A stretch of DNA of 64,000 nucleotides from Sandaracinaceae bacterium. GTDB taxonomy: Bacteria; Myxococcota_A; Polyangia; Polyangiales; Sandaracinaceae. The position numbers and the translations under genes are program-made. The DNA lies in NCBI GenBank assembly GCA_019637095.1, contig JAHBWG010000004.1, forward strand, positions 62,001 through 126,000. Direction: 5' to 3'. Below are positions 1-64,000 of this stretch, in pieces (positions within the stretch are counted from its first letter, which is position 1; each line of letters opens with the position of its first letter). Under the pieces are notes generated by a model, which was not told the DNA's origin, made no database searches, and worked only from the letters and a program-made list of their open reading frames with translations.

Positions 1-444
1 GTCTCGCTGTTCGAGCGCTTCGAGGGCGAGAGCCGGCGCTGGTCTCTGCGCACCGGCGGCTCCGTCGTCGAGCTGCACGCGTACGCCTGCCCGCACGCCG
101 ACGCCGACGCGATCCGCGCCGAGCTGCGCGCCGGGCTCGAGACGCTCTACCCCGAGCTGGCCGGCGCGCGCGTGATCCACGAGTCATGGCTCTTCTCGCA
201 GGACTGTCCGGCGTTCGGGCCGGGCACCCACGCCCGCCGCCCGCGCGTGTCGACGCCGTACGGCAACGTCGTGCTCGCCGGCGACTTCGTGAAGCTCCCG
301 TTCCCGACCGCGCTGATGGAGCGCGCGACGAGCGCGGGGATGCTCGCCGCCAACCACCTCCTCGATCGCTGGGACGTGCGCGGCGAGCCGCTCTACTCGA
401 TCCCGCCGCGCGGCTTCATGGCGAGCCTGCCGCTCGGGAGCTGA
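1..444 (+). CDS. FAD-dependent carotenoid oxidoreductase, C-terminal part (CrtU/desaturase-like)
   Basis: The reading frame is open from base 1 to the TGA at 442-444, so only the last 147 residues are present. The C-terminus carries the segment LAGDFVKLPFPTALMERA followed by GMLAANHLL, which is the FAD-binding end typical of phytoene desaturase, isorenieratene synthase (CrtU) and amine-oxidase relatives. The Rieske gene directly after it, overlapping it tail to tail by 52 bp, and the lycopene cyclase 13 kb away support a carotenoid role. It would act on a membrane carotene. Whether it desaturates, isomerises or makes aromatic end groups cannot be decided from this fragment. Confidence 0.7.
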   Translation, partial: VSLFERFEGESRRWSLRTGGSVVELHAYACPHADADAIRAELRAGLETLYPELAGARVIHESWLFSQDCPAFGPGTHARRPRVSTPYGNVVLAGDFVKLPFPTALMERATSAGMLAANHLLDRWDVRGEPLYSIPPRGFMASLPLGS

Positions 445-1424
445 GCGGCGGGTTGAGCCGTCGGGCCCGTGAGCGCCTCGCGCAGCGCGTACGTGCGCTC
501 GGCGTAGGCGCGGTCGTCGACCCAGAGCCGCGCGGCGCGCGCCTCGATCAGCGGCCGCGCCACGCGGCCCAGGCGCGACAAGAGCGGGAAGAGCGCGCGG
601 TCGCTCGTCGCGAGCGTCGCCTCGATCACCGCCGTGCGCCCCGGCTCGAGCGGCGTCGCGTGCGTCTCGACCACCGAGCCCACGCCGTCGCCTCGCACGA
701 TGGTCATCACGATGGTGCGCGGGTCGGGGCAGTGGAAGCGCGCGTCGACCTCCATCGCGAGGGGGCCGAGCACCTTGTAGACGACGCGCACGGTGATCTG
801 CGCCTCGTCCTCGTCCACGACGCGCAAGCGCAAGAAGCTGTGCGGGTGGAAGTGCACGCCGTGCCACGGGTCGAGCCGGTTCGCGAGCACGTCGCGCGGC
901 GCGCACCGCGCCTCCATGCGGATCACGCCGCGCAGCGAGCGCGCCGGTCGCGCCGCCAGGATCGGCGCGTCGGTCGCGCGCTCGCCCGGCGCGAGCAGCT
1001 CGGGCAGGCGCACCCACGCGAGGACTCCATCGTCGTGCGTAGGGAAGGGCGCCCACGCGCCGCGGCGTCCCGCCCCGAGCGCGAGGCCGTGCCACGGGCA
1101 CACGATCCGGCCCTCGGGGTCGACGCGCCCCTCACAGAGCGACGCGCCCATGTGAGGGCACGCCTCCGGCGCGGCGCGCGGCCCGTCCGGGCCCTGCCAC
1201 ACCACCATCGCGCGGCCGGCCACGACGATTCGCCGCGGCGCGCGCGTGACGCGGTCGCTCGCGTCGAGCACCGCCCAGCCGCCCGAGGGCAGCGCGAGCG
1301 CCCGCGCGAGGGCGCGCTCGATGCGCGCCGGATCGGCCGCGGCCCAGTCCGGTACGCCGTCGCGCGGGCGGGCGTCGGGGGCCTCGCGCGCGGGGTCCCG
1401 TCCGAAGAGGACGAAGCGGGCCAT
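393..1424 (-). CDS. Rieske [2Fe-2S] protein with C-terminal DUF5914-like domain
   Basis: This 343-residue protein has a Rieske cluster site: Cys89-x-His91 in CPHMG and Cys109-x2-His112 in CPWHG, 18 residues apart, as in oxygenase-type Rieske domains. About 200 residues follow that lack an obvious mononuclear-iron oxygenase signature but include a conserved-looking WHGVHFHPHSF segment. Known actinobacterial and myxobacterial carotenoid clusters place such Rieske/DUF5914 proteins beside CrtU-like FAD enzymes, which is the arrangement here. Its likely role is electron transfer or oxygenation in carotenoid end-group chemistry. It starts with ATG at 1424, about 45 bp from the divergent kinase gene, so the two probably share a promoter region. 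Confidence 0.75.
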   Translation of the reverse strand: MARFVLFGRDPAREAPDARPRDGVPDWAAADPARIERALARALALPSGGWAVLDASDRVTRAPRRIVVAGRAMVVWQGPDGPRAAPEACPHMGASLCEGRVDPEGRIVCPWHGLALGAGRRGAWAPFPTHDDGVLAWVRLPELLAPGERATDAPILAARPARSLRGVIRMEARCAPRDVLANRLDPWHGVHFHPHSFLRLRVVDEDEAQITVRVVYKVLGPLAMEVDARFHCPDPRTIVMTIVRGDGVGSVVETHATPLEPGRTAVIEATLATSDRALFPLLSRLGRVARPLIEARAARLWVDDRAYAERTYALREALTGPTAQPAAQLPSGRLAMKPRGGIE

Positions 1425-1469
1425 GGGGCCTCATGTAGCACTCATTCGTCCTCCGGCCCGAGGCCGGGT

Positions 1470-3362
1470 ATGATGGCGAGGCCCATGAGCGCATCGCCTC
1501 ACAGCGAGCCCTCGTTGACCACGTCGGGGGAGATGGCGCGCGTCGCGCCCGCCGGTCTCGCGCCTGGCATGCGCGAGGTCGTCGCGGGCCGTTACCGCTT
1601 GCTGCAGAAGCTCGCCGAGGGCGGCATGGGCTCGGTGTTCATCGCCGAGCACACGCTCAGCCAGAAGCGCATGGCGCTCAAGGTCGTGCACCCGTACCTC
1701 TGCCGCGGCCGGCAAGGGGTCGAGCGCTTCAAACGCGAGGTGAGCGCGGCGGCGCAGATCGATCACCCCGGCATCGTCCAGGTCTTCGACGCGGGCGTCG
1801 ACGACGACGGCGGCTTCTTCATGGCGATGGAGCTGCTCACGGGCGAGAGCATCGGCGATCGGCTCCGCCGCGAGTGGCCGGGGATGGCGACCGCCGTGCG
1901 CTGGATCGAGCAGATGCTCGAGCCGCTCGCGAAGGCGCACGAGAAGGGCTTCGTCCACCGGGACCTCAAGCCCGACAACGTCTTTCTCTCGATCGACGCC
2001 GATGGCCGCGAGCGCGTGAAGATCCTCGACTTCGGGCTCGCGCGCGAGGTCACCAAGGGCGGGCCGACGCGGACCGGGATCACCTTCGGGACGCCCGAGT
2101 ACATGAGCCCCGAGCAGGCGATGAGCGCGCGCAAGGTGCGGCCGCCGGGCGACGTGTGGTCGGTCGGCGTGATGCTCTACGAGCTGCTCTCGGGCGAGCA
2201 CCCGTTCACCGGCGAGACGCCCAACGCCATCATGGCGAACGCGATCAAGGAGCCGCATCCGCCGCTCGCGGACAAGGCGCCGCACGTCCCGCCCGAGCTC
2301 GCCGCCGTGGTGGAGCGCGCGCTCGAGAAGGAGCCGGAGCACCGCCCGCAGACCGCCGGCGAGTTCCTGGTGGCGCTGCGCGCGGTGACGGGCCGGGTGA
2401 CGCTCGACGAGACGGTGCCGCCGGCGCCGGTCGCGCCGCCGCGCTGGGACGAGGAGAGCGAGGAGCCGCTGGCGTCCTCGGACTTCCCGGTGCGCCCGCG
2501 CCAGGCGGAGATCGCAACGCACGTGGACACGCGCGCCGTCGATCCGCTCGCCATCTCCGCGCCGCCGAAGCTCGCGCCGAACCGCCTGGTGCTCGGCGCG
2601 GCGATCGCGGGAGCGCTCGCGCTCGTCGGGATCCTCACGACGGCGGTCGTGGTCCTCTTCGGCTCGGGGCCGAGCGCAGGAGGCGATACGGTGGCCACGA
2701 GCGCGCCGTCCGCGCCCGGCGCGCCGGTGGAGGCGGTCGCGGAGCCGGTCTCCGCGCCCGTTCCGTCGGAGCCGACGGAAGCGGCTCCGAGCGAGGAGGC
2801 GCCGACGGGCTCGGGCGGCGGCGAGCCGCTCGCGCAGGCGCCCACCCACCCCACCGAGCCGAGCCCGGCGCTCGGCGGCGAGCCGGCGGGCGAGGGCTCC
2901 GAGCCCGAGCCGAGCGCGGCCAACGGCAACGGCCGGCGCGGCGCGGCGATCCCTGCGCCGGTGGTGCGGCCGCTCGCGACGGGGGAGCTCCCACCCGACC
3001 CGTACGCGCCGGTGAGCCCGACCGCGGCCGGGGTCCCCGAGGACCCGTACGGTCCGACGCCGCGCGCCCGTCGCCGCGGCGCGGCGGCGCCCGCGGCGGC
3101 CGAGCTGCCGGACGACCCCTACGCGGCGACCCCGCTCAACACCGCTCGCGAGTGCATGGCGCGCAACGACCGGGCGTGTGCCATCCGCGCGCTCGAGGGT
3201 CGCGCGCGCTCGGCCGAGGAGCTCTCGATGCTCGTCGAGCTCTACCGCGCGAGCGGGCAGACGCCGCGGGCGCTCGACACCGCGCAGCGCTACGTCCAGC
3301 GCCACCCGCGGGGTCGCAACGCGGCCGAGTACCGCGCGTTCCTGCAGCAGTACGGGCGCTGA
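1470..3362 (+). CDS. Membrane-anchored Ser/Thr protein kinase (Hanks type)
   Basis: This 630-residue protein begins with a eukaryotic-like kinase domain at about residues 41-310. It has a glycine loop (AEGGMGSVF), the catalytic lysine Lys71 in MALKVV, the catalytic loop HRDLKPDN, DFGLA, and the activation segment GTPEYMSPEQA. A transmembrane helix follows near residues 372-400 (ALALVGILTTAVVVLF), then a long Pro/Ala/Glu-rich tail with repeated PDDPYA-type motifs and a TPR-like C-terminus. ATG is possible at 1470, 1473 or 1485; 1470 was chosen because a GAGG lies just upstream. It probably senses envelope or internal cues; the substrates are unknown. Confidence 0.9.
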   Translation: MMARPMSASPHSEPSLTTSGEMARVAPAGLAPGMREVVAGRYRLLQKLAEGGMGSVFIAEHTLSQKRMALKVVHPYLCRGRQGVERFKREVSAAAQIDHPGIVQVFDAGVDDDGGFFMAMELLTGESIGDRLRREWPGMATAVRWIEQMLEPLAKAHEKGFVHRDLKPDNVFLSIDADGRERVKILDFGLAREVTKGGPTRTGITFGTPEYMSPEQAMSARKVRPPGDVWSVGVMLYELLSGEHPFTGETPNAIMANAIKEPHPPLADKAPHVPPELAAVVERALEKEPEHRPQTAGEFLVALRAVTGRVTLDETVPPAPVAPPRWDEESEEPLASSDFPVRPRQAEIATHVDTRAVDPLAISAPPKLAPNRLVLGAAIAGALALVGILTTAVVVLFGSGPSAGGDTVATSAPSAPGAPVEAVAEPVSAPVPSEPTEAAPSEEAPTGSGGGEPLAQAPTHPTEPSPALGGEPAGEGSEPEPSAANGNGRRGAAIPAPVVRPLATGELPPDPYAPVSPTAAGVPEDPYGPTPRARRRGAAAPAAAELPDDPYAATPLNTARECMARNDRACAIRALEGRARSAEELSMLVELYRASGQTPRALDTAQRYVQRHPRGRNAAEYRAFLQQYGR

Positions 3363-3376
3363 CCGCGGGTCTCGTC

Positions 3377-3392
3377 CAGACCTTCAGGTCTG
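3377..3392. terminator. Short hairpin between convergent genes
   Basis: A perfect inverted repeat, CAGACCT-TC-AGGTCTG, lies between the kinase stop and the stop codon of the convergent gene. There is no T-run, so it could be a bidirectional Rho-assisted or weak terminator only. Confidence 0.3.
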
Positions 3393-4421
3393 AGAGGCGG
3401 GGCCGGGCGCGCTGCGCTCGAGGCGGCGGACGGCGGGCGCGTAGCCCGGTCGGAGCCTCAGCGCGCGCCGGTAGGCGCGGCGTGCGGCGCTCCGCTGACC
3501 GTTCGCGCGCAGCGCGTCGCCGAGGAGCACCTGATACGAGGGCACGCCGCCGCGCAGATCGGCGGCGCGGCGCGCCACCTCGAGGCCACCCTCGCGGTCG
3601 CCCCGCGCCATGCGCTGGCGGGCCTCGCGCGCGAGCGCCTGCGCCTCGGTGTCTTCGTCGTCTTCGTCGAGCTCCTCGGCCGCGAAGTCCATGTCGACGG
3701 AGGACGAGTCGGCCTGCGCCGGGGCGACATCGACGCGGATCGGGGCGACGGCCTCCGGCGCGGGCGTGTCGCCGCCCGGGATGAGCGCGAGGCCGGTCCC
3801 CGCCGCGCCGAGCAGGCCGAGCGCGGCGAGGGCGGCGAGCGCGGGCGCCGCCCGGCGGTGGCGCGGGGGCGGCGCGACGTGGGCGCGGGTCGCCGGCAGC
3901 ACCACGGCGAGCGCATGCGGTGGGGGCGGCGGCGCGGCGACGGCGAGCTCGATCGCGTCCTCGGGCAGCTCGAGCTCGAGCGTCGCGGGCTCGCGCGCCG
4001 GCGGCGGCGGATGGAACGGCCGCGCGCGCGGCAGCGCGACCTCGATCGTGTCCTCGCCCTGCGGCCGCGGGGGCTCCTCGTCGAGCTCGAGGCCGGGCGC
4101 GACCGGCGCGAGGATGTTCGCGAGCGAAGGGAAGCGCAGCGGCAGCAAGCGCACCTGTCCGTCCTCGACGTCACGCGCGCGGGCGAACGCGGGCGCCCCC
4201 GCGAGGCGCGCGCCGCCGACGCTCGCCTCGGCGCCCACCACCAGCCCGTTGCCGAGCTCGACCGCGATCGTCTCCCCTCCTCGCTCGATCTCGAGCCGGA
4301 ACGCCTTCTCCGTCTCGGCGAGGAGCTCGAGGGCGCGGCGCGGGTGCAGCTCCGCCACGCGCCACGTGTGCTCGGCGCCGCGCGCTGCGGCCTCGATGAC
4401 GCGTCGCTCTACATCGGACAT
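3384..4421 (-). CDS. TPR-containing single-pass membrane protein
   Basis: A 345-residue protein of unknown function. The N-terminal about 125 residues are a compact domain without a family I can name. A Pro/Ala/Glu-rich linker leads to one hydrophobic helix near residues 200-220 (PALAALAALGLLGAAGTGLAL). An acidic stretch (EELDEDDEDTEAQ) follows, and then TPR-like helices ending in AYRRALRLRPGYAPAVRRLE. The start MSDVERR at 4421 is preferred over upstream in-frame codons because residues before it are low-complexity read-through. It converges on the kinase gene and may function with it, by position only. Confidence 0.75.
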   Translation of the reverse strand: MSDVERRVIEAAARGAEHTWRVAELHPRRALELLAETEKAFRLEIERGGETIAVELGNGLVVGAEASVGGARLAGAPAFARARDVEDGQVRLLPLRFPSLANILAPVAPGLELDEEPPRPQGEDTIEVALPRARPFHPPPPAREPATLELELPEDAIELAVAAPPPPPHALAVVLPATRAHVAPPPRHRRAAPALAALAALGLLGAAGTGLALIPGGDTPAPEAVAPIRVDVAPAQADSSSVDMDFAAEELDEDDEDTEAQALAREARQRMARGDREGGLEVARRAADLRGGVPSYQVLLGDALRANGQRSAARRAYRRALRLRPGYAPAVRRLERSAPGPASQT

Positions 4422-4506
4422 GGAGTGATCGCCTCGCAGGAATCGGGCCGGCTCCCGGCCTGCGGCATCTCGGCGCCGCGAACCTCGGGACTGTCTCCTC
4501 TGGGCC

Positions 4507-5811
4507 TCAGTTCGTGGAGCCGCGGGGAGGGCTAGGAGCCGCGAGCGCTCCGGTGATCCGAGCGCGGTCGAGCTTGCCCGAGGGGGTCCGCGGCAAGGCA
4601 CCGACCCGCACGATCACGCGGGGGCGCTTGAAATCCGCCAGGCGGGGGCGGAGGAACGCGCGCAGCTCGTCGTCGGAAGGGAGGCGGGGCCCGGCGATCA
4701 TCGCCGCCACCCGCTGGCCCCAGGTCGGGTCCGCGATCCCCACCACCGCGGCCTCTGCGATCCCAGGGTGCGCCAGCAGCGCGGCCTCGACCTCCAGCGG
4801 GTCGATGTTCTCCCCCCCGGTGATGATCCGGCGGTTCGATCGCCCGAGCACGTGGAGGTGGCCCTCGCGGTCGAGCCGTCCGACGTCTCCAGTGCGATAC
4901 CAGCCCTCGGCGTCCAGCGGGCTGTCGTCGTCGAGGTAGCCGAGCATGCGGGCCGGGCTGTGCACCTCGATCACGTCCTCGGGCCCCAGCCGCAGGCGCA
5001 CGCCGGGCAGCGGTGGCCCGACGCCCTCCGCGCGCTCGTCCCCGAGGCGCTGGGTCGCCGCCTGCCCGCAGGTCTCCGTCGCACCGTAAGTGGGCAGCAG
5101 CGGCCAGCCGCGCTCCCTCGCCCGGGTCAAGAGCACGGGCGGCGTGGCGTCCCCGCCGAGCAAGACCGCGCGCAGGCATCTCGGCGGGGCGCGCTCGGTG
5201 AGCTGGGCGAGCATCGCGGGGACCAACGAGGTGATCGTCCCCTGGTGGGCGTCGATGAGCCCCCAGAGAGTATCGGAGTCGAATCGTTCGGGAGCCAAGA
5301 TCACGGGCCGTCGCGCGTAGAGGGCGCGGGTCACGACGGAGAGGCCCCCCGCGTGGGCGAGCGGCAGGCACAGGACGGCGCGGTCCGTGGCCTCCCAAGG
5401 GAGCGCGGCGGCGTGCATGCGCGCCGCCGCGACGAGTGCATCGTGAGCGATACGAACGATCTTCGGCCGCCCGGCGCTGCCGGACGTGAAGAGCAGGAGC
5501 TGTTCGGCGGCCGGGGTGGCTCCGTGGCCGTCCTCGGTCGCGCCGGTGCGGGCGAGCGCGTCGTCGCGCTCGGCGGCGGTCCAGCGCGCGTGGAGCAGGG
5601 CCAACCCCACGCGGCGCTCGAGCGCGCCGACGATCCGCGCGAGGTCGTCGCGCGCCGGCCGTGGCGCGAGCCAGACCCGTCCGTCGGTTGGCTGCGTCAG
5701 GTCCATCGCTCGCGCCGCGAGCTCGGCGAAGGTCATCACCCCGCGGGCGTCGATCAGTGCTGGTCGGTCGGGCACCTCCGCGGCCGCGCGGAGGATCGAC
5801 AGATCGCTCAA
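4507..5811 (-). CDS. menE: o-Succinylbenzoate-CoA ligase
   Basis: This 434-residue member of the acyl-adenylate-forming family activates o-succinylbenzoate to its CoA ester in menaquinone synthesis. The P-loop-like motif FTSGSAGRPKIV is near residue 115, the adenine-binding YGATET near 257, GYLDDDSPLDAEGWYRTGD near 310, and the C-terminal catalytic lysine lies in RTPSGKLDR. The start is TTG at 5811, whose TTGA overlaps the menC stop, so translation is coupled. It is the last gene of the menaquinone run. Length and context make MenE much more likely than a general fatty-acyl-CoA ligase. Confidence 0.93.
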   Translation of the reverse strand: MSDLSILRAAAEVPDRPALIDARGVMTFAELAARAMDLTQPTDGRVWLAPRPARDDLARIVGALERRVGLALLHARWTAAERDDALARTGATEDGHGATPAAEQLLLFTSGSAGRPKIVRIAHDALVAAARMHAAALPWEATDRAVLCLPLAHAGGLSVVTRALYARRPVILAPERFDSDTLWGLIDAHQGTITSLVPAMLAQLTERAPPRCLRAVLLGGDATPPVLLTRARERGWPLLPTYGATETCGQAATQRLGDERAEGVGPPLPGVRLRLGPEDVIEVHSPARMLGYLDDDSPLDAEGWYRTGDVGRLDREGHLHVLGRSNRRIITGGENIDPLEVEAALLAHPGIAEAAVVGIADPTWGQRVAAMIAGPRLPSDDELRAFLRPRLADFKRPRVIVRVGALPRTPSGKLDRARITGALAAPSPPRGSTN

Positions 5812-6848
5812 AACCGGAGCTCCAGCCCGAGGCCCGGGAGCTCGGGCGGGTCGATGTAGGTGGGCTCGATCCACGGCGTACAGAGCCCGTCCGAGAGGGG
5901 CAGCAGGCCCGGGTGCTCGCCGAGACCTGGCGCCTCGCCGCCGAGGGCGAGCGCGAGGTGCGCGATCGCCGCGCGTGCGATCGGGCCCTCCATCAGGTGG
6001 CTCAAGACCACGCGCCGGCCGGCGGCGCGGGCGCGCGCGGCGAGGGTCGCGCAGCGCCCCAGCCCCCCGAGGAGAGACGGCTTGAGCACCACCGTGTCGA
6101 TGTGGGCGCAGCGGAGCGAGCGCCCCAGCGCGACGTGTCCGCGTGGGCCGGCGAGCGACTCGTCGACCGCGAGCGGAAACGGCACCGCGTCCAGGCTCGT
6201 GACGACGTCGAGGGGGGCCGGCTCCTCGAGGAACCGCGGGCGATACACATGAAGCGCTTCGAGCCGCGCGGGAAGCTCCGCGGGCTCGAGCGCGCCGTTC
6301 GCGTCGAGCCGCAGCTCGGCGTCCGGCAGGAGCGAGCGCACGGTGTCGAGCAGCCAGCCGTCGAACGCGCCCGGGCGCCCGATCTTGACCTTCACGACGT
6401 CCGCGCCGAGCGCCACCGCCTCCCGCGCCGACTCGACGAGGTCGCCCTCGCTCGAGCCCCAGAGCGTGACCGCGACCGGGAGGGACTCGACCCGATCGGC
6501 CCAGATCGTCCAGAGCGGGACGCCGAGCTGGCTGGTCCAGAGCGAGAGCAGCGCGGTCTCCGCGGCGAACCGGGCCGAGGGCAGGCGCGGGTCGATCTGC
6601 CCGACGACGCGCGCGATCGACCGGAGGCTGCGCGGCGCGCGCGTGGGCCACGCCACCTTCGAGAGCGCCTCGCGCGCCTCGGCGGCGCTCTCGGGCGACA
6701 TCCCCGCGAGCGGCGCCGCCTCGCCGATCCCGATCCCGCCGCGGCCGTCGCTCAGCAACAGACGCACGCTCGAGCGCGCGCGCCAGCGCTGCCGGGCGTT
6801 GGCGGTCGTCGGGATGCTCGCGTGCAGCGTCTGGAGCTCTGCCTCCAT
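5808..6848 (-). CDS. menC: o-Succinylbenzoate synthase
   Basis: This 346-residue enolase-superfamily enzyme dehydrates SHCHC to o-succinylbenzoate. The catalytic lysine pair is in VKVKIG. Metal-binding acids are in LRLDANGAL, FLEEP and VDESL, and a C-terminal lysine is in VVLKPSLLGG. Length matches the family. It is followed with a 4-bp overlap by menE and preceded by menA after a 34-bp gap, the largest gap inside the menaquinone run. Confidence 0.93.
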   Translation of the reverse strand: MEAELQTLHASIPTTANARQRWRARSSVRLLLSDGRGGIGIGEAAPLAGMSPESAAEAREALSKVAWPTRAPRSLRSIARVVGQIDPRLPSARFAAETALLSLWTSQLGVPLWTIWADRVESLPVAVTLWGSSEGDLVESAREAVALGADVVKVKIGRPGAFDGWLLDTVRSLLPDAELRLDANGALEPAELPARLEALHVYRPRFLEEPAPLDVVTSLDAVPFPLAVDESLAGPRGHVALGRSLRCAHIDTVVLKPSLLGGLGRCATLAARARAAGRRVVLSHLMEGPIARAAIAHLALALGGEAPGLGEHPGLLPLSDGLCTPWIEPTYIDPPELPGLGLELRF

Positions 6849-6882
6849 CGGGCGGCAAACGTGGGCCGCGCAGGGCCCAGGC

Positions 6883-7752
6883 TCAACTCGACAGCGTGAT
6901 CCCCGTCGTGGAGAGCGCGCCGTAGACCAGGAGGAGCTGCGCGGTGTGCGCGAGCGTGGCGTTCAGCGCGCGCCCCTCCTGCTGCGCGACGCGGCGCACG
7001 AGCGCCGCGGCGAGCGGCGCCGACGCGAGCGGCAAGAGCACCCACGGCCCACGCCCGAGGGCGACGAGCGCCACCGGCGTGGCATAGGCGAGGGCGACGA
7101 GCCCGGCGTACTCCGCGACCGCCCCGCGCCGGCCGAGGCGTACGGCGAGCGTGCGCTTGCCCGCGACCGCGTCGGTCTGCCGGTCGCGGAGGTTGTTGAC
7201 CACGAGGATCGCCGTCGCGAGCGCGCCGACCGGCACCGCCGCGAGCCAGGCCAGGGCGGGCGCCTCGAGCGTCTGCACGTAGGTCGTCCCGACGACGGCG
7301 ACGAAGCCGAAGAAGACCATCACGAACAGATCGCCCAGCCCGTGGTAGCCCAGCGGGAACGGCCCGCCCGTGTACGCGATCCCGCTCGCGACCGACGCGA
7401 CCCCGATCGCGATCACCGGCCAGCCCGCGGTCCACGCGAGGTAGACGCCGGAGAGGGTCGCGAGCCCGAAGGCGAGCGCCATCCCGACGCGCATCGCGCG
7501 CGGCGAGATGAGCCCCGCGGCGACCGCGCGCGTCGGCCCGAGCCGCGCGTCGGTGTCCGCGCCCTTCTCGGCGTCGAAGACGTCGTTCGCGAAGTTCGTC
7601 CCGATCTGGATCCAGATCGCGCCGAAGAGCGCGGCGAGCGCGGGGCCCCAGCGAAGGCCGCCTTCGGCGTGCGCGCACGCGGTGCCGACGGCGACGGGGA
7701 CGAGCGCGGCGGTCAACGTCGCGGGCCGCGCGGCGAGGACCCAGCGCTTCAC
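6883..7752 (-). CDS. menA: 1,4-Dihydroxy-2-naphthoate polyprenyltransferase
   Basis: A 289-residue UbiA-superfamily integral membrane protein that prenylates 1,4-dihydroxy-2-naphthoate. The first Asp-rich motif is [15 protein letters not shown] and the second is [17 protein letters not shown], with about eight hydrophobic helices between and after them. The GTG start at 7752 overlaps the menH stop (GTGA). The polyprenyl donor is presumably made by the synthase encoded upstream in the same run. Its position is where menB sits in the E. coli menFDHBCE order. Confidence 0.93.
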
Positions 7753-8447
7753 GCGAGGAGCTCCGCGAGGGCGGCCGGCGCCTCGAGCACGACGTTGTGT
7801 CCCGAGGCGGGGACGACGGTGAGCGGGAGCGCGGCGTGCGTCACGACGGCGCGGAGGGGCTCGTCGAGCGCGCCGACCACCCAGCGCGCGGGGACGCGCG
7901 CGGCAGGCGGCGCCGGCATCTCGGCGAGGCCGAGCGAGCGCAGCGCGGCCGCGAGGCCGGCGGCGGTGTGTGAGCGACGGATCGCGCGCTGCCGCTCGAC
8001 GACGTGCGGGGGCAATGAGGTTTGCGTACGCCAGAGCGGCAGGGCCTCCCAGGCACTCACGAACGCCTCGATCCCTTCCCGCTCGAGCCGCTCGATCCAC
8101 CGGGCGTCCGCGGCGCGGCGGGCGTCGCGCTCCGACGCCGAGGTCAGGCCGGGGTGCGCGCCGATCAGCGTCGCGCGCGTGAAGAGGTCGTCGCGGTCGA
8201 GGAGGTGGCGCGCGATGCGGCCGCCGAGCGAGTAGCCGACGAGGTGGGCGCCGCGCACGCCCTCGGCCGCGAGCCAAGCGCCGAGCGCGTCGATCTCCTC
8301 CTGCCAAGCGCCGACCGGCGCCGGGCGGCTCCCGTGCCCGGGCAGGGTCGGCGTCACGACGCGCCCGGGCAGGCTCGCGAGCATCCCGTCCCACACGAGC
8401 GGCGAGCCCGTGAAGCCGTGGAGCAGCACGGTGACGCGCTCGCTCAT
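7749..8447 (-). CDS. menH: SHCHC synthase (alpha/beta hydrolase)
   Basis: This 232-residue alpha/beta hydrolase matches MenH, which eliminates pyruvate from SEPHCHC to give SHCHC. The oxyanion region is LLHGFTGSP, the nucleophile elbow GYSLGG, and the catalytic histidine is in [11 protein letters not shown] near the C-terminus. It is coupled at both ends: ATGA with menD upstream and GTGA with menA downstream. The family call leans on context, since this hydrolase fold is widespread. Confidence 0.88.
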
Positions 8448-10156
8448 GCGCGCTCCTGGATCGCCCGTACGAGCGCGGCGGCGCCGTGCGGCGGGACGAC
8501 CACGCGGACGAGCGTCGCGCCGCGTCGCGCGAGCGCCTCGTCGAGGGCGCCTTCGAGCGCGCGCGTGCCGGCCGCCTCGGCGTACGCGAGCCCGAACGTG
8601 CGCGCGGCGGCGGCGAGGTCGAGCGCGGTCGGCGTGGTGAAGAGGGTCATGTCGACGCCCGCGCGCGCGACCGGCAGCTCCTCGAAGATGCGGCCGCCGC
8701 CGTTGTCGAGGACGACGAGCACCAGCGGTCCCGGCGCGTGCGCGGCGAGGGCGAGCGAGCCGACGTCGTGCGCGAACGCGACGTCACCCAAGAGCGCGAG
8801 GGTCGGCTCGCCGCTCGCGGCCGCGGCGCCCGCGGCGCCCGCGAGCGTGCCGTCGATGCCGTTGACGCCGCGCTGCGACAGGATCCGCAGCCGCCGCCCG
8901 CCGCCGCGGACGTAGCGGTCGACGTGTCGGATGGGGAGGCTGTTGCCCAGGACCAGCCGCGCGCCCTCGGGCGCGCGCTCGAGCACGCAGCGGGTCGCGT
9001 GCGCCTCGCCGAAGGGCGCGTCGGCGAGGCAGGCCTCGACCCGCGCCCACGCGCGCTCCTCGAGCACGGCGAACGCGTCGTCCCCACGCTCGCGCGTCAC
9101 GCCGACCACGCGCGCTCCGATCGCGTCGAGCAAGTCGCCGAGCTCACCGAGCACGACGGCGCGCGCCGTGCCGGCCGGGTCGCGCCGGCGCGTTCCGCCG
9201 ACCACGAAGCGCGGGACTCGCGCGCCCCGACCGAGCCACTCGAGGGTGCGGCTGCTCGTCGGCGTCGCGCCGACCTCGAGGACCAGGTCGGGCGTCGGGC
9301 TCTCGCCGAGCCACCAGTCGAAGGCGTCCGCGGTGCGCACGCCGTCGCGCGGTCCGAAGCGGAGCTGGCTCGACGCCTCGGCGAGCACGGTCACGCCCAC
9401 GCGGCGGGCGAAGTCGAGGACGGTGTCGCGGGGGGCGTCCGCGCCGAGCGGGCCCGCGTAGAGGACGGGGCGCTCGGCGCGCGCGAGCGCGTCGGCGAGC
9501 GCGGCGAGCGCGGCCGCGTCGGGGCTCGGCCGGGCGCGCGGTGCGGGCCCGCCGAGCGCGAGCCCGGCGGCGCGGTCGACGAGCGCGCGCTCCTCGTCGG
9601 TGCGCGCCTGCACCGGCTCGAGGGGCTTGTCCGCGGGGGCGTTGAGCTGGACCGGGCCGGGCTCGGGGCCCAGCGCGCGCTCGACCGCCCAGCGCGCGGT
9701 CTGCGCGAGCGTGGCGAGCGCCGCGTCGGTGCCCTCGGGCAGCCCGAGGTCGGCGAAGGCCCGCGCGTGCACGCCGTAGAGGCGGGTCTGGTCCGTCGTC
9801 TGCGGCGCCCCGGCGCGCACGAGCGCGGCGGGCCGGTCCGCGCTCAGCACGAGCAGCGGCAGGCCGGCCTCCGACGCCTCGATGACGGCGGGGTAGTAGT
9901 GCGCGGGTGCCGTCCCCGACGTCGAGAGGAGGAGCGGCGGCGCGCCACCGGCGCGAGCCAGCCCGAGCGCGAAGAAGCCGGCGCTGCGCTCGTCCACGAC
10001 GACGCGCAGCGTGAGCGCCGGGTGTCGCGCCGCCGCGAGCACGAAGGGCGTCGAGCGCGAGCCCGGGCTCGCCACCACGTCGCGAACCCCCGCGGCGGCC
10101 AGCGCGCCGAGCAGCACATCGGCCCACACCGTGAGGAGGTTCGCGGGCGCGCTCAT
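8444..10156 (-). CDS. menD: SEPHCHC synthase (ThDP-dependent)
   Basis: This 570-residue ThDP enzyme condenses isochorismate with 2-oxoglutarate. N-terminal SPGSRS and the [13 protein letters not shown] segment are typical of MenD. The C-terminal half has RGVNGIDGT, the cofactor-binding [14 protein letters not shown], and [19 protein letters not shown] at 10156 overlaps the menF stop as ATGA. Length is close to the usual 550-580 residues. It is a soluble cytoplasmic enzyme feeding MenH. Confidence 0.95.
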
Positions 10157-11544
10157 TCGGCTCCGATCGCGTCGAGCAGGGGCCGCAGCTTGAGCGCCGA
10201 CTCGCTCCACTCCGCGTCGGGCTCCGAGCCCTCGACGATCCCGCCCCCCGCCCACAGCCACGCCGCCGCGCCGCGGACGACGCCGGCGCGCAGCGCGACG
10301 GTGATCTCGGCGTCGCCGTTGGCGTCGACCCAGCCGACGGGACCGCCATACCAGCCCCGCGGGTGCGGCTCGTGCGCGGCGATCCACGCGTTCGCGGCGT
10401 CCGCCGGGACGCCCCCGACCGCCGGCGTCGGGTGCAGTCGCGCCACGAGCGAGGCGGCGTCGACGCCCGGCGCCAGCGTGCCCGCGAGGCGTGTGTGCAG
10501 GTGCAAGACGTTTGGCAGGCGACGGACCGACGGCTGCGAGGGCACGTCGAGGTCCTCGCACACGGGCGCGAGGCGGGCGAGCAGGTGCTCGACGACGGGC
10601 CGGTGCTCGCGCAGGTCCTTGGCGCTCGCGGCGAGGCGCGCCTCACCGTCGTCGTCGCTCGCGGCGATCGAGCCGGCGAGGGCGTCGGCCTCGACGCGCC
10701 GGCCGCGCTTGGAGAAGAGCCGCTCGGGCGTCGCCGCGAGGAGCGTCCCGCTGCCGAACCGCAGGCCGAAGCGCCAGGTCTCGGGGTAGCGCGCGCTCAA
10801 CGTGCGCAAGACGGACCAGGGGTCGAGGTCGACCTCGGCGGCGACGAACGCGCGGCGCGCCGCGACGACCTTCGAGAGCTCGCCCTCGGCGATGGCGGCG
10901 GTGATCGCGCGCACGCGCGCCGCGTACGGGTCGCGCTCGGGGTGTCGCACGGAGAGGATGCGCGGCGGCGGCGGCTCGGGGCGGGGGCGCGCGAGCGCGT
11001 CGAGGACGGTCGCGAGCTCCGCGTGGGCGAGCCCGCGGCGCCCGGCCCATCCGTCGCGCAGGTCGACCGCCGCGGTCAGGACGCCCCCGCGCGGCGTGCG
11101 CTCGTAGGTCCAGCGCGGGAGGAAGAACCGGCCGTCGCCGAAGCTCTCCCAGGGCTCGCGGTCCGCACCGCCCGGGGCGAACGCCCAGCCGCCGAACAGG
11201 CGCGGGGCGCGGTCGCCCACCGCCGGGTGCGTCGTCGAGGCGGTCGCCGCGAAGAGCGCGCCGCGCGCGGGCTCGAGCGCCGCGAAGCGATCGGGGCCCG
11301 CGAGGTGGATCGACGCGCACGCGCCGATCGCGACGAGCGGGGGCTCGTCCGGCGCGCGCCAGGTGATCGCGGCGCCGCGCCGCGCCGCCGCCGTCAGCGC
11401 GGTCAACGGCGCGAGGGGCGCGGGCAAGCGCACGATCGCGATCTCGCGGCGCTCGAGCCCGCGCGCGAGCGCTGCGTCGAGGAAACGCCCCGCGTCGGCG
11501 AGGCCGACCGCGCCGGCCGGCGCGGAGACGAGCGGGGCGCTCAC
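10153..11544 (-). CDS. menF: Isochorismate synthase
   Basis: This 463-residue chorismate-binding-family enzyme converts chorismate to isochorismate. The C-terminal catalytic domain contains GELSKVVAARR, ATPERLFS, ALAGSIAAS, the isochorismate-synthase signature LHPTPAVGGVP, and the metal-site region GGIVEGSEPDAEWSE. The GTG start at 11544 overlaps the menG stop. It could in principle feed siderophore synthesis, but the menD neighbour makes menaquinone the clear destination. Confidence 0.93.
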   Translation of the reverse strand: MSAPLVSAPAGAVGLADAGRFLDAALARGLERREIAIVRLPAPLAPLTALTAAARRGAAITWRAPDEPPLVAIGACASIHLAGPDRFAALEPARGALFAATASTTHPAVGDRAPRLFGGWAFAPGGADREPWESFGDGRFFLPRWTYERTPRGGVLTAAVDLRDGWAGRRGLAHAELATVLDALARPRPEPPPPRILSVRHPERDPYAARVRAITAAIAEGELSKVVAARRAFVAAEVDLDPWSVLRTLSARYPETWRFGLRFGSGTLLAATPERLFSKRGRRVEADALAGSIAASDDDGEARLAASAKDLREHRPVVEHLLARLAPVCEDLDVPSQPSVRRLPNVLHLHTRLAGTLAPGVDAASLVARLHPTPAVGGVPADAANAWIAAHEPHPRGWYGGPVGWVDANGDAEITVALRAGVVRGAAAWLWAGGGIVEGSEPDAEWSESALKLRPLLDAIGAE

Positions 11545-12269
11545 GCGGGCACCCTCCCCACGTAGAGCGAGCACGCGCCGAACGTGAGCGGGGTGATCGT
11601 GACGTCCGCGAGGCCGGCGCTCTCCATGAGCGCGGCGAACTCCTCGGCGGGCGGGAATGCGGCGATCGAGCGCTGGAGGTAGCGGTACTCTCGCTTGCCG
11701 CTCAGGAGGGCGCCGAGCGCGGGCACGACGTGGTGCACGTGGAAGCGGGCGAGCCCGCCGAGCACGCGACCGCGCGGCTCGCCCAGCTCGAGCACGGCGA
11801 TCCGACCGCCCGGGCGCGTGACGCGCGCGAGCTCGCGCATCCCGCGGGCGCGGTCGGGGACGTTGCGGATGCCGAACGCGATGGTCGCGGCGTCGAACGT
11901 GTCGTCCTCGAACGGCAGAGCGTACGCCTCGCCCTCCCGCATGCTGACGCGGCCGTCGAGGCCGGCGCGCGCGACCTTGCGGGCACCGATCGCGAGCATG
12001 TTCCGTGACGGGTCGACGCCGACGACCTCGACGTCGGGGTGCCGCCGCGCGATCGCGAGGGCGAGGTCGCCGGTGCCCGTGGCCAGGTCGAGCACGCGGC
12101 CGGTACCCGAGAGCGCGAGGCTCTCCACCGTGCGGCGCCGCCAGCGCTGATCGATACCGAGCGACAGGACCCGGTTGAGCAGGTCGTAGCGCTCGGCGAT
12201 CGCGTCGAACATCGCGCCCGAGCCGAGCGGGCCGGAGAGGGTCGAGGGGGAGGTGACGGTCGGTTCCAT
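11541..12269 (-). CDS. menG: Demethylmenaquinone methyltransferase
   Basis: A 242-residue class I SAM methyltransferase of the UbiE/MenG family, performing the last C-methylation of menaquinone. SAM motif I is DLATGTGDLALAIARR. The family segments FDAIAERYDLLNRVLSLG, IAFGIRNVPDR and SGKREYRYLQRSIAAFP are all present. ATG at 12269 was chosen. A GTG two codons upstream (12275) overlaps the previous stop as GTGA and is an equally possible start. With no ubiquinone genes nearby, the substrate is inferred to be demethylmenaquinone. Confidence 0.92.
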   Translation of the reverse strand: MEPTVTSPSTLSGPLGSGAMFDAIAERYDLLNRVLSLGIDQRWRRRTVESLALSGTGRVLDLATGTGDLALAIARRHPDVEVVGVDPSRNMLAIGARKVARAGLDGRVSMREGEAYALPFEDDTFDAATIAFGIRNVPDRARGMRELARVTRPGGRIAVLELGEPRGRVLGGLARFHVHHVVPALGALLSGKREYRYLQRSIAAFPPAEEFAALMESAGLADVTITPLTFGACSLYVGRVPA

Positions 12270-12271
12270 GG

Positions 12272-13327
12272 TCACACCGGCCGGTGCACGGTCGCGTCTG
12301 CGACGGTCTCGAGGGCTTCGCGCGCCGCGCTCGGGGGCAGCGCCAGCAGCGCCGCCTTGGCGCGCCCCGCGTGCCGATGGGCGAGGCGGCGCGCGTCCTC
12401 CAGGCTGCCCGTCGCCTCGATGCGGCGCAGGGCGTCGAGGCACGCGGCCGCGTCGGGGACCTCTGCCGACACGATGTCGGCGACGAGCGGCGCGAGGGCT
12501 GGGTCGCGCTCGAGCGACAGGATGAGGGGATACGTGAGCTTGCCCTCGCGCAGGTCGGTGAAGAGCGCCTTGCCCGTGCGCTGGGGATCACCGGCGAGGT
12601 CGAGCACGTCGTCGGTGGCCTGGAAGGCGACGCCGAGGTCGGCGCCGAAGCGCTCGAGGACCTCGGCGGTGCCCGGGTCGACGCCACCAGAGCGCGCGCC
12701 CGCGTACATCGCCCAGCGGAAGAGCGCGGCGGTCTTTCCTTCGGCGATCGCCATCCACTGGGCCGCCGTGGTGTCGAGCCGGCCGCGCCGCTCCAGCTGG
12801 AGCGACTCGGCGAGGATCATCTGGTCGAGGACGTCGAACAGGCGCTCGAGGAGGCCCTCCACGCCGGCGTTGCGCACACGCCGGAGCGCGTCGACGAGCA
12901 GCCAGTCGCCCGCGAAGATGGAGACGGCGTTGCCGAACAGCAGGCGCGAGGTCGGCGCGCCGCGCCGCGACTCGCCGAGGTCGACGACGTCGTCGTGCAG
13001 CAGCGTCGCCGCGTGGATCAGCTCGGCCGCGACGGCGAGCTCGGCCGCGCGGGCGTCGAACCCGGTGCCGAGGCGCGCGGCGAGCGCCACGCACATCGGA
13101 CGAAGTCGCTTCCCGCCGAGCGAGAGCAGGTGCCCCGCGCTCCGCTCGACCGCGGAGGCTTCGGGGCGCGTTCGCGGGAGGCCGCGCTCCACCGCGACGA
13201 GGTCCGCGGCGACGAGATCGGCGAGCTCGCCGAGGCGTGCCGCGAGCCCGGGGAGCTCGGCGCCGCGGCAGAGCGTTTGGAGCCGGCCGAGGAGCGGGGG
13301 CTCGGGAGAGAGCGGCTGCGAGAGCAT
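12272..13327 (-). CDS. Trans-polyprenyl diphosphate synthase
   Basis: A 351-residue isoprenyl diphosphate synthase. The first Asp-rich motif DDVVD is in HAATLLHDDVVDLGESRRG, the second (DDVLD) is in FQATDDVLDLAGD, and GGKRLRP binds diphosphate. It resembles long-chain (hepta/octaprenyl) synthases and would make the menaquinone side chain. ATG at 13327 was preferred because AGGGA lies about nine bases upstream; a TTG at 13357 would add ten residues. It heads the menaquinone genes, downstream of lycopene cyclase with a 68-bp gap. Confidence 0.9.
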   Translation of the reverse strand: MLSQPLSPEPPLLGRLQTLCRGAELPGLAARLGELADLVAADLVAVERGLPRTRPEASAVERSAGHLLSLGGKRLRPMCVALAARLGTGFDARAAELAVAAELIHAATLLHDDVVDLGESRRGAPTSRLLFGNAVSIFAGDWLLVDALRRVRNAGVEGLLERLFDVLDQMILAESLQLERRGRLDTTAAQWMAIAEGKTAALFRWAMYAGARSGGVDPGTAEVLERFGADLGVAFQATDDVLDLAGDPQRTGKALFTDLREGKLTYPLILSLERDPALAPLVADIVSAEVPDAAACLDALRRIEATGSLEDARRLAHRHAGRAKAALLALPPSAAREALETVADATVHRPV

Positions 13328-13351
13328 CGTTGCGGTCCCTGGGCTCGGTGT

Positions 13352-13369
13352 GTTCAAGGAATCTTGAAC
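13352..13369. promoter_or_regulatory. 18-bp inverted repeat upstream of the polyprenyl synthase/men genes
   Basis: GTTCAAG-GAAT-CTTGAAC is a perfect 7+7 palindrome in the only sizeable gap of the run, 25 bp upstream of the preferred ATG. It is AT-richer than its surroundings. It may be an operator or an RNA hairpin; no T-run follows. Confidence 0.4.
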
Positions 13370-13395
13370 GAGATATGGACCGAGTCAGCCGAAGA

Positions 13396-14559
13396 TCAAG
13401 CCGGCATCTTTCGGCGGATCCATCGGGGGGTCGCGCGGAGCAGCGCGCCCGTCATCGCGGCGATCGGCATCGCGCGCATGACCCCGACGCGCTCCCGCGG
13501 GCTCACGCGGTCGTGGAGGAACCGAGCCGTCAGGTCGGGTGCCAGGCGCTCGAAGAGCCCGACCATCGCGACCGCGGCGGCCGGTGGGTCTCGTGATAGA
13601 TACTCCAGGAAGACGTCGTCTTGCAGGTGGGACAGCCAAGACCGCCGGCTCCTGGGCGCGAGGGGTCGTCCCGCGGCGAGGTCCTCCGCGAGGGCCGCGG
13701 AGTGCCGCTGGATGTCGAGGAAGGCGTAGCCCGTCGAGGGCTTGGCGAGCCCGCCCGCGAGGCCGATGGGGACGATCCGCGGGCTCCAGCGCGTCGCCGC
13801 CGGCTCCGTCGTCATCGGGATCACGCCGCGCTCGCGGTGGACGAGCGAGCAGCGCGCGCTCCCGAGGTATCGACGAAGACTCTCTCGATGGAGCGTCCAG
13901 TCTCCGGGTGGGTCGGGTGAGAACCAGGTGGCCTCGACGAGGGCGCGGCGCCGCTCGAAGGGCAGCACGTAGAGGAAGTGCGCGCCGCGCCCGGTCTGAG
14001 GTACGTCGAAGTCCATGAGGATCGCCGAGCGCGGCTCGAAGCGGTCCTCCTCGAGCAGGACCTCCCAGCCCTCGAAGTGTTGCAATAGAGAGACCTCGCG
14101 CGAGCGGTCGCCGAGCGGAGGCCGGGAGTCGAAGACCAGGGTGGCCTCGAGGAGCCCTGCCGACGTCTCGAGCCGCGCCGCGCGTCCGTCGTCGTCGATC
14201 GCGCCGGCCCGCACGCCGAGCCGCAGGGACACGCCCGCTGCGGCGAGCCGGGCGCGGACGGAGCCGTAGAACGCGTCGGCCGGCAGGTGCGCGTAGGGGA
14301 CCTCGGGGTCGCCGCGCTCGACCCAGGGCCCGCCGGGCGCGCGCACCCGCCAGCGCTCCCAGCGGTGGGTCACGAGGTGTTCGAACGGGTGCGGCCACAC
14401 CTCGAAGAAGCACCACGTGCGGTCGCGCTCGTAGCTCGTCCGTGGATCGATCAGGACCATCCGTCGGCCGTCGATCCCGGCGTCGAGCAGGTGCCAGGCC
14501 AGGCTCAGGCCCGCGCACCCGGCGCCGACGATGGCGAGCTCGACGCGCTCGGCGTTCAC
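13396..14559 (-). CDS. crtY: Lycopene beta-cyclase
   Basis: A 387-residue FAD/NAD(P)-fold protein of the CrtY type. The N-terminus has the dinucleotide-binding VGAGCAGLSLAWHL. FDSRPP, a phrase typical of bacterial lycopene cyclases, is near residue 147. The GRGAHFLYVLPF segment and GLAKPSTGYAFLDIQ follow. It cyclises lycopene ends at the membrane. The GTG start at 14559 overlaps the upstream ATPase stop. The match is with CrtY rather than the membrane CrtYcd type. It links functionally to the Rieske/FAD pair at the window start. Confidence 0.87.
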   Translation of the reverse strand: MNAERVELAIVGAGCAGLSLAWHLLDAGIDGRRMVLIDPRTSYERDRTWCFFEVWPHPFEHLVTHRWERWRVRAPGGPWVERGDPEVPYAHLPADAFYGSVRARLAAAGVSLRLGVRAGAIDDDGRAARLETSAGLLEATLVFDSRPPLGDRSREVSLLQHFEGWEVLLEEDRFEPRSAILMDFDVPQTGRGAHFLYVLPFERRRALVEATWFSPDPPGDWTLHRESLRRYLGSARCSLVHRERGVIPMTTEPAATRWSPRIVPIGLAGGLAKPSTGYAFLDIQRHSAALAEDLAAGRPLAPRSRRSWLSHLQDDVFLEYLSRDPPAAAVAMVGLFERLAPDLTARFLHDRVSPRERVGVMRAMPIAAMTGALLRATPRWIRRKMPA

Positions 14560-15848
14560 CGGAGCGCCGCGAGCGCGGCTCGGGTGTCCTCGATCCGGCT
14601 GGGGTGCGCGTCCTGGCCGAGGAACGCCTCGATCGCGTCGATGCGCGCGAGCGCCGCGTCGAGGCGGCGGTCCTGCCCGCGCTCGTACGCCCCGAGGAGC
14701 ACGAGGTCGCGCTTGGCCTCGTAGATCGCCAGGTGTGCTCGCAGCGCGCGCGCCGCGTCGAGCTGCGCGCCGTCGACCACCTGATCCATCACCCGCGAGA
14801 GGCTGCGCAACGGATCGATCGCCGGCCAGCGGCCGCGCGCCGCGAGCTCGCGGTCGAGCACGACGTGCCCGTCGAGGATGCCGCGCGTCTCGTCCGCCAC
14901 CGGCTCGTCGAGATCGCCGCCCTCCACGAGCACGGTGTAGATGCCGGTGATCGAGCCGCAGTCGGCGGTGCCGGTGCGCTCGAGCAGGCGCGGCAGCGCG
15001 GCGAACACGCTCGGCGGGAAGCCCCGGCGCGCGGGGGGCTCGCCCGCCGCGAGGCCGACCTCGCGGGCCGCGCGCGCGAACCGCGTCACGCTGTCCATCA
15101 CGAAGAGCACGCGCTGGCCGCGCTCGCGGAAGTGCTCGGCGATCGCCGTCGCGACCCACGCCGAGCGCACGCGCAAGAGCGCCGGCGCGTCGCTCGTCGC
15201 GACCACCACGACCGCGCGCGCGAGCCCCTCGGGGCCGAGGCAGTCCTCGAGGAACTCGCGGACCTCGCGCCCGCGCTCCCCGATCAGGCCGACGACGACC
15301 ACGTCCGCGTCGGCGTGCCGCGCGATCCGACCGAGCAGCGTGCTCTTGCCGACGCCGCTCCCCGCGAAGAGGCCCACGCGCTGGCCCTCGCCGAGGGTCG
15401 TCAGCCCGTCGATCGCGCGCACCCCGGTCACGAGCGGGCGGGTGATGCGGGCGCGGGCGAGCGGCGGCGGCGCGGGGCGCATCACGGGCCAGAGCGCGCC
15501 CGCGAGCGGCGGGCCGTCGTCGATCGGCTCGCCGAGGCCGTCGAGCACGCGGCCGAGGAGGTCGTCGCCCGCGCGGATCGCGAGCGGGCGGCCGGTCGGA
15601 CGGACGGGGTCGTCGGCGCCCACGCCGCGCGCGTCCCCGAGCGGCAGGAGCGTCGCGTCGTCGAGGTCGAACCCGACGACCTCGGCGAGGAGCGGCGCGC
15701 CACCGCGGCGCTCGATCTCGACGACCTCGCCGATGCGCGCGCCCGGGATCGCGGCGCGGATCGCGAGCCCGACGATCGCGCGCACGCGCCCGGTCACGGC
15801 CAGCGGCTCGGCCTCCGCGATCGCCGCGAGCGCGCGCTCGAGGCTCAC
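14556..15848 (-). CDS. FliI/SctN-type secretion ATPase (orphan)
   Basis: This 430-residue F1-beta-like ATPase of the flagellar/type III secretion family has Walker A in FAGSGVGKSTLLGRIA, the family signature GLIGERGREVREFLED, Walker B in VLFVMDSVTRFA, and RRGFPPSVFAALPRLLERTG. No other flagellar or type III component lies within the window. Both neighbours (dnaJ upstream, lycopene cyclase downstream) overlap it by 4 bp, so it belongs to a housekeeping transcript. It could be the lone fragment of a dispersed secretion system or an ATPase with a new partner; I cannot tell FliI from SctN by eye. Confidence 0.87.
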   Translation of the reverse strand: MSLERALAAIAEAEPLAVTGRVRAIVGLAIRAAIPGARIGEVVEIERRGGAPLLAEVVGFDLDDATLLPLGDARGVGADDPVRPTGRPLAIRAGDDLLGRVLDGLGEPIDDGPPLAGALWPVMRPAPPPLARARITRPLVTGVRAIDGLTTLGEGQRVGLFAGSGVGKSTLLGRIARHADADVVVVGLIGERGREVREFLEDCLGPEGLARAVVVVATSDAPALLRVRSAWVATAIAEHFRERGQRVLFVMDSVTRFARAAREVGLAAGEPPARRGFPPSVFAALPRLLERTGTADCGSITGIYTVLVEGGDLDEPVADETRGILDGHVVLDRELAARGRWPAIDPLRSLSRVMDQVVDGAQLDAARALRAHLAIYEAKRDLVLLGAYERGQDRRLDAALARIDAIEAFLGQDAHPSRIEDTRAALAALR

Positions 15849-16942
15849 TCGAAGAGCTCGCGGAGCTTGTCGAGGAACCCCTTGCGCTGCGGGTGGACGT
15901 CCTCGCCCATCTCGGCGGCGAGCTCCTCGATGAGCTTGCGCTGCGTCTTGTTGATCTTGTCCGGCACCTCGACGACGACCTTCACGAGCTGGTCACCCTT
16001 GCCGTAGCCGCCGAGCACCGGGATGCCCTTGCCGCGCAGGCGGAACACCTTGCCGGACTGTGTGCCGGCGGGGATACGCATCTTCACCTTGCCCTCGAGC
16101 GTGGGCACGTCGATCTGCGCCCCGAGGACGGCCTGCGGGAAGCTGATCGGGACGTCGACGCGCACGTCCGCGCCGTCGCGCTGGAAGAGCGGGTGCGGCG
16201 CGACGCGGATCACGACGTGGAGGTCGCCCGCGCCGGCTTGGCCGCGCTCGCCCGCGCCCTTGAGCGTGCGCACCGAGCCGTCCTCGACGCCCGCCGGGAC
16301 CACGACGCGCAGCTCCTCGCTCGAGGGGACCGAGCCGTCGCCCGCGCAGGTCGGGCACGGCTTCTCGATGCGGCGCCCGGTGCCCCCGCAGCTCGTGCAG
16401 GGGCGCGAGACGCTGAAGAAGCCGCGCTGGAGGCGCACCTCGCCGCGGCCCTGGCACGCGGCGCAGGGGCTCACGCGGGAGCCCTCCGCGGCGCCGCTCC
16501 CGGCGCACGTCGAGCAGCTCTGCCGCCGCTCGATCGCGATCGTCTTCTCGGCGCCGAGGGCGGACTCCTCGAAGGAGACGGTGACCTCGACCTCGATGTC
16601 GCCGCCGACGCGGCCCTTGCGGCGGCCGCCGAGGATGTCGCCGAAGAGGCCCTCGAGGATCTCGCCGAACGAGCTGAAGTCGATGCGCTCGTAGGGGGTG
16701 CCACCGCCCGCGCTCTGGAAGGCGCTGTGGCCCATGCGGTCGTAGCGGCGGCGCTTCTCGTCGTCGCTCAGGACGGCGAACGCCTCGGACGCCTCCTTGA
16801 AGCGGGCCTCCGCCGCGGCGTCGCCGGGGTTGCGATCGGGATGCGACTCCATCGCGACCCGACGGAACGCCTTCTTGATCTCGTCGGAGGTGGCGCTGCG
16901 GCTCACCCCGAGGACCTCGTAGTAGTCAGGCGGCGGCGCCAT
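15845..16942 (-). CDS. dnaJ: DnaJ/Hsp40 type I co-chaperone
   Basis: A 365-residue type I J-protein. The J-domain at residues 5-70 contains HPD in MESHPDRNPGD. A short G/F-poor linker follows, then the zinc domain with four CxxCxGxG repeats (CSTCAGSG, CAACQGRG, CTSCGGTG, CPTCAGDG), and the substrate-binding C-terminal domain (LKGAGERGQAGAGDLHV). It would stimulate DnaK ATPase. No dnaK or grpE lies in the window. ATG at 16942 is preferred since the J-domain begins seven residues later. Confidence 0.95.
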   Translation of the reverse strand: MAPPPDYYEVLGVSRSATSDEIKKAFRRVAMESHPDRNPGDAAAEARFKEASEAFAVLSDDEKRRRYDRMGHSAFQSAGGGTPYERIDFSSFGEILEGLFGDILGGRRKGRVGGDIEVEVTVSFEESALGAEKTIAIERRQSCSTCAGSGAAEGSRVSPCAACQGRGEVRLQRGFFSVSRPCTSCGGTGRRIEKPCPTCAGDGSVPSSEELRVVVPAGVEDGSVRTLKGAGERGQAGAGDLHVVIRVAPHPLFQRDGADVRVDVPISFPQAVLGAQIDVPTLEGKVKMRIPAGTQSGKVFRLRGKGIPVLGGYGKGDQLVKVVVEVPDKINKTQRKLIEELAAEMGEDVHPQRKGFLDKLRELFE

Positions 16943-17049
16943 GAGCGCCCGCACCGTAAGCGCGGCGCGCGCGCGTGGCAACGCGACAGCGACGCGTCCC
17001 CGTGAGTTCGCCGGTGACGGGCCGGGTGGGGCGCGCGATAGTGGGCGGG

Positions 17050-18543
17050 ATGGGGAAGGGCTCCGACGGTCAGCTCAGCTTGCTCGGTGCGGACGAGACC
17101 GCCCCCGAGCCGAGCCGCGTCGCGTCGGCGCGGTGGGCGCGCCACGAGGCGCCCGGCGGCCTCGGCTTCGGGACGCTCGAGGTGTCCGCGGAGGAGCTCG
17201 CGCGAGAGGCGTCGATCGCGCTCGTGATCGCCGAGACGCCGGGCACGTGGTCGGAGGTGAACCTCCTCGACGTGCGGCACCTCGCGCTGCCGCTCGACGC
17301 CGCGGCGCTCGAGCGCCACGTCGCCGCGCTCGCGGCGGACGTCCGCGCGGGACGGCGCGCGTGCGTGCTCGCGGCCGACCCGACCCTGGCCCCGCTCGTC
17401 GTCGGGATGGCGCTCGTGGAGCTCGGCGCCACGTCGGAGGAAGCGGTCGCGGCGCTCGGGGGGCGGAGCGTGCTCGGGGCCGAGCGGCACGCTGCGCTGG
17501 TGGAGCGCGCGGTGGCGCGCGGCCGGGAGCGAGCGCGCGACTCGACGCCGCTCTTCGCGCACGCGCGCGAGCCCTCGCCGCCCGATCCGCTCGCGGGGCT
17601 CGACGAGCGCGCCGACCGGCTCGCCGGTGCGGTCCTCGGCGCCGCGATCGGCGACGCGATGGGGCACCCGACGGAGCTCGTGCGCTCGCTCGACGCGATC
17701 CGCGAGCGCTGGCCGCCGGATGGTGTCCGCGGCTACGTGCTGTTCATCGAGGACGAAGGCCGCCGGGTCGCGCCCTACACCGACGACACGCAGATGGCCG
17801 AGGTGGTGCTACGGGCGCTCCTCTGGGGCCGGGAGCGCGACGCGGACCTCGACGCGACGATGACGCACCTCGCGGCGGGCTTGGTCGAGTGGGCGGCGCG
17901 GCCGCTCGGAGGGCACCGCGCGCCCGGCAACGCGTGCCTGAGCGGGTGCGCCGAGCTCGCGCGCGGGGTCCCGTGGCGCGAGGCGGGGGGCGCTCGCGCG
18001 GGCGGGTGCGGCTCGGTGGTGCGGGCCTACCCCTTCGGCCTCGTCTACGCGGACGACCTCGGGCGCGCCGAGCGCTGGGCGGTGGAGCACAGCAAGCTCA
18101 CGCACCGCGATCCGATCGCGCTCGCGGCGTGCGCCGCGATGGCGGTGGGCGTCGCGCGCGCGTTTCGCGGTGACCCGGTGCCGCTCGCGCTCTCGGAGAT
18201 GGTCGCGGCGGCGTGCCGGTGGAGCCCGCGCACCGGGCAGCTGATGGCGGAGGCCTGGGCAGAGGCCGACGAGGGTGTATCACCGGAAGAGACGTTGTCG
18301 CGCCTCGAGGGCTGGGCCGCCCACGAGGCGATCGCCGCGGCGGTCTATTTGGTGGCTCGGCATCCGGACGACCCGTCCTCGGCGATCCTCGAGGCGGCCA
18401 ACACGCCGGGGGACTCGGACAGCCTCGCGACGCTCGCGGGCGCGCTCGTCGGCGCGCGGGTGGGTGCGCGCGCGTTGCCCCGCGCCTGGATCGACGAGCT
18501 CGAGCGCTCGGCCGCGCTGCTCGCGCTCGCCGAGACGATCTGA
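17050..18543 (+). CDS. ADP-ribosylglycohydrolase family protein with extra N-terminal domain
   Basis: This 497-residue protein has a C-terminal ADP-ribosylglycohydrolase (DraG/ARH) domain from about residue 195. Metal ligands are visible in GAAIGDAMGHPTE, PYTDDTQMAEV and GDSDSLATLAGALVGA. It would remove ADP-ribose from modified proteins or nucleic acids. About 170 residues precede it that pattern like a dual-specificity-phosphatase fold (polar DVRHLALPLD, then GRRACVLAADPTLAPLVVG where the Cys-loop should be), but the catalytic Cys-x5-Arg is absent. ATG at 17050 is preferred; one at 16975 is possible but too near the divergent dnaJ start. Confidence 0.82.
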   Translation: MGKGSDGQLSLLGADETAPEPSRVASARWARHEAPGGLGFGTLEVSAEELAREASIALVIAETPGTWSEVNLLDVRHLALPLDAAALERHVAALAADVRAGRRACVLAADPTLAPLVVGMALVELGATSEEAVAALGGRSVLGAERHAALVERAVARGRERARDSTPLFAHAREPSPPDPLAGLDERADRLAGAVLGAAIGDAMGHPTELVRSLDAIRERWPPDGVRGYVLFIEDEGRRVAPYTDDTQMAEVVLRALLWGRERDADLDATMTHLAAGLVEWAARPLGGHRAPGNACLSGCAELARGVPWREAGGARAGGCGSVVRAYPFGLVYADDLGRAERWAVEHSKLTHRDPIALAACAAMAVGVARAFRGDPVPLALSEMVAAACRWSPRTGQLMAEAWAEADEGVSPEETLSRLEGWAAHEAIAAAVYLVARHPDDPSSAILEAANTPGDSDSLATLAGALVGARVGARALPRAWIDELERSAALLALAETI

Positions 18544-18548
18544 CGTGA

Positions 18549-19310
18549 TCACTCCCCGCAGTGCAGGTCGACCGTGCCGGAGCCATCGGTGGCGCTCGAC
18601 CAGCGCGCCGAGCGGGTTCCGTCGTAGCTGACCGTCACGAGTCCGTCGGGCCCGGCGAACGAGACCGAGCCTCCAGCGGCGGGGCAGGCCTCGCGGCAGC
18701 GCTGCCAGTTCGTCACCGTGGTCGGGTGCTCGGAGCCGCCGCCGGTGGTCCACGAGCCGTCGATCCCTGCGCAGCGGCTGCTCGCGTTCCAGCGCAGCTC
18801 GTAGGTCCCGGTGCGCGCGACGGAGTGGCCGCGCCGCCCGGTCCCGCTGCTCGTGGTGGTCACGCGCGCGTTGCGTCCGTCCGTCGCGACGTCGGCTCGC
18901 ACGTCCAGGGCGTGCGCGGCGTCGCCGACCGTGAGGTCGGCGGTGGTCACGTCGAGCCCGAACGCGCTCGCGGTGGAGCGATAGCCGACGGTCACCGTGC
19001 CGGTGACGCGCTCGAGGCCGAACGGCCCGGTGCACTCGTCGAGCTCGTAGGTGACCCTGCCGCCGTCGATCAGGTAGGTGAAGCAGCCGGCGCCCCAGAA
19101 GCTCGCGGCGTTCGCGGCCGCGGCGTTCGCCGCCATCTCCGGGGTCACGGACGCGGTCATCCCGTCCATGCCCGCGATCACGAACGCGGCCTCCACGGTC
19201 ATCGCGTCGACCGCGTCGCTCACCTGCTCGGCCGCGCGCGCTCCAGGCGACGCGCACCCGGTGAGCACCAGCAGACAGAGCCACCCTCGGGGCCGGAGCG
19301 GAGCGCGCAT
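18549..19310 (-). CDS. Lipoprotein of unknown function
   Basis: A 253-residue protein with a lipoprotein signal peptide; the lipobox is LTGC with Cys19. The mature part has an Ala-rich helical start and then beta-rich sequence with several Cys residues (CFTYLIDGG, CRE..CPAAGG). It may be an outer-membrane-attached beta protein. I do not recognise the family. It converges on the ADP-ribosylglycohydrolase gene with a 5-bp gap. Confidence 0.7.
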   Translation of the reverse strand: MRAPLRPRGWLCLLVLTGCASPGARAAEQVSDAVDAMTVEAAFVIAGMDGMTASVTPEMAANAAAANAASFWGAGCFTYLIDGGRVTYELDECTGPFGLERVTGTVTVGYRSTASAFGLDVTTADLTVGDAAHALDVRADVATDGRNARVTTTSSGTGRRGHSVARTGTYELRWNASSRCAGIDGSWTTGGGSEHPTTVTNWQRCREACPAAGGSVSFAGPDGLVTVSYDGTRSARWSSATDGSGTVDLHCGE

Positions 19311-19334
19311 GCGGGGGACCCTATCGCTCCGAGG

Positions 19335-19664
19335 TCACGGCGACAATCCGCCCACCGCTGGGCGACTCGGCCGCTCGGGCACGACGCAGGTGCCCTGCTC
19401 GCAGCGGGCGCCCGCTTCGACGCAGACCCCCGCCGGCCGCAGGGGCGTGCAGAGCGGCGCGCACGCGCGGTCCACACACGTCCAGCCGAACGGGCAGAGC
19501 GCGAGCCCGCCGTCGCCGCACTCGAACATCGGCTGGCCCCCACCCGCGCTCGCAGGCGTCCACGCGACGGCGGGCACGTCGGGAAGGTCGCGCCACGCCC
19601 GCAGCCCGCCGTCGAGCACGCACCCGAGCGCGATCACCAGGACCCAGAGAAGCTCTACTCGCAT
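19335..19664 (-). CDS. Small Cys-rich exported protein
   Basis: A 109-residue protein with a hydrophobic N-terminus (ELLWVLVIALGC) that could be a lipobox-type signal with Cys15, followed by a compact Cys-rich region: CGDGG, CPFGWTC, CAPLC, GVC, ARCEQGTC. The Cys pattern resembles short disulfide-knotted repeats found in myxobacterial secreted proteins. A strong GGAGGTGA sits just upstream of the ATG, supporting this start and frame over the overlapping alternative at 19671. It lies 24 bp upstream of the previous lipoprotein gene on the same strand. Confidence 0.6.
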   Translation of the reverse strand: MRVELLWVLVIALGCVLDGGLRAWRDLPDVPAVAWTPASAGGGQPMFECGDGGLALCPFGWTCVDRACAPLCTPLRPAGVCVEAGARCEQGTCVVPERPSRPAVGGLSP

Positions 19665-19892
19665 CGCTCACCTCCGCGGCAGCCTTCAGCGAGGCGCGTG
19701 CCGGAGATCGGGGCTAGTGATCTCGCGTGCTTACGCGCGCGGATCGGCGAAGTGGCGACGCCGGGCGCGGCGATCGCCGCGGATCGCGCGTTCGGGGCGG
19801 CTCCGGCCGGCCGCCGGCCGCGGCAGAAGCGTGTCGAAAAAAGGCGGCACGAGCCGTCGATTCGAGGGGAGCGGGCGGTCTAGAGTGGCGGG

Positions 19893-21869
19893 ATGCGAGC
19901 GCTTCGTCTGCTGTCGGTCCTGGTCCTCTGTGCGTGCGACGGACCGGTCGTCGAGGACGGCGGCGTGCCGCCCGTCGACGCTGGGCACGACGCGTCCGAG
20001 CCCCCGCCGCGCGTGCGCGAGGAGCTGCCGGCCCCCGGGCCGCTGCGCGCGGGCGTGGCGCAGGTGCTCATCCCCGCGCCGCTCGGGATCGGCACGATGG
20101 GCTTCGGGGCGATCGGCCAGGCACCGAGCCCGACCCCGTTCTCACAGATGTTCCCGGGGACCACGCGGCAGCACGCCGCGCTGAGCTTCCGCGCCGTCGC
20201 GCTCTCCCGCGGTGACGCGCACGAGGTCGTGCTCGTGCGCATGGACACCGTCGGCGTGTTCCAGCAGCTGCGCGAGGCGGTGCTCGACGAGCTCGAGCGC
20301 CGCACGGGCCGCCGCATGAACGACTCGCTCGTGCTCGCCGGCAACCACACGCACTCGGGCCCCGGGCGCATGTTGATGACCACCGGGGCCCTCGTCGCGC
20401 TCGGCGACACGTTCTTTCCGGAGTTCTACGACCGGATCGTCCAGGCGCTCGCCGACGTCGTCGAGCGCGCGCTCGACGACCTCGCGCCGGCGGAGCTGGG
20501 CCTGACGATGGCGAGCACGTCGGTCGGCCACAGCGACCGGCGCTGCGAGAACGACTCGCTCGATCAGCCGCAGGAGTCGGGGGAGCTGCCGCTGATCGCG
20601 GTGCGCCGCGCGGGCCGCCTCGACGCGGTCGTCGCGAGCTACGGCTACCACGGGACGGTGCTCGGCATCGGGGACCTGACGCTCTCGGGCGACTTCGGCT
20701 CGGTGGTCGAGCAGCGCATCGAGGAGCGGTTCGACCACCCGGTGATGGTGCTCTTCTTCAACTCGTGGGGGGGCGACATGGCCCCCGGGAGCGTGCCCGA
20801 GCCGCCGGGGACGACGGGCCCGGTGCAGCCGGGCGGCTTCGATCGCATGGAGCGCGTGGGCGACGCGGTGGCCGACGTCGTGGTGCCGGCGATCGGCTCC
20901 ATGAGCTACGCGGGGGACGTCCCGGTGCGCGCGCGGACCTACCGCGTGGAGCTCTCACGCGCGGCGATCGGCTATCCCGACGGCGTCTTCGGCTACCCGC
21001 ACGGCGGCGCGTTCTGCGGGATCGGGAGCGACGGCAACTGCGTCGACTCGACGCCGATCGACGGGCTCGACACGCGCTGTGTGCCGATCTCGATTCGCGA
21101 GAACTTGCCAAAGCAAACCGTGTTGACGGCGGGCCAGATCGGCTCCTTCTCGTTCGTCACCGGGCCGGGCGAGTGGTCGACCGCGCTCGCGGCGGGTGTG
21201 CTCGACCGCGTCCGCGCGGTGTCGGGCGGCGAGGCGATGTTCATCGGCTACGCGAACGACTACACCGGCTACAGCCTGAACGAGGTCGACTGGTGGCAGG
21301 GGGGCTACGAGGCGGCCGGCGCGCTCTGGGGGCCGGGCCAGGGCGACTACCTGGCCGCGCGCCTGCGCGAGAGCTTCGAAACGTTCCACGATCAGTGGAC
21401 CGAGCCGCCCTGGTGGCAGCCCGCGCGCGTCGCGCCGTTCAGCGGCTACGACGGCTACGCGCCCTACGTGCCCGAGGCGCCGGTCGGTCTCGGGACGCTC
21501 GCCGCGGACGTCGCGGGGACGGCGGGCTCCGAGGACGTGGTGACGTTCACCGTGCACGGCTCCGACCCGTGGCTCGGCGTGCCGATCGCGACACTGGAGA
21601 CGGCGTCCGGAGACCCGGTGCGCCGCGCGAACGGGACCGTGGTCACGAGCGAGAGCTACGACCTCTGGGTCGACCTCGTCCCGACGCCGGCGTACGCCGA
21701 GATGGCGCGCGCGACCGAGCGCACGTTCGCGTGGACGTTCCACTTCCCGGTGACGCGGCGTGCGGGCACGACCATCCCGACCCTGAGCGGCGGCTACCGC
21801 TTTCGCGTGGCGGTCCCCGCTTCCTCGGCCCCGGTCGAGGTCGTCACGGGGACGTTCACCGTCGAGTGA
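19893..21869 (+). CDS. Neutral/alkaline ceramidase-like lipoprotein
   Basis: This 658-residue protein starts with a lipoprotein signal (LVLCAC; lipid-bearing Cys13 or Cys15) and an Asp/Gly/Ala-rich linker. The neutral ceramidase domain follows from about residue 50. It includes the histidine pair in VLAGNHTHSGPG, which binds zinc in characterised ceramidases, SYGYHGTVLG, FFNSWGGDMAP, and the tyrosine-bearing GYANDYTGY. A beta-rich C-terminal domain follows, like that of the family. It would hydrolyse ceramides or related N-acyl sphingoid lipids at the cell surface. Confidence 0.85.
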   Translation: MRALRLLSVLVLCACDGPVVEDGGVPPVDAGHDASEPPPRVREELPAPGPLRAGVAQVLIPAPLGIGTMGFGAIGQAPSPTPFSQMFPGTTRQHAALSFRAVALSRGDAHEVVLVRMDTVGVFQQLREAVLDELERRTGRRMNDSLVLAGNHTHSGPGRMLMTTGALVALGDTFFPEFYDRIVQALADVVERALDDLAPAELGLTMASTSVGHSDRRCENDSLDQPQESGELPLIAVRRAGRLDAVVASYGYHGTVLGIGDLTLSGDFGSVVEQRIEERFDHPVMVLFFNSWGGDMAPGSVPEPPGTTGPVQPGGFDRMERVGDAVADVVVPAIGSMSYAGDVPVRARTYRVELSRAAIGYPDGVFGYPHGGAFCGIGSDGNCVDSTPIDGLDTRCVPISIRENLPKQTVLTAGQIGSFSFVTGPGEWSTALAAGVLDRVRAVSGGEAMFIGYANDYTGYSLNEVDWWQGGYEAAGALWGPGQGDYLAARLRESFETFHDQWTEPPWWQPARVAPFSGYDGYAPYVPEAPVGLGTLAADVAGTAGSEDVVTFTVHGSDPWLGVPIATLETASGDPVRRANGTVVTSESYDLWVDLVPTPAYAEMARATERTFAWTFHFPVTRRAGTTIPTLSGGYRFRVAVPASSAPVEVVTGTFTVE

Positions 21870-21873
21870 AGCC

Positions 21874-21917
21874 CGTTCGAAACGAACGCGCCGGCGAGCG
21901 GCAGGCTCACCGGCGCG
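21874..21917. terminator. Tandem hairpins between convergent genes
   Basis: CGTTCG-AAA-CGAACG (21874-21888) overlaps a second stem, CGCGCCGG (21887-21894) with CCGGCGCG (21910-21917). They sit between the ceramidase stop and the convergent lipoprotein stop. A bidirectional terminator is plausible, but no T-run is present. Confidence 0.4.
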
Positions 21918-21934
21918 GCGTTCGGAGCGGAGGG

Positions 21935-22528
21935 TCAGGTGCGGTCGACGGTGCCCGAGCCCGGGCTCCCCGAGGGCGCCTCGATGACCAGCACGAAGCT
22001 CCCCTCGGTCACCCCCTGCCCGCTGAACTCCGCGCGGAAGTGGATCAGGCGGGTGTTCAGCGCCGGGCCCTCCTCGACCTCGACGACCACGCGGTCCGCG
22101 CCGCCGTCGAAGTCCCAGTTGCCATGCGAGGGGCCGGTGCAGCCGACGGCGCCCAGGCTGTCCCCGTTCTCGGTGTCGAGCTGCGAGCCGGGCTCGAACG
22201 CCTCTCCCTCGAAGCCGCCCTCTTCGGAGGTGCTCAGCGCGAGCATCGCCCACCCGAAGTCGTCGCCCCCGCGCTCACCGGCGTGCAGCGTCACGCTCGA
22301 CGAGCCGTACCCGCCCACGTAGCTCGCCTCGTACGCGTCCCCCTGGAACGCGCCGAGGTCCCGCATCGAGCCGCCCAGCCAGGCCTGCTCGATCCGGCCG
22401 TCGACCTCGTGGTAGCCATCGACGTCGCGCCAGCCGTCGTCGTCGCCCGACCAGCCGCCACCCCACGAGGGCAGGAAGAAGCAGCCGTTGGCGAGGAGCA
22501 TCACGAGCATCGCAGTCAGGTAGCGCAT
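21935..22528 (-). CDS. Lipoprotein of unknown function
   Basis: A 197-residue predicted lipoprotein: MRYLTAMLVMLLANGC gives a lipobox with Cys16. The mature protein is Gly/Asp/Glu-rich and acidic, begins with a Trp-rich GGGWSGDDDGWRD stretch, and looks beta-rich. A GGAGG lies about ten bases before this ATG, which was chosen over the longer open frame because the longer N-terminus is Arg/Pro-rich shadow sequence. No family is recognised. Confidence 0.72.
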   Translation of the reverse strand: MRYLTAMLVMLLANGCFFLPSWGGGWSGDDDGWRDVDGYHEVDGRIEQAWLGGSMRDLGAFQGDAYEASYVGGYGSSSVTLHAGERGGDDFGWAMLALSTSEEGGFEGEAFEPGSQLDTENGDSLGAVGCTGPSHGNWDFDGGADRVVVEVEEGPALNTRLIHFRAEFSGQGVTEGSFVLVIEAPSGSPGSGTVDRT

Positions 22529-22707
22529 CGGTTCGTTCCCTCCGGTCGTTCCGCCTTCGGTCCCTTTCAGCAAGGTCGAGGCCAGGGAGGGACGCCAACG
22601 GATCGCGCTCCGCACCGTGCAACCGTGTGCCCAGGTGTGAACCTGGCGACCGCGCGGATCCGCCCACCGCGCTGGGCCGCCCGGCTGCGGCCGGCTACGC
22701 TCCGTCG

Positions 22708-23634
22708 GTGGCGATCGAGCTCGAGGTCCGCGAGGACGAGCGGGGCCTTCGGCTCGACGTCTTCCTCGTCCGCCGGGTCCCCGGGCTCGGCCGCGCCGGG
22801 GCGCGCGCGGCGGTGGCGCGCGGCGCGGTCCAGGCCGACGGCCGATGCGTGCGCGCCGCCGGCCAGCCGGTCGGCGCCGCGCGACGGGTGACGCTGGCCG
22901 AGGCACCGGAGCCGGCGGCGGCAGCGTTGGCCGAGGACGGCCCGCTCGTCGTGCTGTACGAAGACCCGTGGCTGGTCGTCGTCGACAAGCCGGCCGGCGT
23001 GCCCACCCACCCCCTCGCGGCGGGCGAGCGGGGGACGCTCGCGAATGTGTTGCTAGGACGATACCCCGAGATGGCCGACGTCGGGTACCGGGCGCGCGAG
23101 CCGGGCCTGTTGCATCGTCTCGACAACGACACCTCGGGGGTCCTCTTGGCCGCGCGCGATCCCGACACGTTCGAGGCGCTGCGCGGTGCGCTCCGTGAGG
23201 GTGCCATCGACAAGCGCTACGTCGTGCTCGTCGAGGGGACCTTCGCCCCGCGGACCGTCATCGCGGCGCCGATCGGCCCGCACCCGCGCGATCGGCGGCG
23301 GGTGGTCGCCCACCTCGGGCAGGCGCCGGCGAGGGCGCGCGCGGCCCGCACGGAGATCGTGTCCGTCGCGCCGGTCGGCGCCTCGCTCTCTCGCGTGGAG
23401 GTCCGCGTCTGCGCCGCGGTCCGGCACCAGATCCGCGCGCACTTCGCCGCGCTCGGGCACCCGCTCGTGGGCGACGCCACCTACGGGGGTGCTCATCCGG
23501 AGCTCGGGCGTCACTTCCTCCACGCCGCGAGCCTCGCGCTCGCGCACCCGCGCACCGGGGCGTGGCTGGAGGTCGCGTCGCCGCTCCCGCCGGAGCTCGA
23601 GGGGTTCCTCGCCACACACGACGACGGGGCGTAG
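22708..23634 (+). CDS. RluA-family pseudouridine synthase
   Basis: A 308-residue protein with an N-terminal S4 RNA-binding domain (EDERGLRLDVFLVRRVPG) and a catalytic domain carrying the RluA signature GLLHRLDNDTSGVLL, where the Asp is the nucleophile. LVVVDKPAGVPTHP and the C-terminal VRHQIRAHFAALGHPLVGD also fit. It isomerises uridines in rRNA or tRNA; specificity (RluA, C or D) cannot be set by eye. GTG at 22708 starts right before the S4 domain. Pcm follows 12 bp downstream, so the two are probably cotranscribed. Confidence 0.9.
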   Translation: MAIELEVREDERGLRLDVFLVRRVPGLGRAGARAAVARGAVQADGRCVRAAGQPVGAARRVTLAEAPEPAAAALAEDGPLVVLYEDPWLVVVDKPAGVPTHPLAAGERGTLANVLLGRYPEMADVGYRAREPGLLHRLDNDTSGVLLAARDPDTFEALRGALREGAIDKRYVVLVEGTFAPRTVIAAPIGPHPRDRRRVVAHLGQAPARARAARTEIVSVAPVGASLSRVEVRVCAAVRHQIRAHFAALGHPLVGDATYGGAHPELGRHFLHAASLALAHPRTGAWLEVASPLPPELEGFLATHDDGA

Positions 23635-23646
23635 ATCCGTCCCATC

Positions 23647-24303
23647 ATGGATGGATCGGTGGACCCCTACCGGCCGGCGCGCGAGCGCATGGTCGCCGAG
23701 CAGCTCGTGACGCGCGGCGTGCGCGACCCGAGGGTGCTCGAGGCGATGCGCGCGGTCCCGCGCGAGCGCTTCGTGCCGGAGCGCCGGCGCGGCTCCGCGT
23801 TCGACGATCGCGCGCTCCCGCTCGACGAGGGGCAGACGATCTCGCAGCCGTACATGGTCGCGCGTACGTGTGAGCTCGCCGCGGTGCCGGTGGGAGGGCG
23901 CGTGCTCGACGTCGGCACGGGGTCCGGCTACCAGGCGGCGGTGCTCGCGGCGATGGGGCTCGAGGTCGTCTCCATCGAGCGGCTCGAGCCGCTGGCGCGG
24001 GCGGCGGCCCGCACGCTCGCCGCGCTCGGGTACGACGTGGAGGTCGTCGTCGGCGACGGCTCGCGCGGCTGGGCTGCCCGAGCGCCCTATGATGCGATCG
24101 TGTGCGCCGCGGCGGCGCCGGGGCTCCCGCCGTCGTGGGGGGAGCAGCTCGCGATCGGTGGCCGCGCCGTCTTGCCGATCGGCTCGCGGAGTATGCAGCA
24201 GCTCACCGTGATCACGCGGGTCGGCGTGTCGCGCTTCCAGAGCGTGGCGTACGAGGCGTGCGTCTACGTGCCGCTCATCGGCGCGGAGGGCTGGTCGAGC
24301 TGA
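23647..24303 (+). CDS. pcm: Protein-L-isoaspartate O-methyltransferase
   Basis: A 218-residue SAM methyltransferase that repairs isoaspartyl residues in aged proteins. Diagnostic stretches are VPRERFVP, DDRALPLDEGQTISQPYMVA, SAM motif I LDVGTGSGYQAAVLA, and IVCAAAAPGLPPSW. Length is typical. Its 3' end overlaps the convergent glycosyltransferase gene by 29 bp, so antisense transcription is expected there. Confidence 0.94.
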   Translation: MDGSVDPYRPARERMVAEQLVTRGVRDPRVLEAMRAVPRERFVPERRRGSAFDDRALPLDEGQTISQPYMVARTCELAAVPVGGRVLDVGTGSGYQAAVLAAMGLEVVSIERLEPLARAAARTLAALGYDVEVVVGDGSRGWAARAPYDAIVCAAAAPGLPPSWGEQLAIGGRAVLPIGSRSMQQLTVITRVGVSRFQSVAYEACVYVPLIGAEGWSS

Positions 24304-25948
24304 CGGTCGCCTCGACGACGTCGTAGAGCTCGACGTGGTCGAGCGGCTCGAGGGTCGGCGTGAACGGCAGGCCGTGCCAGACCGAGTAGTAACCGAGCCG
24401 CGAGGTCATCGTGCGCAAGAGCTCGAGCGGCGTGGCGTCGAGGACGACGGCGCGCCGCAGGCGAAGTCGCGCGGCGTCGGCGGGCGTGAACGACGGCTGG
24501 TCGACGTTGCGCGGGCGCACGAGGACGTCGCCTCGCCCCAGCGCGGTGCGGCCGGGCACGTAGGGCTCCCAGCCGGCCTCGGCGGCGTAGTGCTGGAAGC
24601 CCCAGTGGCCGACGTAGAGGACGCGGTCTGCGGGCGCGAGCTCGCCCTCGAGCCGCTCCGGGAGCGCGCGGTACGCGCCGGCGAGGCGGTGGTCGGCGAC
24701 GCCGACGCCGAGGCCCAGCGCCAACGAGAGCGCGAGCGCGGCGATCGCGGCGGGTGCGCGCGGGGGCTCGTCGGGGTCGGCGAGCAGGAGCGCGAGGAGC
24801 GGGGGCAGGACGAGCAAGACGTGGCGCACCGCGACGAACGGGGAGAGGACGACGACGAAGAGCGCGGTCGCGAGCGCCCACCCCGCGAAGAGGCGCGTGG
24901 AGGGCGTGGCCCAGCCGCGCCGCGCGGCGCTCGCCGCGAGCGCGAGGACGAGCGCGCCGTTGAGGAAGAAGAGCCCTCTCGAGAAGCTCAGGGCGAGCGG
25001 CTCGCCGCGCAGCACCTCGGGGCCGATCGCCGCGACGAGCTGACCGCCGGCGGTGAGCAGCGGCAGGCCGAGCGCGGCGCCGACGAGGAGGCGCCGGCCG
25101 CCGAAACGCGCCGCGGCGCGATGGGCGAACGCGAGGGAGAGCGGCGCGATGGCGCCGAGGGTGAGGACCCAGAGCGCGGCTCGACCGACCGTGAGGCCGA
25201 CGATCGAGAGCGCGTCCGGCGCGTCCTCGCGCACGGCGATCCTGCGGCCCAGGAGGTGGACGTCGCCGTAGTCCCAGAGGTTGAAGAGCGACCACGCGAC
25301 GAGCGCGGCGAGCGGGATCGCGAGCGCGCAGCGGGCCTCGCGGCGGTGGCGCCAGAGCCACCACGCGAGGATCGGAAGCAGGACGAGCGCCGTGTACTTG
25401 ACGAGGCAGGCGAGGGCGAGCGCGCTCGCGCCGAGGAGCGCGCCGGAGGGGCCTCGACGATCCGTCGGCGAGGCGGCGAGCGCGGCGAGCGCCACCGTCG
25501 AGAGGGCCAGGAGCGGCACGTCCGTCATCAGGTTCTGCGACGGGGCGAGCGCGGGTCCGAGCCCGAGCGCGGCGGCCGCGAAGAGGCCGTCCCCGGCGCG
25601 CCCGGTCGCGTCGCGCACGAGCCGGTAGGTGGCGGTGAGCGCGAGCAGCGACAGCGCGCTGATCAGGAGCTGCAGACCGCCGATCGACGCGCCGAGCGCG
25701 AGCAAGCCCGCGAAAACATAGAACAACAGGTGGGGCTGGTTCAGCTCGTGCGCGGGCGCCGGCGCGGCGCCCCAGAAGACCTCCGCCCGCATCGGGTGCA
25801 GCGGATCGCGCAGGATGTGCTCGGCGATCGCGAGGTGGACGGGGTCGTCCACGTGGACCGCCTTGCCCACGACGAGGGCGGCACAGAGGGCCCAGAGGGC
25901 AGCGAGGACGAGGGGGGCTCGCCACCGGCGTGCGGAGGCGGGGAGCAT
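24275..25948 (-). CDS. Glycosyltransferase family 39-like multi-pass membrane protein
   Basis: A 557-residue protein with about ten or more hydrophobic helices. The first helix is followed by a periplasmic loop beginning VHVDDPVHLAIAEHILRDP, the acidic VDDP motif where GT-C glycosyltransferases of the ArnT/PMT type place catalytic Asp. HELNQPHLLFYVFAG is also typical. It probably transfers a sugar from a polyprenyl-phosphate carrier to a lipid or protein. The donor and acceptor are unknown. It is divergent from the GT2 gene 44 bp away. Confidence 0.75.
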   Translation of the reverse strand: MLPASARRWRAPLVLAALWALCAALVVGKAVHVDDPVHLAIAEHILRDPLHPMRAEVFWGAAPAPAHELNQPHLLFYVFAGLLALGASIGGLQLLISALSLLALTATYRLVRDATGRAGDGLFAAAALGLGPALAPSQNLMTDVPLLALSTVALAALAASPTDRRGPSGALLGASALALACLVKYTALVLLPILAWWLWRHRREARCALAIPLAALVAWSLFNLWDYGDVHLLGRRIAVREDAPDALSIVGLTVGRAALWVLTLGAIAPLSLAFAHRAAARFGGRRLLVGAALGLPLLTAGGQLVAAIGPEVLRGEPLALSFSRGLFFLNGALVLALAASAARRGWATPSTRLFAGWALATALFVVVLSPFVAVRHVLLVLPPLLALLLADPDEPPRAPAAIAALALSLALGLGVGVADHRLAGAYRALPERLEGELAPADRVLYVGHWGFQHYAAEAGWEPYVPGRTALGRGDVLVRPRNVDQPSFTPADAARLRLRRAVVLDATPLELLRTMTSRLGYYSVWHGLPFTPTLEPLDHVELYDVVEATVSSTSPPRR

Positions 25949-25992
25949 TCGCCACTTGCCGATGGCCCCTGACTTGGCATGTATTGGGCGCC

Positions 25993-26913
25993 GTGGTCAA
26001 CCTGAGCGTCGTCATCCCCTCGTACAACGGGAGGGACGTCCTGCGACGGGCGCTGCGCAACCTCCGCGCGGAGGTGCCGGAGGCGGAGGTCGTCGTCGTC
26101 GACGGACGCTCGAGCGACGGCTCGGGCGACATGGTCGCCGCGGAGTTCCCCGAGGTGCGGCTCCACGAGTTCCCGAACTTCGGCTGGGGGCACGCGACCA
26201 ACCGCGGGCTGAGCCTGTCGAGGGGGCAGCACCTCTTGCTGCTCAACTCCGACGTGTTCGTCACGCGCGCCGCGATCCTGGCGATGCGGGACCGTCTCGC
26301 GGGCGACCGCGCGGTCGGTGCGGTCGGCCCCGTCCTCGTCGACGAAGAGGGCCGCCGCGAGAAGGTGTTCGGCCGCATCAACCTCCGCAACTACGTGCCC
26401 GCGCGCAGCGTCGAGCGGGTCGGCCTGCTCTCGGGCGCGTGCCTGATGACGCGCCGCGACGTGCTCGCGCAGGTCGGGGCGATCGACGAGCACTTCCACT
26501 TCTACAACGACGACACCGAGTGGTGCCTGCGCACCCGGCGCGCCGGCTTCCGGCTCGAGCGTGTGCCCCAGCGCGTGGTGCACGTCGGCGGCGCCTCGAC
26601 GCCGTCCTCGCCGCTCTACACGCTCGAGGCGCACCGCGGCTTCCTCTACATGATGAGCAAGCACTTTCCGCCGCACTACGCGGAGGTGGTGCGTCGCGCG
26701 ATGTGGGTGCGCGGCTTCGTCAACGCGCGCGTCGATCCGCGCCCGATGCACCGCGACATGTGGGCGCGGCTCGAGTCGATCACGCTCTCGGGCGACTACC
26801 TCGACTGCCCGTTCCCGCTCAGCGGTCGCGGCGTGACCGCGATCCCGACGAGCCCGCCCGCGAACGGCCGCGACGAGGCGGCGATCCTCGAGGTCCTCGA
26901 CGTCGCCGAGTGA
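25993..26913 (+). CDS. Family 2 glycosyltransferase
   Basis: A 306-residue GT-A fold enzyme. N-terminal LSVVIPSYNGRDVL, a nucleotide-sugar-binding DGRSSDGSG, the metal-site LLLNSDVF, and a late FHFYNDDTEWCLRTRRAG with WC-type acceptor motif are like rhamnosyltransferase or dTDP-sugar enzymes of this family. It is cytoplasmic, probably membrane-associated, in polysaccharide or glycolipid assembly. GTG at 25993 puts the domain at the very N-terminus. The downstream membrane protein follows without a gap. Confidence 0.87.
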   Translation: MVNLSVVIPSYNGRDVLRRALRNLRAEVPEAEVVVVDGRSSDGSGDMVAAEFPEVRLHEFPNFGWGHATNRGLSLSRGQHLLLLNSDVFVTRAAILAMRDRLAGDRAVGAVGPVLVDEEGRREKVFGRINLRNYVPARSVERVGLLSGACLMTRRDVLAQVGAIDEHFHFYNDDTEWCLRTRRAGFRLERVPQRVVHVGGASTPSSPLYTLEAHRGFLYMMSKHFPPHYAEVVRRAMWVRGFVNARVDPRPMHRDMWARLESITLSGDYLDCPFPLSGRGVTAIPTSPPANGRDEAAILEVLDVAE

Positions 26914-27019
26914 ACCGCCGCGCGCCGCGCCGCGCTGGCGCCGCGCGCTCTCGTGGGCGCTCCTCGCCGCCGGCGTCGCGCTGCTCGTCGCCCTCGTCCT
27001 CGAGGCGGGGCCGCGCGCG

Positions 27020-27865
27020 GTGTGGGACGCGCTCGTCTTGGCGGGCCCGTGGCTCCCGCTGATCCTGCTGTTCGACGCGGGCTGGTTCGTCGGCGAGGTC
27101 GTCGCGCACCGCGGGCTGCTCGAGGACGCGCGCGCTCGCATGCCGCTCGGCGCGCTCGCGCGCGCCAACCTCGCGGCGTACGCGCTCGTCGCGCTCGCGC
27201 CCCTCGGCAAGGCCGGCGCGGAGATCGCGCGCGCGCTCGCGGTGGCGCGCTACACGGGCGGCCCACGCGCGGTCGCCGCCGCGACGAACGTGCAAGCGGC
27301 GTCGCTGCTCGGCAACGCACTCGTCAGCGTCCCTTGCGCGCTCGCGGTCGGCGCGGCGCTCGGTCCGCGCTCGCCGCTCACGTGGCTCGTCGCGGGCAAC
27401 GGCGTGGTCACGCTCGCGCTCGGCGCCTCGGCGGTGCTGATGGCGCGCCGCGGTCGCCTCGGCGAGCGGCTCGCGCGCCGCTTCGTCGCGCTCGGGGTCG
27501 ACGGGCCGCGGCTCGACGAGGCGCTGCGCGTGCGGCGCCCGACGTTCGCGAGGGCGGTCGCGGCGACGTTCGCCGCGCGGCTCTCGCAGACGGCCCAGTA
27601 TGGCGTGATCCTGCTCGCGGTCGGTGGCGCGCTCGGGCTCGGGAGCGCCTTCGCGACCCAGGGCGTCCACCTCGTCGGCGCCGGCCTCGGGGACTTCGTG
27701 CCCGGTCAGCTCGGCGTGGTGGAGAGCGCGTACCGGTGGTTCGCCGACGCGCTCGCGCTCGCGCCCGCGCAGGCGCTCGCGGTCGGGCTCCTCGCCCGCG
27801 CGAGCTCGCTCCTGCTCGCCGCGCTCGCGCTCGGCGGGCTCGCCCTGTGGCGCGCGCCCACTTGA
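27020..27865 (+). CDS. Flippase-like membrane protein (UPF0104/LPG synthase TM-type), 5' end uncertain
   Basis: This 281-residue, multi-helix protein looks like the lysylphosphatidylglycerol synthase transmembrane/UPF0104 family (GAGLGDFVPGQLGVVESAYRWF near the C-terminus). The first in-frame start is GTG at 27020. The frame is open upstream and encodes another hydrophobic helix (26948-26998: SWALLAAGVALLVALVL) with no usable start codon. A GTGA overlap with the preceding GT2 stop exists at 26910 but in another frame. A single-base indel near 26913-26940 would join them. Its neighbours suggest a role in glycolipid or polysaccharide export. Confidence 0.6.
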   Translation: MWDALVLAGPWLPLILLFDAGWFVGEVVAHRGLLEDARARMPLGALARANLAAYALVALAPLGKAGAEIARALAVARYTGGPRAVAAATNVQAASLLGNALVSVPCALAVGAALGPRSPLTWLVAGNGVVTLALGASAVLMARRGRLGERLARRFVALGVDGPRLDEALRVRRPTFARAVAATFAARLSQTAQYGVILLAVGGALGLGSAFATQGVHLVGAGLGDFVPGQLGVVESAYRWFADALALAPAQALAVGLLARASSLLLAALALGGLALWRAPT

Positions 27866-27871
27866 GCGGTG

Positions 27872-28999
27872 TCAAAACGGCGTGCGGAATCCAACCTGCG
27901 AGAGGATCGCGTCGCCGAAGCGGCTCGTCTGGAACCAGTAGTTGAAGCTGAGGTCGAGCCACGAGCGCTCGAGGAACGCGAGCGGGGTGCGGCCGAGGAA
28001 CGACAGGCCGACGCGGAGCTGCACGCCCAGGAGGTGGCTGTGGAAGCTCTCCATCTTCTGGTCGGCGGTGAAGAAGCGCTCCGTCCCGTCGTACATCGGG
28101 TCGTAGAAGAACGACTCGGTCTGGTCGTAGTAGCGGTAGCGCAGGCGCACCACCGCGTCGCGGCCGATCATCTGGTAGACGCGGACCTCGGGGGTGATCG
28201 CGGCGACCTGCCAGTCGTCGAGGTAGGCCCGGTACATCAGGTGGAAGGCCGTCTGCGTCTCGGGGACGAAGTACGCGAGCCGTCCGTGCAGGGTGTGGCG
28301 CGAGCGGGTGTTCGGGTGCTGCTCGGGCACGAGGCCGTTCGCGACGGCGGCGCGCCGATACGCGTTCTGCAGGAACCCCCAGTTGTGGAGGAACGAGTAG
28401 CCCACCACCAGCGTCGCGACGGGCGAGAGCACCTGGTTGAGGGTGAGGCCCGCGTTGACGCCTTCGAGCTGTCCTTGGCGGCCGCGGTCGCTCAGATCGC
28501 GTCCGGTGTCGTCGACGCGCGGTGGACCGCCGCGCAGGACGGCGCCGACGTTGTCGTGGATGTAGGTGAGCGAGGCGCTCAGGATGGTGGAGCGGCGGTT
28601 GAGGGAGAGGGCGCCGTACGTGGTGATGCCGGTCGCGAAGTAGTCGGGCTCCTCGGAGAGGCGGCCGCTCGTGCCGAGCCGGAGCTGCGCGTCGCCGAGG
28701 TCGAACTCTCGGCTCACGCCGAGCATCCCCTGGTTGCGGATCTCGGTGAAGCGGATGTCCTCCTGCACGCCGGCGGCGAGGCTCGCGCTGGTGATCGCGT
28801 CGAGGAGGTACTCGGCGTCGATGCGCACGCCCTCGGGGGACTCGAGGCGCGCGCGCACCTCGGGCGCCATGACGCGGGTGGAGGTCTCCCAGTAGTAGTT
28901 CCCGCGCAGCTCGAGCGCGCCGGTCCACGTGCCGGAGGCTTCGTCGGCGAGGGCGGTCCCCGAGACGAACAGGACGCTGAGGAAGGCGAGCGCGCGCAT
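27872..28999 (-). CDS. DUF3570 outer-membrane beta-barrel protein
   Basis: A 375-residue protein with a cleavable signal (LAFLSVLFVSGTALA) followed by alternating beta-strands throughout and a C-terminal Phe (GFRTPF), as in outer-membrane barrels. RLRYRYYDQTESFFYDPMY fits DUF3570. The start at 28999 overlaps the DUF4266 stop by one base (TGATG), so the two are coupled. DUF3570 and DUF4266 proteins are known to be encoded together; their biochemical role is not established. Confidence 0.85.
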   Translation of the reverse strand: MRALAFLSVLFVSGTALADEASGTWTGALELRGNYYWETSTRVMAPEVRARLESPEGVRIDAEYLLDAITSASLAAGVQEDIRFTEIRNQGMLGVSREFDLGDAQLRLGTSGRLSEEPDYFATGITTYGALSLNRRSTILSASLTYIHDNVGAVLRGGPPRVDDTGRDLSDRGRQGQLEGVNAGLTLNQVLSPVATLVVGYSFLHNWGFLQNAYRRAAVANGLVPEQHPNTRSRHTLHGRLAYFVPETQTAFHLMYRAYLDDWQVAAITPEVRVYQMIGRDAVVRLRYRYYDQTESFFYDPMYDGTERFFTADQKMESFHSHLLGVQLRVGLSFLGRTPLAFLERSWLDLSFNYWFQTSRFGDAILSQVGFRTPF

Positions 29000-29220
29000 C
29001 AGTTGCAGCCGCAACCGCCGCCGGTGCTTCCGTGGCCGCCCGTCGCGCCCTCGCGCGAGTCGAAGACGTGCGCCTGGAAGTCGCCCTCGCCCTCTTCGCT
29101 CTCGGCGTTCATCGCCGGGGTGGTCAGGTACTCGCGCTCGTAGGGTGCGAGCGTGACGCAGCCACCGAGCGCGGTGACGAGCAAGAGCGGGAGCAGCCGG
29201 ATGGGGAAGCCTCGGGACAT
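28999..29220 (-). CDS. DUF4266 small lipoprotein with GGGCGCN terminus
   Basis: A 73-residue lipoprotein: LGGC lipobox at Cys21 after a short signal, then VTLAPYEREYLTTPAM and a histidine (AHVFDSREGATGG), ending GGGCGCN. This is the DUF4266 architecture. The terminal Cys pair may be a ligand or redox site. It is immediately upstream of, and coupled to, the DUF3570 barrel. Confidence 0.88.
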   Translation of the reverse strand: MSRGFPIRLLPLLLVTALGGCVTLAPYEREYLTTPAMNAESEEGEGDFQAHVFDSREGATGGHGSTGGGCGCN

Positions 29221-29254
29221 CGCGGCGGGAGCGTAGCCGCCGAGGGCCGAAGCG

Positions 29255-30913
29255 TCACGGCGTGAGCGTGACGGATCCCGTGGTGGTCAGCGCGCTGGCG
29301 GCGCTGGGGTAGAACGTACCCCCGGCGATCGAGAGGCCGCCGGTGTGTGCGTTGATGCGAAGGCGCCCGGCGCCGCCGCCGCCGCCGCCGCCGTTCTGGG
29401 CGCCGGCGCCGTTCTGTCCGTTCCCGCCGCTCGCGTCCGAGCCCGCGCCGCCCGCGCCGCCGTTCGAGCCCCCGGGCCCACCGGGGGCGGGGACCGGATC
29501 CGCGCTGCCGTCGGTGCCGCTGTAGACGTTTGGACTGCACAGGTTGCAGCGCGCGCCCGCGCCGCCGCCGCCACCGTTCGCCGCGACGGTGCCCGTGACG
29601 CGGACGGTCCGGCCCTCGATCAGGACGGCGCCGCCGGAGCCCGCGCCCGCGCCCGCGCCGGAGTCGGCGGTCGTCCAGCCCGTGCTGCCGCCCTCGCCGG
29701 CGGCGCCGCTCGCGTCGATGAGCCCCGTCACCTCGACCTCGCCGCCGCAGGTGAGCTGGACCGCGCCGCCACCCGCGCCGCCGCGTCCGCCGTCGTTGTC
29801 GGCGCCCGCGCCGCCCCCCGAGCCCGCGTGGAGCGGGACCAAGCTCGGCGTGCCGTAGATGCCCCCCACGAGGCCACCGCCGCTCGAGCCGCCCTGGCCG
29901 CCGAGCGAGCCGAAGCCGGCGCCACCTCCGCCCGCGTCGTTGGCGCCGGTGCCGACCGCGCCGCCGCCGCCCGCGCCGCCGCCCGTGCCCGCGGCGCCGC
30001 TGCGGTTGCCGCCGCTGCCCGCGCCCGCGGCGCCGACGCGGCCGCTCCCGCTCACGTCGATCGTGCCCGCGATGGTGCAGTCCCCGCTGACCAGGAGGAC
30101 GAGCGCGCGCGTGCCCGTCGCGGCGATCCGCCCGCCGTTGGCCACGCTGAGTGAGCCCATCGCGAACACGCCGAGGGCGACGCCTCCCGCGGGAGAGGAG
30201 CCGAGCGGCTGGAACAGGATCCCGCTCGTCGCATCGAGCCCGGTGCCGGCGGCGCGCACCGCGACGCCGTCCGAGCGCGTGATCGCGCCGTTGCCGGTGT
30301 TGAAGGTCATCGTCACGCCCGACGGAACCAGGCCCGCGTGCGTCCCCGCGTCGAGCGCGACGCGCGTGCCCACGTTGGACGGGACGAGCGCGCGGCACGT
30401 CGCGGCGGCGCAGCCGAACGGGCAGGGGATGCTGCTCACCGTGCCGTCGGCGGCGCAGGTGACGAGCGCGTCGCCGACGCAGCTCGTGCCGACCGGCGCG
30501 CAGCCCGCGTCGTCGGGTCCGGCGTCCGAGCCCGCGTCGTCGGGCCCGGCGTCCGTCCCCGCGTCGTCGGGCCCGGCGTCCATACCGGCGTCCACACCCG
30601 CGTCGTCGGGCCCGGCGTCCGAGCCCGCGTCCTCGGGGCCCGCGTCGTCGCTGCCGGCGTCCATGCCCGCGTCGTCGGTGCTCGCGTCCATGCCCGCGTC
30701 CACGGGGCCAGCGTCTTCGGGCCCGGCGTCGCGCGGGCCAGCGTCTTCGGGCCCGGCGTCGTCGTCGCCGCCGTCGCCGCCGCCCGCGTCGCTCGACCCT
30801 GCGTCTCGCATCGGGCCCGCGTCCTGGACCCCGGGTGCGGTCCCGCTCCGGTCGAGGATGCAGCCGGAGAGCAGCGTGGCGAGGACGAGGACCGGGACGG
30901 CGGCCGACTTCAT
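29255..30913 (-). CDS. Gly-rich cell-surface lipoprotein with DAG repeats
   Basis: A 552-residue lipoprotein: lipobox LLSGC with Cys18. Residues about 30-140 are an Asp-Ala-Gly/Pro repeat tract (DAGPDDAG and variants, around twenty units). A short disulfide-type domain follows (CAPVGTSCVGDALVTCAADG..CPFGCAAATC). The rest is Gly/Ala-rich with parallel-beta-like repeats (GGGGGAGARC, GGAGGAGSDASGG). The sequence suggests an extended surface stalk carrying a beta-helical head. Function unknown. The larger open frame upstream is antisense or shadow sequence and was not used. Confidence 0.75.
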   Translation of the reverse strand: MKSAAVPVLVLATLLSGCILDRSGTAPGVQDAGPMRDAGSSDAGGGDGGDDDAGPEDAGPRDAGPEDAGPVDAGMDASTDDAGMDAGSDDAGPEDAGSDAGPDDAGVDAGMDAGPDDAGTDAGPDDAGSDAGPDDAGCAPVGTSCVGDALVTCAADGTVSSIPCPFGCAAATCRALVPSNVGTRVALDAGTHAGLVPSGVTMTFNTGNGAITRSDGVAVRAAGTGLDATSGILFQPLGSSPAGGVALGVFAMGSLSVANGGRIAATGTRALVLLVSGDCTIAGTIDVSGSGRVGAAGAGSGGNRSGAAGTGGGAGGGGAVGTGANDAGGGGAGFGSLGGQGGSSGGGLVGGIYGTPSLVPLHAGSGGGAGADNDGGRGGAGGGAVQLTCGGEVEVTGLIDASGAAGEGGSTGWTTADSGAGAGAGSGGAVLIEGRTVRVTGTVAANGGGGGAGARCNLCSPNVYSGTDGSADPVPAPGGPGGSNGGAGGAGSDASGGNGQNGAGAQNGGGGGGGAGRLRINAHTGGLSIAGGTFYPSAASALTTTGSVTLTP

Positions 30914-30948
30914 CTGGGCTCTACACAGTCGCGCGCTGCTCCGAGATG

Positions 30949-32991
<2,043 letters not shown>

Positions 32992-33049
32992 GCGCGGGGT
33001 CTATCACGGCTCCCGCCCGGCGCGCCTTCGGGCTATGAGGAGGGCGCCG

Positions 33050-33856
33050 ATGCAGATGCGCGCCGGGATCTATCGGGTGCTGCGGGTCGTCGTGGTCGGC
33101 GCGGCGGCGCTGCTCGCGTATCGCTGGCTCGCGCCGATGGGGCTCGGGTGGCTGGTGCTCGCCATCGCGGGGCTCGCGGCCGCGGGCTGGCTCGGCTACG
33201 TCGGGTGGCGCGCGCGGCGCGAGCGGGCGCTCGACGCGCTCGCCGATCGCGCCGCCGTCGCGGTGCTCGACCCGCCGGCGCGGCCGGGGGCGATCCGCGA
33301 GCTGACGGCGGCGTGCGCGCGTGCGCGCGGGCGACGACCTGCGGAGCACGCGCGGCTGACGCTCGTGCTCGCGACGCTGCTCGAGGCGGACGGCGACGCG
33401 GAGGGCGCGCTCGAGGCGCTCGCGGAGGTCGGCGGCGAGGGGCTCGCGCCGCCGCTGCGGGCGATCGTCCGGCACGCGCGCGCGGTCGCGCACCTGTCGT
33501 CGGGAGACCCAGAGGCGGCGCGTGCGGCGCTCGACGCGGGCGCGGAGCCGTCGGGGGACGCGGGAGTCGAGCTGCGGATCCGGCTCCTGCGCGGGGTCAT
33601 CGCGGCGGAGACCGGGGATCCGGCCGAGGCCCGCCGCGTCGCGGAGGAGGCGCGCGAGGAGGCCCTCGACGACGAGGATCTGCGCGTCGAGGCACGCGTG
33701 CTCGAGGCGGTCGCGCTCGACGCGGCGGGCGAGGGCGCCGAGGCGGTCGCGCGGATGCGCCGGCTCGGCGACGAGATGCTCGACGTGCTCTCGGTGCTCG
33801 GGCTGCCGCGCGTGCGTGCGCTCGCGACGCGCGCGCTCGCGGCGAGCACCGAGTGA
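33050..33856 (+). CDS. Membrane protein with TPR-like repeats
   Basis: A 268-residue protein: two hydrophobic helices at residues 8-55 (VVVVGAAALLAYRWLA and WLVLAIAGLAAAGWLGYVGW) followed by an Ala/Glu/Arg-rich helical region patterned like TPRs (LATLLEADGDAEGALEALAEVG). ATG at 33050 has a perfect AGGAGG six bases upstream and was chosen over an ATG at 33035. It is divergent from uvrB, 58 bp away. Function unknown; a scaffold role is likely for the fold. Confidence 0.72.
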   Translation: MQMRAGIYRVLRVVVVGAAALLAYRWLAPMGLGWLVLAIAGLAAAGWLGYVGWRARRERALDALADRAAVAVLDPPARPGAIRELTAACARARGRRPAEHARLTLVLATLLEADGDAEGALEALAEVGGEGLAPPLRAIVRHARAVAHLSSGDPEAARAALDAGAEPSGDAGVELRIRLLRGVIAAETGDPAEARRVAEEAREEALDDEDLRVEARVLEAVALDAAGEGAEAVARMRRLGDEMLDVLSVLGLPRVRALATRALAASTE

Positions 33857-33868
33857 CGCGTGTCGAAG

Positions 33869-33895
33869 ACTGTCGACCGATCGAGCGCCCGCGCG
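33869..33895 (+). repeat. Dispersed intergenic repeat, copy A
   Basis: CTGTCGACCGATCGAGCGCC with flanks lies between two convergent genes. It matches copies at 50622 and 52742. In copies A and B a second shared block (CCGAAGAC followed by TCA) ends on the stop codon of the next minus-strand gene. Confidence 0.5.
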
Positions 33896-33931
33896 ACCCA
33901 CCCCACCCTCGAGGCCGGCGGTGCCGAAGAC

Positions 33932-35026
33932 TCACCCGTGCGCGCGCCGGAGCTCGTCCATGAGCTCGGCGAGCGCGTCGACCCACGCCTCCTCGACGAA
34001 GTCGTAGAGGCTCGCGCGCAGGCCGCCGACGCTGCGGTGCCCCTTGAGGCCCACCATGGAGCGCGCGCTCGCCTCGGCGAGGAAGCGCTGCTCGAGCTCC
34101 TCGGTCGGCAGGCGCCACACCACGTTCATCCGCGAGCGCGACGCGGGCTCGACGGGGCAGCGGAAGAAGTCCGGGTGTGCGTCGATCAGCGCGTAGAGCC
34201 GGCTCGACTTGCGCTCGGCCGCGGCGGCCATCGCCTCGACCCCGCCGCGCGCCTCGAGCACGGCGAGCGTGTTGCGAAGCATGTAGATCGCGAAGCAGGG
34301 CGGCGTGTTCCAGAGCGAGTCGGTCTTGGCGAACGAGCGGTATCGGAACACCTCCGGGATGTCGTCGCGCCCCGCCTCGACGAGGCTCTTCTGCACGATC
34401 ACCACCGTCACGCCCGCGGGGCCGACGTTCTTCTGCGCGCCCGCGTAGATCAGGCCGAAGCGCGAGACGTCGATCGGGCGGCTCGCGAGGTCGCTCGTCA
34501 TGTCGGCGACGAGCGGGACCGCGCCGGTGTCCGGGTAGCTCGCCCACTGGGTACCGAAGAGCGTGTTGTTGCTCGTGAGGTGGACGTAGGCGGCGCTCGG
34601 GTCGAGGTCGAGGGTGTCGGGGATCCGCGTGAAGCGGCCGTCGTGTTCGGTGTTCGCCGCGGCGCGCGCGGTCCCGATCAGGCGCGCCTCGGCGAGCGCC
34701 TGCTTGGCCCAGGTCCCGGTGACGAGGTAGTCGGCGCTCGCCCCGGGCGAGAGGAGGTTCATCGGGACCATCGCGAACTGCTGGCGCGCGCCGCCTTGCA
34801 GGAGGAGCACGTCGTAGTCGTCGGGCACGCCCAGCACGCGGCGGATCAGGTCCATCGCCTCGTGGTGGACGGCCTCGTACGCCTTGCCGCGGTGGCTGTG
34901 CTCCATGATCGACATGCCGGTGCCGGCGAAGTCGCAGAGCTCGCGCTGCGCGCGCTCGAGCGCCTCGAGCGGCAGCGCCGCGGGGCCCGCGTTGAAGTTG
35001 ATCGCGCGTCGGGGGGAGTCGGTCAT
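33932..35026 (-). CDS. serC: Phosphoserine aminotransferase
   Basis: A 364-residue PLP aminotransferase of the second step of serine synthesis, also acting in PLP synthesis in some bacteria. It starts with NFNAGPAALP. GGARQQFAMVPMNLL and the Schiff-base lysine in IYAGAQKNVGPAGV are family signatures, and RSRMNVVWRL is near the C-terminus. It is divergent from thrS over a 52-bp intergenic space. Confidence 0.96.
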   Translation of the reverse strand: MTDSPRRAINFNAGPAALPLEALERAQRELCDFAGTGMSIMEHSHRGKAYEAVHHEAMDLIRRVLGVPDDYDVLLLQGGARQQFAMVPMNLLSPGASADYLVTGTWAKQALAEARLIGTARAAANTEHDGRFTRIPDTLDLDPSAAYVHLTSNNTLFGTQWASYPDTGAVPLVADMTSDLASRPIDVSRFGLIYAGAQKNVGPAGVTVVIVQKSLVEAGRDDIPEVFRYRSFAKTDSLWNTPPCFAIYMLRNTLAVLEARGGVEAMAAAAERKSSRLYALIDAHPDFFRCPVEPASRSRMNVVWRLPTEELEQRFLAEASARSMVGLKGHRSVGGLRASLYDFVEEAWVDALAELMDELRRAHG

Positions 35027-35078
35027 GCGGCGGAGCCTACTCGATCGGCCCTGCGCGGGTCATACTGCGCGCCCTTCC

Positions 35079-36905
35079 ATGCAAGAGCCTCACGAGAACG
35101 ACAAGCTGCACCGCATCCGCCACAGCCTCGCGCACGTCCTGGCGCAGGCCGTCCTCGAGCTGCGACCCGGCTCCACGCTCGGCTTCGGCCCCGCGATCGC
35201 CGACGGCTTCTACTACGACTTCATCCTCTCGGCGCCGATCACCGAGGACGACTTCCCCGCGCTCGAGAAGACGATGAAGCACATCATCGGCGCCGGGCAG
35301 AAGTTCGAGCGCGAGGACCTGCCGGGGCCCGAGGCGCTCGCCCGCATCGAGGCGATGAACGAGCCCTACAAGCGCGAGTACGCCGAGGAGCTCCTGACGC
35401 GAGAGGGCGTCGAGTCCCTCTCGTTCTACACGAACGGGCCGTTCCTCGACATGTGCGAGGGGCCGCACGTCGCGAACACGCGCGAGCTCCCGAAGGGCGG
35501 GTTCAAGCTGCGCTCGGTCGCCGGCGCGTATTGGCGGGGCAACTCCGACAACGCGATGATGACGCGCATCTACGCGTGGGCCTTCGAGAGCAAGGAGGAG
35601 CTCGAGGCGCACGTGAAGGCCCACAAGGAGGCCCTCGAGCGCGACCACAAGAAGCTCGGCAAGGAGCTCGACCTGTTCGTCATCGACGACGTGATCGGCA
35701 AGGGCCTGCCGCTCTGGCTCCCGAACGGGACGGTCGTCCGCGAAGAGATCGAGAAGCTCATGAAGGAGCTCGAGTTCGCGGGCGGCTACCAGCGGGTCGC
35801 GACGCCGCACCTCGCGAAGACCGACCTCTACCGCCAGACCGGCCACCTCCCCTACTACGCCGAGGGGATGTATCCCTTCATGGAGCTCAAGGAGCAGGGC
35901 GAGGACGGCGCGGAGGTCGTCCGCGAGACGTACGTGCTGCGCCCGATGAACTGCCCGCACCACCACCGCGTGTTCGGCGCGCGGCTGCGGAGCTATCGCG
36001 ACCTGCCGCTGCGGCTCGCCGAGTACGGGCAGGTCTATCGGTTCGAGGACTCCGGCGCGCTCAGCGGCCTCTTGCGCGTCCGCGGGATGTGCATGAACGA
36101 CGCGCACATCTACTGCACCGAGGAGCAGATCAAGGAGGAGTTCCTCGCGGTCATGCGGCTGCACGAGGACCTCTACCGGATCCTCGGGCTGCGCGAGTAC
36201 CACCTGCGCTTCTCGACGTGGGACCCGGACGACCCGAAGGGCAAGCAGAAGTACGTCGACAACCCGGCGGCGTGGCAGAAGACGCAGGAGCTCGTCTACG
36301 CGGCGATGCTCGACTCGGGCATCCCGTTCGAGGACGGCAAAGGCGAGGCGGCGTTCTACGGCCCGAAGATCGACGTGCAGTTCCGCACCGTCACCGGCCG
36401 CGAGGAGACGGCGAGCACCAACCAGCTCGACTTCGCCGTGCCGCCGCGCCTCGGGCTCACCTATCGCGGCGCCGACAACGGCGAGCACCACCCCTACTGC
36501 ATCCACCGCGCGCCGGCGGGCACGCACGAGCGCTTCGTCGCGTTCCTCATCGAGCACTTCGGCGGCGCGTTCCCGACCTGGCTCGCGCCGGTGCAGGTGC
36601 GGGTGATCCCGGTCGCCGACGCGTTCACCGACTACGCCGAGGCGATCGTGGCGCGCCTGCGCAAGCACTTCGTGCGCGCGGAGCTCGATGGCTCGAGCGA
36701 GACGATGGGCAAGAAGATCCGGATCGCGTCGACCGAGAAGGTCCCGAACGTGCTCGTCGTGGGCGAGCGCGAGAAGCAAGACGCGACGGTGACGCTGCGC
36801 CGCTACGGCTCGCGCGATCAGAGCACGCTCTCGCTCGACGCGTTCGAGCAAGACCTCTTGCGCCGCATCCGCGAGCGCGAGCTCGACCGCGCCGACTGGA
36901 CCTGA
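35079..36905 (+). CDS. thrS: Threonyl-tRNA synthetase lacking the TGS domain
   Basis: A 608-residue class II synthetase. It begins directly with the editing-domain region: RIRHSLAHVLAQAVLEL, with FDMCEGPHV-like LDMCEGPHVANT. Core motifs follow: motif 2 AEYGQVYRFEDSGALSGLLRVRGM, RPMNCPHHH zinc site, and motif 3 near YCIHRAPAGTHERF. The C-terminal anticodon domain (VRVIPVAD) is complete. The about 60-residue N-terminal TGS domain of typical bacterial ThrRS is missing; no room for it exists before the 35079 start. Confidence 0.95.
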   Translation: MQEPHENDKLHRIRHSLAHVLAQAVLELRPGSTLGFGPAIADGFYYDFILSAPITEDDFPALEKTMKHIIGAGQKFEREDLPGPEALARIEAMNEPYKREYAEELLTREGVESLSFYTNGPFLDMCEGPHVANTRELPKGGFKLRSVAGAYWRGNSDNAMMTRIYAWAFESKEELEAHVKAHKEALERDHKKLGKELDLFVIDDVIGKGLPLWLPNGTVVREEIEKLMKELEFAGGYQRVATPHLAKTDLYRQTGHLPYYAEGMYPFMELKEQGEDGAEVVRETYVLRPMNCPHHHRVFGARLRSYRDLPLRLAEYGQVYRFEDSGALSGLLRVRGMCMNDAHIYCTEEQIKEEFLAVMRLHEDLYRILGLREYHLRFSTWDPDDPKGKQKYVDNPAAWQKTQELVYAAMLDSGIPFEDGKGEAAFYGPKIDVQFRTVTGREETASTNQLDFAVPPRLGLTYRGADNGEHHPYCIHRAPAGTHERFVAFLIEHFGGAFPTWLAPVQVRVIPVADAFTDYAEAIVARLRKHFVRAELDGSSETMGKKIRIASTEKVPNVLVVGEREKQDATVTLRRYGSRDQSTLSLDAFEQDLLRRIRERELDRADWT

Positions 36906-36914
36906 GCGGCGCGC

Positions 36915-37463
36915 TCAGGGCGCCGGGCACTCGCAGGTCGCGTCGGCCTCGCGGGCGCTCTGGGCGCCGCAGCACTCGAACATCAGCTCGCGTAGGCGGG
37001 CCCGGGCGCGAAAGAGGCGCACCGACGCGGCGTTCGGGGTGAGGCCGAGGGACTCGGCGGCGTCGTTCACGCGCTCGCCGCCGACGTCGACGCGCTCGAC
37101 GAGCGCGCGGGTGAGCGGCGGGAGCCGCTCGAGCAGCCGCGACGCGCAGCGGCAGCCGGGGTCGGCCGGCAGCTCGGTCGTCAGCTCGGGCGGCGCGTCC
37201 GTCACGAGCTCGCGCCGCCGCGAGGCGCGCACGCGCGCCCCGGCCCGGCGCACGACCCGCCCGAACCACGCCGGCAGGCGCGTGAGGTCGCGCACCTGAC
37301 CGACGTCGCGCAGCCCGTCGGCCGTCGCCTCCGAGAGCGCGTCGTCCGCGTCCGCCTCGGAGAGACCCAGCCGCACGAGGCGCGCGCGCAGCGACCCGCG
37401 CTCGGCCGCGACGTAGGCCGCGAGCCGAGCGCGCCGTTCGTCGACGCTCAGCGCCGCGGACAC
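36915..37463 (-). CDS. ECF sigma factor with Cys-rich linker and tail (CorE-like)
   Basis: A 182-residue sigma-70-family protein: region 2 at about 12-85 (SEADADDALSEAT, LPAWFGRVVRR) and region 4 at about 110-165 (LPPLTRALVERV, DAAESLGLTPNAASVRLFRARARL). Six cysteines are placed unusually: Cys104-x-Cys106 in the linker, Cys164-Cys165, and Cys177-x-Cys179 in the tail. Myxobacterial CorE-type ECF factors are controlled by metal binding to such linker and C-terminal cysteines. The GTG start at 37463 lies inside the metallothionein-like gene. No anti-sigma gene is visible, which fits self-sensing. Confidence 0.8.
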   Translation of the reverse strand: MSAALSVDERRARLAAYVAAERGSLRARLVRLGLSEADADDALSEATADGLRDVGQVRDLTRLPAWFGRVVRRAGARVRASRRRELVTDAPPELTTELPADPGCRCASRLLERLPPLTRALVERVDVGGERVNDAAESLGLTPNAASVRLFRARARLRELMFECCGAQSAREADATCECPAP

Positions 37464-37612
37464 CGGCACTCGGGCGGGCAGCCGCAGTTCGGCTCGCACC
37501 GGCACTCGGGGCCGCAGCAGCACTCGCCCTCCCGGGGCGTGCGCCCGTTGGCGGGGCAGTTGCACTCCGGACCGCAGCACGGCCCGCACGCGTTCTTCGA
37601 TTCGTCGCTCAT
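37448..37612 (-). CDS. Metallothionein-like Cys-rich small protein
   Basis: A 54-residue protein with 14 cysteines and no aromatic residues. Cys are at 9, 12, 13, 17, 19, 31, 32, 33, 37, 39, 43, 45, 49 and 51, arranged as CxxCC, CxC and CCC. Two related halves each carry CCGPEC(N/R)C. The composition and CxC spacing match soft-metal binding proteins such as metallothioneins. A perfect AGGAGG (37621-37626 on the complement) precedes the ATG by eight bases. Its last 16 bp overlap the ECF sigma gene, so they are co-translated. Metal identity is unknown; copper, zinc or cadmium are candidates. Confidence 0.8.
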   Translation of the reverse strand: MSDESKNACGPCCGPECNCPANGRTPREGECCCGPECRCEPNCGCPPECRCPRR

Positions 37613-37639
37613 GACCACGACCTCCTGTGTCGTCTGGGG

Positions 37640-37679
37640 GACGAGCTGCGTCGAATCTTACTTCCATCGCCAGCGATGG
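37640..37679 (-). promoter_or_regulatory. Candidate ECF-type promoter and operator for the metallothionein/sigma pair
   Basis: Reading the minus strand, GGAAGT (37660-37665) and CGTC (37640-37643) are separated by 16 bases, like ECF -35/-10 elements. A perfect palindrome CCATCGC-TG-GCGATGG (37664-37679 on the complement) overlaps the -35. This would allow autoregulation by the encoded sigma. It is inference from pattern only. Confidence 0.4.
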
Positions 37680-37731
37680 GTCGAACGCGGCTTCGCCGGA
37701 CTGGAGGGGTGCGAAGCACGCCTCGGCGAGC

Positions 37732-40700
37732 TCAGAGCTGCTGGGCGACGCGCCGCCGGAAGCGGATCGCCGGGTCGGACACCCAGAAGCGGGCGAGGTC
37801 GGCGACCAGATCGTCCGATCCGACGTCGGCGCCGAGCGCCTCGTACGCGGCGAGGAGATCGTCGGCGACGAGGAGCGCGGCGCGCGCGGCCATGCGCCGC
37901 ACGTCGCGCACCCAGCGCGCCACGTCGCGCGTCGGCGCGGTCGCGAAGCTCGCGGCGGCCTCTTGCACGCGCCCGCGAGCGAAGAAGCCGATCGCCTTGC
38001 CGACGCGGCGCGTCTCGCGCTCGAGATCCGGCTCGTCCTCGCGCAACGCGAAGCCCGGCTCGAAGTGGCGGACCGAGGCGACGAGGATGCGCTCGAGCGT
38101 GATCGGGTCGATGCGATCGACGGGGTGCAGCAGCCGGCTCATGAGCGCGAGCGGCCGCGCGAGCGCGAACGCGAGCACCGGATCGCGCGCGTCCTCGAGG
38201 CGCGTCGGCACGACGAGCGTCGGCGGGCTGCCCGGGAAGACCGCCGCCCAGTCGAGCTCGCTCGAGCTCACCACGTAGAGGTCGTACTCGGGCACCCCGA
38301 ACACGCGCCCGATCCGATCGGCGAACGTGCGCAGGGGGTGCGGATCACCCTGGCGGATGCGGTCGCGCTTGGAGACGCCGTGCCGGTCGTGGTCGAAGCC
38401 CTCGAGCTTGCCGAGCACGTCGGCGAGCGCGTGCACGAGCCCGGTCGCCGTCTCGTTCAGCGCGCCGTGATCGATGATCTGCTCGAGGCCTTGGCGGCCG
38501 AGGATCCCGCTCGGTGCGCGGGCGACGAGGGTGTGGCGAGCGCGCACCGTCTTGATCTCGGCGTCCGTCGCCTGCTTCATCGCGACGAGCGGCGTCAGCG
38601 CGATGGCCGCGCCGTCGGGCTCGCCGGTCGCGCGGAACACGTCGGCGAGCGCGCGCCACGCGTTCGCGTTCCACGCGTCGATGCCGAGCAGGCGCCGCAC
38701 CTCGACGATCGCCTTGTCGTTCGCCGACACGTCGCGCAGCGCCTTGACCAGCGCGAGCGAGATCGTCGGGTCGGCGGGGCACTCCTCGATCCCCTCGCGC
38801 AACGTCGCGATCGCGCGGTCCGGGCGGTTGTGCGCGGCGCCGAAGACCCACGCGAGCTCGCGATAGGTCGCGGACAGCGCGTTGCCGCCCTTGCCGCGGT
38901 TGCGCTCGACGAACGTCATCAGGCCAGTCGCGTAGTGATCCCAGCTCGCGTGCTCGGGCGCGTTCGCGATCAGCTCCTTGTAGACCTCGGCGGCGCGCTG
39001 CGAGGGGCCCTGGATGCCGAGCGCGGAGAACGCGCTCGCCGCCGCCGCGGCGTTCTGACCGCGCGCGCGCTCGAGCTCCGCGAGCTCCGTGAGGACGTGC
39101 GCCTTCTGCCCGTCCGTCTTGACGACCTGCATGAGCTTCTTGGCGAGTCGCAGCGCCTCCTCGTGTCGGTCGCGCAGGCGCTCGAGCCGCACCAGCGCGG
39201 CGAGCGCGGGCTCGTTGTCCTCGTCGCGCGAGAGCACCACGCGCAGGCTCCGGATCGCGCGCTCCGGGTCGGCGAGGCGCGTCTCGGCGAGCGTCGCGAG
39301 CTTGAGGTGCGCGTCGAGCAGGCGCTGATCGCGCGCCTTCGGGATCAGCCGCTCCAGGGCGAGGGCTGCGTCCTCCCAGCGTCCCGCGCGCTCGAGGTAG
39401 TCGGCCAGCTTGGCGAGCACGCCGAGGTCGTCGGGCGCCTTCTCGAGCGCGCGCTCGGCGGAGACGACGGCCGCGGCGAGGTCGTTCTGCGTCGCCGCCT
39501 GGAGATCGGCGACCGCGAGGTGGAGCTCGGCGGCGCGCTCGCGGCGGCGGCACGCGAGCGCGGCGCGGCCGAGCAGCTCGATGAGCAGCGGCGCCTGGTC
39601 CGGGCGGCTCAGGGTCGCGCGCAGGCCGGCCGCGGCGCGCGCGTCGTCGGGGTCGAGGGAGATGGCCTGCGTGTAGTCCTCGGCGGCTTCGTCGATCTGA
39701 GCGGCCGTCAGCCGCATGTGCGCGGCGCGCAGGAGCAGCCCGACCGCCGCGTAGCGATCGCCCGTGACGTCGCGCTCGCGCTTGGAGGCCTCGCGCGCCG
39801 CGGCGGGGTCCTCCGCGAGGAGCGCGGCGCGGCTGAGCCCGCGCGTCGCGCCGAGGCTCGCGGGGTCGAGCGCGATCGCGGCGCGGAAGGCGGCGAGCGC
39901 CTCGACGGGGCGCCCCTTCGCGAGCAGCAGCTCGCCGACGCGCGTCTGGTGGAACGCGCCGAGGCGCGAGTCCGACGCGACCTCGGCGAGCCGCGCCTCC
40001 ATCTCGAGCTCGCGCGCATGATCGCCGCGCGCGCGCGCGTCCGCCGCGAGCTGCTCGAGCGCGTCGGGGTCGCGCGGGGCGGTCTGAAGGATGCGCTCGG
40101 CGATGGCGGCGGTCGGCGCACCCGCCGCGGCCCGCGCGCGCGCGAGCTCGTGCAGCGTCGCGAGCGTCGCGCGCTCGTCGTCGAGCACCTCGGCCATCTT
40201 CTCGTACGTCGCGGCGAGGCCCGCGTCGTCGCGCGTGCGGCCGTAGATCGACTCGACGGCGAGCAGCGCGCCGACGTGATCGGGGTGCCGCTCGAACACC
40301 GGCCGGAACGCCTCGAGCGCGGGGCCGATCGCGCCTTGCTGCTCCGCGCGGACGAGCGCGGCCCGCAATGAGGCTTGCAATCGTAGAAACGGATCGGTGT
40401 GCGCCGCGGCCTCCGCCTCGAGCGCTTCACCGAGCTCGTTCCACTTGCTCGCCTCGGTCAGGAGGCGCGCGCGCGCGTCGAGCGCCGGGTGATGCAGCGG
40501 GACCTCGTCGAGCGCGCGCTCGTAGAGCCCGAGGGCGCGCTCCGTGTCGCCGAGCCGCTCTTCGACCAACGCGCCGAGCTCGGTCGCCGCGCGGGCCCGC
40601 TCGATCGGCGTGCGCAGCCGACCGATCCGCTGCTCGATCGCCTCGGCGAGCTCGGGCCACGCCCCGACGCGGCGGAGCGCGAGGAGCAGCGCCTCGCGCG

Positions 40701-43332
40701 CCGGCTCGAACTCCGGGTCGAGCTGCAGCGCGGCGCGGTACGCCGCGATGGCGGCCGCCGCGTCGCCGATCTGCGTCTCGTGGATCTCGCCGATGCGGTG
40801 GTGGAGGCGGACCTTGTCTGTCGCGGTGGGCGTGAGCGGCAGGAGGCGGCCGTAGACGGCGACGAGCTCGGCCCAGCGCCCGGCGTCCGACAGCAGCTCG
40901 GCGAGGGTCTCGAGGCTCGCGCGGTGCTTGGGCTGCTTGGCGAGCAGCGCCTCGAGCGCGCGGATCGCGGCGCCGGGATCGCCGCACTCGTAGGCGGTCA
41001 GCGTCGCCGCGCGGTGCAACAGCGCGGCGGCGCGCGCGGGATCCTTGGTCTGCTCGGCTTCCTGTCGCAGCGCGGCGACGACGCGCGCGGGCTCGCCGGC
41101 GCGCGTGCCGGCGCGCACGATCGCGTGGAGCGCCCCGCGGTGCGTGGGCGCGCGCTCGAGCACGCGCTCGTACGCTTCGAGCGCGCCGCGCGCGTCGAGC
41201 AGGCGGTCCTCGCGCACCGCGCCGAGGCGGAACAGCCACATGATCGCCTCGTCGTCGTGCGCCGCCCGCGCGACCGCGCGCTCGTAGAGCTCGGCGAGCT
41301 CGGTCCATCGCGCGGCCGCCGCGTAGAGCCGCGTCAGCGCATCGAAGGCGCGGTGGTGGTCCGGATCGAGGCCGAGCGCCTGCGCGTGATGGCGAGCCGC
41401 GCCCACCGGGTCGCGCAGCTCGCGCTCGAACAGCTCGCCGATCTTGGAGTGGAGCTCCGCGCGCTCCGCCGGCGAGCTCACGCCGTCCTCGACGCGGCGC
41501 TCCCACACCGCGACGACCTCCGCCCAGCGACCCGCCTGCCCGAGCAGACGCGTGAGCGCGAGCGCGGCGGCGCGATGGCCCGGCTCGAGCGTGAGCGTGC
41601 GCTGATACCAACGCTCCGCGCTCGCGGGCTCGCCGAGGAGCTGGTCGTAGACGTGCCCGACGTGGTGGCAGAGCCGCGCCTGCTCGGCCGCGTCCGTGAT
41701 CGCGTCGACGAGCAGGATCAGCGCGTCGATCTCCTCTGCGTGGCGGCCCGCGTCGCGGTGGAGCCGCGCGAGCTCGCGCAGGATCGACGGCTCGCCGGGC
41801 GCCGCCTCGAGCGCCTCGCCGAGCGTCTCGATCGCGGCCTCGGCGTCGCCCATGAGGCGCTCCTCGATGCCCGCGATCGAGACCAGCATCGAGAGCCGCG
41901 CGCTCGCGTCCTCGGCGAGCGAGTGCTCGGTGAGGAGCGCCTCGACGAGCTGAGGCCAGCGGCGCTGGGTCTTGCCGAGGCGCTTGACGTGCGCGAGCGC
42001 GTCGGACGCGTGCGGGTCCGCCTCGAGCGCGGCCTCGTAGAGGGCCGCCGCCTGCACCGGGTCGCGCAGCTGTGTCTCGGTGAGCTGCGCGCGCACGGCG
42101 GTCCACGCCGCGCGCAGCGCGGGGCTCTCGACCGCGTTGGCGAGCTGCGCGTACGTCGCCTCGAGCGGGCCCCAGGCCTTGTCGCGGCGCAGCGCGCGCT
42201 CGATCGCCTTGAGGATCACCACGTTGCCCGGGTCGAGCGCGAGGGCCTCGCGGTAGACGCCGAGCGCGGGCTGCGCCTGGCGCAGCTCCTCCTCCATCAG
42301 CCGCGCCTTGCGGTAGAGCAGGCGCGCGCGCTCCCGAGGCTCGCGGGTGAGGGCGATCTCCGCGTCGTAGAGCGCCGGCATCGTCGCCCATCGTCCGGTG
42401 GCGCCGAGCATGCGCCGCGCGCCGCGGATCGCCGCGGCGTGGTCCGGTCGCGCCCGCAAGGCGTCTTGATAGTGCTGCGCCGAGCGCGCCGGGTCCTCGA
42501 GGCGCAGCTCGTAGAGGCGGCCGAGCTCGTAGTGGAGCTGCGCGGAGCGATCCGCGTCCGCACCACGCGCGAGCTCCGCCTCGCAGAGATCGCGCAGGGT
42601 CAGATCCGCTTCGCGCGCCTCGTCGTCGGGCGAGCGGAGCGCGGGCATCTCGGTCGTCGCCTCGGTCGGCTCCTCGGGGGCGCTCGGGGGTCGCCCCACC
42701 GGGGGCGGTGCCACCGACCCGCGGCGTGGTGGCGCAGATGGTGTGGCTCGGGGCGCGGGCTTGGCGGCGGCCGCGACCGCCTTCGCCTCGGTCGCCGGCG
42801 TCTTCGGCGCGGCGGGAATCTTCGCCTCCGCGGGAGCCTTCGGTGCCGGCGCCGGGGTTCGCGGCGGTGGCGGGGGGACCGACGGTGTGCGCGGCTCGGG
42901 CAGGCTCGGGCGCTTGCGCGGGGTGCGCGGCTTGCTCCCCGACGGCCTCTCGGGCGCGCCGACGGCGACGGGCGGCGCGATGGCGACGGCGGACTGTCGG
43001 GACGGCGGCGGCACCGTCGGCGGCTCGGGCTTCTCCTCGGGCGCGACCTGCGCGGGGTCGGTCGGGTGCTCGTCGAGCTCGGTGAGGTCCGCGTGCTCGG
43101 GCGGAGGCATCGGCGCCGGGACGCCGCTCAGCGTCTTCTCCTTCTTCTTCGGCGCCGGCGGTCGGCCCGGCCGGCCGAGCCCGGGAGCCGGCGGAGGCCG
43201 CGAGATGGGCTGGAGCTCTGCGACGTCGAGCTCACCGGTCGGCGGCTCGAACGCCTGGAGCTCCTCGAGCCCGAGCTCCTCGGTGCCGTCCCCTCGGCGC
43301 CGTCGCTTCTTCCCCTCGACCTCGTCCGCCAT
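37732..43332 (-). CDS. Giant TPR-repeat protein
   Basis: This 1866-residue protein has an N-terminal basic patch (KKRRRRGD) and a Pro/Ala/Lys-rich disordered region to about residue 215. It then runs as TPR-type helices over about 1400 residues, with frequent WAELV.VYER and LDPDHHRAFDAL-type units of about 35 residues. A distinct C-terminal part of about 200 residues (RTFADRIGRVFGVPEYDLYVVSS, ARPLALMSRLLHPVDRIDP) looks globular and is not recognised. No signal peptide or transmembrane helix is evident, so it is a cytoplasmic scaffold. It is separated from the metallothionein promoter by only about 50 bp. Confidence 0.85.
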   Translation of the reverse strand: MADEVEGKKRRRRGDGTEELGLEELQAFEPPTGELDVAELQPISRPPPAPGLGRPGRPPAPKKKEKTLSGVPAPMPPPEHADLTELDEHPTDPAQVAPEEKPEPPTVPPPSRQSAVAIAPPVAVGAPERPSGSKPRTPRKRPSLPEPRTPSVPPPPPRTPAPAPKAPAEAKIPAAPKTPATEAKAVAAAAKPAPRATPSAPPRRGSVAPPPVGRPPSAPEEPTEATTEMPALRSPDDEAREADLTLRDLCEAELARGADADRSAQLHYELGRLYELRLEDPARSAQHYQDALRARPDHAAAIRGARRMLGATGRWATMPALYDAEIALTREPRERARLLYRKARLMEEELRQAQPALGVYREALALDPGNVVILKAIERALRRDKAWGPLEATYAQLANAVESPALRAAWTAVRAQLTETQLRDPVQAAALYEAALEADPHASDALAHVKRLGKTQRRWPQLVEALLTEHSLAEDASARLSMLVSIAGIEERLMGDAEAAIETLGEALEAAPGEPSILRELARLHRDAGRHAEEIDALILLVDAITDAAEQARLCHHVGHVYDQLLGEPASAERWYQRTLTLEPGHRAAALALTRLLGQAGRWAEVVAVWERRVEDGVSSPAERAELHSKIGELFERELRDPVGAARHHAQALGLDPDHHRAFDALTRLYAAAARWTELAELYERAVARAAHDDEAIMWLFRLGAVREDRLLDARGALEAYERVLERAPTHRGALHAIVRAGTRAGEPARVVAALRQEAEQTKDPARAAALLHRAATLTAYECGDPGAAIRALEALLAKQPKHRASLETLAELLSDAGRWAELVAVYGRLLPLTPTATDKVRLHHRIGEIHETQIGDAAAAIAAYRAALQLDPEFEPAREALLLALRRVGAWPELAEAIEQRIGRLRTPIERARAATELGALVEERLGDTERALGLYERALDEVPLHHPALDARARLLTEASKWNELGEALEAEAAAHTDPFLRLQASLRAALVRAEQQGAIGPALEAFRPVFERHPDHVGALLAVESIYGRTRDDAGLAATYEKMAEVLDDERATLATLHELARARAAAGAPTAAIAERILQTAPRDPDALEQLAADARARGDHARELEMEARLAEVASDSRLGAFHQTRVGELLLAKGRPVEALAAFRAAIALDPASLGATRGLSRAALLAEDPAAAREASKRERDVTGDRYAAVGLLLRAAHMRLTAAQIDEAAEDYTQAISLDPDDARAAAGLRATLSRPDQAPLLIELLGRAALACRRRERAAELHLAVADLQAATQNDLAAAVVSAERALEKAPDDLGVLAKLADYLERAGRWEDAALALERLIPKARDQRLLDAHLKLATLAETRLADPERAIRSLRVVLSRDEDNEPALAALVRLERLRDRHEEALRLAKKLMQVVKTDGQKAHVLTELAELERARGQNAAAAASAFSALGIQGPSQRAAEVYKELIANAPEHASWDHYATGLMTFVERNRGKGGNALSATYRELAWVFGAAHNRPDRAIATLREGIEECPADPTISLALVKALRDVSANDKAIVEVRRLLGIDAWNANAWRALADVFRATGEPDGAAIALTPLVAMKQATDAEIKTVRARHTLVARAPSGILGRQGLEQIIDHGALNETATGLVHALADVLGKLEGFDHDRHGVSKRDRIRQGDPHPLRTFADRIGRVFGVPEYDLYVVSSSELDWAAVFPGSPPTLVVPTRLEDARDPVLAFALARPLALMSRLLHPVDRIDPITLERILVASVRHFEPGFALREDEPDLERETRRVGKAIGFFARGRVQEAAASFATAPTRDVARWVRDVRRMAARAALLVADDLLAAYEALGADVGSDDLVADLARFWVSDPAIRFRRRVAQQL

Positions 43333-43440
43333 GTTCGTGCTCCTGATGGGCGCGAGACAGAGCGTACCGCGATCGCGCCGCGGAGGGGCCGACCGTTCGG
43401 CGGGATCGGCGGTCGGCTCGATCAGGGGCGGGTCCCGGGA

Positions 43441-43935
43441 TCAGTAGACCTCGATGTCGGCGCGGCGGTCGCGCGCCCAGCCCGTCTCGTCGGTGCCGCT
43501 CGCGACCTCCTCGCCGAGCGAGCGGGTGGTCAGGCGGCTCTCGTCGACGCCGGTCATCGCGAGGTAGCGGGTCACGCTGCGCGCGCGCTGCTCGCCGAGC
43601 GCGAAGTTGTACTCCTCGGTGCCGCGCGGATCGGTCATGCCGTTCACGCGGGCACGCCCGCTGCGTTGGCTCAGGCACCGCGCGTTCCCGTCGAGCGTCG
43701 TGCGGGCGCGCGCGTCCAGGGTGTTCGAGTCGTAGGCGAAGTAGACCGACTCGATCGCGCAGCCAGAGGTGCTCGCGAGGTTCTCGCCACCGGCGGTGCC
43801 GGTGCCGCGGTTCGTCTGCGCGGTGCCAGCGCCGGCGTTCCCTGCGCGCTCGTCCTCGGCGCTGGAGCTGGAGCCGCAGGCGACCAGCAGCAGCGTGGAC
43901 AGGGCGATCGTGGCGGCGATTCGGGGGCTCTTCAT
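43441..43935 (-). CDS. OmpA/Pal-type peptidoglycan-associated lipoprotein
   Basis: A 164-residue lipoprotein: LLLVACGSS lipobox with Cys20, a Gly/Thr/Asn-rich linker, then an OmpA-like domain. SVYFAYDSNTLD opens the domain; VNGMTDPRGTEEYNFALGEQRARSV is the peptidoglycan-binding segment with its conserved Asp and Arg. It tethers the outer membrane to the wall. A canonical Pal has GHTD where this protein has GMTD, a small change in the motif. No tol genes are adjacent. Confidence 0.88.
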   Translation of the reverse strand: MKSPRIAATIALSTLLLVACGSSSSAEDERAGNAGAGTAQTNRGTGTAGGENLASTSGCAIESVYFAYDSNTLDARARTTLDGNARCLSQRSGRARVNGMTDPRGTEEYNFALGEQRARSVTRYLAMTGVDESRLTTRSLGEEVASGTDETGWARDRRADIEVY

Positions 43936-44084
43936 GATCGTCTTCCTCCAGCCGAGCCTCTGTCGGGTCGGCTTCTCGTCCGCGACGCTCCGCACGGGCC
44001 GTGCCGATCCGCTCTCGCGCTGGCCGCGCCGCGCTCGTGCGGCCGCGTGGGGCACGATGCCTCGCGTCGCGCGACGGCGGGGCG

Positions 44085-45461
44085 TTATGCCCCGTCGGGC
44101 TCGCCGTGGCCCCACCGCTCGAGCTTGCGGTAGAGCGTCTTGCGGTCGAGCCCGAGGATCTTGGCCGCCTGCGCGCGCCGCCCCCCGACCGCGTCGAGCA
44201 CGCGCAGGATGTAGCGCCGCTCCACCTCCTCGAGCGGCACGAGATCACCCGGATCGTCCGCGCTCACGAGCACGTGCTTCTGCGGCTCGAACTCGCGAAT
44301 GCGGCGCGGCAGGTCGTCGACCGTGATCCGGTCGAAGCGCGCGAGCGCGACCGCGCGCTCGACGCAGTTGACGAGCTCGCGCACGTTGCCCGGCCAACGG
44401 TAGCGCAAGAGCGCGCGCGCCGCCTCGGGATCGAAGCCCTCGATCGGCTTGTTCGCGCGCTGCGCGACCCCGCGCAGGATCCGATCGGCGAGCGGCAGCA
44501 CGTCCCCTCCGCGGTCGCGCAGCGGCGGGACCTCGAGCTCGATCACCGCGAGCCGGAAGTAGAGATCCTCCCGGAAGGCGCCGCGCTCCACCGCCTCGAG
44601 CAGATCGCGGTTCGTCGCGGCGACGATGCGCGCGTCGAACGGCACCTCGCCGTCCGCGCCGACGGGGCGCACCCGGCGCTCCTGGAGCGCGCGGAGCAAC
44701 TTGCTTTGCATATGTGCGGGCATCTCGCCGACCTCGTCGAGGAAGAGCGTCCCGCCGTCCGCCTGAACGAACAGGCCGGTGCGCGCCGCGCGTGCGTCGG
44801 TGAACGCGCCCTTCGCGTGCCCGAACAGCTCGCTCTCGAGGAGCGAGTCCGGCAGCGCCGCGAGGTTCACGGCGACGAACGGCCCGCTCACGCGCGCGCT
44901 CGCCTCGTGGAGCGCCCGGGCGACGAGCTCTTTGCCCACGCCGCTCTCGCCGGTCACCAGCACCGTCGCGTCCGAGCCCGCGACGCGCCCGATCGTGTCG
45001 AGGATCTCGCGCATCGCGACGCTCTCGCCGACGAGGCCGCCGGGCGCGGCGCGCGGCGTCGCCTCGCGCAGCCGCTTGAGCTCGCCGCGCAGCTCCTTCA
45101 GCTCGACCGCCCGCCGCAGCGCGTGCGCGGCGAGGTCCACGTCGACGGGCTTCTGCAGGAAGTCGTAGGCCCCGCGGCGCAGCGCGTCGATCGCCGTCTC
45201 CATCGATCCGAACGCGGTCATCAGGATGACCGGCAGGTCGGGCCGCACCGCCCGGATCTGCTCGCACAGCGCGAGCCCGCTCATCGGCTGCATCGCCACG
45301 TCCGACAGCACCGCGTCGAACGCGTCCTCGCCCACCGAGGCGAGCGCGGCGGGGCCCGAGCTGGCCGTCGTCACCTCGAAGCCGCGGCGCGTGAGCCCGC
45401 GGGCGAGCGTCTCGGACAGCGCCGCCTGGTCGTCCACCACGAGCACGCGCGGCGGGCTCAC
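44085..45461 (-). CDS. NtrC-family sigma-54-dependent response regulator
   Basis: A 458-residue regulator: receiver domain (Asp54 phosphoacceptor in LSDVAM, Lys in FLQKPVD), AAA+ domain with Walker A GESGVGKEL, the sigma-54 contact loop reading GAFTDA instead of the usual GAFTGA, Walker B GGTLFLDEVGE, and a C-terminal Fis-type HTH (QAAKILGLDRKTLYRKLERW). The GTG start overlaps the kinase stop as GTGA, so they form a two-component operon. Confidence 0.95.
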   Translation of the reverse strand: MSPPRVLVVDDQAALSETLARGLTRRGFEVTTASSGPAALASVGEDAFDAVLSDVAMQPMSGLALCEQIRAVRPDLPVILMTAFGSMETAIDALRRGAYDFLQKPVDVDLAAHALRRAVELKELRGELKRLREATPRAAPGGLVGESVAMREILDTIGRVAGSDATVLVTGESGVGKELVARALHEASARVSGPFVAVNLAALPDSLLESELFGHAKGAFTDARAARTGLFVQADGGTLFLDEVGEMPAHMQSKLLRALQERRVRPVGADGEVPFDARIVAATNRDLLEAVERGAFREDLYFRLAVIELEVPPLRDRGGDVLPLADRILRGVAQRANKPIEGFDPEAARALLRYRWPGNVRELVNCVERAVALARFDRITVDDLPRRIREFEPQKHVLVSADDPGDLVPLEEVERRYILRVLDAVGGRRAQAAKILGLDRKTLYRKLERWGHGEPDGA

Positions 45462-46831
45462 CCCTCACCCCGCGGCGATCGCGGCAACCGGATCGTGAGA
45501 ACCGTCCCCTGGCCCTCGGCGTCGCTCACCTCGATCGAGCCTCCGTGCTCCTCGACGATGCCGTGTACCACGCTGAGCCCGAGCCCGGTCCCCTCGCCGA
45601 TCGGCTTGGTGGTGAAGAACGGCTCGAACAGTCGCTCCCGCGCCTCCGGTGTGAGGCCGGGCCCGCGGTCCCGGACCTCGACCGTCCACGCCGACGGCGT
45701 CGCGTGCACCGCGACCTGCACCTCGCCTCCGTCGGGCTGCGCTTGGATCGCGTTGAGCACGAGGTTGGTGAGCACCTGGTGGATCTGACCCGCGTCCACG
45801 CGCGCCGGCACCGGCTCGCGGGCCACCACGGCGAGCGACACGCCGGCCTTGCTGGCGACCGGCGCCAACAGCTCGGCCGCCCCTTCGGCCAACGCGCGCA
45901 GATCGTGCTCGGCCCGGTCGGCGGGTCGCGGTCGCGCGAAGTCGAGGAGCTGGCGGATGATCTTGGTCATGCGCTCGGCCTGCTCGCCGATGACGCGCGC
46001 GTCCTCGGGGATCTCGGCGCCGGTGGACTCGCCCGCGCGGATCATCTTCGCGCGCGCCGCGACCACGTTCAGCGGGGTGCCGAGCTCGTGCGCGACGCCC
46101 GCGGCGAGCTTGCCCACGGTGGAGAGTCGGTCCGCGTGGCGCAGCTGCTCGAGGGCCGAGAGCCGCGCGTCGCTCTCCCGCGCCGCCTCGCGCCCGAGCG
46201 CGTCGAGCTGGCGTCGCATCTCGTCGAGCTCGCGCCCGAGCAGCGCGAGCTCGTCGCGACCCTCGACGGGGAGCGCGGCGGTCAGCTCGCCCTGCCCGAT
46301 CCTGCGGATCGCGGCGATCAGCCGCCGGAGCGGCCGCTCCACGACCAACCAACCCGCCAGGTGGATCAAGGCCGCGCACACGGCCACGCTCAGCGCGGCG
46401 AGCCACGCGATGCGCGCGAGGGTGCCGCGCGCGTACTCGTCGAGCGGCGCCAAGCTCTCGCGCAGCTCGATCGCGCCGACCGCGCCCGCCTCGGTCACCA
46501 CCGGGACGCGCGTCACCAGGAAGCGCTCGCGGCCCTCCGTCTGCTCCTCGCTCGCGATCGACTCCTCGGCCGTCGTGCGCCAGTGGATGCGCACGTGCTG
46601 GCGCCGCTGGTCCGCCTGCTCGACCGCGCGCAGCGCCTCCTCCGGCCCCGCGAGGTCGAACAGCGTCCCCGTCGTCTCCGCGAGCGCCCGCCCGAGCACG
46701 AGGTGGTCGTGCTCGATGTCCGCGCGGAAGGTCTCGCGCTCGCGCTCGAGCCGGCTCGCCCCGTTGACCGCCATCACGGAGGCGATCGCCACCGCCGCCG
46801 CGAGCGTGAGCTTGGTGCTGATCCGCCACAT
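45458..46831 (-). CDS. Membrane sensor histidine kinase, partner of the NtrC-type regulator
   Basis: A 457-residue kinase. An N-terminal transmembrane helix (KLTLAAAVAIASVMAV), a periplasmic sensor of about 130 residues, and a second helix (WLAALSVAVCAALIHLAGWL) precede a HAMP domain. The HisKA domain has the phosphoacceptor in AAGVAHELGTPLN. The HATPase domain has N-box NLVLNAIQAQ, DRGPGL, and GEGTGLGLSVVHGIVEEHGG. The ATG at 46831 precedes the first helix. It is divergent from the lipoprotein gene at 46929. The stimulus is unknown. Confidence 0.94.
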   Translation of the reverse strand: MWRISTKLTLAAAVAIASVMAVNGASRLERERETFRADIEHDHLVLGRALAETTGTLFDLAGPEEALRAVEQADQRRQHVRIHWRTTAEESIASEEQTEGRERFLVTRVPVVTEAGAVGAIELRESLAPLDEYARGTLARIAWLAALSVAVCAALIHLAGWLVVERPLRRLIAAIRRIGQGELTAALPVEGRDELALLGRELDEMRRQLDALGREAARESDARLSALEQLRHADRLSTVGKLAAGVAHELGTPLNVVAARAKMIRAGESTGAEIPEDARVIGEQAERMTKIIRQLLDFARPRPADRAEHDLRALAEGAAELLAPVASKAGVSLAVVAREPVPARVDAGQIHQVLTNLVLNAIQAQPDGGEVQVAVHATPSAWTVEVRDRGPGLTPEARERLFEPFFTTKPIGEGTGLGLSVVHGIVEEHGGSIEVSDAEGQGTVLTIRLPRSPRGEG

Positions 46832-46928
46832 GCCACGCCGAGCATGCCTCGCGCCGCCCGCGCGCGTCGCCCGCGAGCGTGAGCCCGGACGCGGTGCTCG
46901 CCGACCGGTTCTCCGGTATGCTGAACGC

Positions 46929-47987
46929 TTGGGCGACGGGGGCGGACAGGCGCGGCGGGTCCGCGGGTGGGTGCTGGCGGTCGTGGTCGCGCTGGGCTGG
47001 GTCGGCTGCGAGCCGCCCGATCGACGAGCGCCGGCCGAGCTCCCACCGCGTGACTTCACATGCGCCGCCGGCGTCTCCGCGCCGTGCGCGCTGACCGAGC
47101 CCGCGCTCGAAGGGCAGGCGCGGACCGTCCTGGTCCCGCCCGATGGCGAGGGTCGGACGCTCACCTTCGTGCTCGACACGCTGGCGTTCTCGCGCTGCGA
47201 CGAGGGCGCGCCCGGCTTCGATCTCGACGGCCTCGACTCCGGTGACGGCCTGGCGGACGCGGACGCCCCATGCGTCGAGCGCGCGCGCGACCACCGCGCG
47301 ACGTACGACCCGCTCCACCGCGGAGTCGACAACGTGGTTTGCGAGTACATCCCGACGTTCGACTCGCTCCTTCCGGCCGAGCGGTGCCCCGGAGGGGTCT
47401 CCGACGGCTGCTTCGACGCCACGATCGCGCAGCGCATCGCCGAGGGCGCGCTCCTCTGGCTCGTGGCGCTCGGCGGCGTCGACAGCCTCGAGCACGACGC
47501 GCGGATCAGCTTCCGGTTCTACGCCGGCCGCTTGGTCGGCGGCAGCCCCGCGCTCGGGCCGGACGGGCGCCTCGCAGCCGGACAGACCTTCATGTCCTTC
47601 CCCATCGGTGAGCCCGGCGCCGGCGACATCTTCGAGGGCCGCGCGCGGATCACCACCGCCTCGCTCCCGCTCGACTTCGGCGACGCGCTTGGAGGGCTCT
47701 CGTTCCAGCTCCCCCTTCGGGACGTCGAGCTGCGCTTCGACGTGCGCGAGGGCGCGCTCCTCCGCGGCGTGGTCGGCGGCCACGCGCTCGTCGACGACCT
47801 CTACACCCCGCCGCCACACGGCGAGGACACGGTCCGCTCGGTGGTCGCTGCGCGCGCCGACCTGCTCCCCCGACCCGACGCGCCGGATCGTTGCGACGCC
47901 CTCTCCGCCGGGCTCCTCTTCAGCGCGACCTTCGCCGAGCACGTCCCCGGCCCGCCGCCGAGCGACGCGCGACCCGGCCGCCCATAG
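46929..47987 (+). CDS. Predicted lipoprotein of unknown function
   Basis: A 352-residue protein with an N-terminal hydrophobic stretch ending WVLAVVVALGWVGC, a lipobox-like site. The mature part is rich in Asp, Glu and Gly and looks beta-structured (FRFYAGRLVGGSP, LPLRDVELRFDV); five cysteines precede residue 160. TTG at 46929 gives a signal-length N-terminus; a GTG at 46971 is an alternative. No family recognised. It is probably expressed from the shared region with the divergent kinase. Confidence 0.68.
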   Translation: MGDGGGQARRVRGWVLAVVVALGWVGCEPPDRRAPAELPPRDFTCAAGVSAPCALTEPALEGQARTVLVPPDGEGRTLTFVLDTLAFSRCDEGAPGFDLDGLDSGDGLADADAPCVERARDHRATYDPLHRGVDNVVCEYIPTFDSLLPAERCPGGVSDGCFDATIAQRIAEGALLWLVALGGVDSLEHDARISFRFYAGRLVGGSPALGPDGRLAAGQTFMSFPIGEPGAGDIFEGRARITTASLPLDFGDALGGLSFQLPLRDVELRFDVREGALLRGVVGGHALVDDLYTPPPHGEDTVRSVVAARADLLPRPDAPDRCDALSAGLLFSATFAEHVPGPPPSDARPGRP

Positions 47988-48252
47988 CTCCCTTGGCTTC
48001 ACGACTGCGAGCGCCTCGCCTGCGACGGGCTGACGGTCTGTCGATGAACCTCCCGTCGCCCCCGCGGCCGATGCGGGCCCATCCGCGGCGTTGCCGCGGC
48101 TCGCCGTGCTTTCGCACGACTCCTCGCGTCGCCTCGAGGCTGGACCCACCTCGACCCCGGTGCTCGGTGCGATTCATCGACAGACCTCGAGCCTCGTCGA
48201 GCGGTCGCTGCCCGAGAAGGCTCGCTTCTCAGGAGAGGGTATCCTCCTCGGC

Positions 48253-48708
48253 GTGCACCGCTCTCTGCCCCTCGCGTCGGGCTCGATCGTCGGGCTGTTC
48301 GCCCTCGTCGTCTTCGGCGCCGCGACCGGCGTCGCCGCGCAGTCGTGGCGCCCCGTGCCGGACGCCGTGCGCTTCGCCGCGCCTGGCGCCCCGGAGGTCA
48401 CGCTCGAGGTGCGCCGGGCCGGTGGGGGAGGCTGCGGCGGCGGCGGGTGCACCGCGGGGGTCGCGTTCCGCAACGTCCGCGGTGCGCTCCCCTCGCGCGA
48501 CCTCGCCTACTACTACTCCGATCGCCCGGGCCCGAGCCCTGGCTGCCTGCCGAGCCCGGAGGGCGTCTTCGAGGACTGGACCGAGATCGTGATCGCGCCC
48601 GCGCGCGGCGGCGCCGAGCGGCGGCCGAGCTGCGGCATCGGCGTGAGGGTCGGCTCCGAGATGCGTTACTGGGTGATCCTGCGGGTGCGAGGCGTCGCCA
48701 CACCGTGA
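48253..48708 (+). CDS. Secreted protein of unknown function
   Basis: A 151-residue protein with a signal peptide (SGSIVGLFALVVFGAATGVAAQ). The mature part has a glycine/cysteine patch (GGGGCGGGGC) and ends in a beta-rich region (WTEIVIAPARGG, MRYWVILRVRG). GTG at 48253 was chosen because the frame upstream is non-hydrophobic shadow sequence; an ATG lies further upstream at 48091. The following lipoprotein starts inside its stop (GTGA). Function unknown. Confidence 0.6.
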   Translation: MHRSLPLASGSIVGLFALVVFGAATGVAAQSWRPVPDAVRFAAPGAPEVTLEVRRAGGGGCGGGGCTAGVAFRNVRGALPSRDLAYYYSDRPGPSPGCLPSPEGVFEDWTEIVIAPARGGAERRPSCGIGVRVGSEMRYWVILRVRGVATP

Positions 48709-49205
48709 CGCGGCCTGGGTCCTGGCTCCTCGTGGTCGCGTTGGCGTTCAGCTGCTCGCCGCCCGTCGCGACACCGGAGCAGGAGCGGGAGCCCGAGCCC
48801 ACCGAGGGGATCCACCCCGAGCCGACGGAGCCCGCGCCCACCGACGACGCGCCGACGGACCCCTCGCCGGATCAGGCACCCGACGAGCCGCCTCCCAATT
48901 CCGTCGCTGCGCCGCCGGACTCCGCGGCGCGGCCTCGATCGCGTCGGGACCCCAACCGCGCGTGCCGGGCGGACGCCGACTGCGTCCCCGCGCCCTCGTG
49001 CTGTCCGCCGCCCTGCAGCGCGCACGTCGTGAACCGCGAGGCCGCCGCGCGGATCGCGTCCGAGCTCGAGCGCACCTGCACCCCCGAGGCGCGCGCGGGG
49101 TGCATCTCCGCCGGCGGCTGCCGGACCCACGCGTACCTCTGCGTCGACGGCTGGTGCGACCTCGTCTACCACGACAGCCCGAGGTATCGCGCCCGGCAAC
49201 CATGA
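48705..49205 (+). CDS. Cys-rich lipoprotein
   Basis: A 166-residue lipoprotein: signal LLVVALAFSC with lipobox-like end, a Pro/Glu/Asp-rich linker of about 60 residues (PEPTEPAPTDDAPTDP), then a Cys-rich module: CRADADCVPAPSCCPPPC, RTCTPEARAGC, GGCRTHAYLCVDGWCDLVY. The DADC..CC..PC pattern looks like a disulfide-knotted domain common in myxobacterial exported proteins. The GTG start at 48705 overlaps the previous stop. Binding partner unknown. Confidence 0.68.
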   Translation: MTRPGSWLLVVALAFSCSPPVATPEQEREPEPTEGIHPEPTEPAPTDDAPTDPSPDQAPDEPPPNSVAAPPDSAARPRSRRDPNRACRADADCVPAPSCCPPPCSAHVVNREAAARIASELERTCTPEARAGCISAGGCRTHAYLCVDGWCDLVYHDSPRYRARQP

Positions 49206-49212
49206 CCTCGCG

Positions 49213-49256
49213 CCGAAAACGACGCGAGGGGTCGCGGTGTGTGCCGCAACCCCTCG
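49213..49256 (-). terminator. Intrinsic terminator of tRNA-Ala
   Basis: Downstream of the tRNA on the minus strand, CGAGGGGT pairs with ACCCCTCG and an inner GCGG with CCGC around a six-base loop (49225-49256). The minus-strand sequence then continues CGTCGTTTT, giving a short T-run. The same bases can form a competing stem (CCTCGCG/CGCGAGG, 49206-49229). Confidence 0.6.
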
Positions 49257-49280
49257 AAATCGTTGGGAACTTGGTTCGGT

Positions 49281-49353
49281 TGGAGCTGAGGGGGATCGAA
49301 CCCCTGACCTCTAGAGTGCGATTCTAGCGCTCTCCCAGCTGAGCTACAGCCCC
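49281..49353 (-). tRNA. tRNA-Ala (anticodon CGC)
   Basis: The minus strand folds as a full cloverleaf: acceptor GGGGCTG pairs with CAGCTCC including the G3-U70 alanine identity pair, D-arm GCTCAGCTGGGAGAGC, anticodon stem CTAGA/TCTAG with loop ATCGCAC (anticodon CGC, reading GCG codons), and T-arm AGGGG-TTCGATC-CCCCT. The discriminator is A. CCA is not encoded. Confidence 0.97.
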
Positions 49354-49368
49354 GATGCGAAGGCGCGG

Positions 49369-49396
49369 AGTATACACACGGCGCGACCCCTCGCAA
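49369..49396 (-). promoter_or_regulatory. Sigma-70-type promoter of tRNA-Ala
   Basis: On the minus strand TTGCGA (49391-49396) is followed after 16 bases by TATACT (49369-49374), 15 bp before the tRNA 5' end. The spacer contains GAGGGGTCGCG, the inverse copy of a 13-bp block beyond the tRNA 3' end. Confidence 0.65.
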
Positions 49397-49435
49397 GGAC
49401 GGGTGACGTGCTAGACGCCCGAGCGGAGGACGAGC

Positions 49436-50605
49436 ATGGCGTTCCGAGGACTCGACTACTACGGCATCGACGACGAGCTGAGCGAGGAGGAGCGGCTCGT
49501 GCGCGACAACGTGCGGCGCTTCGTCGAGGAGGCGATCGTGCCGGTCATCGGCGCGCACTACCAGGCGGGCACCTTCCCGATGGACTTGATCCCGAAGTTC
49601 GCCGACCTCGGGCTGCTCGGGGCGAACCTCCAGGGCTACGGTTGCGCGGGGATGGGCGAGGTGGCGTACGGGCTCGCGATGCAGGAGCTCGAGCGCGGCG
49701 ACAGCGGGATCCGCTCGTTCTGCTCGGTGCAGGGCTCGCTCTGCATGTACCCGATCCACGCGTTCGGCTCGCCGGCGCAGAAGGAGCGCTGGCTGCCGCG
49801 GATGGCGGCGGGCCAGGCGATCGGCTGCTTCGGGCTCACCGAGCCGGACTTCGGCTCGAACCCGACCGGGATGCTCACGCGCGCGGAGTCGTTGCCGGGC
49901 GGGGGCTTCCGACTGAACGGGACCAAGCGCTGGATCACGAACGGCTGCCTCGCCGACGTGGCGATCGTGTGGGCGCGGCTCGACGGCGGGAAGGTCCGCG
50001 GGTTCTTGGTGCCCAAGGGGACGCCGGGGTTCTCGACGCGCAAGATCGACGACAAGTTCTCACTGCGCGCGAGCGTGACCTCGGAGCTGTTCTTCGAGGA
50101 CTGCGAGCTCGACGCCGACGCGATCCTGCCGAGCGTGGAGGGCATGCGGGGGCCGCTCTCGTGCCTGTCGCAGGCGCGCTTCGGGATCGCGTTCGGCGCG
50201 GTGGGCGCGGCGATGAGCTGTTACGAGTCGGCGCTCGAGTACGCGAAGGATCGCGTCCAGTTCTCGCGCCCGATCGCGGGCTACCAGCTCGTCCAGCACA
50301 AGCTCGTCGAGATGGTCTCCGAGATCACCAAGGCGCAGCTCCTCGTCCTGAGGCTCGGGCGGCTCAAGGAGGCCAAGAAGATCCGGCCGCCGCAGATCTC
50401 GCTCGCCAAGCGGAACAACGTGGCGATGGCGCTGAACGTGGCGCGCGTGGCGCGCGACATCCTCGGCGCGAACGGGATCATGTTCGAGTACCCGATCGGC
50501 CGGCACATGATGAACCTCGAGACGGTCTACACCTACGAGGGCACGCACGACATCCACACGCTGATCGTCGGACAGGACATCACCGGTCTCGCCGCCTTCG
50601 AGTGA
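49436..50605 (+). CDS. Glutaryl-CoA dehydrogenase-like acyl-CoA dehydrogenase
   Basis: A 389-residue flavoprotein. CFGLTEPDFGSNPTGM and KRWITNGCLADVAIVWAR form the FAD/substrate core; RVQFSRPIAGYQLVQHKL follows. The catalytic Glu is in TYEGTHDIHTLIVGQDITG, which is closer to glutaryl-CoA dehydrogenase than to other acyl-CoA dehydrogenases. It would oxidise and decarboxylate glutaryl-CoA to crotonyl-CoA in lysine/tryptophan breakdown. GGAGG lies six bases upstream of the ATG. No ETF genes are adjacent. Confidence 0.87.
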   Translation: MAFRGLDYYGIDDELSEEERLVRDNVRRFVEEAIVPVIGAHYQAGTFPMDLIPKFADLGLLGANLQGYGCAGMGEVAYGLAMQELERGDSGIRSFCSVQGSLCMYPIHAFGSPAQKERWLPRMAAGQAIGCFGLTEPDFGSNPTGMLTRAESLPGGGFRLNGTKRWITNGCLADVAIVWARLDGGKVRGFLVPKGTPGFSTRKIDDKFSLRASVTSELFFEDCELDADAILPSVEGMRGPLSCLSQARFGIAFGAVGAAMSCYESALEYAKDRVQFSRPIAGYQLVQHKLVEMVSEITKAQLLVLRLGRLKEAKKIRPPQISLAKRNNVAMALNVARVARDILGANGIMFEYPIGRHMMNLETVYTYEGTHDIHTLIVGQDITGLAAFE

Positions 50606-50621
50606 TCCGTACGCCGCGGCG

Positions 50622-50651
50622 GCTGTCGGTCGATGGAGCGCCCACGCCGCG
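50622..50651 (+). repeat. Dispersed intergenic repeat, copy B
   Basis: CTGTCGGTCGATGGAGCGCC lies between convergent acyl-CoA dehydrogenase and bioD genes. It aligns with copies A and C. The shared CCGAAGAC block downstream runs into the bioD stop codon at 50676. Confidence 0.5.
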
Positions 50652-50675
50652 CCACCGAGACCCCCCTCCGAAGAC

Positions 50676-51338
50676 TCATCGCAGCGCCGCGAGGAGCGCG
50701 GCGCCGGCGGCCGCCGGGTCGGCGCCCTCGGCGAGGTTCGGGAAACGCAACACCGGCGGGTCGATCCTCGCGGCGAGGATGTCAACGTTGCTTGCGATGC
50801 TCGAGTCGGGATCGGGCGGCGTGCGCAGGACGACCGCGGCGATCTCGAGGCCGCGTCGCGTCGCGCACTCGACGGCGGCGAGGGTGTCGGAGAGGACACC
50901 GAGGGCGTCGCGAGCGACGAGCAGGAGCGGGAGCTCGAGCGCGGCGGCGAGCTCGGCGATGGTGCGCGTCGGGTCGAGCGGGACGAGGAGCCCGCCCGCG
51001 CCCTCGACGAGGACGTGGGGTGCGCCGAGGTGCGGCCGGACGGCTCCGACGAGCGCGTCCCACGCGAGCGCCGGCTCGCCGGCGAGGGTCGCGGCGAACG
51101 GGGCGAGTGGGGCCCGCGCTCTGTACGAGCCGGACAAGTGCGCGAGCTCGGGGCGGCCGCACGCGGCGGCGAGCGCGAGCGCGTCGAGCGGCTCGGGGGC
51201 GCACCCGGTCTCGATCGGCTTGAGCGCGACGACCGCCTCGCCGCGCGCACGCAGCGCGGCCGCGAGCGCCGTAGTGACGACGGTCTTGCCGACGCCGGTG
51301 CCCGTGCCGCTGACGAAGAGCCGGACGGCCTTCGTCAT
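50676..51338 (-). CDS. bioD: Dethiobiotin synthetase
   Basis: A 220-residue ATP-dependent carboxylase-type enzyme closing the ureido ring of dethiobiotin. The P-loop is SGTGTGVGKTVVTTAL. LKPIETGC and VEGAGGLLVPL are typical substrate and metal loops. ATG at 51338 overlaps the bioF stop as ATGA. The next minus-strand element is the repeat described at 50622. bioA and bioB are not in the window. Confidence 0.95.
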   Translation of the reverse strand: MTKAVRLFVSGTGTGVGKTVVTTALAAALRARGEAVVALKPIETGCAPEPLDALALAAACGRPELAHLSGSYRARAPLAPFAATLAGEPALAWDALVGAVRPHLGAPHVLVEGAGGLLVPLDPTRTIAELAAALELPLLLVARDALGVLSDTLAAVECATRRGLEIAAVVLRTPPDPDSSIASNVDILAARIDPPVLRFPNLAEGADPAAAGAALLAALR

Positions 51339-52513
51339 CGCGCGCCTGCAAGGGGCCGCGCGGCGCGCAGGGCGGCGAACGCGGCGAGGAGGCCGTCGAC
51401 CTGCGCGTCGGTATGCGCGGCGGTCGGCACGACGCGCAGGCGGCTCGTCCCCGGCGGGACGGTCGGGGGCCGGATGCCCTGGACGAAGTAGCCGCGCTCG
51501 AGCAGGGCCCGGGAGGCGGCCATCGTGGCGGCGGGGTCGCCGACGATGACCGGGACGATCGAGGAGCGGCCGTCGAGGACCTGCCAACCGTCGCGCCGGA
51601 GCTGAGCGCGGACGCGATCGGCGTGGCGCAGGGCGCGCGCGCGGGCGTCCGCGCCTCCGGCGACGAGGGCGACGGCGGCTCGGACGGCCGCCGCGATCGC
51701 GGGCGGCGGCGCGGTGCTGAACACGTAGGACCGCGCCCGGTTCTCGAGGAGGGCGCGGAGGCGCGCGCTGCCGGCGACGAACGCACCCGACAGGCCGAAC
51801 GCCTTGCCGAGCGTCCCGACGAGGACGTCGGGACGGACGCCGGCGTCGTGGCAGGCGCCGCGGCCGGCGCCGAGCACGCCGAGGGCGTGCGCCTCGTCGA
51901 CGTAGAGCGCGGCGTCGTGACGGTCGGCGAGCCCTCGCAGGACAGAGAGATCGGCGAGGTCCCCGTCCATGGAGAACAAGGTGTCGGTGGCGATGAGCGC
52001 GCGCTTTCCCAGCGGGCGATGGGCCTCGAGGAGCGCCGCGAGGTGGGCGGTGTCGCGGTGCTCGTAGACGTGGACGGTCGCGCGGCTCAGGCGCAGGCCG
52101 TCGATCACGCTCGCGTGGTTCAAGCGGTCGCTGAAGGCGACGTCGCCAGGGCCGACGAGGGTCGACAGCGCGCCGACGTTGGCCGCGTAGCCGGACGAGA
52201 ACAGGAGCGCCGCGGGCAGCTCGACCCACGCCGCGAGGTCCTGCTCGGCCGCCCGGTGCGCGATGTGGGTGCCGGAGATCAGCCTCGACGCCCCCGCCCC
52301 CGCCCCGTGGGCCTCGGCGCCGCCCCGGAGGGCGGCGACGAGCATGGGGTGTCCCGCGAGGCCGAGGTAGTCGTTGGAGCAGAAGACGACGACGTCTCGC
52401 TCGCCCGCGCGACCCTCCCGGCGCGCCGCGCCATCGAGCGCGGGGGGATCGCGCAGGAGCCCGCGCGCGGTGAGCTCGCGCAGGCGCTCGTCGAGGTCGT
52501 CCTCGAAGGACAT
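51335..52513 (-). CDS. bioF: 8-Amino-7-oxononanoate synthase
   Basis: A 392-residue PLP alpha-oxoamine synthase that condenses alanine with pimeloyl thioester. FCSNDYLGLAGHP, GAGASRLISGTHIAH, and the Schiff-base lysine in LVGTLGKAFGLSGAF are family motifs. DEAHALGVLGAGRG is the PLP-ring-contact segment. An upstream ATG at 52525 is an alternative start. The related KBL/HemA enzymes share the fold; coupling to bioD settles the assignment. Confidence 0.94.
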   Translation of the reverse strand: MSFEDDLDERLRELTARGLLRDPPALDGAARREGRAGERDVVVFCSNDYLGLAGHPMLVAALRGGAEAHGAGAGASRLISGTHIAHRAAEQDLAAWVELPAALLFSSGYAANVGALSTLVGPGDVAFSDRLNHASVIDGLRLSRATVHVYEHRDTAHLAALLEAHRPLGKRALIATDTLFSMDGDLADLSVLRGLADRHDAALYVDEAHALGVLGAGRGACHDAGVRPDVLVGTLGKAFGLSGAFVAGSARLRALLENRARSYVFSTAPPPAIAAAVRAAVALVAGGADARARALRHADRVRAQLRRDGWQVLDGRSSIVPVIVGDPAATMAASRALLERGYFVQGIRPPTVPPGTSRLRVVPTAAHTDAQVDGLLAAFAALRAARPLAGAR

Positions 52514-52741
52514 CGGCCGGAGCATGGGCGCCGAGGGCCCGAGCGTCAAAGGTGCCGACGGCGACGGTCGCTCTCGTCGTCCGCTCGCCAGCCGGATCCG
52601 ACCCGGGCTCGCCTCGCGGGTCGGGCTGGACCGGGTGTCCGTCCGGTCTGCTCGCTGCCACACTCGGGGGTCCGTCGCTCTCAGACGAAGGTCGCGGCGA
52701 GGGGTCCGTCGATGGCGGGCTCGCCTGCATGCGCTCGGACG

Positions 52742-52769
52742 ACTGTCGAATGGTCGAGCGCCCACGCGG
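52742..52769 (+). repeat. Dispersed intergenic repeat, copy C
   Basis: CTGTCGAATGGTCGAGCGCC followed by CACGCGG aligns with copies A and B, then GGTCGAGCGCCC repeats again. It lies upstream of bioF. Confidence 0.45.
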
Positions 52770-52939
52770 TCGAGCGCCCGTCGAGGCGGCTGCGCCGAGA
52801 TCCCCCCTGCGCCGAAGGCGCACTCTCCTCCCCTCCGGGTCTCCTCGCCTCCCGCCTTTCACGGCAGACGAGGAGAGAGGGGGAGACGAGGAGAGTTGGA
52901 ACGTTGGAACCGTTCGACAAACCTTCACTTCGGCGCGCG

Positions 52940-52955
52940 CGTTTCACGTGAAACA
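52940..52955. other. parS site 1 (ParB-binding)
   Basis: C-GTTTCACGTGAAAC-A: perfect 14-bp palindrome, differing at one end position from the widely reported parS consensus TGTTTCACGTGAAACA. Confidence 0.85.
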
Positions 52956-53098
52956 CCCGCGCTCGCGAGGCCCGCGCCGGTCGGGCGAAGCTGCCGGCGG
53001 GCGGCTTGGTTTCGGGTCGTGTAGAGTCCTGCCATGCGGGGCGGCGGGCCGAGGGGGACTGGGATCACCACGCCGCCGCGCGCGTCGTGGGGTGCCAC

Positions 53099-53114
53099 CG
53101 TTTCACGTGAAACA
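53099..53114. other. parS site 2 (ParB-binding)
   Basis: C-GTTTCACGTGAAAC-A, identical to site 1 over 16 bp, 159 bp from it and 28 bp before the HEAT/cyclophilin start codon. Confidence 0.85.
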
Positions 53115-53141
53115 TCTCGTCGATCCCGCGCGTGCCCTGCC

Positions 53142-55280
53142 ATGTATCGTCATGTCCTGGCCCTCGTGCTGGCGGCCTGCGCCGAGCCGGCCGCGACGGC
53201 TCCCGCTTCCCCCTCCGCCGACCGAGGCGAGGGGGAGCCCGTCGAGGCGACGCGGGCGGTGGGGCGCGCCGAGCTCGTCGTCGCGGCCGACCGGCGGACG
53301 CTCGATGCCTCGCTCGTCGAGGCCGCTCGCGGTCCGGACCCGTCCTCGAGGCGCGAGGCCGTCCTGGCGGTGGCGCGGCTCCACGACCCTTCGCCGACGG
53401 CTTCGGCGATCCTGCTCGCGGGGCTGCGCGACCCGGATCCGTCGGTCCGGGACGCCGCCGCCCTCGGGCTCGGCGCCCCCGGGACCTCCGCGCCGAGCGG
53501 CGCCGACGCGGCCCTCGCCGGGGCGATCGCGGCCGAGACGGAGCCGAGCGTCCGCGGGCGGATGGTCCGCGACCTCGGCCGGCTCGCCACCGACCGCGCG
53601 CTCGGCGCGATCGGAGAGCTCCTGCGCGACCCGCAGCCCGCCGTCCGAGAGGGGGCCTGCCTCGCGGTCGCGGAGCGCGGGCTCGCGCGGCGCCCCGTTT
53701 CACGTGAAATCCGGGCGCGCGCGGCGGGCCTGCTCGGCACCGAGCAGCCGGAGCCGGTGCGCTTCGCCTGCGCCTACGCGCTCGCGCGCGTGCCCCCGCT
53801 CGGCGCCGCCCCCGACGAGCTCCGCTCCGAGGCGGTCGCCCTGGCCGGCGCGGTCGGCGACGCGAGCTCGCGGGTCCGCGCCCACGCCTACCGCGCCCTC
53901 GCCCGCACGCCAGGGGTGGACCCCGCCGTCCTCGCGCACGGCGCTCGCGACGACGACTGGCAGGTCCGGGTGCAGGCGCTGCGGGCGCTCGGCGGGGTGG
54001 CGGCCGGCAGCGACGCGGGGACCCGGGTGCTCGCCCGCGCGCTCCGAGGCGTGCGCGAGGACCTGATCGACCAGGGCGCGGTGCGCTCCGGCGGCCCGCT
54101 CCACGCGTGGCTCGCTGGGGTCGAGGCGGCGGGGCCCGTCGCGAGGGCCGGCGCCATCCTCGACGTCGCCGTCGAGGCGCACACGACCCTCGGGCGCGCG
54201 GCGGCCAGCCGCGACCAAGCGCTCGCGCACTGCGCCGCGGCGGAGCTGGTCGACCGCGCGAGGGGTTGGCCGTCGCGCGTCGCCTCGTGCGGCGGTGCGC
54301 ACGTCGAGCCCTGGGAGCGCGCGGTCCTCGAGGCCGCGATCCTGGGCGCGCTCGAGGGCGCCGAGCCGCAGCGGTTGGCCCGGCTGCGACGCTTGCGCGA
54401 GGCGGGAGGCCCGGTCGTCCATCAGGCGGTCGTCACGGCGGCCGCGCAGCTGGTGCACTCCGAGGCCAACGACCTCGTCCTCGACGCTCTCGCGGTCGAC
54501 GACGCCGGCGTGCGCGCGGCGGCGCTCGAGGCGCTCTCGGTGGTCGCCGCCCGCCGGCCGACCGAGACGAGCGTCCCGCCTCCGCTGCCCGCCGCGCGCA
54601 CCCGGGACACCCTGCGCGCGGTCCGCGCCGCGACGCCCGACGACGAGCTCGAGACGCTCGGGAGCTGGCTCGGTGCCGTCGAGGCGTGTGACGCCCGGGA
54701 GCTCGTGCCCCTCGTCGACGCGCTCGCCGGTCACCCCAACCGCGGCGTCCGCGACCGCGCCGGGACCGTGCTCCGCAGTTGGTCGCGTGGCGTGCCGACC
54801 GGGCGCCCGCCGGTCGAGGGCGCGTTGGAGGTGAGCGCGGTCCCCGACGCGTCCGCCCGTCCGCGCGTCCGGCTCGAGACCACCCGCGGCCCGGTCGTCA
54901 TGGAGCTCCGGCCCGACGTCGCGCCGACCACCGTCGCGCGGTTCTTGGGCCTCGTCGCCGAAGGCTTCTTCGACGGTCGCGTCTTTCATCGCGTCGTGCC
55001 CGCCTTCGTCGTGCAGGGGGGCGACCCCCGCGGCGACGGCTACGGCGGGCCGGGCTGGTCGCAGCGCTGCGAGGACAACCGCCTCCCGTACGAGCGCGGC
55101 ACCGTCGGGATGGCGCTCGCCGGCCGAGACACCGGCGGCTCCCAGTTCTTCGTCACCCACGGCGCCCAGCCGCACCTCGAGGGGCGGTACACCGCCTTCG
55201 GCTTCGTGACCGAGGGCATGGAGGCGATCGACGCCATCCAGCGCGGCGATCGGATCCTCGCCGCCGCTGTATCACCGTAG
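53142..55280 (+). CDS. HEAT-repeat lipoprotein with C-terminal cyclophilin domain
   Basis: A 712-residue protein: a short signal ending LVLAAC gives a lipobox-like Cys13. Residues about 50-560 are HEAT/PBS-lyase-type repeats (REAVLAVARLHDPSPTASAIL, DPDPSVRDAAALGLG). Residues about 575-712 form a cyclophilin peptidyl-prolyl isomerase: VRLETTRGPVVMEL, FFDGRVFHRVVPAFVVQGGDP, GTVGMALAGRDTGGSQFFVTH. It likely assists folding in the periplasm with the repeats binding a partner. A parS site (53697) lies inside the coding sequence. uppS follows about 100 bp downstream. Confidence 0.82.
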   Translation: MYRHVLALVLAACAEPAATAPASPSADRGEGEPVEATRAVGRAELVVAADRRTLDASLVEAARGPDPSSRREAVLAVARLHDPSPTASAILLAGLRDPDPSVRDAAALGLGAPGTSAPSGADAALAGAIAAETEPSVRGRMVRDLGRLATDRALGAIGELLRDPQPAVREGACLAVAERGLARRPVSREIRARAAGLLGTEQPEPVRFACAYALARVPPLGAAPDELRSEAVALAGAVGDASSRVRAHAYRALARTPGVDPAVLAHGARDDDWQVRVQALRALGGVAAGSDAGTRVLARALRGVREDLIDQGAVRSGGPLHAWLAGVEAAGPVARAGAILDVAVEAHTTLGRAAASRDQALAHCAAAELVDRARGWPSRVASCGGAHVEPWERAVLEAAILGALEGAEPQRLARLRRLREAGGPVVHQAVVTAAAQLVHSEANDLVLDALAVDDAGVRAAALEALSVVAARRPTETSVPPPLPAARTRDTLRAVRAATPDDELETLGSWLGAVEACDARELVPLVDALAGHPNRGVRDRAGTVLRSWSRGVPTGRPPVEGALEVSAVPDASARPRVRLETTRGPVVMELRPDVAPTTVARFLGLVAEGFFDGRVFHRVVPAFVVQGGDPRGDGYGGPGWSQRCEDNRLPYERGTVGMALAGRDTGGSQFFVTHGAQPHLEGRYTAFGFVTEGMEAIDAIQRGDRILAAAVSP
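53697..53710. other. parS-like site 3, within a coding sequence
   Basis: GTTTCACGTGAAAT differs from the core by one base and is read as VSRE in the host gene. It is 597 bp from site 2. Confidence 0.65.
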
Positions 55281-55382
55281 ATAACGCGACTCGCCATCGC
55301 CCGATGCCCGGTCGGAGCCCCTGGGGGACCGTTCGCGCGGTCGATCTCGACCGGGCGAGCGGTGCATGGTACCCGATGCACC

Positions 55383-56162
55383 GTGAGCTTAGTGGATCTC
55401 CGCGCCCTCCCCCGCCACGTCGCCATCATCATGGACGGCAACGGCCGCTGGGCGCAGCGCCAGGGGTTCCTGCGCACCCTCGGTCACCGCGAGGGCAGCG
55501 AGAGCGTCCGCCGGATCGTCCGTGCGTCCCGCCGCCTCGGCCTCGACGCGCTGACGCTGTACGCGTTCAGCGAGCAGAACTGGGAGCGCCCGCAGCTCGA
55601 GGTCGACGCCCTCATGCACCTGCTCGAGGACTTCCTCGTGTCCGAGCGCGACGAGCTGATCGAGCGCGGCATCCGCCTGCGCACGATCGGACGTCGCCAT
55701 CGGCTCCCCGCCCGGGTGCGCGGGGTGCTCGAGGGCGTCATGCAGGACACCGAGCACCTCGACCGGATGACGCTGACCCTGGCGCTGTCGTACGGCGGCC
55801 AGGAGGAGATCGCCGACGCGGCCCGCGAGATCGCGCGTCAGGCGGCCGCGGGCGCGCTCGACCCGGAGCGCGTGGACGTCCGCTCGTTCGGCAACGTCCT
55901 GCCGAGCATGGAGGTCGGCCCGGTCGACCTGCTCGTGCGCACGAGCGGCGAGCTCCGCATCAGCAACTTCCTGCTCTGGGCCACCGCCTACGCCGAGCTG
56001 CACTTCACCGAGCGGCTCTGGCCGGAGTTCACCGAGGCCGACCTCTACGACGCGATCGCCGCTTATCAAATGCGTGATCGCCGCTTCGGTCGTATAGCAT
56101 CCGCCGCCACCGGCGAGCGGCCCCCTGCCGCCGCGCCGGTCGCGAGCGGCGTGCATGTCTGA
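55383..56162 (+). CDS. uppS: Undecaprenyl diphosphate synthase
   Basis: A 259-residue cis-prenyltransferase making the C55 carrier precursor for peptidoglycan and polysaccharides. HVAIIMDGNGRWAQRQG is the catalytic motif with its Asp; TLYAFSEQNWERP and VDLLVRTSGELRISNFLLWATAYAELHF are family motifs. GTG at 55383 was chosen for family length; GTG at 55362 or 55392 is possible. The C-terminal about 25 residues (ATGERPPAAAPVASG) look disordered and extend beyond the fold. Its end overlaps cdsA by 8 bp. Confidence 0.94.
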   Translation: MSLVDLRALPRHVAIIMDGNGRWAQRQGFLRTLGHREGSESVRRIVRASRRLGLDALTLYAFSEQNWERPQLEVDALMHLLEDFLVSERDELIERGIRLRTIGRRHRLPARVRGVLEGVMQDTEHLDRMTLTLALSYGGQEEIADAAREIARQAAAGALDPERVDVRSFGNVLPSMEVGPVDLLVRTSGELRISNFLLWATAYAELHFTERLWPEFTEADLYDAIAAYQMRDRRFGRIASAATGERPPAAAPVASGVHV

Positions 56163-57060
56163 GTCCAGCGAGCCCACCCCGAAGAAGACCGAGCCGAGCG
56201 AGGGGCAGAAGCCGGGGATGAGCAACCTGGCGTTGCGCCTGCTCACCGCGGCGGTCGGCATCCCGATCATCCTCTGGATGCTCTTCTACGCTCCGGCCTA
56301 CGTCTTCTCGGGGTTCGGCGTCTTCGCCGCGGGCGTGGCCGCGACCGAGCTCGCCGCGATGACGCTGGACTCGGAGCGCCTGCTCTCGACCTGGATGGTG
56401 CTCGCGACCGCCGCGGTCACCGCGGTGCTCACCTTCGTCCCGTCGGGCGAGGCGCTGACCGCGCTGCTCCTCGGCCTCTTCGTCGCGGGCCCGCTCCTCG
56501 TGCTCTTCCGGCCGGACCCGCTCGAGCGCGCCGCGCTCCGGATGGGCTGGCTGATCGGCGGCCCCATCTACGTCGGCGGCGCGATCGCCGCGATCGCGAA
56601 GCTGCATCACATCACCGAGGGCGGCGGGACGTGGGTCGTGCTCGCGATGGCGCTCGCGTGGGGCTCGGACACGGGCGGCTACTTCGCGGGTCGCGCGTTC
56701 GGCAAGCACAAGCTCTACGAGAAGATCTCCCCGAAGAAGACGATCGAAGGTGCCATCGGCGGGCTGGCGGCGGTGGTCGCGATGGCCCTCGTAGTCCACT
56801 TCGTGTGGCTGCCCGCGCTCGGGCCGCTCCACGCGATCGTCCTCGCGCTGGTCGCCGGTGCGACCGGACAGGCGGGCGACCTCTGCGTCTCCGTGATCAA
56901 GCGCAGCACGGGCGTGAAGGACTCCGGGAAGATCATCCCGGGGCACGGCGGCCTCCTCGATCGCATCGACGCGCTGATGTTCACGGCCACGGTGACCCTC
57001 GCGTACACGACGTGGGTGCTCCACCTCGACGCGCGCGTGCCGGAGCTCCCCGCCGTCTGA
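56155..57060 (+). CDS. cdsA: Phosphatidate cytidylyltransferase
   Basis: A 301-residue integral membrane enzyme producing CDP-diacylglycerol. About eight hydrophobic helices are visible. The CDS signature near the C-terminus is SVIKRSTGVKDSGKIIPGHGGLLDRIDAL, with catalytic Asp-rich motifs. AWGSDTGGYFAGRAFGKHKL is also conserved. The uppS-cdsA order is common in bacteria. It feeds phospholipid synthesis. Confidence 0.96.
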   Translation: MSESSEPTPKKTEPSEGQKPGMSNLALRLLTAAVGIPIILWMLFYAPAYVFSGFGVFAAGVAATELAAMTLDSERLLSTWMVLATAAVTAVLTFVPSGEALTALLLGLFVAGPLLVLFRPDPLERAALRMGWLIGGPIYVGGAIAAIAKLHHITEGGGTWVVLAMALAWGSDTGGYFAGRAFGKHKLYEKISPKKTIEGAIGGLAAVVAMALVVHFVWLPALGPLHAIVLALVAGATGQAGDLCVSVIKRSTGVKDSGKIIPGHGGLLDRIDALMFTATVTLAYTTWVLHLDARVPELPAV

Positions 57061-57123
57061 GTCTCTCGGCCAACGGCCATTGCCGCGCGATGCCCTGGCC
57101 TTGATTGCTCGAAGCTGCGGCGT

Positions 57124-57813
57124 TCAGGGAGACGGGACGGCGAGCGCGCGCGAGACGCCGCACGCCTCTCTCGCGCGCCGGCTCGCGGCCGCCGCGGCCT
57201 CGTGGGCGGGCCGCGCCTCGCGTGGGACCGGGACCGCCTCGGCCCGGGCCGCGCGGCGGTCGCCCACGGCCACGCCCTCGTCGTAGCCGGCGGCGGCGCC
57301 CTGCGCCGCGCGCCGCAGCCGCTCCGCGCTCGCGCGCTCGCGCCGCGCGTCGAACGCGGACCGGTCGGACGCCTCGAGGGCGTCGCGCAGCGCGCTCGAC
57401 GCCTCGCGCGCCGCGCGCACCGAGCCGACCGGCGAGGGATCGGCGAGGAGCGCCTCGGCGGCGTCGTCCACCCGGGCGCGGGTGGCGTCGTCGAGCGCGC
57501 CCAGCGCGTCGAGCGCGTCCATCACCGCGCCCGACACGGCCATCCTCGCCTCCGGTTCCACGGTCTCGGGCGCGCGCTGGCGGAGGTCGGCGACGTGCGC
57601 GCCGAGCCGCGCGAGCGCGTCGTCGATCGGGGTCGGCGCGGAGGGCGCCGCCTCGGTCGCGAGGTTCGCCGCGAGCGCGGTCCACGCGCCCCTCGCCTCT
57701 GCGACGGCCGGGGCGCAGCCCGAGGGGCCTCCCGCGCGCGGGGCCGGCGGAGCCCCGCACGCCGCGACCACGACCGCGAGCCAGGCGCGCGTCCGCACGC
57801 CGAGGCCTATCAC
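57124..57813 (-). CDS. Predicted helical lipoprotein
   Basis: A 229-residue protein with a signal-like N-terminus (AWLAVVVAAC lipobox). The mature part is Ala/Arg/Glu-rich and helical, with heptad-like patterning (ARRERASAERLRRAAQGAAAG), suggesting a coiled coil. No family recognised. It is convergent with cdsA and divergent from the DUF4388 gene. Confidence 0.6.
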   Translation of the reverse strand: MIGLGVRTRAWLAVVVAACGAPPAPRAGGPSGCAPAVAEARGAWTALAANLATEAAPSAPTPIDDALARLGAHVADLRQRAPETVEPEARMAVSGAVMDALDALGALDDATRARVDDAAEALLADPSPVGSVRAAREASSALRDALEASDRSAFDARRERASAERLRRAAQGAAAGYDEGVAVGDRRAARAEAVPVPREARPAHEAAAAASRRAREACGVSRALAVPSP

Positions 57814-57875
57814 GCGCGCCGGCGCCCGGCTCGCGCGCTTGAGCCGCGCGGCGCGGCGGGTGATGATGCGCCCCG

Positions 57876-59108
57876 ATGGCGGAGCGACCCCCGACGCTGC
57901 GCGGCGAGCTGAACGACGGCGGCGCGGTCGAGCTCTTGCGTCAGTGCGAGCTCCGTCGTCTCACGGGGCTCCTGCGCTTCTGGGGCTCGGGACCGGACGA
58001 CGGCGTCGATGGTGCCGTCCGCCTCTATGGCGGAGAGATCGCCGTCGAGCAGCCCGAGCGCGACGACGGACAGGATCCGGTGAGCGTGCTGCTCGAGCTC
58101 GAGTCGGGGCGCTACGAGCTCGCGCCGAGCCTGCCTCCGCTCCCCGTGTCGCGCGGCGACGACGTGCAGAAGACGGGCTCGCTCGCGGTGCACGTGCCGG
58201 TCGACCTCATGAGCTATTGCGAGCACGCCGGCTTGACGGGCGTGCTCGAGCTGACGCACGAGGGGCGGCGCGCGGAGGCGTTCTACGACAGCGGCGAGCT
58301 GCTCGCGATCGAGCTCGACGGCCGCGACGCGACGGACCTGCACGAGGTCTTCGCGTGGGAGCAAGGTCGCTTCCGCGTCTCGCTCGACTTCGAGGCGCCC
58401 GCGCGCGTGGCCGCGGAGCCGGAGCCGATCGAGGAGCCGTCCGACGACGGCTGGTCGCCCGCGCCGCCGCAGAAGCGGGAGAGCACGCGGCAGTTCCTGC
58501 GCGTCGTGGAGATGGCGCTCGTCGACGTGCTCGACCGGAGCGAGCGCGCGCGCTCGCCGACGCGGACGAGCCCGCCGCTCCCGCCGCCCCCGCCCAAGCG
58601 CCCGCGGCCGCAGAGCATCCCGCCGCCGCCGCGGCGTCGGGGCACGGCCGACCAGACCGTCCGCCTCGTCTACCTGAGCGCCGACCCCTCGCCGGTGCGG
58701 CGCGAGGAGGCGGGCGAGAGCACGCGGCACGTGCGCACGGACGTGCCGGCCGAGGTGGTCGGCGCACGCGCCGAGCCCGTCGAAGTCGATCACGACGAAA
58801 GGAACCCGATGGCCAAGAAGCGCCGAAACAACCCGTCCGGTAAGCCGCCTGGCCGAGCCGCGGCGTCGGAGCCCCCGACGGCCGAGGCAGCCGAGCCAGG
58901 TGAGCCCGCCCCCGAGCCGGCGGCCGCTTCCGCACGCGCCCCGCGCGCGCCCGCGGCCTCTGGAGGCGCCACCGTCGCGCGCCCCGACGAGCCGCCGCTC
59001 GCGGCGGCCTTGAAGCAGATCGGCGGCGCGAGCGCGTGGGCGCTCTTCGTGTTCGTGCTCGGCCTCGCCATCCTCTACGTGCTCGGGAGCCTCCCTCCCG
59101 TGCACTGA
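57876..59108 (+). CDS. DUF4388 (PATAN-type) protein with C-terminal transmembrane anchor
   Basis: A 410-residue protein. The N-terminal about 190 residues carry two DUF4388-like units (ELLRQCELRRLTGLLRFWG; YCEHAGLTGVLELTHEG), a domain that in myxobacteria and cyanobacteria accompanies signalling proteins. A long Pro/Arg/Glu-rich linker follows. The C-terminus has a helix WALFVFVLGLAILYVLGSL. An in-frame ATG at 58809 has GAAAGGAA just before it, so a 99-residue C-terminal product may be made independently. Confidence 0.72.
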   Translation: MAERPPTLRGELNDGGAVELLRQCELRRLTGLLRFWGSGPDDGVDGAVRLYGGEIAVEQPERDDGQDPVSVLLELESGRYELAPSLPPLPVSRGDDVQKTGSLAVHVPVDLMSYCEHAGLTGVLELTHEGRRAEAFYDSGELLAIELDGRDATDLHEVFAWEQGRFRVSLDFEAPARVAAEPEPIEEPSDDGWSPAPPQKRESTRQFLRVVEMALVDVLDRSERARSPTRTSPPLPPPPPKRPRPQSIPPPPRRRGTADQTVRLVYLSADPSPVRREEAGESTRHVRTDVPAEVVGARAEPVEVDHDERNPMAKKRRNNPSGKPPGRAAASEPPTAEAAEPGEPAPEPAAASARAPRAPAASGGATVARPDEPPLAAALKQIGGASAWALFVFVLGLAILYVLGSLPPVH

Positions 59109-59141
59109 GCCCGCGGGCCGCGCGGCTGCTAGGGTTCGCGC

Positions 59142-60782
59142 GTGGCGGGTCGACGCGCGGTCACGCTCGGGCTGTGGTGGGCGCTCGCGTTCGCCTCGCC
59201 CGTGCGAGCCGACCCACCGGACGAGCCGACCGCACCGCCCGGCGCTGACGCCGACGTCGCGCCCGAGCGGGACGCTGCGCCCGAAGACGCGCCCGACGCG
59301 GCCGCGCCCGAGGACGCTCCGGCCACGAGCGACGCGGATGGTGGCGCGCCCGAGGACGCGGAGCGCGACGACTCGGTCGACGGGGAAGAGGACGACGAGA
59401 CCCCCGCGTACCAGCTCGAGCGCGTCGACGTGCGCGGGAACGGCCGCACCGACACCGGGGTGATCCGCGGGTACGTCCCGTTTCGCCCGGGCGAGCCGCT
59501 CGACCTCGAGGACCCGCGGCTCGACGCGCTGCGCTGGCGCCTGCTCGGCACCGGCTGGTTCGAGGAGGTGCGGCTCGGCATCGAGCGCGGCTCGCGGCGG
59601 GGGCGCGTGGTGCTCGTCGTCCAGGTCGTCGAGCGCAACACGTTCGTCATCCAGAGCATCGCGCTCGGTCTCTCGGAGGGGCTGCTCAACAGCGGCGCCG
59701 TCGACTCGGAGGCGCAGCCGTACTTCGGCATCAGCGTCGCCGAGGTGAACCTCTTCGGCACCGGCGTGAGCCTCGAGGCCACCGCGCTCCTGTCGCTCTT
59801 CCAGCAAGGTGGCCGCCTGCGGCTCGGCCAGGCCAGCTTCCTCGGCGGCGACTGGGGCCTCACCGGCTCGCTCTTCTTCAACAACGGGCGCGAGTTCTTC
59901 GGCAACGACGACGTCCTCGTCGCGCTCGACGATTGCGTGCGCGAGCCGGGCGAGCTGCCCTGCGAGGCGGCGCGCAACGCGGTGCTCGAGTACCGGCGCT
60001 ACGGCGGCACCATCGGCACCGGCGTCGACCTCGCCGACGCGTGGCGCTTCACGCTCGACTGGCACTTCGAAGTCCTCGAGATGGTCGACCGGCCCGCCGC
60101 GGCCAGCCACCGGCGCGGCCTCGAGATCGTGCCCATCGACTTCCACGTCCACGACGGGCTCAGCTACGTCTCCACCCTGGTCCTCGGGGTCTCGCTCGAC
60201 GAGCGCGACAACCCGGGCCTGCCGACGAGCGGGCGGCACGTGTTCGTCGACGCCGACCTCGGCACCCAGCTCATCGGTTCCAGCTACGACTTCGTGCGCG
60301 TGCGCGCGGGCTGGCGCGAGTGGTTCCGGCTGCCGGAGGCGCACCACACGCTGCGCCTCGGCCTCTTCGTCGGCGCCGCGGTGGGTGACGCGCCGTTCTT
60401 CTACCGCTTCTACGTCGCCGACATGAGCGACCTCATCCCTGCGCGCGTCCTCGAGCTCAACCTCGATCGGCGCGCGCCGCCGAACCTGCTCGGCACGGCG
60501 ATCCGGGAGATGCGCGCCCAGGAGCTCGCGGGGCGCGTGGACGTCGAGTACTCGATCTGGCTCTACGAGGGCCGCGACGAGGTGCGCGGGCTCGTGCTGT
60601 ACGGCCTCCTCGGCGCGTACGCGCTGCTCGACCGCGCCGACCTCTCCGTCGCCATCGCGGGCTACGAGGGCGCGGCGCGCGCCCCCATCGACCTGACCTT
60701 CGACGTCGGCCTGCGGCTCGACACGATCGTCGGCGTCTTCCAGCTCGGCTTCTCCACGCTCTTGGGGTTCATCCAGCTGTGA
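59142..60782 (+). CDS. Omp85/BamA-type outer-membrane protein
   Basis: A 546-residue protein: signal peptide (LGLWWALAFASPVRA), an Asp/Ala/Glu-rich linker of about 60 residues (APEDAPDAAAPEDAP), one POTRA-like domain (YQLERVDVRGNGRTDTGVIRGY, WFEEVRLGIERG), and a beta-barrel with alternating strands ending in FSTLLGFIQL. One POTRA rather than five argues for a specialised Omp85-family member (TamA or two-partner-like) rather than BamA. GTG at 59142. Coupled to the next gene by a 4-bp overlap. Confidence 0.83.
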   Translation: MAGRRAVTLGLWWALAFASPVRADPPDEPTAPPGADADVAPERDAAPEDAPDAAAPEDAPATSDADGGAPEDAERDDSVDGEEDDETPAYQLERVDVRGNGRTDTGVIRGYVPFRPGEPLDLEDPRLDALRWRLLGTGWFEEVRLGIERGSRRGRVVLVVQVVERNTFVIQSIALGLSEGLLNSGAVDSEAQPYFGISVAEVNLFGTGVSLEATALLSLFQQGGRLRLGQASFLGGDWGLTGSLFFNNGREFFGNDDVLVALDDCVREPGELPCEAARNAVLEYRRYGGTIGTGVDLADAWRFTLDWHFEVLEMVDRPAAASHRRGLEIVPIDFHVHDGLSYVSTLVLGVSLDERDNPGLPTSGRHVFVDADLGTQLIGSSYDFVRVRAGWREWFRLPEAHHTLRLGLFVGAAVGDAPFFYRFYVADMSDLIPARVLELNLDRRAPPNLLGTAIREMRAQELAGRVDVEYSIWLYEGRDEVRGLVLYGLLGAYALLDRADLSVAIAGYEGAARAPIDLTFDVGLRLDTIVGVFQLGFSTLLGFIQL

Positions 60783-61405
60783 CCCGCGCGCTCGCGCTCG
60801 CGCTCGCGATCGTCGGCGCCGCCTCGAGCGCAGAGGCCCAGGTGCCCGAGCGCCGCTTCGGCGTCGAGTGGCGCGAGGGCGCACCCACCGTCCACGTGTC
60901 CGCCGTCGACCTCGCGGACGACGCGCTGCGCGAGCGGCTGCGCAGCGGCATCTGGGAGCGCCTCGTCGTTCAGCTCTTCGCGTACCGCTCGGACGGTGAG
61001 CCCGTCGCGGTCGCCGTCCGCACGTGTCGCGTGCGCTGGGACGTGTGGCCGCAGGTGTTCGTCGTCCAATACCGCAGCACCGACGAGGACGCCGACGAGA
61101 CGCACGAGACGCTCGACGCCGTCCTCGACCGCTGCCTCGTCGCGCGTCGCGCTCCCGTCGGCCGCGCCGCCGACTACGCGGGGCTGACCGGGCGCTCGAT
61201 CTACTTCGCCGCGCTCATCGAGCTCAACCCGCTCACCCCCACGCAGATCCACCGGCTGCGGCGGTGGCTCGCGCGGCCTGCGGGCGGCGGGCGCGTGGGC
61301 GGCGAGGCGTTCTTCGGCTCGTTCGTGAGCTTGTTCGTGAACCGCCGGATCGGCTCCGCGGAGCGCTCGCTCCGGTTTCGTTCGCAGCGGGTGACCGTCC
61401 CGTGA
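60779..61405 (+). CDS. DUF4390 exported protein
   Basis: A 208-residue protein with a signal peptide (LALALAIVGAASSAEA). FGSFVSLFVNRRIGSAERSLRFRSQ near the C-terminus matches DUF4390. Function is unestablished in the family. Its GTG start is inside the Omp85 stop and its own stop overlaps the following kinase, so all three are one translational unit. A supporting role for the barrel or kinase is an inference from coupling. Confidence 0.8.
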   Translation: MTRALALALAIVGAASSAEAQVPERRFGVEWREGAPTVHVSAVDLADDALRERLRSGIWERLVVQLFAYRSDGEPVAVAVRTCRVRWDVWPQVFVVQYRSTDEDADETHETLDAVLDRCLVARRAPVGRAADYAGLTGRSIYFAALIELNPLTPTQIHRLRRWLARPAGGGRVGGEAFFGSFVSLFVNRRIGSAERSLRFRSQRVTVP

Positions 61406-62922
61406 GGCTCTCCCGCTTCGAGCGCCGCATCCTCGGCGCGATCGTCGCCGTCGCGCTCGTGACGCTCGGCGGCGCGCTCTGGTTCGGCCAAGGCGCGGTG
61501 AGCGAGGCGTACGCGGTCGGGGTCAACCAGCGCGTGCTCGACCAGCTCCGCTCGTCGCTCGAGGTCTACCAGAGGCACTTCGTCGCGCTGCGCGAGGACG
61601 CGGAGCGCACGGCGGACGCGGTCGCCTACGACCGGCGCGCGCAGCGCGCGATCGACGCGTCCGACGACGCCGCGCTCGGCGCGTTCGCAGAGGACGCGCT
61701 CGACCGTTACCCGAACGTCGCGCGCGTCGTGGCGCTCGACCCCGACGGCCGTGAGCGCGCCCGCGCCGAGCGCGCCGCGCGGCTCGACGAGGACGAGAAC
61801 CGCCTGCTCGTCTTGGAGCGCCCGGCCGGGGACGGCGGGCGCTTCTCGGTCACGCTCGCCACCGACTGGGAGCCGTTCCGCGCGCACCAGCGCGCCGCCG
61901 AGCTCGTCGAGGTCTATGCGCAGCTCGTCGAGGGCGCGACGTACGTCTCCGGCTTCTACACCGCCGTCTACATCGCGTTCCTCCTGAGCGTGATCATCGT
62001 CGCCCTCGCGGTCGGCATCGTCGTCTCGCGCCGCGTGACCCGCCGCGTCGCGGTGCTCGCGTCTGCCACCGAGCGCGTCGGCCGGGGCGACCTCTCCGTG
62101 GAGGTCGCCTCCGACGGCAAGGACGAGATCGCGGAGCTCACGCGCGCGTTCAACGCGATGGTGCGCGACATCCGCACGAGCCGCGATCGGATCGAGTACC
62201 TTCAGCGCATCGGCGCGTGGCAGGACTTCGCGCGCCGGCTCGCCCACGAGATCAAGAACCCGCTGACCCCGATCCAGCTCGCCGTGCAGCAGGTCCACCG
62301 TACGTACCAGGGCGACGATCCCCGCTACCGGCGCACCCTCGACGACGCCGCGGCGATCGTCGAGGAAGAGATCGCCACGCTGCGCCGGCTCGTGGGGGAG
62401 TTCCACGAGTTCGCGCGGCTGCCGGTGGCCGCCCTCGAGCCGGCCGAGCTCACGGGGTTCGTCGAGCGCGCCCTGCGCGGGCTCGAGCCGGAGGCGCTCC
62501 TCGGCGAGGCGGCGCCGACCGCGTCCGCGCCCGCGCTGATCGTCGAGGTGGACGAGCGGCCCACCCCGGTGCAGATCGACGCGCAGATGCTCCGCCGCGC
62601 CCTCGACAACCTCGTGCGCAACGCCGTCCAGGCGGTGGCCGCGGCCGCGCCCGACGGCGGCGGGCGCGTGGTGGTGGCGGCGCGGCGGGACGGAGCGAGC
62701 GCCGTCCTCGAGGTCCGCGACGACGGACCGGGCATCGCCGAGGCCGACCGCCAGCGGGTGTTCGACCCGTACTACACCACCAAGTCGGACGGGACCGGGC
62801 TGGGCCTCGCGATCGTCAAGAAGGTCGTGCTCGAGCACGACGGCTCGATCGAGTGCGTCGCCGCGCCCGAGGGCGGCGCGTGCTTCCGCATCCGCCTCCC
62901 GCTCGCGCCGGAGGCCGCGTGA
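61402..62922 (+). CDS. NtrY-like membrane sensor histidine kinase
   Basis: A 506-residue kinase with an N-terminal helix (ILGAIVAVALVTLGGALWF), an extracytoplasmic region of about 165 residues, a second helix (VYIAFLLSVIIVALAVGIVVS), HAMP, HisKA with LAHEIKNPLTPIQLAVQQV, and HATPase (NLVRNAVQAV, DDGPGIAE, GTGLGLAIVKKV). The NPLTP phosphoacceptor context is NtrY-type. The GTG start overlaps the DUF4390 stop. No response regulator is adjacent, so its partner lies elsewhere. Confidence 0.92.
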   Translation: MRLSRFERRILGAIVAVALVTLGGALWFGQGAVSEAYAVGVNQRVLDQLRSSLEVYQRHFVALREDAERTADAVAYDRRAQRAIDASDDAALGAFAEDALDRYPNVARVVALDPDGRERARAERAARLDEDENRLLVLERPAGDGGRFSVTLATDWEPFRAHQRAAELVEVYAQLVEGATYVSGFYTAVYIAFLLSVIIVALAVGIVVSRRVTRRVAVLASATERVGRGDLSVEVASDGKDEIAELTRAFNAMVRDIRTSRDRIEYLQRIGAWQDFARRLAHEIKNPLTPIQLAVQQVHRTYQGDDPRYRRTLDDAAAIVEEEIATLRRLVGEFHEFARLPVAALEPAELTGFVERALRGLEPEALLGEAAPTASAPALIVEVDERPTPVQIDAQMLRRALDNLVRNAVQAVAAAAPDGGGRVVVAARRDGASAVLEVRDDGPGIAEADRQRVFDPYYTTKSDGTGLGLAIVKKVVLEHDGSIECVAAPEGGACFRIRLPLAPEAA

Positions 62923-63452
62923 CCCGCCGCGAGCGCGTGCTCTGGACGCTGGGGTTCTTCGGGCTCGTCGCGGCGATCGTCGCCGCCATCGCGCTCGCGC
63001 GCACGCTCGGCCTCGAGGGCCGCCCGAGCAACCCGCTCGTGGGGACCGAGGCGCCGACCCTCTCGCTGCCACGCCTCGACGGGCCGCCGCTCGAGCTCAC
63101 CTCCCTGCGCGGCGACGTGGTCCTGCTCGACTTCTGGGCGTCGTGGTGCGGGCCCTGCCGGCAGTCCATCCCCGCGCTGAACTCGGTTCACAGTCGATAC
63201 CAAGGACGGATCCAGATGTTCGGTGTCAACCTCGACCATGGGCTCGACGCCGCCGGGGTCGCGCGCGCGCATCGCGCGTTCGGGGCCGAGTTCCCGTCCG
63301 TCCGCGACTCCGGCGGCGCGGCGCAGTCCGCGTTCGGGGTCACGAGCATCCCGACCCTGGTACTGATCGACCGTGCGGGGGTGATTCGTTATGTGGCGCG
63401 CGGGGTTCCGGATCCGGGCGACGTCGGCGACGCCATCGACGACCTCCTCTGA
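62919..63452 (+). CDS. TlpA/ResA-like membrane-anchored thioredoxin
   Basis: A 177-residue protein: signal anchor (LGFFGLVAAIVAAIAL), thioredoxin fold from about residue 40 with LDFWASWCGPCRQSIPAL; SIPTLVLIDRAG carries the cis-Pro. It would reduce or oxidise extracytoplasmic thiols, for example in cytochrome c assembly. GTG at 62919 overlaps the kinase stop (GTGA), closing the four-gene operon. Confidence 0.93.
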   Translation: MTRRERVLWTLGFFGLVAAIVAAIALARTLGLEGRPSNPLVGTEAPTLSLPRLDGPPLELTSLRGDVVLLDFWASWCGPCRQSIPALNSVHSRYQGRIQMFGVNLDHGLDAAGVARAHRAFGAEFPSVRDSGGAAQSAFGVTSIPTLVLIDRAGVIRYVARGVPDPGDVGDAIDDLL

Positions 63453-63473
63453 CCCGGGGTGTCGTTTCACGTA

Positions 63474-63509
63474 CGGATCATTGATCCGCTGAGCCCGATT
63501 CGATAGAAT
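63474..63509 (+). promoter_or_regulatory. Sigma-70-type promoter with palindromic operator upstream of the Fic-like gene
   Basis: TTGATC (63481-63486) and TAGAAT (63504-63509) are 17 bp apart, near consensus. The perfect palindrome CGGATCA-T-TGATCCG (63474-63488) covers the -35, and GATTC-GATA-GAATC (63497-63510) covers the -10. Predicted start of transcription near 63516. The GTTTCACGT half of a parS-like motif lies at 63464-63472. Confidence 0.6.
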
Positions 63510-63557
63510 CCGCCCCCCAGCGGTCTTGTTACCGTGGCTCGATTGGGAGGTGGCTGC

Positions 63558-64000
63558 GTGCAGGCGCAACGGCTCGACGAGACGCTCCACGTCCTCCACG
63601 GGGAGCTCGAGAAGGCGGACGCGGAGACCCTCTCCGAGTACCACAAGATCTTCGATTTCTCGTGGATTTACCATGATTCCGCGCTCGAGGGCGTGGTCTA
63701 CAACATGGACGAGCTGCAGGCCGCGCTCGAGGCGAGCGAGCTCCCCGACCCGGCGCTCGGGCCCGTCTACGACGAGATCAAGCAGAACCAGGGCGCGATC
63801 CAGCTCATCCGCGAGCTCGCGGACAAGAAGCGGCTGACGATCTCGCTCGAGGTCATCAAGCGCATCTACGCGATGCTCGCGCCCGAAGAGGTCGAGGGCC
63901 GCGGGCCGGCGAAGTACCGCAAGGACATGCCGCTCCACCGCATGTACTTCCACGACATCTCGAAGCCGGAGAAGATCTCGTACAAGATGCGCCAGCTCGT
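63558..64000 (+). CDS. Probable Fic/DOC-family protein, N-terminal part
   Basis: The first 147 residues are seen; the gene continues beyond the window. YHDSALEGVVYNMDELQAAL resembles the regulatory helix region of Fic proteins, where (S/T)xxxE(G/N) inhibits AMP transfer; here the residues are SALEG. KYRKDMPLHRMYFHDI and PEKISYKMRQLV resemble the segment before the Fic core. The catalytic HxFx(D/E)GNGR would lie later. GGAGGT sits six bases upstream of GTG 63558, fixing the start. Confidence 0.6.
   Translation, partial: MQAQRLDETLHVLHGELEKADAETLSEYHKIFDFSWIYHDSALEGVVYNMDELQAALEASELPDPALGPVYDEIKQNQGAIQLIRELADKKRLTISLEVIKRIYAMLAPEEVEGRGPAKYRKDMPLHRMYFHDISKPEKISYKMRQL

Follow-up and report, generated by a model that had tools for sequence, protein, structure and literature searches.

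Conserved pairing of a putative metallothionein gene with the gene of a CorE-like ECF sigma factor

On the minus strand of the 64,000-nucleotide stretch of Sandaracinaceae DNA analysed here (the window), a metallothionein-like gene overlaps the start of the gene for a CorE-like ECF sigma factor and, judged by comparison across genomes, the two make up an operon that is conserved across diverse bacteria. CorE-like sigma factors and metallothioneins are each already known kinds of protein; no description of their pairing was found in the open-access literature searched, whose coverage was partial, so that its absence is not established. We propose that the pair is an autoregulated metal-detoxification operon under the control of a CorE-like sigma factor that works without an anti-sigma factor, a reading to which we give a probability of roughly 0.7. 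The parts of this model that were observed are the two genes, the conservation of the pair, selection on the small gene as coding sequence, a conserved promoter-like motif and an asymmetry between the two ribosome sites.

The small gene lies at 37448..37612 (minus strand), starts with ATG and encodes the 54-residue product MSDESKNACGPCCGPECNCPANGRTPREGECCCGPECRCEPNCGCPPECRCPRR, which has homologues adjoining the sigma genes of relatives. Cysteines make up 14 of the 54 residues (26%), CxC and CC motifs are present and F, W, Y and H are lacking, so that the composition criteria for a metallothionein (small, about one-quarter Cys, CxC/CC, zero aromatics) are met. A Shine-Dalgarno sequence, AGGAGG, is located at 37621..37626 (minus strand), 8 nt before the ATG, and its duplex energy of -11.0 is among the strongest of the set; the initial annotation had described such a 14-Cys protein with a perfect Shine-Dalgarno sequence correctly. 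No other ORF of 40-120 aa in the window reaches 20% Cys, and none of this kind occurred among 60 first-order random 64-kb sequences. A small ORF this rich in cysteine is therefore more than chance. In alignment A3, 11 columns are invariant and ten of them hold Cys, while the sequences vary freely outside this Cys ladder. Among three species of one genus, dN was 0.075-0.112 versus a dS of 0.65-0.94 (dN/dS 0.1-0.17), and in the other two reading frames over the gene dN exceeded dS. In a second trio, the two distant pairs gave dN of 0.09 versus dS of about 0.46; the closest pair (0.038 versus 0.06) has only 7 differences and carries little information. As far as substitution patterns can tell, the frame is under purifying selection in relatives. 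Neither the window protein nor any of five relatives was matched significantly by a metallothionein profile of Pfam or NCBIfam (Metallothio_5 came closest, E=4), with the caveat that HMMER scores can be depressed by Cys-rich composition. The product is probably a metallothionein-like scavenger, with metal binding and the identity of the metal inferred in the absence of binding data, and the gene apparently defines a metallothionein family outside the existing classification.

The sigma factor gene occupies 36915..37463 (minus strand), with its start at GTG 37463 or, alternatively, GTG 37469, and its stop at 36915. Depending on the start, the overlap with the small ORF is 16 or 22 nt. The two were initially described as fused by overlap; the overlap was confirmed, and a literal fusion was not, each gene being read in a frame of its own. 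Pfam recognized Sigma70_r4_2 in the product (E 8e-10) and region 2 only weakly (E 0.35), and a profile built from 27 relatives matched solved ECF sigma structures (best 3e-18). The AlphaFold model has a mean pLDDT of 87.5, with three sigma2-type and four sigma4-type helices and low confidence in both the linker and the C-terminal tail; its Foldseek matches are ECF sigmas. The protein contains sigma2 and sigma4 domains only, as expected for the CorE-like type. The linker carries a CxC motif (CRC; C104 and C106, 37146..37154, minus strand), which is invariant in alignments A1 and A4, and the C-terminal tail carries CC...CEC (C164, C165, C177 and C179; 36927..36974, minus strand), of which C165, C177 and C179 are invariant in A4. 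These Cys motifs are as first annotated, and C104-x-C106, C165, C177 and C179 are all invariant among the 27 relatives. On homology and the predicted fold, this is a CorE-like sigma of ECF type, its sigma activity being inferred.

To place the window sigma among known metal-sensing sigma factors, we compared it with CorE and CorE2 of Myxococcus xanthus and with OrbS of Burkholderia. CorE (ECF44/ECF238-type, Cu(II)-activated) shares the sigma2-sigma4 architecture, the linker CxC, the Cys-rich C-terminus and the lack of a nearby anti-sigma gene. CorE2, activated by Cd/Zn, has the same architecture and an anti-sigma-free metal response. Both are described as metal-activated through the linker CxC and the Cys-rich tail without an anti-sigma (PMC8999054, PMC3107203, PMC9023288), and a review states that both Cys elements are essential in CorE-like sigmas (PMC8999054). 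The tails differ. That of CorE is reported to hold Cys 181, 184, 189, 192, 194 and 206, and Cys 181, 184, 192 and 194 to be invariant across 21 CorE-like proteins; C184A made expression constitutive and non-peaking, and C189A nearly abolished induction (PMC3107203). The window tail has the equivalents of 181, 192 and 194 and, ahead of 181, one additional Cys, and it lacks counterparts of 184 and 189; in the window sigma and its sisters L069/L070 the tail has diverged further. Because the Cys184 equivalent is absent, we call the window sigma CorE-like and not a member of the described CorE set: the architecture and linker CxC behind the original CorE-like label hold, and a Cys invariant in that set is missing. 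Its sensing chemistry may differ from that of CorE, to judge from the two missing residues. The CorE2 tail is different again (Cys173-Cys-x3-Cys-x2-Cys-x-Cys, quoted in PMC9023288). OrbS, an iron-sensing sigma, likewise has an on-board C-terminal Cys metal sensor, but Fe(II) inhibits rather than activates it and it controls siderophore genes. As CorE targets, PMC3107203 names a multicopper oxidase, P1B ATPases and an HMA protein; a metallothionein is not among them. The window genome also encodes a second CorE-like sigma with the classic CorE tail, CGACAARGCVDCTC (locus L244, G000:C13:70000-84000, at 5602-7493). Its gene, on contig C13, is divergent from a gene that fuses HMA and multicopper-oxidase domains. 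A TGTAATG-N-CGTC motif lies in the interval, and the arrangement recalls that of cuoB in the M. xanthus CorE system.

We then examined the conservation of the pair. Upstream DNA of 200 bp or more was available for 141 CorE-like sigmas. Of these, 39 have a same-strand Cys-rich ORF directly upstream, whereas such an ORF lies on the opposite strand of that upstream stretch in 3 and downstream in 1. In a tree built without the Cys-rich tail, the window sigma belongs to a clade of 21 members (SH-aLRT 95), and a metallothionein-like ORF is directly upstream in all 20 for which DNA was available. Absence or frameshift of the small frame in relatives with the same sigma would have refuted the proposed pairing; with 20/20 clade members paired and purifying selection on the frame, it was not refuted. 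Besides Myxococcota, the clade takes in MAGs that carry the labels Alphaproteobacteria, Gammaproteobacteria and Acidimicrobiia. Outside the myxobacteria, several contigs are short fragments of MAGs; that of the Roseibium MAG measures 514 kb. The evidence for spread outside Myxococcota is confined to named contigs. No plasmid match was found for either the Roseibium sigma or its metallothionein. When the phylum was sampled more widely, a metallothionein profile matched six genomes outside the order, and all six matches adjoin a CorE-like sigma. Separately, a 9.4-kb Gammaproteobacteria MAG contig (L081) carries two metallothionein-sigma pairs, an arrangement that suggests duplication of the cassette.

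The pairing mostly follows one tail type. An adjacent metallothionein accompanies 26 of the 37 sigmas with a Cys184-less tail, 9 of the 89 with both 184 and 189, and none of the 8 with 184 but without 189. This link (Fisher p 3e-11) was considered as independent evidence and rejected, as it comprises at most four independent pairs on the sigma tree, where the Cys184-equivalent trait changed about four times; with so few pairs, common descent accounts for the association as well as function does. The co-occurrence looked for in Myxococcota was found and reaches beyond that phylum, with about one-third of sigmas of this tail type (11/37 by the criterion used) lacking an adjacent copy. One of the exceptions, G035, has no adjacent copy and carries its metallothionein on another contig with the promoter motif present (L155); in G105 the metallothionein is placed divergently (L152). 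At L092 and L114, also among these exceptions, the motif is retained but the Cys-rich ORF immediately before the sigma is shortened (9 and 6 Cys), which looks like a scavenger in the process of being lost. In the MAG locus L085 (G015), at about 9720-9935, a slip of one base following CCCGPAC apparently interrupts the metallothionein frame, which may reflect either a sequencing error in the MAG or true decay. The metallothionein-like genes of G019 (L162) and G024 (L163) have no promoter motif. With the profile for CorE-like sigmas, no match passed the threshold in G019, and those in G024 were weak (best 9.9e-19); the two metallothionein-like genes may have a different regulator.

A bipartite promoter-like motif, GTAA-N17/18-[CT]GTC, is found upstream of 37 of the 39 paired metallothionein genes, compared with a mean of 0.57 and a maximum of 3 in dinucleotide shuffles. 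Among the two loci that the exact pattern misses is the window, which carries TGGAAG-N17-CGTC, one base off the family consensus TGTAAG, 54 nt before the ATG; from the relatives' placement and spacing, we predict the -35 element TGGAAG at 37661..37666 and the -10 element CGTC at 37640..37643 (both minus strand). TGKAAG-N17-CGTC matches once in the 64-kb window versus 0.16 expected. The stricter pattern TGTAAGRWT-N13/14-YGTC occurs once in each of the whole genomes G045, G037, G032 and G015, each time at the metallothionein-sigma operon, and is absent from G000, where the operon site is the TGGAAG variant. Additional strict matches in G035, G112 and G113 are not followed by a Cys-rich ORF. The motif is also kept by some unlinked metallothioneins (G035, G134 and G093), and it precedes metallothionein-less CorE-like sigmas of two other tail types (10/80 and 6/8), so it probably represents a family-wide CorE-like promoter. 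We regard the motif as a putative ECF-type promoter; its recognition by the window sigma is inferred from co-conservation only. The original suggestion that the sigma drives the scavenger gains support from this shared motif before the small gene.

The upstream neighbour of the pair is a TPR-like ORF on the minus strand (37732..43332) that ends 120 nt before the start of the small ORF, and a ThrRS-like ORF converges on the sigma gene, ending 10 nt from its stop; both names were judged by reading translations only. No anti-sigma gene was seen among these listed flanking ORFs, and no recurrent neighbour suggesting an anti-sigma was present within 8 kb across 20 relatives' loci, in agreement with the proposed absence of such a factor. 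Besides the pair, only one family recurs within 8 kb in at least three of the 20 loci, a protein-kinase-like ORF of varying position. Ribosome-site energies average -6.9 kcal/mol for the metallothionein genes versus -3.3 kcal/mol for the sigma genes (p 1e-5).

In the proposed operon, the linker CxC and the Cys-rich tail would let the sigma sense a thiophilic metal directly, without an anti-sigma, and the metallated sigma would bring RNA polymerase to the promoter ahead of its own operon. The metallothionein would be the first and best-translated product and would sequester the metal; the sigma would be made in smaller amount, probably with translational coupling across the overlapping ends. 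As the metallothionein withdrew metal, the sigma would switch off and the response would end. Metal binding, promoter recognition by the window sigma, the feedback and the identity of the metal, supposed to be a Cu/Zn/Cd-type ion, are the inferred part of this model, and the steps beyond promoter conservation are extrapolated from the biology of CorE, CorE2 and metallothioneins. Against the model stands the complete lack of binding, expression or phenotype data; the missing Cys184 and Cys189 equivalents, the deviating TGGAAG of the window and the 11 of 37 sigmas of this tail type without an adjacent metallothionein also weigh against it. A more specific proposal, possible but on balance not one we would favour, is that the pairs are cross-phylum minimal cassettes in which an altered-sensor sigma has about one target, its own operon, and is turned off as the metallothionein strips its metal, with the loss of Cys184, a residue that CorE needs to inactivate itself, permitting a sustained response that the scavenger would end.

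Instead of a scavenger, the small protein could be mainly a regulatory partner, either a metallochaperone or a functional anti-sigma, which would bind to the sigma and supply metal to its Cys-rich tail or take it away. The tight pairing of genes that overlap or nearly do so would fit, yet the motif also precedes unlinked or distant metallothioneins, the metallothionein sequence is free to vary outside the Cys ladder and the metallothionein ribosome sites are the stronger ones; we consider this unlikely. Metallothioneins can scavenge oxidants, and both proteins are Cys-rich, which leaves room for a sigma that responds to thiol oxidation and not to metal, with the small protein as a thiol buffer. 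This is quite improbable, given that metals are the signal for both characterised sigmas that combine a linker CxC with a Cys-rich tail, and that the other CorE-like sigma of the genome adjoins an HMA/multicopper-oxidase gene, a metal setting. Known bacterial metallothioneins, SmtA/PmtA/NmtA and MymT, resemble the window protein in being small and Cys-rich with CxC and CC motifs, and the regulators named for them in the papers examined belong to other families and include no sigma factor: RicR for MymT and, for NmtA, AzuR, an SmtB/ArsR-family repressor (PMC8790569). By analogy, a housekeeping sigma or another metal regulator might drive the small gene, with the CorE-like sigma merely co-transcribed. 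We give this even less credence, since the conserved motif has the ECF form and recurs before other CorE-like sigmas, falls almost exclusively at this operon in four genomes and is lacking where the profile for CorE-like sigmas gave nothing or only a weak match. That the small ORF is a compositional accident can practically be dismissed: it does overlap an open sigma frame in GC-rich sequence, but no such ORF arose in the random sequences, dN/dS is low and homologues occur across phyla.

If the operon model is true, a bacterial metallothionein is under its own dedicated metal-sensing sigma, a scheme not found in the literature searched. The two-gene cassette is simple enough for rebuilding in a laboratory strain, and its Cys184-less tail, a naturally occurring change in the CorE sensor, could be used to probe the role of Cys184. 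Members of this metallothionein family could escape short-ORF cut-offs. Elsewhere in the window, the ORF list contains a long open frame at 29255-33901 (minus strand) with Asp-Ala-Gly repeats and then a stretch rich in Gly; its product may be a surface protein.
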